Below are positions 1-32,997 of a stretch of DNA of 32,997 nt, one piece after another (the first letter of the stretch is position 1; every line of letters begins with the position of its first letter). The DNA lies in contig JALVTX010000173.1 of the NCBI GenBank assembly GCA_027035825.1, positions 1 to 32,997 of the forward strand, read 5' to 3'. Below the pieces are notes generated by a model. It worked only from the letters and a program-made list of their open reading frames with translations. It did not search any database and was not told the DNA's origin. This DNA comes from Mariprofundaceae bacterium (lineage in GTDB: Bacteria > Pseudomonadota > Zetaproteobacteria > Mariprofundales > Mariprofundaceae). Made by a program: the position numbers and the translations under genes.

Positions 1-83
1 CCCCGCCAGGTGAACAGCGTCCAGGCGCTCCAGGCGCTCACCACGGCGAGCAGCGTCAGCGTCAGTCCAAGCCAGATGTTCAT
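1..83 (-). CDS. Small membrane protein, partial (runs off window edge)
   Basis: Minus-strand reading from 83 gives MNIWLGLTLTLLAVVSAWSAWTLFTWRG, a hydrophobic segment; its start overlaps the stop of the 80..340 gene (ATGA). Confidence 0.5.
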   Translation of the reverse strand, partial: MNIWLGLTLTLLAVVSAWSAWTLFTWR

Positions 84-340
84 GCCTGCCTCCCTTCGGG
101 CGCGATTCGGATGGTCGGGTTGCCGGCGGCGTCCCGGGCCACCCGCACGCGCCCGCGCAGGTCGCATCCGCCAGTCAACCGCCTGTAAATGGATGCCAGC
201 ATTCGCGCGCTGGCCCGGTTCGGAACGGTGGTGGGCGTCAGCGCGAGCCGCCCGTCGCGGCAGCTCGCGCACTCGCCGTCCACCAGGTGGTGATCCACCA
301 CCCCGCACAGGTCGCAGCGTCCGATCTTCTCCGTCGCCAT
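80..340 (-). CDS. Small Cys-rich (zinc-ribbon-like) early phage protein
   Basis: 86 aa with CDLC and CASC pairs; sits directly downstream of the MuB-like gene on the same strand. Confidence 0.6.
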   Translation of the reverse strand: MATEKIGRCDLCGVVDHHLVDGECASCRDGRLALTPTTVPNRASARMLASIYRRLTGGCDLRGRVRVARDAAGNPTIRIAPEGRQA

Positions 341-341
341 G

Positions 342-1583
342 TCACACCGCCTCGATGATCTCGGGCGTCACCATCGGCGCGCCGATCTGCGCCGCCTGGT
401 TCAGCGCCTTGGCCAGCAGGTTGTTGATGTAGAGGGGATAGACGGCGCTCCAGCCCTGGCGGGTGGTGAGCCTGGCCATCACGGCATCCACGCAGCCATC
501 GGCCAGCACCTCGTCCACCCGCTTGCCCACGCGCTCGAACTTCAGCCGGATGTAGCCGTCGCACTCGTCCCGGCCGAGCGGGTCCAGCGTCGCGATGAGG
601 CAGCGCAGGATCACCTCCCGCATCTCCGGATGTGTCTGGCGATTCAGCCGCGCGGCCAGCTCCTGCTGGCCCACCAGCACGATGCCCAGCACCTTGCGGT
701 AGCCGTCCTCGATCTCCCACAGCCGCTTGAGCTGCTTCATGGTCGGCACACTCAGATCGTGCGCCTCCTCGATGACCAGCACGTGCCGCATGCCGGCGCG
801 GCTGCTCTCCAGCAGCATGCGCTGCACCTGGCGCGCCTTGGCCTCGCGCGTGCGGCGGATGCGCGCATCCGGATCCATATCCATGATGATGGCGTCGAGG
901 ATGTGATCACTGGTCAGCTGCCCCTTATTGATTGTCTGCGGCAGCACCACGCGCACATCGCCCTCGGCGTTCAGGTCGGCGATGAGCTTCCGGCGCATGA
1001 TGGACTTGCCGGCTCCGCACTCGCCAACCACGGCCACGAAGCCGCCGTTGCGCGCCGCGTCCATCATCGCCGCGTGGGCGTAGGTGTGGCTCTGGCTCAT
1101 GAACACGTCCCGGTCGTCCTGCACGTCGTCCAGGAACGGGTTCCGGAACAGCTTGAAATGTTTCATCGTCGTGGGTGTCAGCATCTCGGCCTCCTTCAGG
1201 GTTTCGGAAATGGGGTCATCGGCGCGCCGGCGCTCGGCCTTGCGCAGCCGCTTGTGAATGGGAACCACCGTGCCCTCCGGCACGAACTCCCAGATCGTGG
1301 CGATCTCCGGCTCGGGCACGCCCCGCTCGCGCAGGAACGCTTCCACCTGGTCTCGGAAGTCCGGGCAGCGCGCCTCGGGGATCAGGCCCCGGTTGCAGCA
1401 CTGGTAGATGGATGCCCGGCTCACCGGGTCGCCATGCTTGTTGATGACGGCGCGGGCCAGCTCGGCGGCCTCGATGCCATGCTTGTGCAGGGTCAGCTTC
1501 AGGCGAATCGGCATCAGTCGATCCCCCAGGTTCGTCCAGGAGATGCCTCCCGGGTGAACGGATGGCTTGCGTTGTGGGTGCAT
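342..1583 (-). CDS. MuB-like / ExeA-type AAA+ ATPase transposition protein
   Basis: Walker A-like GECGAGKS, Walker B-like VLVIEEAH, FRNPFLDDV ExeA-like start of the ATPase domain; adjacent to DDE transposase. Confidence 0.88.
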   Translation of the reverse strand: MHPQRKPSVHPGGISWTNLGDRLMPIRLKLTLHKHGIEAAELARAVINKHGDPVSRASIYQCCNRGLIPEARCPDFRDQVEAFLRERGVPEPEIATIWEFVPEGTVVPIHKRLRKAERRRADDPISETLKEAEMLTPTTMKHFKLFRNPFLDDVQDDRDVFMSQSHTYAHAAMMDAARNGGFVAVVGECGAGKSIMRRKLIADLNAEGDVRVVLPQTINKGQLTSDHILDAIIMDMDPDARIRRTREAKARQVQRMLLESSRAGMRHVLVIEEAHDLSVPTMKQLKRLWEIEDGYRKVLGIVLVGQQELAARLNRQTHPEMREVILRCLIATLDPLGRDECDGYIRLKFERVGKRVDEVLADGCVDAVMARLTTRQGWSAVYPLYINNLLAKALNQAAQIGAPMVTPEIIEAV

Positions 1584-1602
1584 TGCATACGTCCTCCTTT
1601 GT

Positions 1603-3330
1603 TCAGACCGCGCGCAGGCGGTCCTTGGTCACGCGCCGGTTCACCCAGGCCTCGATCTCGGCCTCGGTCATGCCGTTCGCGTATTCGGTTCTGATTTTTT
1701 GGTTCTCTTCGGTCGCCAGCGGCCGGCCCAGGCGCTGGGCGATGCGGATCAGCGCCTTCGTGATGGGGATCGGCGCGGCCTCGGCCGGCGCCGCCGCGAT
1801 CGGCAGCTCGGTGCCCGGCCGGTTCATGTAGGCCGGCGGGGTGTATTCCTTCGCAGCCTTGAAAGCATCGACGCCGGCAAAGGGCTTGTCGCGGCGCTTG
1901 CGGGCATTTTCAGCCTCGCGGTCGCTATCGGCGCCGTAGGCCATGCGGGTGAATTCGCGGGCGTGACGCATCGCATCCGTATGGGGCGCTTGTGCCCACT
2001 CCTCGCCGATGGGGATGGCGTCGGCGGCAAACCCGCCCTGGATTCCGGGCAGGCGCTCCACGGCGCGCACCTCGATCCACGGCTCGTCCGGAGATACCCG
2101 AACCTGTACGACATCATCGGCAAACACGTTGCGCCGCACCTCGACTTTCATGCGCGTATGCACGCCAGGAACTACGTCATACAAGCGGTATTGCTTGCCC
2201 TCGAATCGGATGGAGTAGTCGCCGCGAACGGGCGTCTTGCGAGACTTCCGATTGGCTAGGTCGAGCAACTGCCGGTGCGTCGCCCGGATTTCCCTCAGAT
2301 CTTCCTTGCGGATGGTCTGCCACAGCCCAAACCGGGTCATGCCGGTGCGTTCCAGGATGCGTTCGGAGTTGAGCTTGATGCATTCAAGCTCGGCCAGCTC
2401 GTTCAGCTCCTCGATGGTGCGTGCTGGACTGACGCGCAACTTGGACTCAATCCGCGTTTCGATGATCCTCTGGGTGGCCTCGACCTGGCCATTGGCATTC
2501 GCCTTGCCGGCCCTGTGATCCTCGATCCTCACGCCCAAGGCGTCGCAGAATTCCAGGAACCCCTGATCCCGGTGGGCGCCGGCCTTGTCCACCATCAGGA
2601 TTTTCGGAACGCCGTGGAACGGGTTGCCGTTGTCCTTCCGTCGCCAGGCGTGGGCCAGGAAATCGATGGCCATGCGCGCGCTTTCGCCCGGCTCGTAGTA
2701 ATACCTCAGGTAAATCGTGCCAGAGAAATGATCAGTGAGCACGGCACGGATCAGCTTTGGCTTGCCCCGTTCCACCGCGTCGGCCAGTTGATCCGGCTTG
2801 TTCTTGTAAGCGCCGCGAACCATGTCGCGCTCTCCAAGACCCTTTCGATCCAGGTACCATTGAATGCCAACGGAATAGTCGAGCTGATGTGTATGATTTG
2901 GGTGCGACGATTTGAGATTGACATGCGGCTCCTGGGCCAGCAGGGCGCGCTTGTCGGCCTGCATCCTGCGCAGGTGCCGGTTCAGTGTCGAAGGCTTGAG
3001 CACACCCCTCGGGATGAGGCCATTGGCCTCGGCAATTTCGATGGCGACATCGGCTGGCATCACGATGCGCCCGGTCATCCGATGGCTGGTGAACATCAAC
3101 GCAGCCACACGCTTGATGTCATCCTCTGTGATACCATCCAGGCGAATGCGCCCGGCATCTTCGCGGCGCTTGCGGCCTGTCTTGTAAAGCCCCTCCTTTT
3201 TCAGCCAGCGATACAGCGTCGGAACGCTGATGCCAAGCCGCTCGGCAAAATGCCGGGCGATCTCGCCACGCTCCCGGTAGGGCGTGAATTCCAGGGCTCG
3301 CGCGGCCTCGGCCAGTATCTCCTCGCGCAT
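1603..3330 (-). CDS. Mu-type DDE transposase (MuA/TnpA-like)
   Basis: N-terminal HTH (ISVPTLYRWLKKEG), rve-like core with LDYSVG, ILMVDKAGAH and NGQVEATQR as candidate D, D, E positions, Mu-type C-terminal beta domain. Confidence 0.9.
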   Translation of the reverse strand: MREEILAEAARALEFTPYRERGEIARHFAERLGISVPTLYRWLKKEGLYKTGRKRREDAGRIRLDGITEDDIKRVAALMFTSHRMTGRIVMPADVAIEIAEANGLIPRGVLKPSTLNRHLRRMQADKRALLAQEPHVNLKSSHPNHTHQLDYSVGIQWYLDRKGLGERDMVRGAYKNKPDQLADAVERGKPKLIRAVLTDHFSGTIYLRYYYEPGESARMAIDFLAHAWRRKDNGNPFHGVPKILMVDKAGAHRDQGFLEFCDALGVRIEDHRAGKANANGQVEATQRIIETRIESKLRVSPARTIEELNELAELECIKLNSERILERTGMTRFGLWQTIRKEDLREIRATHRQLLDLANRKSRKTPVRGDYSIRFEGKQYRLYDVVPGVHTRMKVEVRRNVFADDVVQVRVSPDEPWIEVRAVERLPGIQGGFAADAIPIGEEWAQAPHTDAMRHAREFTRMAYGADSDREAENARKRRDKPFAGVDAFKAAKEYTPPAYMNRPGTELPIAAAPAEAAPIPITKALIRIAQRLGRPLATEENQKIRTEYANGMTEAEIEAWVNRRVTKDRLRAV

Positions 3331-4250
3331 TACTGGATGTCCGTCGGCGCGCCCGGCAATGCCGCCAGATCGATTTCCGCGTCAGAAGCCATCGAGGCCA
3401 TCGTCTGCGCGAACTGGTGCTCTTGGCCCGTGGCATACACGGCCGAAAGCATCATGGCCACTTCGTCGCGCAAGGTCTCCACGGCGGCGCGCAGCGCGAA
3501 CCATTCCGCGCGCTCCACGCCGTCCCGGCGCTCCATGTCCATGATGCGGGCCTTGAGCTGCATCATGCCGGCCACGGCATCCAGCTTCTCGCGCTCGATC
3601 TCGGCCAGAACGCCTGGCGTCGCCACCTCCGGAACACCGCCCTTCAGCCGCTCCAGCTCGGTGGCCAGGTCGTCGATGTGCTGGTTCTTCTCGGCCAGCA
3701 GCTTTTCCTTCACCTCCACGTCGGCTTCCATCTTCCGGAGCCGCTCGCGCAGGTCGCGGGCGGTCATCCGCTCGGCCTCGTCCAGCGTCAGCCCCAGCAC
3801 GTCCTCGCCGGCCTCCAGCTTGTCCAGCGATTCGTCGTCCAGCATTTCGGCGATGGCGTAGAGCTTGCTCCGGCCCAGCTTCAGCAGCCGATCGGAGCGA
3901 TCCGAAAACTTGCGCGCGGCAAGCATCAGGCGCTGTGCGGTTCGCGCCGGGATGCCACGCTCGCTCAGGCCCTCCTCGAACTCGCCATGCGGCAGGCTTT
4001 CCTTGAGCTTGATGAACGCGCGGCCCACTTCGATCATCGAGACGCATGCCTGCGTCATCGCGTGCTCGGCGAGCATCCACAGCGCCTTCGGATCGTCCGG
4101 CAGGTCTCCGGTCAGCCGGTCGAGCAACGCTCCACGAGCAGCGTCCTGTATCCGCTCTGCATCAGCCCTGGCAACGATGTCCTCGGCCTGCCCGGCGATG
4201 CGCTCGGCGTCGGCTTGTTCAATCGGGTCGATGTCCTTGATGTTGCTCAT
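3330..4250 (-). CDS. DUF3102-like phage protein
   Basis: 306 aa; 'MIEVGRAFIKLKESLPHGEFEEGLSERGIPARTAQRLMLAARKF' is typical of DUF3102; overlaps the transposase start. Confidence 0.7.
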   Translation of the reverse strand: MSNIKDIDPIEQADAERIAGQAEDIVARADAERIQDAARGALLDRLTGDLPDDPKALWMLAEHAMTQACVSMIEVGRAFIKLKESLPHGEFEEGLSERGIPARTAQRLMLAARKFSDRSDRLLKLGRSKLYAIAEMLDDESLDKLEAGEDVLGLTLDEAERMTARDLRERLRKMEADVEVKEKLLAEKNQHIDDLATELERLKGGVPEVATPGVLAEIEREKLDAVAGMMQLKARIMDMERRDGVERAEWFALRAAVETLRDEVAMMLSAVYATGQEHQFAQTMASMASDAEIDLAALPGAPTDIQ

Positions 4251-4618
4251 CAGTAGATGCTCCTCGTGTAGTTGGTTGCCTGGTCGTCAAACTTGCTGCG
4301 CGCGCGTTGGATGCCGTGCTGCACGGCGACGGCGATGTTGGTGATGCGTCGGGGCGCCAGCCGGTAGAGCCCGTCCGGCGTCTTCTCCACCCAGCCGGCG
4401 GCGATGCCGTTGCGGAGAAACCGCGTGGCCTCTGGCGCGGAAATCCCCAGCGCCCGGGCAATCTCGCTATTGCGCAGCGGCTCGAATTCGTGCCCGGCCA
4501 GCAGCTCGATGAGCTGGCAGAAGCGCAGAATCTGCCGGGATGGTCTGGCAGTATTGCCGCCATCCACGTTCACGGAGGCATCCACCATGTCTGATACTTC
4601 TTGCCGGCTTGTGCTCAT
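4250..4618 (-). CDS. IclR/MarR-type winged HTH phage regulator
   Basis: HTH segment NSEIARALGISAPEATRFLRNGIAAGWVEKTPDGLYRLAP; ATG at 4618 preceded by GGAGGAGG and overlapping the upstream stop. Confidence 0.65.
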   Translation of the reverse strand: MSTSRQEVSDMVDASVNVDGGNTARPSRQILRFCQLIELLAGHEFEPLRNSEIARALGISAPEATRFLRNGIAAGWVEKTPDGLYRLAPRRITNIAVAVQHGIQRARSKFDDQATNYTRSIY

Positions 4619-4872
4619 TTCCCTCCTCCTTTCGATCGACAGTCCGCCCGATCTCGTGCAGAAATTGCAGACGACTCTTTCCACCCTTGAAAAATGCGGC
4701 GTCGCAACCTCCGAAGAATTCGAAGAGGCCAGAGACCTGCTCGCCGGTGTTGCTCGCGCTCAAATGGTGATTCGTTCGAGCTGAACAGCGGCTTCAAAGC
4801 GTCCGCGATCCGCTCCATCTGTTCCCGGCTCAGGCTGCTTGAATCGACGGATCGGATTTTGAGTTCAATCAC
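4615..4872 (-). CDS. Hypothetical early protein (85 aa)
   Basis: GTG start overlaps the upstream stop (GTGA, 4869-4872) and its stop overlaps the downstream ATG (ATGA, 4615-4618), consistent with a translationally coupled operon. Confidence 0.5.
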   Translation of the reverse strand: MIELKIRSVDSSSLSREQMERIADALKPLFSSNESPFEREQHRRAGLWPLRILRRLRRRIFQGWKESSAISARDRADCRSKGGGK

Positions 4873-5327
4873 AACCCCAGCTCCTCCTGTTTCGTTCCGT
4901 GGTCCACGGCGCGCCGTCCGCGCGCCAGCATGCCGATGGCCTCGTCAATGGCCTTGCGCGCGGCGCCCGCGTCCAGTTCGCCGTCGAAGAATTTCGTCAG
5001 CGCCGCCACCGCCTCGGCCTGCGCCTTCTGAAGTCGCGCCAGCTCGTCCGGCTTCATCCGCCCCACGCGCTTCGGGATCTTGTAGAGCGCGAAGCCGCAG
5101 CGGCTTGCGATGTGGTGTAGTGGGCCAAAATCGTTCTGCGCCAACATGGCAGGAATAAGACGGGTAACCGGAAAATTGGCGTCATCACAAGGATTGGCCG
5201 CCCTATAGAGGCTGGATTGCGACCAGCCCAAGCGGTCAGCCAATTCAGTGATCTTGAGATCACCGCAAAGCACCAGGCGGTGGATCGCTTCCTGGAGCGT
5301 GGCCGGGGTGGACTTTCTCACCGCCAT
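4869..5327 (-). CDS. Phage CII-like regulatory protein
   Basis: N-terminal HTH (KITELADRLGWSQSSLYRAANP) and overall architecture of the phage regulatory CII family. Confidence 0.65.
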   Translation of the reverse strand: MAVRKSTPATLQEAIHRLVLCGDLKITELADRLGWSQSSLYRAANPCDDANFPVTRLIPAMLAQNDFGPLHHIASRCGFALYKIPKRVGRMKPDELARLQKAQAEAVAALTKFFDGELDAGAARKAIDEAIGMLARGRRAVDHGTKQEELGL

Positions 5328-5410
5328 TCCACCCCTCCCGCGAGGGCCGCGTGGAAACGCGCCTTGTTATTGTAATTGCAACGCGGTTGCGCCATGCCTA
5401 AGCTGTCGGC

Positions 5411-6013
5411 ATGGAGATCAAGCCATTCGTTGATTCGGTTGGTCTGCGATGCTTTCGCACCGAGATGTGCGGAGTGCATGTGCTCCCTGCCGTGCCCGAG
5501 ACTTGGACGTGCCCCGATTGCGGGTTTCATGCGGAGCTTGGGCCATTGGCGGCCGCCGCGCGGCAAATCACACTCGGCATCCACGCGGCCGCCGCTGTCG
5601 GCATCGATGCGCGCGGCATGGGGCTGGAGGATTTCGAGGGCGCGAAAAACCATCATGTGCTTGCCGCCATGCAGGGGCCGATGTCCGCGTGGGATGCGCC
5701 AGACACACGTATCACCAGATTGTCGAGCCGCTGGGAGAAAATGGATGCATGGCTGCAAGAGCGCGAACCCCTGCCGACTGATTGCGACGGACGCCATCTC
5801 TTCTCGGATCCCTTCACGCATCCGCTGCGGCCACTACTCGGCGAAGAATCTCCGGCACTGGTGCATCTGGCGCCGATCTGCGCTGGTCTGCGTACATGGA
5901 ATACAGCCGTGACATGGGCGAAGTCCAACGGGATCCTTGCATGGCCGGTGCTTGACGATCCTGTTCTAGCCGCTCTGTGGCGGTCAGAACCAGAGAGCGC
6001 GTCTCATGCGTGA
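5411..6013 (+). CDS. Hypothetical protein with a CPDCG zinc-knuckle-like motif
   Basis: 200 aa ORF with coding-like codon usage; overlaps the end of the opposite-strand gene 5814..6212. Confidence 0.5.
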   Translation: MEIKPFVDSVGLRCFRTEMCGVHVLPAVPETWTCPDCGFHAELGPLAAAARQITLGIHAAAAVGIDARGMGLEDFEGAKNHHVLAAMQGPMSAWDAPDTRITRLSSRWEKMDAWLQEREPLPTDCDGRHLFSDPFTHPLRPLLGEESPALVHLAPICAGLRTWNTAVTWAKSNGILAWPVLDDPVLAALWRSEPESASHA

Positions 6014-6212
6014 ATGCGTCTTTCAGGATGTCCTGCGCGCTTTTGTGGCCGCGCCCCTTGCGGAAGTATTCCTCGAACGTGACGAGCCAGTGCCGGAAGC
6101 ATTGGTCGGGCGTCATCAGCATGGCCTTCCCGGGATGGTCAGCCTTCCAGTGCTCAACTTGCCGATCGATGGCGCGAACCATCGCGGGCGTGATGAGATG
6201 TCGAATGCTCAT
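5814..6212 (-). CDS. Hypothetical early protein (132 aa)
   Basis: MSIRHLITPAMVRAIDRQVEHWKADHPGKAML..., preceded by a GGAGG ribosome binding site (GGAGGAGCACCCATG on the minus strand). Confidence 0.65.
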   Translation of the reverse strand: MSIRHLITPAMVRAIDRQVEHWKADHPGKAMLMTPDQCFRHWLVTFEEYFRKGRGHKSAQDILKDAFTHETRSLVLTATERLEQDRQAPAMQGSRWTSPMSRLYSMYADQRRSAPDAPVPEILRRVVAAADA

Positions 6213-6237
6213 GGGTGCTCCTCCTTGGGGGTGGGAT

Positions 6238-6723
6238 GTGCCTGTTGATTTGCTTGGGCGCTTTGTCGAACAGGCGACGGGAAGGTCGCTTGACGACCTC
6301 AGACCGGTTCCGGTGTCTCCAGATGAATGCATGGAAATCCTCTGGCCATTGAACGACGTGTTCCGCGCACACCTGAAAGCATTTGAATCCCTGCCATATG
6401 ACCCGGCGAAGGAAGTGCAGGCCGACTTCGCCATCGAGCGTTTCGCGCTCGGCGATGGCGCGCGGGAATGGGAAGACCTGCCACCGGAGGTGTGGCGCGT
6501 GCTGTATGAGCGGCACAAGCAATTCCTGATGCTTGCCAGCGCCTTCAAGGCGCGCGGCGAACCGGTCATTTGCTCGCTCCCGGATGCGCTGCCCGAGGAT
6601 GCCAGGCTGCCCGCGCTAATGATTTTCGGGCTGTATCGAATGCAGCTCCCGTTTCCACCAGGCGGTCGATCTCCCGGCCCAGACGCCGGATCACGGGGGT
6701 CGGCGTCTGGCGGGCAACCATGA
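6238..6723 (+). CDS. Hypothetical protein
   Basis: Coding-like segment VPVDLLGRFVEQATGRSLDDLRP...YRMQLPFPPGG inside ORF 5977..6723; GTG start proposed because the upstream part is antisense to 5814..6212. Confidence 0.55.
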   Translation: MPVDLLGRFVEQATGRSLDDLRPVPVSPDECMEILWPLNDVFRAHLKAFESLPYDPAKEVQADFAIERFALGDGAREWEDLPPEVWRVLYERHKQFLMLASAFKARGEPVICSLPDALPEDARLPALMIFGLYRMQLPFPPGGRSPGPDAGSRGSASGGQP

Positions 6724-6766
6724 GAGCGCGCCGATGATGACGATGGATAAGGTCCGCCCAACTCAC
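6566..6766 (-). CDS. Hypothetical small early protein
   Basis: GTG start overlaps stop of the Ner-like gene (GTGA); 66 aa; overlaps the 3' end of 6238..6723 on the opposite strand. Confidence 0.4.
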   Translation of the reverse strand: MSWADLIHRHHRRALMVARQTPTPVIRRLGREIDRLVETGAAFDTARKSLARAAWHPRAAHPGASK

Positions 6767-7035
6767 AGCTTGAACCCCGCGCGCTTCACGATGCGCCCGC
6801 TGGCCCGGCGGTATATCTCATCCGGCCAGATGGCCTCCACGTCCCGCCCCAGCGCCTTGGCCACCGCCTCGCGGATGCGACGGGTGGTGCGGCGGCCGTT
6901 GATGACATGGCTCACGAGATCCCGGCTGCAACCAATCACCTCCGCGATCTCGGCCTGCGAGATGCCGCGCAAGAGCAGGGCGGCCTTGATCTCCGCCGGG
7001 GTCATGCCTCTTTTTTTGTCGCCGTTTGTCAACAT
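6763..7035 (-). CDS. Ner/Nlp-like HTH regulator, copy 1
   Basis: TPAEIKAALLLRGISQAEIAEVIGCSRDLVSHVINGRRTTRRIREAVAKALG...IWPDEIYRR; typical Mu Ner/Nlp-like HTH; start chosen at MLTNGDKKRG (ORF is open to 7101). Confidence 0.75.
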   Translation of the reverse strand: MLTNGDKKRGMTPAEIKAALLLRGISQAEIAEVIGCSRDLVSHVINGRRTTRRIREAVAKALGRDVEAIWPDEIYRRASGRIVKRAGFKL

Positions 7036-7096
7036 GACGCGAACATTAGTTGCCATTCGGAAACATGTCAAGAGGGGTTGTTGACGTATGTCAACA
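7027..7096. promoter_or_regulatory. Candidate operator region between Ner-like gene and XRE repressor
   Basis: Palindrome TGTTGAC-GTAT-GTCAACA (7079-7096) plus TGTCAA half-sites beginning at 7027, 7067 and 7089; overlaps the start codons of both divergent genes. Confidence 0.6.
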
Positions 7097-7426
7097 GGCA
7101 AGCGTCTGCGGGAAGAACGCCGCCGCTTGGGTTATAGCCAAGCCGATTTTGCCGAGGTCGCCGGGGTGAGCCGGGCGGCTCAGATCAAATACGAGAAGGG
7201 CGAGCGGCACCCGGATGCGCGCTACCTGGCCGCAATCGCCGAAGCCGGCGCGGACGTGCTCTATATCCTCACCGGCGAGCGCGCGCCGGCGCCCGCGCTG
7301 TCGCGCGAGGAGGCTGCGCTGCTAGATAACTACCGCCACGCCCCGCCAGAGGGCAAGCAAGCCCTTCAGACAATGGGGACTGCGCTGGCGAAACAGAAGA
7401 ACGAAAAGCGTCATGGCTCTGCCTGA
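7088..7426 (+). CDS. XRE-family phage repressor
   Basis: GKRLREERRRLGYSQADFAEVAGVSRAAQIKYEKGERHPDARYLAAIAEAGADVLYILTG; divergent to the Ner-like gene. Confidence 0.8.
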   Translation: MSTGKRLREERRRLGYSQADFAEVAGVSRAAQIKYEKGERHPDARYLAAIAEAGADVLYILTGERAPAPALSREEAALLDNYRHAPPEGKQALQTMGTALAKQKNEKRHGSA

Positions 7427-7778
7427 ACAAAAGCGTGAATCCCTGCCGCTGCCTTCGCAAGCTGAGCTGGAGGCATCTGTCCGAAGACATATTGAGGAAT
7501 ATCGGCGACTTGTGATTCTGAAGGTTCTGCTGGTCTCGCCTACTTACTGTGTCTCTGAGGATGTACTAGCCGATGTCTTGGCAGACGCTGGAGTCGGCGC
7601 ATCATTTGATCGCGTTCGCGCTGACTTGGCGTGGCTGGAAGAACAAGGGTTGGTCACAATCAAAAGCAATGATGAGGACTTTGGAGCTGGGAATCCTGTG
7701 AAGCTGACGCGGCGAGGAGTTGATGTGGCTAGAGGGCTCGCCATAGTTCCTGGTATCGCAAGGCCAAACCCGAATTGA
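7413..7778 (+). CDS. Small winged-helix-like phage protein, paralogous to 11918..12214
   Basis: Shares RRL..L......P.Y..S..VL...LA..G....D.VRADL.WL....LVT...RGVDV..G....G..RP.P with 11918..12214 (VpaChn25_0724-like). Confidence 0.65.
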   Translation: MALPEQKRESLPLPSQAELEASVRRHIEEYRRLVILKVLLVSPTYCVSEDVLADVLADAGVGASFDRVRADLAWLEEQGLVTIKSNDEDFGAGNPVKLTRRGVDVARGLAIVPGIARPNPN

Positions 7779-7812
7779 TATGCTGCATCTGCTACACGCT
7801 CATGCAAATATC

Positions 7813-8070
7813 CTAGCGGAATCCTGGCCGCGGCTCCGGTTTCCTGATTCGCCCGGAGGGTCGGCGGTAAGCTTCGTCCGGCCAGATGGATTCCGGCGGC
7901 ACGCCCAGCGCCGCCGCGATGGCCTCGCGCACCCGGCGGGTGTGCCGGCGACCGGCGATCACGTTGGCGACAACAGACCTGTCGCATCCGCACATGCGGG
8001 CGATGCTGGCTTGGGTAACCCCGCGCAGCAGCATCGCGGCCTTGATTTCCGCTGGCGTCAACCCATTCAT
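7813..8070 (-). CDS. Ner/Nlp-like HTH regulator, copy 2
   Basis: LTPAEIKAAMLLRGVTQASIARMCGCDRSVVANVIAGRRHTRRVREAIAAALGVPPESIWPDEAYRR; GGAGG upstream of ATG at 8070; alternative ATG at 8112. Confidence 0.75.
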   Translation of the reverse strand: MNGLTPAEIKAAMLLRGVTQASIARMCGCDRSVVANVIAGRRHTRRVREAIAAALGVPPESIWPDEAYRRPSGRIRKPEPRPGFR

Positions 8071-8102
8071 TCCGGCCTCCTCAAAAACGACAACATGGCG
8101 CT

Positions 8103-8156
8103 TTGTAAACATGATGACATTATGCGGGTGTGCGATATCTGTCAAGATGTTTACAA
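8103..8156. promoter_or_regulatory. Inverted-repeat operator candidate in the divergent intergenic region
   Basis: Arms TTGTAAACATGATGACA (8103-8119) and TGTCAAGATGTTTACAA (8140-8156): perfect outer 10 bp, 15 of 17 symmetric positions. Confidence 0.65.
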
Positions 8157-8208
8157 CGCCAATGTTCACCGTTTTTGGAGGTGTTGTGAATTGGGAGCAA
8201 GAACGGTC

Positions 8209-8643
8209 ATGAGATCGTCTCTGGCCGCCGCGCTGCTGGCGCTCCTCGCCTCGGGCCATGCGCTGGCCGCCGAGACCTACGGCCCCTACAACGCCGAGGT
8301 GGTGCGTGTGATCGACGGCGACACGGTGGAGCTGCGCGTCCATCTCTGGCCGGGGCTGACGCGGAAAATCAAGCTGAGGCTCGCCGGCGTGAACACGCCG
8401 GAAACGCACCGCGCGCCAGAGTGCGAGAAGCGCTTGGGCCGCAAGGCCGCCGACTTCACCCGGCGGTTCCTGGCAGGCGCACCGCTCGTCCGGGTGTCCG
8501 ATATCCGGCTGGGCAAGTATGCCGGCCGGGCGCTGGGCAGGCTGGAGGTTCCGGGCAGGGGCGACCTCGGCGCGGCGCTGCTCGCCGCCGGCCTCGCGCG
8601 CGAATACCACGGCGGACATCGCGGTCGGTGGTGTCAGCAATAA
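8209..8643 (+). CDS. Secreted thermonuclease-like (SNase domain) protein
   Basis: Signal-peptide-like N-terminus (MRSSLAAALLALLASGHALA) followed by VVRVIDGDTVELRVHLW...KIKLRLAGVNTPET, DIRLGKYAGRALGRLEV, SNase-like motifs. Confidence 0.8.
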   Translation: MRSSLAAALLALLASGHALAAETYGPYNAEVVRVIDGDTVELRVHLWPGLTRKIKLRLAGVNTPETHRAPECEKRLGRKAADFTRRFLAGAPLVRVSDIRLGKYAGRALGRLEVPGRGDLGAALLAAGLAREYHGGHRGRWCQQ

Positions 8644-8658
8644 GCCAAGGAGGAATAC

Positions 8659-9528
8659 ATGACAAAAACATTCACCATCGAATTCTACCAGGGGATTCTT
8701 GATGGGTCTGACGAGTTCCAAACGATTGCGGATGTTCTGGCACATCTTGCAACCAACCATCCTTGCCCGGTGGTTCATGTGGCTGGCTTCGATTACGAGC
8801 TTCGGGATATTGAATCCATCAATCATGGAAATGTTATCCGGGGGAAGTTCGCCAAGATAAGGCATGATGACATTCCACATGCGGCCGCCCCACATCGGCC
8901 CGAGCGCGAGTTGGATTTGGCCGATGATGAGGGTTTGTTGGAGAAGAATTACTTTCAGTACCACCGAGGCTTGCGACTGCTGGTGTGGCAAGCAAACAGG
9001 AACGCGGCATCACCCCAGAGGTTTGCCGATTACCTCTCGGACGTATCGGGTGGGATGGCCCAGATGTTGCCCGTGATTCGGCATGATGCAATGAACAAGC
9101 TGCGCAATGGCCAGTTGCATATTCGCAAACTGGATATCACTGTTGCGGCGGCGGCCAATGCAAATAATGTTGCCGCTACAGACTTCAGCAGGAGCGCGAT
9201 GAGTCTGGTCGCTCAATCGAACGGCATGCCAGTTTCCATCTCGCTCAGAGGGGACGGCCGATCTCGCGACCCTGCGCGGAGGTTCTTGGATCCTCTTCGT
9301 GAAGCGATTCTGGATCTGATTGATTCCGGCTCTGCCCAAAAGGCAAAAGTCCAATTCGAGGATGAGCAAGGTGGCCTTGACCTCGTCGACTTTGTGGCTG
9401 ATCGTCTAAAATCACGGCAAGATGTCGCGATGAATGGGAGGTATCCGGATGAGCAATCCATGTTCATCGCATTGGAGCGGGCCCGTGGGGATCACGGGGA
9501 TGAATTGCGTGCAATTCTCGGAAACTAA
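8659..9528 (+). CDS. Soluble accessory protein, possibly DUF6731-like
   Basis: 289 aa MTKTFTIEFYQGILDGSDEFQTIADVLAHLA...GLLEKNYFQYHRGLRLLVWQANRNAASPQRFADYLSDV; family assignment from memory only. Confidence 0.7.
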   Translation: MTKTFTIEFYQGILDGSDEFQTIADVLAHLATNHPCPVVHVAGFDYELRDIESINHGNVIRGKFAKIRHDDIPHAAAPHRPERELDLADDEGLLEKNYFQYHRGLRLLVWQANRNAASPQRFADYLSDVSGGMAQMLPVIRHDAMNKLRNGQLHIRKLDITVAAAANANNVAATDFSRSAMSLVAQSNGMPVSISLRGDGRSRDPARRFLDPLREAILDLIDSGSAQKAKVQFEDEQGGLDLVDFVADRLKSRQDVAMNGRYPDEQSMFIALERARGDHGDELRAILGN

Positions 9529-9934
9529 GAGGTTGCTGATTGGCGCTGTCGTGTCAGCGATGCTGACATGGCTGGCATGGCCACAGTTTTCCAGTTGGCA
9601 AGCTGGCGATTTGCGTTCAGTGGCCGGAATGCTTGCAACCATTTCGTTCACCATGTTCGGATTTGCATTGGCTTCGCTGTCCGTTCTGGTAGCGGTTCGC
9701 CATCGTCCTCTGCTCGAAAACATGACGAAGACCGGACAGTTCCAGGTGCTGGTGAACACCATTTTTGCATCGAGTGCCGCGTTGTTCGTGGCTGGAGTAA
9801 TGGCATTGGTCAGTGTGTTTGCCGCGGCAAGCGAGGTCTGGTGGTTCACCGGCTCGGTTTTCGCCCTTGGCATGGCGGTTGTTGAAGTTGCGGTGGCCGG
9901 TTACCGCTTCTACCGAACAATGCTGTTCCTGTAA
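9500..9934 (+). CDS. Multi-spanning membrane protein
   Basis: Several hydrophobic segments (LLIGAVVSAMLTWLAW, SFTMFGFALASLSVLVAV, VNTIFASSAALFVAGVMALVSVFAA, FTGSVFALGMAVVEVAVAGY); ATG at 9500 after a GGGGA; overlaps end of 8659..9528. Confidence 0.65.
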   Translation: MNCVQFSETKRLLIGAVVSAMLTWLAWPQFSSWQAGDLRSVAGMLATISFTMFGFALASLSVLVAVRHRPLLENMTKTGQFQVLVNTIFASSAALFVAGVMALVSVFAAASEVWWFTGSVFALGMAVVEVAVAGYRFYRTMLFL

Positions 9935-9945
9935 TTGATCCTCCA

Positions 9946-9972
9946 CCGCCGGAACACCTTCCGGCGGTTTTG
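9946..9972 (+). terminator. Rho-independent terminator
   Basis: CCGCCGGAA-CACC-TTCCGGCGG followed by TTTTGTTTT. Confidence 0.75.
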
Positions 9973-10051
9973 TTTTCCAAGCAAATCATAGTCCGCCTCG
10001 TGGGTGCTTGTGGAGCCCGGCTTGTCCGGGCTCCCTCCACGGGAGGCGGAG

Positions 10052-10600
10052 ATGGACGAATCGCAATCCCTGTTCGATCGCGCGCTTGATCTCGTGCTGC
10101 GGCACGAGGGCGGCTTCGTGGACGATCCGCGCGACGCGGGCGGCGCGACGAAGTTCGGCGTGTCGCTGCGCTTCCTGCGGGGCCTGCCCGACGGCGACGT
10201 GGACGGCGACGGCGACGTGGACGCGGACGACATCCGCGCGCTCACCCGCGAGCGGGCGGCAGAGATCTACCGCCGCGAGTGGTGGGACAAATACGACTAC
10301 GGCGCACTTGCCCGGGCAGGCGGCGAGATGCTGGCCATCAAGCTGTTCGATCTCGCCATCAACATGGGCGCGCCACGGGCTCACCGGCTGCTCCAGAAGG
10401 CGCTGGCCGAGTGCGGTCACGCCGTGGTCGTGGACGGCGTCATCGGCCCCGAAACGCGGGCCGCCATCGCGGCGTGCGATCGCGCCGACCTGCTGCGCGC
10501 CTTCCAGTATCGCGCCATCAGTTTCTACCGCTCCCTGCATCGGCCGGAATACCTGGCCGGCTGGCTGCGTCGCGTCGGCGATTTCGAGGGGGTGGCCTGA
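10052..10600 (+). CDS. GH108-type phage muramidase/endolysin
   Basis: HEGGFVDDPRDAGGATKFGVS, LFDLAINMG, VDGVIGPETRAAI; contains an EF-hand-like DVDGDGDVDADD loop. Confidence 0.85.
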   Translation: MDESQSLFDRALDLVLRHEGGFVDDPRDAGGATKFGVSLRFLRGLPDGDVDGDGDVDADDIRALTRERAAEIYRREWWDKYDYGALARAGGEMLAIKLFDLAINMGAPRAHRLLQKALAECGHAVVVDGVIGPETRAAIAACDRADLLRAFQYRAISFYRSLHRPEYLAGWLRRVGDFEGVA

Positions 10601-10758
10601 TGCTCGGGCTGCTGATTCAGGCGCTGGCGCCGGCGGCCGTGCTGGACGCGGTGGCGGGTCTGCACTGGCAGTCATGGGCGGTGGGTGTGTCCGTGGCGCT
10701 GGCGGTGCTGACGGGCGAGCTGTTCATCGTTTGGCGGTTTGTCCGGATGTTTGCATGA
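10600..10758 (+). CDS. Small TM protein of lysis region
   Basis: 52 aa MLGLLIQALAPAAVLDAVAGLHWQSWAVGVSVALAVLTGELFIVWRFVRMFA; start overlaps endolysin stop. Confidence 0.6.
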   Translation: MLGLLIQALAPAAVLDAVAGLHWQSWAVGVSVALAVLTGELFIVWRFVRMFA

Positions 10759-10771
10759 CAGGAGGAAGAAA

Positions 10772-10921
10772 ATGGGTTGGTTGATTGCTTTGTTGCTGGT
10801 GGGTTCCTTCGTCGCCGGTTTCTTCGTTGGGGGCAAGTGGAAGGCGCGGGTGATGCGCGAGGCGATGCGCGCCATCGGCACGGCGGAGGAGAAACTGAAC
10901 GCCGTTCGGAAGGTGCTGTGA
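10772..10921 (+). CDS. Small single-TM protein of lysis region
   Basis: 49 aa MGWLIALLLVGSFVAGFFVGGKWKARVMREAMRAIGTAEEKLNAVRKVL after AGGAGG. Confidence 0.6.
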   Translation: MGWLIALLLVGSFVAGFFVGGKWKARVMREAMRAIGTAEEKLNAVRKVL

Positions 10922-10949
10922 TGCTGCACGCTTGCATGGAGAGTTCGAC

Positions 10950-11366
10950 ATGCTGATGGATCTGATCAAGGGCCTTGCCTCGCCGCTGACGGAGCTGGTC
11001 GGCAAGTTCATTGAGGACAAGGACAAGCGCAACGAGCTGGCCGTTGAGGTCGAGAGGATCGTGGACGCGGCGGCCGCCCGTGTCGACGAGTATGTGCGCG
11101 CCCTGCTCGAAAGCCGGACAAAGCTGGTTTTGGCCGAGGCCACTGGGCACAGCTGGCTCCAGCGCAACTGGCGGCCGCTGATGATGCTGTGGTTTGGCGT
11201 GCTGCTGGGTCTGTACTGGTTCGGCATCACGCCGCCGAATATGACGGAGGCCGTCGTCACCGAGTTGTTCGGTCTGCTGAAGATCGGCATCGGTGGTTAC
11301 GTGGTCGGGCGTTCGGTCGAGAAGGTGGCTCCGATGATCGCCGATGCGTGGGTGAAACGTGGCTGA
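10950..11366 (+). CDS. Holin of the 3TM phage holin type
   Basis: LIKGLASPLTELVGKFIEDKDKRNELA...SWLQRNWRPLMMLWFGVLLGLYWFG...GLLKIGIGGYVVGRSVEK. Confidence 0.7.
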   Translation: MLMDLIKGLASPLTELVGKFIEDKDKRNELAVEVERIVDAAAARVDEYVRALLESRTKLVLAEATGHSWLQRNWRPLMMLWFGVLLGLYWFGITPPNMTEAVVTELFGLLKIGIGGYVVGRSVEKVAPMIADAWVKRG

Positions 11367-11580
11367 CATCGCTGACATGGCGCAGGCGCGGGAGGAGGCG
11401 CACCGCACGCGGGCCATCGAGGCGGCCCGGCGGACGATGGCTGTCGGCGAGCAGGTGATCGAGAACGGGCGCGTGATCTGCGCCGACTGCGGCGCGCCGA
11501 TCCCGGCCGGCCGGCTGCGGGCGCGGCCGGACGCAACCCGTTGCGTGGATTGCCAGGCGGCTTTGGAGGCGCGGCCATGA
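11359..11580 (+). CDS. TraR/DksA-type C4 zinc finger protein
   Basis: ICADCGAPIPAGRLRARPDATRCVDCQAALE. Confidence 0.85.
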   Translation: MADIADMAQAREEAHRTRAIEAARRTMAVGEQVIENGRVICADCGAPIPAGRLRARPDATRCVDCQAALEARP

Positions 11581-11921
11581 ACTACGATGCCGCCAAGTTC
11601 TGGTTCGAGGTCATCGTCTTCTGTTTCAACGTGGCGCTCTGGCTCTATGTCTGGCGCTCGAACAAGGACAAGGCCACCGTGGATCGCATCGAGCGCCTGG
11701 AGGAGAAGCACAGCCGTGAGTTGACGCAGCTCCGGCAAACGATCGCCGCGATGGATTCGCGCCTTGTGCAGGCCATCGGCCATGCCGATCTCGCGCCGAT
11801 CTACAACCGCCTGAAGGACATCGGCGAGTCCTTCGCCGAGATGTCCGGCGAGTTCCGGGCCGTCAAGCACCAGCTGACGCTGATCCAGGAGCACCTGATG
11901 AACAAGGGAGGCAAGGCATGA
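11577..11921 (+). CDS. DUF2730-like phage membrane protein
   Basis: N-terminal TM and coiled coil RIERLEEKHSRELTQLRQTIAAM; conserved position before terminase in Mu-like phages. Confidence 0.65.
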   Translation: MNYDAAKFWFEVIVFCFNVALWLYVWRSNKDKATVDRIERLEEKHSRELTQLRQTIAAMDSRLVQAIGHADLAPIYNRLKDIGESFAEMSGEFRAVKHQLTLIQEHLMNKGGKA

Positions 11922-12214
11922 GTCTGGTGGATATCAAGCGCGCGGATCGGCGCCTGATCATGCTGCGGGCGCTGGCCGAGGAGCCGGACTACTCGCTGTC
12001 GGATATCGTGCTGCGCGGCCTGCTGGCCGAGTTCGGGCACGACGTGGCCCTGGATGCCGTACGGGCCGACCTCGACTGGCTGGCGGGCCGGGAGCTGGTC
12101 ACGCTGGGCGAGGCGGGATCCGCCGTCGTGGCCACCATCACCGCCAGGGGCGTGGATGTCTCCGCCGGCCGGATTCTCATCGAGGGCGTTCGCCGGCCCC
12201 GGCCGGGAGAATGA
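11918..12214 (+). CDS. VpaChn25_0724-family-like phage protein (winged-helix-like)
   Basis: RRLIMLRALAEEPDYSLSDIVLRGLLAEFGHDVALDAVRADLDWLAGRELVT...RGVDVSAGR. Confidence 0.7.
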   Translation: MSLVDIKRADRRLIMLRALAEEPDYSLSDIVLRGLLAEFGHDVALDAVRADLDWLAGRELVTLGEAGSAVVATITARGVDVSAGRILIEGVRRPRPGE

Positions 12215-12215
12215 C

Positions 12216-12359
12216 ATGCGGAAATACGGTTGCGTGAACCGACCGAATCCGCCTTTGCCGTTCCGGCAAGGGTTTTGCGGTTATGAGAACAAGAAGGATG
12301 ATGCCAGATGCGCCGACTGCAAGTGGCGCAAGGCCATCGGCGCGGGGAGCGGAGACTGA
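12216..12359 (+). CDS. Small Cys-rich protein
   Basis: MRKYGCVNRPNPPLPFRQGFCGYENKKDDARCADCKWRKAIGAGSGD; tightly packed between 11918..12214 and the small terminase. Confidence 0.5.
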   Translation: MRKYGCVNRPNPPLPFRQGFCGYENKKDDARCADCKWRKAIGAGSGD

Positions 12360-12928
12360 TGGCGCCGCCGTCCAAGATCTCCCGCCTGCCCCAGGAGCTG
12401 CGCGACGAGCTGAACCGGCGCATCCTCGCCAACGGCTTCGCCGACTACGACGGCCTGGAGGCCTGGCTGAACGCCGAGCTGGAAGCGCGCGGGCTGGAAA
12501 TGACCATCTCCCGAAGCGCCATCCACCGCGAGGGCAAGAAGCTGGAGAAGCTCGGCGAGCGCGTGCGGGCGATGAAGATGCTCCAAGAGGGCTGGCAGCG
12601 GCAAATGGGCGCGAAGGGCCTGGGCGAGCTGGGCCGGGTGCTGAACGCCCAGCTCCAGGGACTGGCGTTCGCGCTGACGCAGGACGTGGTGGACGGCAAG
12701 GTCGAGGTGGACGCCGAGTTTCTGAAGGACATGAGCGCCACGATCATGCGCCTGGAGCGCGCCGCGAGCCTCAACGAGGAGCGCGAGCGCACGATTCGGG
12801 GGGAGGAGCGCCGCCTTGCCGCCGAGCAGGCCGGCGAGGCCGTGGAAGCGGAGGCGAAGCGTGCCGGCCTGTCCGCCGAGGGCATCGCGGCCATGCGCGC
12901 CGCCATCATGCAGGAGCTGACCGGATGA
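12359..12928 (+). CDS. DUF3486 / Mu gp27-like terminase small subunit
   Basis: SKISRLPQELRDELNRRILANGFADYDGLEAWLNAE...SRSAIHREGKKLE. Confidence 0.8.
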   Translation: MAPPSKISRLPQELRDELNRRILANGFADYDGLEAWLNAELEARGLEMTISRSAIHREGKKLEKLGERVRAMKMLQEGWQRQMGAKGLGELGRVLNAQLQGLAFALTQDVVDGKVEVDAEFLKDMSATIMRLERAASLNEERERTIRGEERRLAAEQAGEAVEAEAKRAGLSAEGIAAMRAAIMQELTG

Positions 12929-14433
12929 CAGCTGCCGTGCTGTTGTCCTACCAGCAGCGATGGGTGAAGGACCATGCGCCGGTCAAGATTATCGAGAAGA
13001 GCCGGCGCATCGGTTTATCCTATGCCGAGGCGGCGGACGCCGTGCTGCATGCCTCCGCCGAGGCCGGAGCGAACGTCTATTACATCTCCTACGACAAGGA
13101 GATGACCGCCGGATTCATCAACGATTGCGCCACCTGGGCGCGCGCCTTCGACGCGGGCGCGGGCGAGATCGGCGAAAGCGTGATGCCGGATCCCCGGAAC
13201 CCGGATCGCGACATCCTGATCTATCGCATCAATTTCGCATCCGGCCACTCCATCCAGACCTTCAGCTCGAATCCTCGCAACCTGCGCTCCAAGGGGCGCC
13301 CGGGCGAGCGGTTGATCATTGACGAGGCCGCGTTCGTGGATGACATCGAGGAGCTTCTGAAAGCTGCGATGGCCATGACCATGTGGGGCGGCTCCGTGCA
13401 CATCATCAGCACGCACAACGGCGAGGAGAATCCATTCAACATGCTCATCAACGACGTGCGCGCCGGCCGCTACGATTACAGCCTGCATCGCGTCACCCTT
13501 GATGATGCCTTGAGAGACGGGCTTTATCGTCGCATCTGCGAGGTGACGAAGCGCGAGTGGTCGCCCGAGGCCGAGGCCGAGTGGCGCGAGGCGCTGATCC
13601 GCCGCTATCGCCCGAATGAGGACGAGGAGCTTTTCTGCGTGCCGCGCTACGGCGGCGGCGCGTACCTGCCCCGCGCGCTCGTGGAAGCCTGCATGCGCGA
13701 GGCGCCGGTGGTGCGATTCGAGGGCTCGCGCAGCTTCAACATGGCGCCGGAGCCAGTGCGCCGCGCCGAGATGGACGACTGGATCGGGGACGTGTTGCGG
13801 CCACTGTTTGCCTTGTTCGATGCCAGACGCCGGCATGCCTTCGGCATGGACTTCGCGCGTTCCGGCGACATGAGCTGCATCGCGCCGATGGAGATTGGCG
13901 AGACATTGGGGCGTCGCGCGCCCTGCCTGGTCGAAATGCACAACGTGCCCCACAAGCAACAGGAGCAGGTTCTCTTTGCCCTGGTTGACGCGTTGCCTCG
14001 CCTGCATGCCGGCGCGATTGATGCCGGAGGCAATGGCTCCTATATCGCCGAATCGGCGGCCGACAGATACGGCTCCATCATCGAGCAGGTGAAGTTCACC
14101 GAGACCTGGTATCGCGAGAACATGCCGAAGTACAAGGCCGCCTTCGAGGATCGCCTGATCGAGATCCCGCGACACGATGACGTGCTGGAGGATCATCGCG
14201 CCATCCGGCTGGTGCGCGGCGTGCCGCGCGTGCCGGAGGGCAAGACGGACAAGAAAGGGCAGCGGCATGGCGACTCGGCCATTGCGCTCGCGCTGGCCTA
14301 TGCGGCCAGCCAGCAGGATGTGATGCCCATCGAATACCGCGGCATCCCGCGCGATCCGGACGCGCGCGACCCACTGCGGCCGGATCATGCGGATGATGTC
14401 CGTGCCGGCCGTTTCCGGGCCGGAGCGTGGTGA
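12925..14433 (+). CDS. Mu gp28-like terminase large subunit
   Basis: EKSRRIGLSYAEA, LIIDEAAFVDD, HIISTHNG, FGMDFARSGDMS; ATG at 12925 overlaps preceding stop. Confidence 0.88.
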   Translation: MTAAVLLSYQQRWVKDHAPVKIIEKSRRIGLSYAEAADAVLHASAEAGANVYYISYDKEMTAGFINDCATWARAFDAGAGEIGESVMPDPRNPDRDILIYRINFASGHSIQTFSSNPRNLRSKGRPGERLIIDEAAFVDDIEELLKAAMAMTMWGGSVHIISTHNGEENPFNMLINDVRAGRYDYSLHRVTLDDALRDGLYRRICEVTKREWSPEAEAEWREALIRRYRPNEDEELFCVPRYGGGAYLPRALVEACMREAPVVRFEGSRSFNMAPEPVRRAEMDDWIGDVLRPLFALFDARRRHAFGMDFARSGDMSCIAPMEIGETLGRRAPCLVEMHNVPHKQQEQVLFALVDALPRLHAGAIDAGGNGSYIAESAADRYGSIIEQVKFTETWYRENMPKYKAAFEDRLIEIPRHDDVLEDHRAIRLVRGVPRVPEGKTDKKGQRHGDSAIALALAYAASQQDVMPIEYRGIPRDPDARDPLRPDHADDVRAGRFRAGAW

Positions 14434-14437
14434 GGCC

Positions 14438-14554
14438 ATGAAATCGATTCTGAGCGCCGTTTGCATGTTCCCGGCACCCAATCCCCGTCCGAGGCGCAAA
14501 CCCCGTATTACCACACAGATCACCCGTGTTAGAAACGAAGGAGGCAGGACATGA
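14438..14554 (+). CDS. Possible small leader ORF (38 aa) before portal gene
   Basis: MKSILSAVCMFPAPNPRPRRKPRITTQITRVRNEGGRT; stop overlaps portal ATG. Confidence 0.25.
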   Translation: MKSILSAVCMFPAPNPRPRRKPRITTQITRVRNEGGRT

Positions 14555-16125
14555 CCGTGCTGTATGACGCCCGGGGCCGGAAGGTGGAGCTTTCCAGCCT
14601 CCGGAAAGAGGAATCCGCGCCTTCGTTGCGCTCGGTTCGACAGCCGTTTTCAGGGCATCCCTCAGAGGGACTGACGCCCTGGCGCCTGGCCGAAATCCTC
14701 CGGTTGGCGGACGACGGCGATCCATATGCGCAGTGCGAGCTGTTCGAGGACATGGAGGAGAAGGACGCACACCTTTCCAGCGTGCTCGGCATGCGTCGTC
14801 GCGCGGTGGCCGGGCTGGAAATCCGCGTCGAGGCGCCGGATGGCGCGAACCGGCGCGAAAAGAAGGCGGCCGAGCTGGCTGGCGAGATGATGGCCGCGAT
14901 CCCGTCCATGCCCGAAAAGGTGCTGGATATCCTGGACGCCATCGGCAAGGGCTGGTCGGTCTCCGAGATCATCTGGGAAATCGCGCGCGGCGAGGCCGTG
15001 GTGCGCGATCTGCGCTGGCGCGACCCCAAGTGGTTCCGGTTCGATCTGGACTCGCTCTCCGAAATCCGGTTGCGCGATACCGAACACGTCGAGGGCCGGC
15101 CACTGACGCCGTTCAAGTACGTCGCGCACGTGCACAAGGCCAAGGCTGGCCTGCCCGTGCGCGGCGGCATCCTGCGCCCCTGCGCATGGATGTACCTGTT
15201 CAAGAACTACGACATCAAGGACTGGGTCACGTTCGCCGAGGTCTATGGCCAGCCGCTGCGCGTCGGCAAGTATCCGACCACTGCCAGCGAGAAGGAAAAG
15301 GACATCCTGCTCTCCGCCGTGGCCAACCTGGGCACGGACGCCTCCTGCATCATCCCGGAGCAGATGCTGGTCGAGTTCATCGAGGCCGGCGGCAAGTCCG
15401 GCAGCATCGATCTCTACGAGCGCCTGGCGCGCTGGTGCGACGAGCAGATGTCCAAGGCCGTGCTGGGCCAGACCAGCAGCTCGGACGCGATGAGCCACGG
15501 CCTCGGCTCCGGCCAGGCGAACCTGCATGCCGAGGTGCGCGAGGACCTCATCGAGGCCGACGCCCGCCAGCTGGCCGCCACGCTGACCCGCGATCTCGTG
15601 CGCCCGATCGTGGATCTGAACATGGGACCGGTGGATCGCTACCCCGAGGTGCGGATCGTCATCGAGGAGGCCGAGGATCTCGGCGCGCTCGCCGGGAACA
15701 TCGAGCGCCTGGCACGGCTCGGGCTGCCGGTGCCGAAGAGTTGGCTGTACGAAAAGTTCGGCATTCCGGAGCCAAAGCCGGGCGAGGACGTGCTCACCGC
15801 CGCGCCGGGCATGTCCGGGCCGGCCGCGCCGGATGCCGCGCCGGCGGCCAACGCCCAGCAGCCGGGCGCGGAGCAGCCGCACCCCGCCGAAATCCAGGCC
15901 GACCGGCTGGCGCGCGAGGGCGAGCAATACGTGCAGGGTTGGCTGGAACAGTTGCTCCAGATGATGGATGCCGCGCAGTCGCTGGAGGAGCTGCGCGCGA
16001 TGGTGCTGGAGGCCTGGCCGGCGCTCGATCACTCGGGCCTGGCGGATGTCATCGCCCAGGCGCGGATGGCTGCGCACCTGGCCGGCCGGGTGGACGCGCT
16101 GGAAGGCTCCGATGGCGCGCGGTGA
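14551..16125 (+). CDS. DUF935 / Mu gp29-like portal protein
   Basis: LTPWRLAEILRLADDGDPYAQCELFEDMEEKDAHLSSVLGMRRRAVAGLE; DUF935 hallmarks. Confidence 0.88.
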   Translation: MTVLYDARGRKVELSSLRKEESAPSLRSVRQPFSGHPSEGLTPWRLAEILRLADDGDPYAQCELFEDMEEKDAHLSSVLGMRRRAVAGLEIRVEAPDGANRREKKAAELAGEMMAAIPSMPEKVLDILDAIGKGWSVSEIIWEIARGEAVVRDLRWRDPKWFRFDLDSLSEIRLRDTEHVEGRPLTPFKYVAHVHKAKAGLPVRGGILRPCAWMYLFKNYDIKDWVTFAEVYGQPLRVGKYPTTASEKEKDILLSAVANLGTDASCIIPEQMLVEFIEAGGKSGSIDLYERLARWCDEQMSKAVLGQTSSSDAMSHGLGSGQANLHAEVREDLIEADARQLAATLTRDLVRPIVDLNMGPVDRYPEVRIVIEEAEDLGALAGNIERLARLGLPVPKSWLYEKFGIPEPKPGEDVLTAAPGMSGPAAPDAAPAANAQQPGAEQPHPAEIQADRLAREGEQYVQGWLEQLLQMMDAAQSLEELRAMVLEAWPALDHSGLADVIAQARMAAHLAGRVDALEGSDGAR

Positions 16126-17365
16126 GCTGAGCGGCCGGGCCACGCTGGATCGCGCGCGGCTGCCGTTTGCCGGGCAGATTGCGTTCTTCCGGGCCAAGCT
16201 GGGGAATCTGGTCCCCACCGCCCGTTGGGATGATCTCTGGAAGTCGGCGCACGATTCGGCCTTTATGGTGGCCGGCGCGGCCAAGGCCGACCTGCTGGCC
16301 GATCTCGCCGCGGCGGTGGATCGGGCAATTTCCGAGGGCGCGGGGCTGGAAGCCTTCCGCAAGGATTTCGAGGCGGCGGTCAAGAAGCACGACTGGCATG
16401 GCTGGACCGGCGAGGGCTCCGCGAAGGGGCGGGCCTGGCGCACGCGCATTATCTACCAGACCAACTTGCTCACCAGCTACAACGCCGGCCGGTTCGCGCA
16501 GCTGAAGGCCGCCGGCTTTCGTTACTGGATCTATCGCCACAACGACAGCGTCCGCCATCCCCGCCCGCAACACGTGGCGTGGAGCGGGCTGACGCTGCCG
16601 CCGGATCACCCCTTCTGGCGCACGCACTACCCGCCCAACGGCTGGCTCTGCCATTGCTATGTCATCGGAACGAACAACCCCGAGCGCGCCCGCCGGCTCG
16701 GCGCGGATCCGGACAAGCAACCGCCGGACGGTTGGGATGCCATCGACGCGAAGACCGGCGAGCCTGTCGGCATCGACAAGGGCTGGGGCTATGCGCCCGG
16801 CGCGTCGGTGGCGGATCGCGTTTCGGCGCTGGCGCCGAAGCTGGGGCGCTTGCCGGCCCGCCTGGTGAGCGACTGGCTGGCGGCCTCCACGCCGGCGTTG
16901 CGCGAAGCTTGGCGCGGGTTCGTGGACGAGGTGCTGGCCGACCCGGTGCCGCGCGGCCGGATGGCCATGCTGGGGGCGATGAGCCTTGAGGACATGGCCT
17001 TCCTCGATGCGCAGGGACGCCCGCCGGCGCGGGCCGATCTCACCATCGAGGACAGACTGCTCGTGGGCAAGAAGGCGCGGCGGCACGAACAGGCCGGCGA
17101 CGCGCTCTCGCCCGAGGAATGGCGTGCGCTGGCCGAGTATCTGAACGCGCCCGAGGCCGTGCTCTTTGACCGCGAAACGGGCAACCTGCTCTATGTCTTC
17201 CCGGCCGCCGACGGCCGCAAGGGCAAGATCGTCGTGAATCCGGACTTCTGGCACAAGCCGACGAAGCAGTCGCTGGCGTCGGTGCGCACGGTGTTCAAGC
17301 TGGGAGCAGATGCGTTGATGAATCCAAACCGGTATGCGGTGATTCGCGGGGAGGTAAGAAAGTGA
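16112..17365 (+). CDS. Mu F-like head morphogenesis protein (gp30-like)
   Basis: RIIYQTNLLTSYNAGRFAQ...YRHNDSVRHPRPQHVAWSGLTLPPDHPFWRTHYPPNGWLCHC. Confidence 0.88.
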   Translation: MARGELSGRATLDRARLPFAGQIAFFRAKLGNLVPTARWDDLWKSAHDSAFMVAGAAKADLLADLAAAVDRAISEGAGLEAFRKDFEAAVKKHDWHGWTGEGSAKGRAWRTRIIYQTNLLTSYNAGRFAQLKAAGFRYWIYRHNDSVRHPRPQHVAWSGLTLPPDHPFWRTHYPPNGWLCHCYVIGTNNPERARRLGADPDKQPPDGWDAIDAKTGEPVGIDKGWGYAPGASVADRVSALAPKLGRLPARLVSDWLAASTPALREAWRGFVDEVLADPVPRGRMAMLGAMSLEDMAFLDAQGRPPARADLTIEDRLLVGKKARRHEQAGDALSPEEWRALAEYLNAPEAVLFDRETGNLLYVFPAADGRKGKIVVNPDFWHKPTKQSLASVRTVFKLGADALMNPNRYAVIRGEVRK

Positions 17366-17476
17366 GCCGGCGGACGGGTGGGCGGCCGTTCCACCATCAG
17401 CGATCCCTTGCGGGGTACGCCCTACCGGACGCCTTTCCGGAAGTCGCCCGCCGGCTGGATGCCGCGAGCATAGACC

Positions 17477-17944
17477 ATGATTCGCGTTGAGGTCAAATCC
17501 GGGCAGGCGCGGGCGGCGCTGCGCCGCATGCTCGCCGAGCTGGAGAACCCGGCGTCCGCCCTCTCGGAGATCGGCAACATGCTGATTGCCAGCACCAAGC
17601 AGCGCTTCGAGACCAAGCGCGCGCCGGACGGCTCGCCCTGGGCGCCGCTCTCGCCCGTCACCGTGGCGCGCAAGGGCGACGACAACATCCTGGTCAGGGA
17701 AGGCAATCTGTCCGGTCAATTCGCCCATGAGGTGTCCGGCAATCGGCTTGTGTGGGGGTCAACGCTGCACTATGCCGCCACGCACCAGTTCGGCGCCAGG
17801 CAGGGCGCCTACGGCAAGACCCGGCGCGGCGCGCCCATCCCCTGGGGCGACATCCCCGCCCGGCCCTTCCTCGGCCTCTCGCCCGAGGACGAGGCGGACA
17901 TCGCCGCCATCATCACCGAGCACATCGAGCGTGCATTGCGATAG
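17477..17944 (+). CDS. Virion morphogenesis protein (Mu gpG-like)
   Basis: QRFETKRAPDGSPWAPLSPVTVARKGDDNILVREGNLSGQFAHEV...HQFGA...IPARPFLGLSPED. Confidence 0.85.
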   Translation: MIRVEVKSGQARAALRRMLAELENPASALSEIGNMLIASTKQRFETKRAPDGSPWAPLSPVTVARKGDDNILVREGNLSGQFAHEVSGNRLVWGSTLHYAATHQFGARQGAYGKTRRGAPIPWGDIPARPFLGLSPEDEADIAAIITEHIERALR

Positions 17945-17981
17945 CCGCAACACCCTTTTTCTGCACAACATCGCCCATGAA

Positions 17982-18012
17982 CCGCCGGAAACCCTTCCGG
18001 CGGTTTCTTTTT
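17982..18012 (+). terminator. Rho-independent terminator
   Basis: CCGCCGGAA-ACCC-TTCCGGCGG followed by TTTCTTTTT. Confidence 0.75.
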
Positions 18013-18035
18013 GGGCGGGCGGCAGGTTACCGCCT

Positions 18036-19109
18036 ATGCGTTGGATTCACCCCTTCCGCAAGACGGAAACCATCGGCGCCGGCATCGTGGTTTGCCAGGT
18101 GGACGCGGGTCTTGATGGCCTGCGCCAGCGCGTGCACCTGATTCCGGTGGACAAGGACGGCATGGTGCGCGGCATCGATGGCCGGAGCTGGAAGTTCAAC
18201 GGCGAGAAGGTGCTGAACCACGCGCGCAAGTATCCCGTCAAGTTCCCCGGCGATTATTTCCATGCCTCGATCAACGCCGCCGAAACGGGCGCGGATGCGC
18301 CCGCGTCTGGCTGGATCGATCCGGCCTCGCTGACGGTCGAGGAAGACGGTCTCTGGGGCGAGGTCGAATGGACCGAGCGCGCGGCCAACGCCATCCGCGA
18401 GAAGGAATACCGCTACATCTCCCCCGTCTTCCTGGCTGATCGCAAGACGGGCGAAATCCTTGCGTTCAAGGGCTTCGGCCTGACGCACTACCCGAACCTC
18501 GGCGATCTCGCGCCGGTGGTGAACATGCAAATGGAGGAATCTGCTATGGAAGAACTGCTGGAGCGCCTGCGGCGCATCCTGAACCTGCCCGAGCTGGCGA
18601 CGGCGGACGACGTGATCGCCGAGCTTCAGAAGGCCATCGACATCTTGCGCGGCCAGGCTGGCGAGGCGCAGGCCAACGCGCGGCTGCCCGAGCTGGCGGA
18701 GGCCGTGGCCGGCTGCATCGAGGAGAACGCCCAGGACAATCCCGGCGCGAATCCCGAGGACTTCGTGCCCCGCGTCGAGTTTGACCGGTTGCGCGAGGAG
18801 CTGAACCAGGTGCTGGCGGAGCGCGAGAACGCGCGCGTGCAGGCCGCCGTGAACGAAGCCCTGGAAAAGGGAGTTATCGCGCCGGCCTCGCGCGAATGGG
18901 CCGAGGACTACTGCCGGAAGGACGCCGAGGGATTTGCCCGGTTCGTCGCCAACGCCCAGCCCGTCGTGCCGCTGGGTGAGGAGCTGAACGGCCAGGCCGG
19001 CGATGCGGGCGCCTCCGGCGCGCTCACCGCCGACGAGGTGGCCATCTGCGAGCAGCTGGGCATCACCGCGGAGCAGTATCTGCAAACCAAGAAAGGCAAG
19101 GAGGAATAA
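18036..19109 (+). CDS. Mu gpI-like phage protease/scaffold precursor
   Basis: VHLIPVDKDGMVRGIDGRSWKF...YRYISPVFLADRKTGEILAFKGFGLTHYPNLGDL; C-terminal coiled-coil scaffold region. Confidence 0.85.
   Translation: MRWIHPFRKTETIGAGIVVCQVDAGLDGLRQRVHLIPVDKDGMVRGIDGRSWKFNGEKVLNHARKYPVKFPGDYFHASINAAETGADAPASGWIDPASLTVEEDGLWGEVEWTERAANAIREKEYRYISPVFLADRKTGEILAFKGFGLTHYPNLGDLAPVVNMQMEESAMEELLERLRRILNLPELATADDVIAELQKAIDILRGQAGEAQANARLPELAEAVAGCIEENAQDNPGANPEDFVPRVEFDRLREELNQVLAERENARVQAAVNEALEKGVIAPASREWAEDYCRKDAEGFARFVANAQPVVPLGEELNGQAGDAGASGALTADEVAICEQLGITAEQYLQTKKGKEE
18546..19109 (+). CDS. Nested scaffold protein (Mu gpZ-like) from internal in-frame start
   Basis: GGAGG upstream of in-frame ATG at 18546 (ATGGAGGAATCTGCTATGGAAGAA), matching the Mu I/Z arrangement. 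Confidence 0.6.
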   Translation: MEELLERLRRILNLPELATADDVIAELQKAIDILRGQAGEAQANARLPELAEAVAGCIEENAQDNPGANPEDFVPRVEFDRLREELNQVLAERENARVQAAVNEALEKGVIAPASREWAEDYCRKDAEGFARFVANAQPVVPLGEELNGQAGDAGASGALTADEVAICEQLGITAEQYLQTKKGKEE

Positions 19110-19112
19110 GTC

Positions 19113-19511
19113 ATGCCACTGACCAATGATCGCAACACGCCGGAGCGCGACGGCACGCTCGTTTCGCTGCCGGTGGAAGCAGGCGCCGTTATCCATGCTG
19201 GCGGCATGGTGGCTGTGAATGCCGCCGGCAATGCCGTGCCGGCCGCCGATACGGCCGGGCTCACCGTGATGGGCCGGGCCGAGCAGGCCGTGGACAACAC
19301 GGGCGGCGCGGCGGGGGCGGCGGCCATCACCGTCAAGCGCGGCGTGTTCCAGTATGGGAATTCGGGGGCGAGCGCGCTGACCGCCGCCGATGTCGGCCAG
19401 GTGGCGCACGTGGCCGATGACGCCACGGTCGCCAAGACCACCACCAACTCGATCGTCGCGGGCAAGGTGCTCGGCGTGGACGCGACCGGCGTCTGGGTCG
19501 AGATCCGCTAA
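19113..19511 (+). CDS. DUF2190-like capsid decoration protein
   Basis: Small beta-rich protein between protease and major capsid; VEAGAVIHAGGMVAVNAAGNAVPAADTAGLTVMGRAEQAVDN. Confidence 0.75.
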   Translation: MPLTNDRNTPERDGTLVSLPVEAGAVIHAGGMVAVNAAGNAVPAADTAGLTVMGRAEQAVDNTGGAAGAAAITVKRGVFQYGNSGASALTAADVGQVAHVADDATVAKTTTNSIVAGKVLGVDATGVWVEIR

Positions 19512-19532
19512 CAACAGAAGAGGAGAGACAAC

Positions 19533-20441
19533 ATGATTGTGAATGCAGCAACACTCCGGGCCGCGCAGACCGGCTTCCAGACGCTGTTCCAGAACGCGTT
19601 CGACAATGTCGCCCGGCGCTACCAGATCGTGGCGATGGAGACGCGGAGCCAGACCAGCGCCAACGACTACAAGTGGCTGGGACAACTGCCCGGCATCCGC
19701 AAGTGGGTCGGCGACAAGGTGGTCCACAACCTGACGGCGCACGGCTACTACCTGCCGAACGAGGACTTCGAGCTGACGGTCGGCGTTGACCGCAATGACA
19801 TCGAGGACGATCAGCTCGGCGTCTATGATCCGAAGTTCAAGATGATCGGCGATGCCGCCGGTCGCCACCCGGACGAGCTGGTCTGGCAGGCGCTGGTGGA
19901 CGGCCTGACCAGCGGCCAGGGCTTCGATGGGGTCAACTTCTTCAGCACGGCGCATCCGACCGATGGCGTGGATCCCGGCAACGGCACCTATGCCAACCGG
20001 CCGGCCGTGCTGGGCACGGGCGAGGTCTGGTTCCTGATGGACGATTCCCGTCCCGTGAAGCCGATGATCTTCCAGACCCGCAAGCCGTACACCTTCGTCT
20101 CGATGGTGGATCCGCAGTCGCCGGATGTGTTCATGCGCCGGACGTTCCACTACGGCGTCGAGGCGCGCGTGGCCGTGGGCTACGGCCTGCCGCAGCTGAT
20201 TTACGCCAGCCGCGAGCCGCTGAACGCCACGAGCTACGCCGCCGCCCGGCTGGCGATGGCCAACCTCAAGCGCCCGGACGGCTCGCCGCTCGGCATCCGG
20301 CCGACGACGCTGGTGGTCGGCGAGGGCAACTTCGAGGCCGCGAACGTGCTGCTCACCAACGATCGGGACGTGAACGGCGCCACCAACACCTGGAAGGGCA
20401 CGGCGAAGCTCGAAGTGGTCGAGTATCTGACCGGCAAGTAA
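19533..20441 (+). CDS. Mu gpT-like major capsid protein
   Basis: ANDYKWLGQLPGIRKWVGDKVVHNLTAHGYYLPNEDFELTVGVDRNDIEDDQLGVY. Confidence 0.9.
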   Translation: MIVNAATLRAAQTGFQTLFQNAFDNVARRYQIVAMETRSQTSANDYKWLGQLPGIRKWVGDKVVHNLTAHGYYLPNEDFELTVGVDRNDIEDDQLGVYDPKFKMIGDAAGRHPDELVWQALVDGLTSGQGFDGVNFFSTAHPTDGVDPGNGTYANRPAVLGTGEVWFLMDDSRPVKPMIFQTRKPYTFVSMVDPQSPDVFMRRTFHYGVEARVAVGYGLPQLIYASREPLNATSYAAARLAMANLKRPDGSPLGIRPTTLVVGEGNFEAANVLLTNDRDVNGATNTWKGTAKLEVVEYLTGK

Positions 20442-20447
20442 GGGGTC

Positions 20448-20471
20448 GGCGGGGCGGTTCTCCGCCCCGCC
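20448..20471 (+). terminator. GC-rich hairpin after major capsid gene
   Basis: GGCGGGGCGG-TTCT-CCGCCCCGCC; no clear T tract, so may be an attenuator or RNA-stability hairpin. Confidence 0.4.
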
Positions 20472-20515
20472 CTTCCCGCCCAACCATTGCATGATCTGAA
20501 ACAAGGAGAATCGAT

Positions 20516-20710
20516 ATGGCAATCAGGATTTTTGTCGAACCCCACAACGGCCTGTCGCTGCCCGGCGTCGGCCATCTGGCGCACGGCGAGCACGAGGTGG
20601 ATCTCGCCGAGGCTGACCTGAAGGGCGCCGAGGGCGTGCGCGTGATCAAGTCGAAGAAGCAGAGTGCGAAGTCCGGCCAGGGCGCCGGCGGCGGCCAGGC
20701 CCAAGGCTGA
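20516..20710 (+). CDS. Small head-tail region protein
   Basis: 64 aa MAIRIFVEPHNGLSLPGVGHLAHGEHEVDLAEADLKGAEGVRVIKSKK. Confidence 0.6.
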   Translation: MAIRIFVEPHNGLSLPGVGHLAHGEHEVDLAEADLKGAEGVRVIKSKKQSAKSGQGAGGGQAQG

Positions 20711-20760
20711 GGGAGGAAGGGCGGGCCGCCAAAGCGGCCCGCCGCTTTCGGTGACGGAAC

Positions 20761-21189
20761 GTGGCCTACGCAAATTACCAGGACCTCATCGCGGCCTTTG
20801 ACGAGCAGCTCATTATCCAGATGAGCGACGACAACGGCGACGGCATTGCCGATGCGAATGTCATCGACCAGGCGATCCGGGCCGCCGATGCCGAGATCGA
20901 CGCCCGGATCGGCAATCGCTATGCCGTGCCGCTGAATCCGGCGCCGCGCCTGGCGGCGAGCATCTCGGCGGCGCTGGCCGTGGCCGGGCTTTATACCCGG
21001 CGCGGCGTGGACAAGCCGCAGTCCGTCATCGAGGCCGAGCGCGCGGCGCGCGACCTGCTCAACCGCATCGCGGCCGGCACGGCCGGCTGGGGCGAGGCGG
21101 TGACGCCGCCGCCGGACGAAACGAGCCTGGACGTGCGATCGAGCAGCCAGGCGCGCGTCTTCGGTCGCGGCCGCATGAAGGGCTTTTGA
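20761..21189 (+). CDS. DUF1320 / Mu gp36-like protein
   Basis: GTG start; AYANYQDLIAAFDEQLIIQMSD...AIRAADAEIDARIGNRYAVPL. Confidence 0.85.
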   Translation: MAYANYQDLIAAFDEQLIIQMSDDNGDGIADANVIDQAIRAADAEIDARIGNRYAVPLNPAPRLAASISAALAVAGLYTRRGVDKPQSVIEAERAARDLLNRIAAGTAGWGEAVTPPPDETSLDVRSSSQARVFGRGRMKGF

Positions 21190-21617
21190 TGCAGCTGGCG
21201 CCGATCGTGTCGCGGCTGAAGGCGCGGGCGACAAGCCTGAAGCACGTGGCCGGCGCGGCGAACCTGGCGGCGCTGAAGAGCGCGCCCGCGCGAACGCCGG
21301 CGGCATGGGTGGTGCCGGTGAGCGAGTCGGCGAGCGCCAACGTGTCCGCCTCGATCGACGTGGTCCAGCGCATACGCCGGCGCTTCGGCGTGGTCATCGC
21401 CGTTCGCGATGTGCGCGACGCCACCGGCGAGGCGGCGCTGGACGGAGGCCTGGCCCAGGCGCGATCCGAGATCGTCGCGGCGCTCGTCGGCTGGAGCCCC
21501 GACGCCGAATCCGGCGCGATCGTCGCTGCTGGCGGGCGGCTGCTGAGTTTCTCGTCCGGCGCGCTGTGGTGGCAGGACGAGTTCGAGACCGATATCTGGC
21601 AAGGAGGCAAGCCATGA
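21189..21617 (+). CDS. DUF1834 / Mu gp37-like protein
   Basis: APIVSRLKARATSLKHVAGAANLAAL...ALVGWSPDAESGAIVAAGGRLL; ATGA overlap with previous gene. Confidence 0.75.
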   Translation: MQLAPIVSRLKARATSLKHVAGAANLAALKSAPARTPAAWVVPVSESASANVSASIDVVQRIRRRFGVVIAVRDVRDATGEAALDGGLAQARSEIVAALVGWSPDAESGAIVAAGGRLLSFSSGALWWQDEFETDIWQGGKP

Positions 21618-21754
21618 ACACGAAGGCCGGATCCTGGGAGAAGGATCCCAAGACAGGGAAGCTGAAGCTCGTCGGCCGCACGCGCGATGACGTGGCCGAG
21701 GGCAAGTCGGCGACGGCTGGTGAAGCGAACAAGAGCAAGGGAGGCAAATCATGA
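21614..21754 (+). CDS. Small DUF2635-like protein
   Basis: 46 aa MNTKAGSWEKDPKTGKLKLVGRTRDDVAEGKSATAGEANKSKGGKS, in Mu gp38-like position. Confidence 0.45.
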   Translation: MNTKAGSWEKDPKTGKLKLVGRTRDDVAEGKSATAGEANKSKGGKS

Positions 21755-22689
21755 TTCGATCCGGACTCAAGGTTCTGCTGGCGGCGGCGGAAACGACCTA
21801 CGGCGTGGACGCCGCGCCGAACCCGGCCACCGATGCCATGCTGGTGGAGAATTTCAGTCTCACGCCGCTGGAGGCCGACGAGATCGTGCCGGAGGGCGTA
21901 GTGCGCCCGACCTTCGGCGCGGAGCATGCACTGGCGCTAACCGGCAAGCGCGTGCAGCTGGAGTTCGACGTTCCGGCGCAGGGCGCGGGCGCGGCGGGCG
22001 GCGTGCCGTTCTGGGGCGTGCTGATGCGCGGCGCGGGCTTCGCGCAGGTGGTGACGCCGAACGTCAGCTGCGCCTTCAACCCGGTCACCGGGGGCGAGGA
22101 ATCGCTGACGCTCCAGGTGTATCGCGGCGGCGTGGCGCACAAGGCGCTGGGCTGTCGCGGCGACTGGTCCATCAAGATCGACGCCGCGGGCCGGGCCCTG
22201 CACCATTTCAGCTTCACCGGCCTGTATCAGGCCGTGACCGATGCGCCGATTCCGGCGGCCACCGCGCTGCCGGTGCGTTCGGAGGTTCCGGTGGACCCGG
22301 CGCACACGCCGAGCTTCACGCTGATGGGCACGGCGCTGGCGCTGAAGAGCCTGGAGATCAAGCGCGCCAACGACGTGCAATTCCAGCAGCTGGTGAACGA
22401 CACCCGCGTGGACATCCTGGGACGCAAGCCGGAGGGAACCGCGACCGTGCGCGAAACGCTTGTCGGCACGTTCAACGCCTGGCAGCAGGCCGAGAACGGA
22501 ACGACCGGCGCACTGGCGCTGACGCATGGCGCGGCGGCTGGAAACATCATCGAGATCAACTGCCCCAACGTACAGATCGGCAAGCCGACCATCTCGGACG
22601 AGAACGGCATTTCGATGATCCAGATGCCGCTCCGCATCGCAAGCACGAGCGCGACGGCGAACGACGACATTCAGGTCATCGCGAGGTAG
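21751..22689 (+). CDS. Phage tail tube protein (siphovirus-like)
   Basis: 312 aa KVLLAAAETTYGVDAAPNPATDAMLVENFSLTPLEADEI...; position ahead of chaperone and tape measure. Confidence 0.75.
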   Translation: MIRSGLKVLLAAAETTYGVDAAPNPATDAMLVENFSLTPLEADEIVPEGVVRPTFGAEHALALTGKRVQLEFDVPAQGAGAAGGVPFWGVLMRGAGFAQVVTPNVSCAFNPVTGGEESLTLQVYRGGVAHKALGCRGDWSIKIDAAGRALHHFSFTGLYQAVTDAPIPAATALPVRSEVPVDPAHTPSFTLMGTALALKSLEIKRANDVQFQQLVNDTRVDILGRKPEGTATVRETLVGTFNAWQQAENGTTGALALTHGAAAGNIIEINCPNVQIGKPTISDENGISMIQMPLRIASTSATANDDIQVIAR

Positions 22690-22692
22690 GCC

Positions 22693-23034
22693 ATGTTCAA
22701 GCTCGATCTCTCACCCACCTACAAGTATCCGGTCACCGTCCGCTTCTTCGACGAGACGGGACGACGCATCGAACGTCGCTTCACCGCGCACTTCCGCCGG
22801 TTGAAGAAGAGCGAGGCGGCCGAGCTGATGACCCGCGCCGAGGCTGGCGAGATCGAGGACGCCGAGCTGATGCGCGAGATCGTGGCCGGTTGGGAAGGCA
22901 TCGCCGACGCCGATGGCCATCCGATCGAGTGCAACGACGAGACGATCGCGGAACTCGCCGATATCCACGAGGTGGCCAGCGCCATCGGGGTGGCCTGGTT
23001 CGAGTCCCTTACGGGCGGCGCCAGAAAAAACTGA
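22693..23034 (+). CDS. Tail assembly chaperone, zero-frame product (lambda gpG-like role)
   Basis: 113 aa ending GGARKN-stop immediately after an A AAA AAC heptamer. Confidence 0.75.
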   Translation: MFKLDLSPTYKYPVTVRFFDETGRRIERRFTAHFRRLKKSEAAELMTRAEAGEIEDAELMREIVAGWEGIADADGHPIECNDETIAELADIHEVASAIGVAWFESLTGGARKN

Positions 23035-23357
23035 TCGAGGCCGCCCGCGCTTGGGCGGGCGGCCGGACAGGTGCGCTGGACGATGATGATCGCCGTCTGC
23101 TGGGCGAGGAAATGGCGGCGCGGGTGGAACAATCGCGGGAGGTGCTGATTTGGCCGGAGAACTGGCAGGCATGGCAGGTGTTCGCGGCATGCGCCACGTG
23201 TTGGCGGCTGACGCCGGATGGCCGGCCCTACGGCCTGGTGATGGCGGATGTGCAGGCCGTTATCGCCATGCTCGGGGTCGAGGATGTGACGGACTGCCTG
23301 GAGCGGGTGCTCGTGATGCAGCAGACCGCGCTCGATGTGTGGGCCGCGCGCGGCTAG
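22693..23357 (+). CDS. Predicted -1 frameshift fusion tail assembly chaperone (lambda gpGT-like role)
   Basis: -1 frame continues LIEAARAWAGGRTGALDDDDRRLL...WPENWQAWQVFAACATCWR (DUF1799-like) to a stop at 23357; predicted total about 221 aa. Confidence 0.8.
23025..23064 (+). promoter_or_regulatory. -1 programmed ribosomal frameshift signal
   Basis: A AAA AAC heptamer in the correct zero frame (23025-23031), 7-nt spacer, then hairpin GGCCGCCCGC-GCTTGG-GCGGGCGGCC (23039-23064). Confidence 0.85.
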
Positions 23358-23488
23358 GGCCCTATCAGCGACCAGACGAGCGCCAGCGCGCCCGTCGCGA
23401 ACATGGCCAGCCCCACGAACATCATCCACGGCGCAATCATGAAGCCGATGGCGAATACGGCCGCGCCGCCCCAGATCAGGAGGTTCAT
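23354..23488 (-). CDS. Antisense-oriented small two-TM protein
   Basis: 44 aa MNLLIWGGAAVFAIGFMIAPWMMFVGLAMFATGALALVWSLIGP, GC-rich third positions; its stop shares CTAG with the chaperone stop. Confidence 0.5.
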   Translation of the reverse strand: MNLLIWGGAAVFAIGFMIAPWMMFVGLAMFATGALALVWSLIGP

Positions 23489-23504
23489 GGATGGAGTCTA
23501 GACC

Positions 23505-25889
23505 GTGGGTGACATGAACCTCAAGCTGGTGCTGGAGTTGGACGATCGCGGCGCCATCAAGGGTATTCGCGACGCCGACGGCAACCTCGTGCGCCTGGGC
23601 GGCGACGGGCGCAAGGCCGGCGACGAAATCGCCGGCGGCATGAGCAGGGCGCGCGCGGGCGTGCGCTCCATCTCCGAACAACTTGGGCGCATGCGCCGGG
23701 AAATCATGGGGCTGATCGGTATCCGGTTCGGCGCGGAAATGGTGCGGGATCTCGCGAGTGTCACCGACCGTTTCAAGGAAGTCACGGCCCGGCTCGCCGT
23801 GGCCAGTCGCTCGGCCGAGGATGCCGCACGCGCTTACAAGGCGCTGTCCGCCATCGCCCGGGAAACGCGCGCCGACTGGGGCGCGACGCTCGATCTCTAC
23901 TCGCGCCTGGCGCGATCCACGAAGGAACTGGGCGTTTCACAGTCCGACCTGTTGACGGTCACGAAGGCCATTAACCAGGCTATCGTGGTTTCCGGCGCCA
24001 GCGCCCAGGAGGCCGAGGCTGCACTGATCCAGTTCGGCCAGGGCATGGCCAGCGGCGCACTACGCGGCGACGAGCTCCGCAGCGTGCTGGAGCAGATGCC
24101 GAGGCTGGCCCAGATGATTGCCAGGGGCATGGGCGTATCGCTCGGCCAGTTGCGCCAGCTTGGCGCGGAGGGCCTGCTCACCACGCGGGACGTGATTGCC
24201 GCCATCAAGGCCCAGGCCGGGAGCGTGCAGCAAGAGTTCAACCGCATGCCGCCGACCATCAGCCAGGCTGTGGCACAGATCCGGAACAGCTTCACGATCT
24301 GGCTCGGCGAACAGGACAAGGCGCTCGGCTCCAGCACGATGCTCTCGGGCGCGCTGATGGGAATCGCGGACAACATGGATATCGCGGCGCGCAGCGCCAT
24401 CGGGCTGTCGGGGGCGATCCTGACATTGAGGGCCAATGCCATGCTGGCCGCGCGAGGGTTCGGTCGTCTCGGCAAGGCGGTCAGTCTGGTCGGGGCAGCC
24501 TTTGCCGGCTGGGAGATCGGCAAGGCGCTCGCCGACAAGTTTGCCATCGTGCGCGACTTCGGCATCACGCTCGGTGCGCTGCTAAATAAGCTGTTTATCA
24601 ACGTGCGATTCTTGGGTCGCAAGATTGCCGCCGAGTTTCGACTGGCTATAACATCTCCGCTGGATGCGCTACGCGAGCGTGTGGCTTCGGTGACCAAAGC
24701 CATCGCGGATGGGCTACGCGCCGTAGGGATGGAAGCCGCCGCAGGGCGTCTGGATGTGCTGGCGAAAGCGTTGCACTCGAACACGCAGAGCGCCCGCCGC
24801 TACCGCGAGGAGATCGCCCGCTTGAACCGCGAGCGCGCCCAAGAGCTTGCGCTCATTGATCGCGGCGCCGTGGCCATGATGCGCGAACCGATGCGGCGCC
24901 GTCAGCCCCCAGCAACGGCATCCGGCGGCGGGTCAAATCCGCCGGCGGCCGGTGTCGATATCCTCAATCAGTTGCGGAAGAAACAACGGCAGCAGGATCG
25001 CGAGAACCTGCGCAAGCACTTGGCGCAGAAGCTTTCCATGCTCGAAACCTCGCTGATGACCGAGGCCGAGCGCGAGAACCAGGCTTATCAGAACAGGCTC
25101 TCCATTCTGGCCCAAGCGCGCGAATTGAAGCTGATCGATGAGCAGCGGCAACAGGAACTGGAAGCGCAGCTGAAGGAACAGCATGAGCAGCGACTGACCG
25201 AGATCCAGCGTCAGGCGCTGGAGCAGCGCCAGCAAATGTTGACCGACTTCCAGAACACGGCGCTTGGATTGCAACAGGGTTTCGCGCAGGCATTTCAGGA
25301 TGCCAGTCGCGTGAACCTGGACCAGATGCTGGCGCGGATGTCGGCTTTTCACGACGCTAGCAAGAAGCTCTGGCAGACGGGGTTTCAAGGCAAGGTGGCC
25401 GTGATGAAGGGCGGCTTGGCGATGATGTCCGGTTTGATGGAAAGTCATAATCGGAAGCAATTCGAGCTGGGCAAGGCTGCGGCCATTGCCAACGCCGTGA
25501 TCAGCACGGCCCAGGGAATGGCCGAAGCTCTAAAATGGGGATTTCCGATGGGCCCGATCTTTGCCGGCATCATCGGCGGCCTTGGCGCCTTGCAGATAGC
25601 GAAAATCGCGTCGACCAAGTTTGGCCAGAAAGGCGCCGGGAGTGCGGGCATTCCCTCTGCCGGCATCGGCGGCGGTACGCCCACCGTGCGGGTAAATACG
25701 CGCACGGGGCTGCCAGCATCCCCTTCCGGCTTGCGGCAACAGCAAGTCCCGACCGTGAACCTCACCGTCCAGGCGTTGCACCCGGAGGCATTGAGTCCGG
25801 AGGTGGCCCAGCGCATCGCGGATAGCCTCGCCCCGGCCCTGCATGACACGCTTGCGCGCGGCGGCCAGAACGTGGCGGTGATGGCATGA
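23505..25889 (+). CDS. Tail tape measure protein
   Basis: 794 aa with tape-measure N-terminal domain features (FKEVTARLAVASRSAEDAARAYKALSAIARETRADWGATLDLYSRLARST...SALIQFGQGMASGALRGDELRSVLEQMP-like), central hydrophobic and coiled-coil segments. Confidence 0.88.
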   Translation: MGDMNLKLVLELDDRGAIKGIRDADGNLVRLGGDGRKAGDEIAGGMSRARAGVRSISEQLGRMRREIMGLIGIRFGAEMVRDLASVTDRFKEVTARLAVASRSAEDAARAYKALSAIARETRADWGATLDLYSRLARSTKELGVSQSDLLTVTKAINQAIVVSGASAQEAEAALIQFGQGMASGALRGDELRSVLEQMPRLAQMIARGMGVSLGQLRQLGAEGLLTTRDVIAAIKAQAGSVQQEFNRMPPTISQAVAQIRNSFTIWLGEQDKALGSSTMLSGALMGIADNMDIAARSAIGLSGAILTLRANAMLAARGFGRLGKAVSLVGAAFAGWEIGKALADKFAIVRDFGITLGALLNKLFINVRFLGRKIAAEFRLAITSPLDALRERVASVTKAIADGLRAVGMEAAAGRLDVLAKALHSNTQSARRYREEIARLNRERAQELALIDRGAVAMMREPMRRRQPPATASGGGSNPPAAGVDILNQLRKKQRQQDRENLRKHLAQKLSMLETSLMTEAERENQAYQNRLSILAQARELKLIDEQRQQELEAQLKEQHEQRLTEIQRQALEQRQQMLTDFQNTALGLQQGFAQAFQDASRVNLDQMLARMSAFHDASKKLWQTGFQGKVAVMKGGLAMMSGLMESHNRKQFELGKAAAIANAVISTAQGMAEALKWGFPMGPIFAGIIGGLGALQIAKIASTKFGQKGAGSAGIPSAGIGGGTPTVRVNTRTGLPASPSGLRQQQVPTVNLTVQALHPEALSPEVAQRIADSLAPALHDTLARGGQNVAVMA

Positions 25890-26695
25890 CGCAGGATGCG
25901 CCGATGATCCTCTGGCACAACCTGCTGGCCGGAGCCGCCTACACCGTGGACATCGGCACGGAGGAGGCCGGCAGGCCCATGTCCAACGTCGCGAACCTCG
26001 ACACGCTGCGCCCGGCGCAGATTACAGCGGATCCAAGCGGCGTGGCGCAGGTCACATGGACGTTGCCGGGCTCCATCGGCTACGGCGTCGAGCCATTCGG
26101 CTTCGGCCCGTGGGGCGGGCAATGGCCCATCGAGGCTATCGTGCTGGGCGCCAACCGGCATCAGTCAGCCGGATTTCGCACACCGGGACTCACGTGGGAG
26201 ATCGCGGGGCTGACGATCCAGGACATCTGGCCGGACAACACGGCGGTGATCGTCAAGCCATCCGCCCCGGTCATGACCAGCACCGTCACGCTCAAGATCA
26301 CGGGCGCTGCGGCGGGGCAGCTGATCACCATCCCGGAGCTGTACGTCGGCCCGGCCATCACAATGCCGCATCTGGATTACGGTTATGACCCTTACCACGA
26401 GGTCGCCAACGCGCCGAGCTTCAAGACCGAATCCGGGCGTGAGTACCTGGCCGTGCGCTATCGGCGGCTGGAGGTCTCCCCGCGCTGGTCGGTCGCACCG
26501 TCGCGGCTCTGGGCCATGCTCGATTACTTCCGGGAGCAGGTCCTCGAGGTCCGAAAGGTGTTCTGGTGGGCGTGGTCCCCGGACTCGCACCCGACCGAGG
26601 TCTACCTCACCAGACACAATCAGCCCGCCGCCGGCATGCCGTGGCGCAGTTCCGTGCACCGCAGCTTCGATCTGCGGCTGGTGGAGGCGGTATGA
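25886..26695 (+). CDS. Distal tail protein, uncharacterised
   Basis: 269 aa directly after tape measure; ATGA-type overlaps with neighbours. Confidence 0.6.
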   Translation: MTQDAPMILWHNLLAGAAYTVDIGTEEAGRPMSNVANLDTLRPAQITADPSGVAQVTWTLPGSIGYGVEPFGFGPWGGQWPIEAIVLGANRHQSAGFRTPGLTWEIAGLTIQDIWPDNTAVIVKPSAPVMTSTVTLKITGAAAGQLITIPELYVGPAITMPHLDYGYDPYHEVANAPSFKTESGREYLAVRYRRLEVSPRWSVAPSRLWAMLDYFREQVLEVRKVFWWAWSPDSHPTEVYLTRHNQPAAGMPWRSSVHRSFDLRLVEAV

Positions 26696-26997
26696 AGCAA
26701 CTGCCGCGTGCGCTCGCCGATGCGGTGCAGGCCGGGCAGGCGTCCGAGCCGCTGGCCCTCCTCGCTGTCTGGGCCGAGCGCGGGCCGGAATCCCGGCTTG
26801 TCGCGCCGAACCAACTGGCCGGCTCCAATGATCCGGCGGCTGCGAACGATGCCAACGTGACCGTGACCAACGGTGCGCTAGTGCTGGCTGCCGGCAATAC
26901 GGTGCCGATGGATCCGGCAAATGCGCTTGGCTCGGCCTATCTCGAAACAAAGTGGCAAGGCCATGTGACCGAGGTTGGCCAAGAGGTGTGGGCATGA
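26692..26997 (+). CDS. Small tail-module protein
   Basis: 101 aa MKQLPRALADAVQAGQASEPLALLAVWAERG...; overlaps on both sides. Confidence 0.5.
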   Translation: MKQLPRALADAVQAGQASEPLALLAVWAERGPESRLVAPNQLAGSNDPAAANDANVTVTNGALVLAAGNTVPMDPANALGSAYLETKWQGHVTEVGQEVWA

Positions 26998-29036
26998 GCA
27001 TCTGGGGCAAGATCACCGGCCAGAAAAAATACCAGCACATCCGATATGACCGGTATGTGGACGCCAACACCCCTGCCATCATGGCACCATTCACGCCTGT
27101 CTCGACCATTCGAGTGGAAGAAGTCAATCTGGGGCTGGAGAATGCCGGCAACCTTGCCGCAACCTGTTATGTCTGGTTCAGGGATGCGCTCACCAAGCGC
27201 CAGATCGGCAATCAGATCCGGTTGAGTCTGGCCGCGGGCAGCGGCGTATCCGTGCATACGCTGTCCGGATTCTCGGCTGCATTGTTCCGGGGACGCGACT
27301 ACGAGTTGGTGGTGGATTTCGCCCGCCCCGACATCAACAGCTATACTGCTCCGCAGTCGTCCACCAGCCACTATTCCGTGGCGATTCGGGCCTATGGCAT
27401 CAAGGGGGCGGCCGTGGGCCCGGCATGGAAGTTCCGGCTTGGCGATGGCGAGGTCGTCATGGCCGGCCGCGAGGGTTATCAGGCCACGGGCGCGGCCTGG
27501 CGGACGTTCGACGTGCGCGAGGCGCCCGCGGGCGACGGGTTGGTGACATTCGTGGACGTAGTGCCGGCCGGCACGAGTATGCAGGTGGAGCTTTGGTACA
27601 CCAACAACCCTACGCTGGCGGCCGCGCCGGGCACTACAGGGTGGACGTATCACGGCATCGTCCAGTCCGGCGACACGATCCCGCCTGCACGGTACTGGCG
27701 GGCCAAGATCAGTTATACCTCGACCGCCGGGAACGACGACACGCCGGAGCTGAGTGCCATCAGCATCATCTATTACCGGGACCCGGTGCTGATCGGCACG
27801 CACGTGCAGGCCGTGCCGCTGACCTCGGGCGGAACGACGGCGCAATCCGCGCCGGGCCTGTCGCGAATCGGCACGGCAAGCGCCGCTCTGTCGCCGCAAC
27901 TCAAGCAACAGATGGTGGGCCGGATGACCTGCGAATTGGCGCCGGAGCCGGAGGCCGATTACCTGGCCAGCGTGCCACTGCGCGGGCACAGGGCGCAGAT
28001 TCGCGTCGGCTACAACGGCGTGCCGGACACCATCGGGCTGTACGATGGCATCGTGCGGGATATGGCCTGGCACGGCAACCGGTGGGCGCTGACGATGGAC
28101 GACATCATCTCCATCACCGATGCCAAGGCCCCGAACCGCCGCTGGCCGACCTGGGACGCCGCGACGGCCTACAATCCCGGCGACATCGTGGCCTACAACG
28201 GCAAGGGCTGGCTGGCGCTGGTCGGCAGCACGGGCGTCACGCCCGGCAGCGATCCTAACACCTGGCAGGAATATGGCGCCGTCTGGAAAGAGCTGGACTA
28301 TACGCCGGCCAGCAACAATGGCACGAACTGGCACCTGGCCGACATCGCTTACGACATCCTGTCCAACGCGATCAACCTGCCCGGCGAGCGCATCGACCGG
28401 GCCAGCATCGATGCGGTCAAGGCGTTGCGCCCCGCTGTTGTCAGTACCGGCGCGCGCATCACGCATCCGGTCTCCGGCCGCAAGCTGCTGGAGGAGATCG
28501 CGTGGCTGTTGCAGGCGCAGTGGATTGAGCGCGACGGGCAGATTGCCCTGTTGCCCGATCCTGATCCAGCGACCGTGGCGCCGGTCGAGACGATCACGCC
28601 GGACGACATCGCCGAGGGCCTGCAATACCGGCGCGGCTGGGCGGACGAGAAGAACGAGTGCCTGATCCTGACCGGCCTGCCGGCGGGCAGCGATGCGGGG
28701 CAACCGGGCAACTACTCGGACGGCATCGTGGCCACGGACGCCGCCGCCGTGCACGACGCCGATGCGGTGCTGCCCCACGTGTTCCACGACCGTTGGAACG
28801 TGCCACAGAGCGAACTCACCCGCATCGCGACGGATTTCGTCTCCAGCTGGGCCGGTGGCCGGGCCGTGGTCCGCGCGACGGTCTCCATGCGGCTGATGGC
28901 CCTGGAGCCGGGCGACGTGATCCGCCTGCAATCCGGCCAGCTCCCAGGAGGGCGGAGTGAGATGCTGATGATGGTGATGCGCGTGGATCTGGACTGGCAG
29001 CGGCAGGCGCTGCGCATGGATTTTCTGGAGGTGTAA
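26994..29036 (+). CDS. Tail tip / receptor-side tail protein with CBM5/12-like segment
   Basis: 680 aa from MSIWGK; contains WPTWDAATAYNPGDIVAYNGKGWLALVGSTGVTPGSDPNTWQEYG. Confidence 0.65.
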   Translation: MSIWGKITGQKKYQHIRYDRYVDANTPAIMAPFTPVSTIRVEEVNLGLENAGNLAATCYVWFRDALTKRQIGNQIRLSLAAGSGVSVHTLSGFSAALFRGRDYELVVDFARPDINSYTAPQSSTSHYSVAIRAYGIKGAAVGPAWKFRLGDGEVVMAGREGYQATGAAWRTFDVREAPAGDGLVTFVDVVPAGTSMQVELWYTNNPTLAAAPGTTGWTYHGIVQSGDTIPPARYWRAKISYTSTAGNDDTPELSAISIIYYRDPVLIGTHVQAVPLTSGGTTAQSAPGLSRIGTASAALSPQLKQQMVGRMTCELAPEPEADYLASVPLRGHRAQIRVGYNGVPDTIGLYDGIVRDMAWHGNRWALTMDDIISITDAKAPNRRWPTWDAATAYNPGDIVAYNGKGWLALVGSTGVTPGSDPNTWQEYGAVWKELDYTPASNNGTNWHLADIAYDILSNAINLPGERIDRASIDAVKALRPAVVSTGARITHPVSGRKLLEEIAWLLQAQWIERDGQIALLPDPDPATVAPVETITPDDIAEGLQYRRGWADEKNECLILTGLPAGSDAGQPGNYSDGIVATDAAAVHDADAVLPHVFHDRWNVPQSELTRIATDFVSSWAGGRAVVRATVSMRLMALEPGDVIRLQSGQLPGGRSEMLMMVMRVDLDWQRQALRMDFLEV

Positions 29037-29039
29037 GAG

Positions 29040-31058
29040 ATGGCGACACGGACCCCGAACCTTGGACTCAACAAGCCCGGATCGGGCGAATATGGCTGGG
29101 ATGCGCTGCTCTCCCAGAACATCGACACGCTGGATGCCTATGTCGGTCAGTTGCTGGATGAACGCGCCGTCTCGGGCACGGCGACCGGCGGCAGCGCCAC
29201 AACGATCACGGATAACGGCGCGAACTGGGGTACGGATGCTTTCGCAGGCGCAATTGTCGTGGTACGCCGCGATGGCGTGCTGCTGCGCACCGAGAAGATT
29301 GCCAGCAATACGGCGACGACGATCACGCTCGCAGCTTCGGGCGCGGCGATTCAATCCGGCGACAGCTATGTGATCATGGCCCAAGCGAACGCGATTCCGA
29401 ATTCCGAGAAGGGCCAGCCCAACGGCGTCGCCACGCTGGACGCCGCGGGAAAGCTCGCGCAGATGCCGACGGCGGATGACATCAATCCGTCCATTATGGC
29501 GCATATCAACTCCCCGCACGCGCCGGCCAACGCGGAGCCGAACCGACCCATCGCCACGCAGGCGCAGGCGCTGGCGGGCACGGACAACACGACGGACATG
29601 ACCCCGCTTCGGGCCAAGCAGGCCATCGATGCCGCCATCGCCGCCATCGCGTTGCCTCCAAAGCGCGACGTGACGTGGTTGTCGAAGAGTCCCGGCAACT
29701 GCTTCTCCATCATCATGAACGGGCGCCTTTATAACGCCCATGCGACCGCCGCATCATGGTGGCATGCCACTGGCCGCACCTCCGGCACGGACTGGGCCAC
29801 GGAGTTCGGCGTCCGGCACGGTCTGATTGAAGTGCTGTTCCCCAATGAAACAGGAAACCTCGTGGAAGCTGGAAACACGGCGGACGATTCATGGGCGCTG
29901 TTCGACAACGGCAACCTGTATATGTGGGGATACAATCAGTTCGGCCAACTGGGCGTTGGCGACACTGCCGCGCACTGGACGCCCGTGCTGAGCGCCACGG
30001 GCGTGAGCAAGGTGTTCGCGCCGCAGCATTACGGAACCTACGGGGATTACATCCGGTTCTTCATCCAGAAGACCGACGGCACGATCTGGGGCGCGGGATA
30101 CAACGGCTTTGGCGCGCTGGGTGACGGCACGACGGTGGACAAGACCACGTGGACGCAAATCACCAGCCTCGGAACCAACACGGTCAAGCTGTTCAACCTT
30201 GGCGGGTATGTTGGCTGCACATTCGCCCTGAAATCAGATGGCTCCATCTGGGCCTGCGGCTACAACGGCTATGGCTGCCTCGGCGATGGCACCCTGACGA
30301 ACCGCTCCAGCTTCGTGGATGTGACCACCAACTGGGGAGGGCCGGCGGCGGACATTCTCCAGATGGGTGGTGGGTTCAGCTTCTATACGGGAGCGGCTTA
30401 CGACAATCGCTGCTTCACGGTGATGCTGCGCAAGGACTCGGCGGGCAATGCCGAGGTGCGGACATGCGGCAACAGCTCCTGGGGTCAGCGTGGAGATGGA
30501 ACGACGGTCAACACGGCCAGCGTGCCTTATCTCGTCCCGCTGGCCAACCAACCGGTGGAGATGGCCGTGTTTGGTGGAGCGCCGGGGACGATTTACGTCC
30601 GTGATTCGGCCAACCAACTGCTTGCATGGGGCTATAACGGTTATGGCCAGATTGGCGACGGAACGACGGCGAACAAGACATCCGCGACGGTCGTGGCTAC
30701 GGACTGCGCCAAACTCTTCGGTGATGGCAACGATGAATACAACTACGGGCACTATATCTCCGGCTTCTACCGGAACCTGAATGGCCAACTGATGGGCACA
30801 GGCTACAACGCCTACGGAGAGCTGGGCATTGGCAATACGACCCAGCAGACCACGTTCCAGCAGGTGATGCTGCCCTATGCAACGTCGGGGCAGATTGTCG
30901 ATCTCGGCTGGTTCGCCTCGACCGGTTCCACCAAGACCTATATCGCCAGGATGGCTGACGGACGCCTCTTTGCGTGGGGCTACAACGGCCAGCAGAACAT
31001 CGGCAACGCGGCGCAGAATGTCGTCGTGCCCGTCCAGATCGAGCTGCCGCAACTGTAA
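29040..31058 (+). CDS. Tail fibre with RCC1-like beta-propeller repeats
   Basis: N-terminus TRTPNLGLNKPGSGEYGWDALLSQNIDTLDAYV; seven WGYNxxGQLGxGT-type repeats in the C-terminal half. Confidence 0.75.
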   Translation: MATRTPNLGLNKPGSGEYGWDALLSQNIDTLDAYVGQLLDERAVSGTATGGSATTITDNGANWGTDAFAGAIVVVRRDGVLLRTEKIASNTATTITLAASGAAIQSGDSYVIMAQANAIPNSEKGQPNGVATLDAAGKLAQMPTADDINPSIMAHINSPHAPANAEPNRPIATQAQALAGTDNTTDMTPLRAKQAIDAAIAAIALPPKRDVTWLSKSPGNCFSIIMNGRLYNAHATAASWWHATGRTSGTDWATEFGVRHGLIEVLFPNETGNLVEAGNTADDSWALFDNGNLYMWGYNQFGQLGVGDTAAHWTPVLSATGVSKVFAPQHYGTYGDYIRFFIQKTDGTIWGAGYNGFGALGDGTTVDKTTWTQITSLGTNTVKLFNLGGYVGCTFALKSDGSIWACGYNGYGCLGDGTLTNRSSFVDVTTNWGGPAADILQMGGGFSFYTGAAYDNRCFTVMLRKDSAGNAEVRTCGNSSWGQRGDGTTVNTASVPYLVPLANQPVEMAVFGGAPGTIYVRDSANQLLAWGYNGYGQIGDGTTANKTSATVVATDCAKLFGDGNDEYNYGHYISGFYRNLNGQLMGTGYNAYGELGIGNTTQQTTFQQVMLPYATSGQIVDLGWFASTGSTKTYIARMADGRLFAWGYNGQQNIGNAAQNVVVPVQIELPQL

Positions 31059-31069
31059 GGAGGACAGCA

Positions 31070-31516
31070 ATGCCAATGAGCAATCCGACGCCGCCCGTCG
31101 TGGGCAAGGAACCGCCAATGCCGTCGGCCCGGCAGGAACTGCTGCGTATCGTAAGAGAGGAAGCCGCGCGCGCCATCGATGCGGCGGCCGAACGGGCGCG
31201 CGGGCCTTGGCTTGTCGCGCCGGGGCAGGCGCTGACCTATCGCGAAAAGGAACAGCAGGCGCGGGGCTATGCATCGGCTGGATATGCCGGAGCTGTCCCG
31301 CCGCTGGTGCGGCTGGAGGTGGACGCCTCTGGCGGAGCCATCACCGCGAAGCAAGCCGCCGACGCCATCATCGCCGCCGCTGATGCGGCCCGCGCAGCGC
31401 TTGCCGCCATCGAGCTGGAGCGCCGCAAGGGGATGCTGGCCATCAGGAAGGCGCGAACGGAGAAGACCATCCACGCCGCGAGGGATGCGGCGGTTCAGGC
31501 GCTGGGAGCGCTCTGA
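31070..31516 (+). CDS. Possible tail fibre assembly protein
   Basis: 148 aa directly downstream of fibre; YREKEQQARGYASAGYAGAVPPLVRLEVDASGGAITAKQAADAIIAAADA. Confidence 0.5.
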   Translation: MPMSNPTPPVVGKEPPMPSARQELLRIVREEAARAIDAAAERARGPWLVAPGQALTYREKEQQARGYASAGYAGAVPPLVRLEVDASGGAITAKQAADAIIAAADAARAALAAIELERRKGMLAIRKARTEKTIHAARDAAVQALGAL

Positions 31517-31827
31517 TGCGCGCGTTCGCCCTGATGCTCGTTGCGCTGGCGCTGACTATTTTGCTGGCTCCGGCAATATGGCTGGCCCAGCACGTGCGCT
31601 ATCCGCTCATTGGCAGGCCGCTCTCCCGGCTCTGGTGGGACACCGCCATCGGCCTTGACCAGCTCGGCGGGGCCATCCTCTACGGCGAGCCGGACTGGAC
31701 GATCTCCAGCCGCACGCATTGGCTCGCCCGCCGGGGCAACCGCTGGGCGCGGATGTTCGAGCGCGTGATTGACATGTTCTTCGGGCCGGGCCATTGCGCC
31801 CGGAGCTATCGGCATGAGTTTGGATGA
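31516..31827 (+). CDS. Phage membrane protein near right end
   Basis: 103 aa MRAFALMLVALALTILLAPAIWLAQHVRYPLIGRPLSRLWWDTAIGLDQLGGAILYG. Confidence 0.55.
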   Translation: MRAFALMLVALALTILLAPAIWLAQHVRYPLIGRPLSRLWWDTAIGLDQLGGAILYGEPDWTISSRTHWLARRGNRWARMFERVIDMFFGPGHCARSYRHEFG

Positions 31828-31887
31828 GTGAAATACTGTTACAAATAGGATAATCCGTCAGAATTTGAATTATATCACCTATTCGTC
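31828..31887. mobile_element. Right end of Mu-like prophage (junction within this interval)
   Basis: AT-rich segment after last phage gene followed by the truncated rlmB reading frame; candidate CA end at 31876-31877 (TATATCA). Confidence 0.5.
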
Positions 31888-32418
31888 TTGAGTTTTCGCG
31901 CGCGGCATCATTTCGCCGCCTGGCTGGACGGGCTGGACGTGGAGACCGGCGTGCTGGTGCTGCTGCTCGATGGCGTGACCGACCCGCACAACCTCGGCGC
32001 CTGCGTGCGCACCGCCGAGGCGGCGGGCTGCGCCGGGGTGATCATCCCCCGGCATCACGCGGCCGATGCCGACGCGCCGGCGGCGGCCAAGGCGGCCTGC
32101 GGGGCGATGGCGCGGTTGCCGGTGCTGACGGTTCCGAACCTGGTGCGGGCGATGGATGCGCTGCGCGAGCGCGGCGTGTGGCTGGCGGGCCTGGCCGGGG
32201 AGGCTGATGCGTTGATTTACGAAGCTGATCTGCGCGGCAACCTGGGGCTGGTGATGGGCGCGGAGGGCAAGGGGCTGAGGCGGCTGGTGCGCGAGCATTG
32301 CGACCAGCTGCTCCGCATCCCGATGCCGGGAAGCGTGGAATCGCTGAACGTGTCGGTGGCGACGGGGGTGGCGCTGTTCGAGGCCGTGCGCCAGCGGCGG
32401 GAGGGCTCCCGGGCCTGA
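31888..32418 (+). pseudogene. rlmB: 5'-truncated 23S rRNA (guanosine-2'-O-)-methyltransferase RlmB-type gene, interrupted by prophage
   Basis: LLLDGVTDPHNLGACVRTAEAAG...LVMGAEGKGLRRLVREHCDQLLRIPMPGSVESLNVSVATGVALFEAVRQRR; N-terminal substrate-binding domain missing. Confidence 0.85.
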
Positions 32419-32428
32419 GGCGCGGGAC

Positions 32429-32599
32429 TCAGGCGGCCTGCTGGTCCTCCGGGTTGCTCTCGGGCTCCACGCGAACGAACACCTGGCCGCAATACTGGCA
32501 CTGGCCGCGGCCGCTCTTGAGATTGATGTACACCAGCGGATGCTGCCCGTTGTCGGAGCAGGAAACGACGTCCTCGGTGACCTTGATCTCGGAAGCCAT
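32429..32599 (-). CDS. zf-CHCC (NDUFS6-like) zinc-finger protein
   Basis: 56 aa MASEIKVTEDVVSCSDNGQHPLVYINLKSGRGQCQYCGQVFVRVEPESNPEDQQAA. Confidence 0.8.
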   Translation of the reverse strand: MASEIKVTEDVVSCSDNGQHPLVYINLKSGRGQCQYCGQVFVRVEPESNPEDQQAA

Positions 32600-32709
32600 G
32601 CAATCCTCCTTCTGCCTCGAAAAGAAGCCGGCGCATTGTTCATCCGGCGCGGTTTATGTCAAGCTTGCCCGCCTATCACATCGTGCGCGGACATGCGCGG
32701 GGAGGTTGC

Positions 32710-32997
32710 ATGCGGCGGCTGGACAGGATTCTCATCGAGGGGCTGGAGGTGCGGACGGTCATCGGCATCTTCGACTGGGAGCGCGAGATACGCCAGACCG
32801 TGCGGCTGGACATGGAAATCGCCTGGGACATCTCCCGCGCCGCCGCCAGCGACAGCATCGAGGACACGCTGGACTACAAGGCCGTGGCCAAGCGGCTCAT
32901 CGCCTTCATCGAGGAATCCAGCTTCGGCCTCATCGAGGCGCTGGCCGAGGCCTGCGCGCGCATCGTCATCGAGGAGTTCGGCGCGCCGTGGCTGCGC
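32710..32997 (+). CDS. folB: Dihydroneopterin aldolase, partial at window end
   Basis: MRRLDRILIEGLEVRTVIGIFDWEREIRQTVRLDMEIAWD...DSIEDTLDYKAVAKRLIAFIEESSFGLIEALAEACARIV. Confidence 0.88.
   Translation, partial: MRRLDRILIEGLEVRTVIGIFDWEREIRQTVRLDMEIAWDISRAAASDSIEDTLDYKAVAKRLIAFIEESSFGLIEALAEACARIVIEEFGAPWLR

Follow-up and report, generated by a model that had tools for sequence, protein, structure and literature searches.

Between the tail tube and tape measure genes of a prophage in a Mariprofundaceae genome lie two overlapping reading frames, G and T, which raise the question of whether T is a gene in its own right or the frameshifted extension of G. We addressed this question with the contig that carries them (32,997 nucleotides, hereafter the window) and with a survey of homologous loci. 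The sequence evidence argues strongly that a -1 programmed ribosomal frameshift joins the two tail-assembly chaperone frames of this Mu-like prophage; from it we infer slippage in the host, the level of that slippage and the roles of G and of the G-T fusion.

The neighborhood is that of a phage tail operon, with the order tube, G, T, tape measure and the two overlapping chaperone frames in between, all on the forward strand. The tail tube protein (21751-22689; PF18906 Phage_tube_2, E = 1.4e-15) is encoded directly upstream of G, and the tape measure protein (23505-25889; PF20155 TMP_3, E = 1.3e-61; TIGR02675) directly downstream of T. G (22693-23034, 113 aa) matches PF08748 Phage_TAC_4 above its curated cut-off (E = 5e-5; 23.8 bits against 21.1), as well as phrog_569 (E = 1.4e-21) and phrog_313, annotated as "Tail assembly chaperone" (5e-6). 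T (23031-23357, a -1 frame extension of 108 aa) matches PF08809 DUF1799 well above its cut-off (E = 1.1e-12; 48.4 bits against 26) and phrog_680 (E = 4e-17). These matches bear out a previous proposal, made from the sequence alone, that the locus encodes a G/GT-type tail chaperone pair. The window also encodes Mu-type portal, F, I (protease) and gpT capsid proteins, a terminase, a GH108 lysin and an AAA ATPase which, given its place and size, could be the counterpart of MuB. Of the window proteins that were scanned, none was identified as a tail sheath, and this Mu-like prophage is probably of a long-tailed type. Comparison by sequence with solved structures returned no credible relative, and a scan of positions 22600 to 23700 for consensus promoters and terminators found none.

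In the interval that separates T from the tape measure gene, the opposite strand carries an ORF of 44 aa (23354-23488) for a small hydrophobic protein (MNLLIWGGAAVFAIGFMIAPWMMFVGLAMFATGALALVWSLIGP). A relative of this ORF, with about half of 43 residues identical, occupies the same place and strand in locus L025, and a different small hydrophobic antisense ORF is present in L035. The differences by codon position (17, 12 and 15 of 43) do not prove that it is coding.

A base-level check showed that the G ORF ends in AGA AAA AAC TGA. The heptamer A AAA AAC (23025-23031) is thus in the X XXY YYZ register, and the zero-frame stop codon (23032-23034) follows it directly. This is the sole occurrence of AAAAAAC on the forward strand of the 33-kb window. 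After a spacer of 7 nt that includes the stop (23032-23038) comes a predicted stimulatory hairpin (23039-23064), whose arms at 23039-23048 and 23055-23064 (GGCCGCCCGC/GCGGGCGGCC) form a perfect stem of 10 G-C pairs closed by a 6-nt loop. In the -1 frame, the first stop after the heptamer is at 23355-23357, which gives a predicted G-T fusion of 221 aa, and the phase of GC content by codon position changes frame near the heptamer. The slip site, the stem and the open DUF1799 frame were therefore all placed correctly by the sequence-only reading.

That reading had also named conservation in homologues as a check, and the outcome goes in its favor. Searches of genomes from the same order returned few relatives; an iterated G profile run against viral contigs, genomes and phage records retrieved 144 G genes. 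An in-frame X XXY YYZ heptamer near the G stop, followed by 60 or more open codons in the -1 frame, was found at 137 of the 144 loci, and relatives with as little as about 25-35% identity in G still have the heptamer, the stop and the T frame. Clustering at 70% identity left 61 representatives, among them the isolated phages S-CBS1, S-CBS3, S-LBS1, HK639, PS-1 and Cronobacter ESP2949-1. The representatives were selected for the presence of the heptamer, a filter that dropped just 7 of the 144 loci. Their heptamers are AAAAAAC (49), GGGAAAC (10), GGGAAAG (one) and AAAAAAG (one). The zero-frame tripeptide and codon usage would lead one to expect only 4.3 heptamers among the 61, and in the window, where the peptide is RKN, local codon usage gives the heptamer a probability of about 0.017. 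Six divergent matches to the G profile (L049, L052, L053, L056, L057 and L058) carry no heptamer within the last ~23 codons before the stop.

The beginning of T is itself conserved. Its residues 1-12 share the pattern L-x-x-A-A-x-x-W-A across the representatives, 59 of which (of 61) begin with Leu, and divergence over T-frame codons 2-9 is highest at third positions (0.345, 0.487 and 0.605 for the first, second and third positions). As the window offers no T-frame start before codon 28, these residues precede any place where T could start by itself, and the start of T is most simply explained as being translated by ribosomes coming from G. Separate synthesis of T from an internal start, with no fusion, is very improbable. 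Such a start is available at ATG 23112, which has GAGG two bases upstream and would yield a protein of 81 aa, and the GenBank records of relatives show T as a separate gene or leave it out, with the G-T fusion not annotated. However, the first 27 T codons, including the LxxAAxxWA motif under coding constraint, lie ahead of this ATG, no ATG precedes the T core in 28 of the 61 representatives, and an internal start leaves the conservation of the heptamer unexplained.

The fusion could also arise if RNA polymerase slipped on the A run, so that ribosomes read through an altered mRNA without slipping themselves; we consider this slightly less probable still. The run has six A's in the window, 7 in some relatives and nine in locus L124, but six A's are short for polymerase slippage. 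Several lineages have GGGAAAC in place of AAAAAAC, a heptamer that still follows X XXY YYZ but has no long homopolymer, and this argues against polymerase slippage; a structure that is conserved downstream at the spacing expected for ribosomes suits translation better. Locus L124 has a layout of its own: in the region 1860-1900 its nine-A run is followed by CC, and relative to G its T is shifted to +1/-2. To account for this one would have to invoke a slip of -2, slippage by RNA polymerase or an error in the assembly. Finally, an indel or decayed gene in this copy of the prophage, conceivable in a source assembly fragmented into 327 contigs, is extremely improbable given that over 130 other loci, some of them in the isolated phages S-CBS1, S-CBS3, HK639 and PS-1, switch frame at the same place.

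A ribosomal -1 shift is further consistent with the RNA structure predicted downstream of the slip site. In the window this structure is more stable than in dinucleotide-shuffled sequences (z = -3.0 for 76 nt and -3.7 for 41 nt) and than in versions of the T frame resampled with synonymous codons (z = -2.96, p = 0.01). Across the family, stretches of 50 nt beginning 1-7 nt past the heptamer have mean z values of -1.28 to -1.38 against the synonymous-codon null, compared with -0.58 from +10, -0.12 at +120 and -0.1 to -0.7 elsewhere in G and T. We considered whether the stem could be a mere by-product of the GC-rich peptide EAARAWAGG and rejected this: the structure in the window exceeds what coding alone would demand (p = 0.01), and the offset controls localize the family signal. 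The stem is nonetheless more variable among relatives than the heptamer. The family mean z for the predicted structure is -1.23 against the synonymous null, with 33% of relatives individually significant (p < 0.05), so that the expectation of a conserved stem held as a tendency to keep downstream structure and failed in some relatives, where it is absent. A downstream stimulatory structure is not needed in all known cases of G/GT -1 frameshifting.

The position of the stop codon is a further constant of this family. A stop lies directly 3' of the heptamer in 55 of the 61 representatives, against 26.8 (sd 3.3) expected when the first two T codons are drawn from local codon usage; the P value of this excess, 4e-21, was computed as if the loci were independent, which they are not. 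Where the expectation is at most 0.21, the stop is still present at 14 of 19 loci against 1.6 expected. The idea that adjacency is simply what results from encoding Leu-Ile as CTGAT was discarded on the same comparison of observed with expected counts. Natural exceptions exist in L046, L047, L051 and L146, where the zero-frame stop is found 6-18 codons past the heptamer. Published mean distances from slip site to stop are 26 nt in the SEA-PHAGES set and 36 nt in the Xu set (PMC10885494), and a distance of zero, seen in most members, is therefore distinctive for the Phage_TAC_4/DUF1799 family. The adjacent stop seems to be a selected feature, which suggests that slippage in this family may face competition from release factors. 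Tentatively, the stop might even be a working part of the device, with slippage taking place while it occupies the A site and with release factor level, stop context (the choice of RF1 or RF2) and the hairpin together setting the G:GT ratio. A plainer reading is that G has to end exactly there.

In the mechanism that we propose, most ribosomes would read A AAA AAC and terminate at the adjoining TGA, releasing the 113-aa G. A minority, delayed by the hairpin 7 nt downstream, would slip back by one base in a tandem event in which two tRNAs re-pair on AAA AAA; these ribosomes would bypass the stop and read the DUF1799 frame to give the 221-aa G-T fusion. If these proteins act as lambda gpG/gpGT do, G would coat the tape measure protein while the T part would recruit tail tube subunits. 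The sequence-only reading expected this slippage to be efficient, and here we disagree. In E. coli the slip site A AAA AAC is weaker than A AAA AAG (PMC5009743), and lambda-type G/GT shifts occur at a low level by design; a low efficiency is therefore more likely, and the level in laboratory hosts may be low. In experiments on a different phage tail chaperone cluster, two genes gave 6-7% (PMC3711429).

The description of the site as lambda-type holds for the mechanism and does not extend to the protein family, which is Phage_TAC_4/DUF1799 by Pfam. The -1 frameshift of lambda gpG/gpGT (Xu, Hendrix and Duda; reviewed in PMC5009743) and the one proposed here share their position between tube and tape measure, their direction, an X XXY YYZ site near the end of G and the pairing of a short with a fused long chaperone; this prophage differs in the family of G and T, in its A AAA AAC slip site, in a stop right after the heptamer and in its strong hairpin. 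The isolated phages retrieved in our survey resemble the window in having a homologous G, a DUF1799-like T in the -1 frame and a stop that comes straight after AAAAAAC or GGGAAAC, and differ in the strength and sequence of their downstream stems. The g-t frameshift of the haloarchaeal viruses HCTV-1, -2 and -5 (PMC5009743) is among the closest known systems, although its hosts are archaeal. Phage Mu has a gene pair with the same role, and the window carries Mu-like head genes, but the tail chaperone shift of Mu is -2 (PMC5009743) whereas that of this prophage is -1.

Frameshifting of the G/GT type by -1 is already well known in phages, and on sequence grounds the window very likely adds a further member: a clean case in a Mu-like prophage with an unusually constant layout, in which the slip site is followed at once by the stop and then by the hairpin. 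The single paper on DUF1799 that our literature search returned does not mention frameshifting. Throughout a broad phage family, the DUF1799 gene, which the phage records that we read annotate alone or miss, would supply the end of a fusion chaperone, read in the -1 frame. The adjacency of the stop beyond what coding needs makes competition between termination and -1 slippage testable at natural phage sites.

Follow-up and report, generated by a model that had tools for sequence, protein, structure and literature searches.

A tail fibre with a predicted eight-bladed RCC1-like propeller head, exchanged between phages, in a Mu-like prophage of a Mariprofundaceae bacterium

The window analysed here, a stretch of 32,997 nucleotides which comprises an entire contig of a Mariprofundaceae bacterium, encodes the structural genes of a Mu-like phage, including those for a Mu-type portal (PF06074), terminase (PF03237), major head protein (phrog_371) and virion morphogenesis protein (PF05069). 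In the tail cluster, the gene for the tape measure protein (PF20155) is followed by those for a tail hub (Phage-tail_3, PF13550; 26952..29036, + strand) and a tail fibre (29040..31058, + strand). The hub is 65% identical to that of the metagenomic sister phage L237. A search with the hub protein against phage records produced no match. Starting with ATG 3 bp past the hub gene, the fibre open reading frame codes for a protein of 672 amino acids with a C-terminal RCC1-like propeller head. A small gene of uncertain start codon lies 3' of the fibre gene (31064..31516, + strand) and codes for a candidate fibre assembly protein; the open reading frame from position 30974 matches phrog_8983, a family of unknown function, and its C-terminal part is 56% identical to the product of the downstream gene in L237. 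The fibre gene belongs to a Mu-like (transposable, siphovirus-type) prophage.

Several further features of the prophage were observed. The AAA protein and the large HTH protein encoded on the minus strand at 345-1583 and 1603-3330 resemble, by their layout, a MuB-type/transposase-type pair, so that the early genes appear to oppose the structural genes in direction. An rlmB-like (SpoU) host rRNA methylase gene is split over two contigs, with its C-terminal part at 31840-32418 of the window and its N-terminal part at G000:C136:4081-4299 (L236), beside genes identified by eye as Mor-like and Mu gp16-like phage genes. The prophage therefore seems to be inserted in rlmB, its two ends lying on two contigs. 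A chitin-binding-like CBM_5_12 module is encoded at 28149-28268 in the tail hub gene (E=1e-5 in the window, E=6e-10 in L237), and it is unusual to find a carbohydrate-binding module there.

Three parts can be distinguished in the fibre protein. Residues 1-141 (29040..29462, + strand) form a virion-side module which matches the fibres of L237, L004 and L162, residues 142-205 (29463..29654, + strand) form a stem or linker which matches the tail collar fibre family phrog_910 and carries the tail-fibre motif (QALAGTDNTTDMTPLRAKQAI; QALAGTDNTTDMTPLR) also present in the L238 and L239 fibres, and residues 206-672 (467 residues; 29655..31055, + strand) form the RCC1-like head, for which eight blades are predicted. 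The location in the tail cluster, the N-terminal module common to other fibres, the linker motif and homologues annotated as tail proteins, among them the phrog_20500 'tail protein' profile (E=6e-51), bear out the tail-fibre identity proposed in the first-pass annotation. An RCC1 profile search, set beforehand as a test that could refute the reading, gave a match to PF00415 (E=2.6e-25) at 89 bits against a cut-off of 21.7, along with matches to RCC1_2 (PF13540, E=1.3e-13) and to PF25390 (E=6e-37), the latter at 128 bits and thus under its curated cut-off of 150. The strict motif G[YNFH]Nxx G xx G occurs five times in the head, whereas 20,000 shuffles gave 0.019 on average and no more than two. 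The GC content of the head is 60.8% as against 64-67%, which may weakly suggest a foreign origin. A recent duplication of blades within the gene was ruled out, the inter-blade DNA repeats being at most about 70% identical.

The seven repeats quoted in the first-pass annotation are all found, in order, in the 672-residue frame, but an eighth, degenerate repeat upstream of them had been overlooked. Its core, CFSIIMNGRLYNAHA (about residues 222-236), lies 59 amino acids ahead of the first quoted repeat, is in register with the others and is conserved in all relatives. An alignment of ten relatives shows constant positions along the whole of the head, the stretch 209-270 included. All eight repeats align mutually. 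On the basis of repeat register, AlphaFold2 model and conservation, the degenerate blade 1 was assigned to residues 209-270 (29664..29849). It is followed, likewise on the + strand, by blade 2 (residues 271-320; 29850..29999), blade 3 (321-378; 30000..30173; A-B loop APQHYGTYGDYI), blade 4 (379-436; 30174..30347), blade 5 (437-502; 30348..30545; A-B loop FSFYTGAAYDNRC), blade 6 (503-555; 30546..30704), blade 7 (556-612; 30705..30875; A-B loop GDGNDEYNYGHYI) and the C-terminal blade 8 (613-672; 30876..31055). Eight groups of A-B-C-D strands in a row were assigned by DSSP in two AlphaFold2 models built on an alignment of 10 sequences, the first group corresponding to residues 209-270 in the model of the head alone. 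In the model of the full protein the head is confident and the N-terminal half of low confidence, while the head alone gave a mean pLDDT of 83.7 and a pTM of 0.87, with short D strands in blades 1 and 5 and low confidence for residues 237-259 of blade 1. The top Foldseek matches in the PDB are all of the RCC1 fold (UVR8, HERC, RPGR and RCC1), with UVR8 at an E of about 3e-26 and a TM of 0.72 by target length and human RCC1 at a TM of 0.61, and the RCC1-like propeller proposed in the first-pass annotation is thus upheld as a prediction. RCC1-fold proteins rank first in this comparison, and the likeness to BLIP-II that had also been considered did not emerge, with no BLIP-II chain among the PDB sequence matches at E<=1 or the top 50 Foldseek matches. 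UVR8, HERC1/2, RPGR and RCC1, the best solved matches, have the repeat consensus and blade architecture in common with the head, but differ from it in being only about 19% identical, intracellular and seven-bladed as against a predicted eight. RCC1 proper is a Ran exchange factor which binds chromatin, and bacteria have no Ran.

The fit to the solved seven-bladed UVR8 and RCC1 structures is loose, with an rmsd of about 5 A over about 410 columns, as would be expected if an extra blade alters the curvature. In a viral library, by contrast, the best structural matches are those to the predicted Littlefix tail fibre, to the predicted T7-like fibre of PollyC and to a protein from an uncultured phage, with query-length TM values of 0.62-0.65 (0.62 for Littlefix and PollyC) versus at most 0.43 for the solved seven-bladed RCC1 folds. 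Taken together, the modelled strand groups, the repeat register, the loose seven-bladed fits and the higher viral TM values suggest that the head is very probably eight-bladed, its ring presumably being closed, so that the other test set beforehand, that of a closed propeller, is passed indirectly. The count of seven in the first-pass annotation was not sustained. A seven-bladed propeller that leaves the N-terminal repeat outside the ring as an accessory would agree with the seven canonical motifs, with the degenerate and partly low-confidence nature of blade 1 and with the matched solved RCC1-like relatives, all of which we take to be seven-bladed. It is nonetheless unlikely, given that both models give blade 1 a separate set of A, B, C and D strands, that this blade is conserved and in register, and that the seven-bladed templates superimpose so loosely. 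Eight blades would, to our knowledge, be a new blade number for an RCC1-like ring.

Comparison with related phages shows that the head is a modular unit. The DNA of L237 matches the window at 68% identity from 25767 to 29453 and the match stops there, within the fibre gene. While residues 1-141 of the L237 fibre are 75% identical to those of the window fibre, its C-terminus is an ordinary gp53-like tail-fibre domain (PF21882, E=3.5e-13), and the match between the proteins returns only from about 31151 onwards, within the gene that follows. The exchanged cassette therefore extends from about 29463 to 31150 (+ strand) and comprises the fibre tip and the start of the downstream gene. The window head thus occupies the site of the gp53-like domain in L237, which supports the earlier suggestion that it replaces the usual tip. 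The reverse situation is found in L001, an unrelated phage with a different head gene set (phrog_334 major head protein), where a head about 70% identical to that of the window is joined to a different N-terminus and stem. L004, with the same tail layout as the window, has an N-terminus 50-60% identical (50% over residues 1-100) and a head only about 30% identical, so that L001 and L004 show crossed identity gradients along the fibre. The kinship of the whole L004 gene was considered as proof of vertical descent and rejected, as windowed identity showed that the N-terminus is conserved whereas the head has diverged. In L162, from a genome of the same family, about 41% identity to the window fibre was observed over residues 23-129 (or 24-143) and the remainder is unrelated.

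The head ends at most 19 amino acids from the C-terminus in 26 of the 27 distinct full-length homologues, the N-terminal parts of which range from 52 to 1775 amino acids. Exchange and a C-terminal position of this kind are typical of receptor-binding tips. RCC1-repeat proteins are numerous in bacterial genomes, and the gene could on that account be a bacterial surface-adhesion gene captured by the prophage and expressed by the lysogen outside the virion. The N-terminus is, however, common to the ordinary tail fibre of L237, and the whole-gene relative in L004 occupies the same tail position, making such a capture extremely improbable.

The same pattern of a conserved N-terminus and an exchangeable C-terminal tip is observed in cultured phages. 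The T7-like Pseudomonas phages PollyC and SeaP1-4 share 97-99% DNA identity in the terminase (TerL) gene and about 95% in fibre codons 1-300, but only 44-82% in the RCC1 heads. The fibre gene of PollyC and SeaP1 is flanked, as in T7, by the gene for the internal virion protein and the holin/terminase genes, and the N-terminus of its product resembles the T7 fibre family PF03906 (E about 1e-4, slightly below the cut-off). With dN/dS below 1 in every pair compared, positive selection on the heads was discarded in favour of exchange between diverged heads, which fits better. SeaP1-4 share one isolation host and yet carry two head types, so that there is no simple correspondence between head type and host. 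The SeaP1 fibre (L176, CDS 2696-5398) contains an exact 37-residue duplication in the head (GVRVCGANTYGILGNGNTTNTVVPFNTPLPSLPVD region) which is absent in SeaP4 and could be either an added blade piece or an assembly error. The heads of PollyC, Ppr_SeaP1-4 (T7 gp17-like fibres) and Littlefix (gp88) are homologous to the window head, with the same repeat layout and about 30-33% identity, and likewise form the C-termini of tail or fibre gene products, here in phages that have been isolated. These phages differ from the window phage in being podoviruses, and the fibre N-termini are unrelated or T7-like. Their proteins are annotated only as tail, RCC1-domain or outer membrane proteins, and no receptor work on the PollyC, SeaP or Littlefix heads was found.

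When 27 heads are compared, variability is highest in the A-B loops, at 2.55 bits, and 15.7% of the residues in these loops are Tyr, Trp or Phe, while the C-D loops or turns with the motif GYNGYGQLGDGT are conserved. The greater variability of the A-B loops is nominally significant (p 5e-5 versus B-C, 3e-5 versus C-D and 0.006 versus D-A loops), the columns being non-independent. As they vary more than the other loops, the A-B face is a candidate binding surface, and their variable and aromatic-rich nature is a weak hint at carbohydrate binding. A glycan ligand might be guessed at from the aromatic A-B loops and from the receptor-binding protein Gp45 of phage phi11, the propeller of which has a cavity modelled for GlcNAc (PMC4901313). 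Gp45 is a receptor-binding trimer in which each monomer carries one propeller and for which a glycan site has been proposed (PMC4901313), an arrangement that the fibre may resemble, but it has five blades and carries the propeller as a central 'platform' instead of a C-terminal tip. The phiKZ baseplate protein gp131C (PDB 4GBF) also has a C-terminal propeller and a suspected receptor role (PMC4901313), and differs in having seven blades. Both are absent from the PDB sequence matches of the fibre protein and of the head profile. Many phage tips are depolymerases, and the endosialidases, which are other propeller tips, are enzymes (PMC4901313), such that the head could be a depolymerase or glycan-modifying tip rather than a plain binder. 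This is quite unlikely, as the head matches no enzyme family in Pfam and conservation in the 27 heads is strongest at Gly, Asn, Trp and Pro residues with a structural role in the repeat, among which no catalytic set is obvious.

The most plausible overall reading, which is held to be likely, is that this Mu-like prophage tail fibre bears an exchangeable, eight-bladed RCC1-like head which serves as its host-recognition tip. Residues 1 to about 141 would attach the fibre to the virion, followed by a short stem which may trimerise, and the C-terminal 467 residues are predicted to fold as the propeller, whose ring the conserved C-D turns (GYNGYGQLGDGT) would keep together. The head would then bind a host receptor, probably through the variable A-B loops on one face, and recombination in the stem and the downstream gene may carry the head cassette from one phage to another, unrelated one.

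Phage genes with RCC1 repeats are usually named for chromosome condensation, and where they are discussed a role in DNA packing is suspected. The jumbo and Vequintavirinae phages phAPEC6, GAP32 and W70 encode virion proteins with RCC1 repeats (phrog_4219), of which a genome holds several copies that differ from one close relative to the next, those of W70 and GAP32 having been detected in virions by mass spectrometry. Unlike the window fibre, these are short, stand-alone proteins of about 40 kDa which the authors consider as possibly DNA condensing. For phAPEC6 (PMC7247149) and W70 (PMC11370258) this role was suspected by name and by analogy to eukaryotic RCC1, and both papers give it as speculation. 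A DNA-organising function of the fibre itself is very improbable, since the gene product is a fibre that begins with a tail module, acidic residues outnumber basic ones in the head (33 D+E versus 25 K+R), and heads of this kind terminate T7-fibre-like proteins and are swapped at otherwise near-identical loci, which is unexpected for DNA packing. A DNA-condensing role for the head is thus unlikely in this fibre clade, in which 'chromosome condensation' is arguably a misleading label, and the exchange pattern points to an exchangeable host-recognition tip as a concrete alternative. The RCC1-type class also includes two of the proteins that differ most when fEgEco12 is compared to Ecwhy_1, a close relative (PMC13070987), which is suggestive of the stand-alone jumbo-phage proteins also being exchanged tips.

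Propeller receptor-binding proteins are already known from phi11 (five blades), PRD1 (P2) and phiKZ (gp131C, seven blades) (PMC4901313), and RCC1 repeats are already annotated in phage proteins. In the open-access literature, no paper was found in which an RCC1 head is described as the receptor-binding domain of a phage. The predicted eight-bladed RCC1-like head, the evidence for its free exchange as a tip among unrelated phages and its natural replacement of a gp53-like tip are new. It may tentatively be proposed, at slightly less than an even chance, that a mobile family of such eight-bladed tips provides a general-purpose host-recognition head across T7-like, N4-like, Mu-like and contractile-tailed phages, and that the name 'regulator of chromosome condensation' is wrong for many phage genes, including those for the multi-copy virion proteins of jumbo phages, which would encode receptor-binding proteins instead. 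The cultured phages PollyC and SeaP1-4 (on Pseudomonas protegens Pf-5) allow the host-recognition role to be tested directly, and correct naming would improve the prediction of host range from phage genomes.

Aside from the RCC1-like heads, a fibre with the same stem motif (GTDNTTDMTPLR) encoded at L238:2810-5545 has Kelch repeats at its C-terminal end (PF01344, E=1e-39), suggesting that a second class of propeller is in use as a tail tip. Three RCC1-head fibre genes at L007:4250-8976 and two at L002:5767-9389 are clustered close together, beside long-tail-fibre genes, and look as if they were alternative tips.
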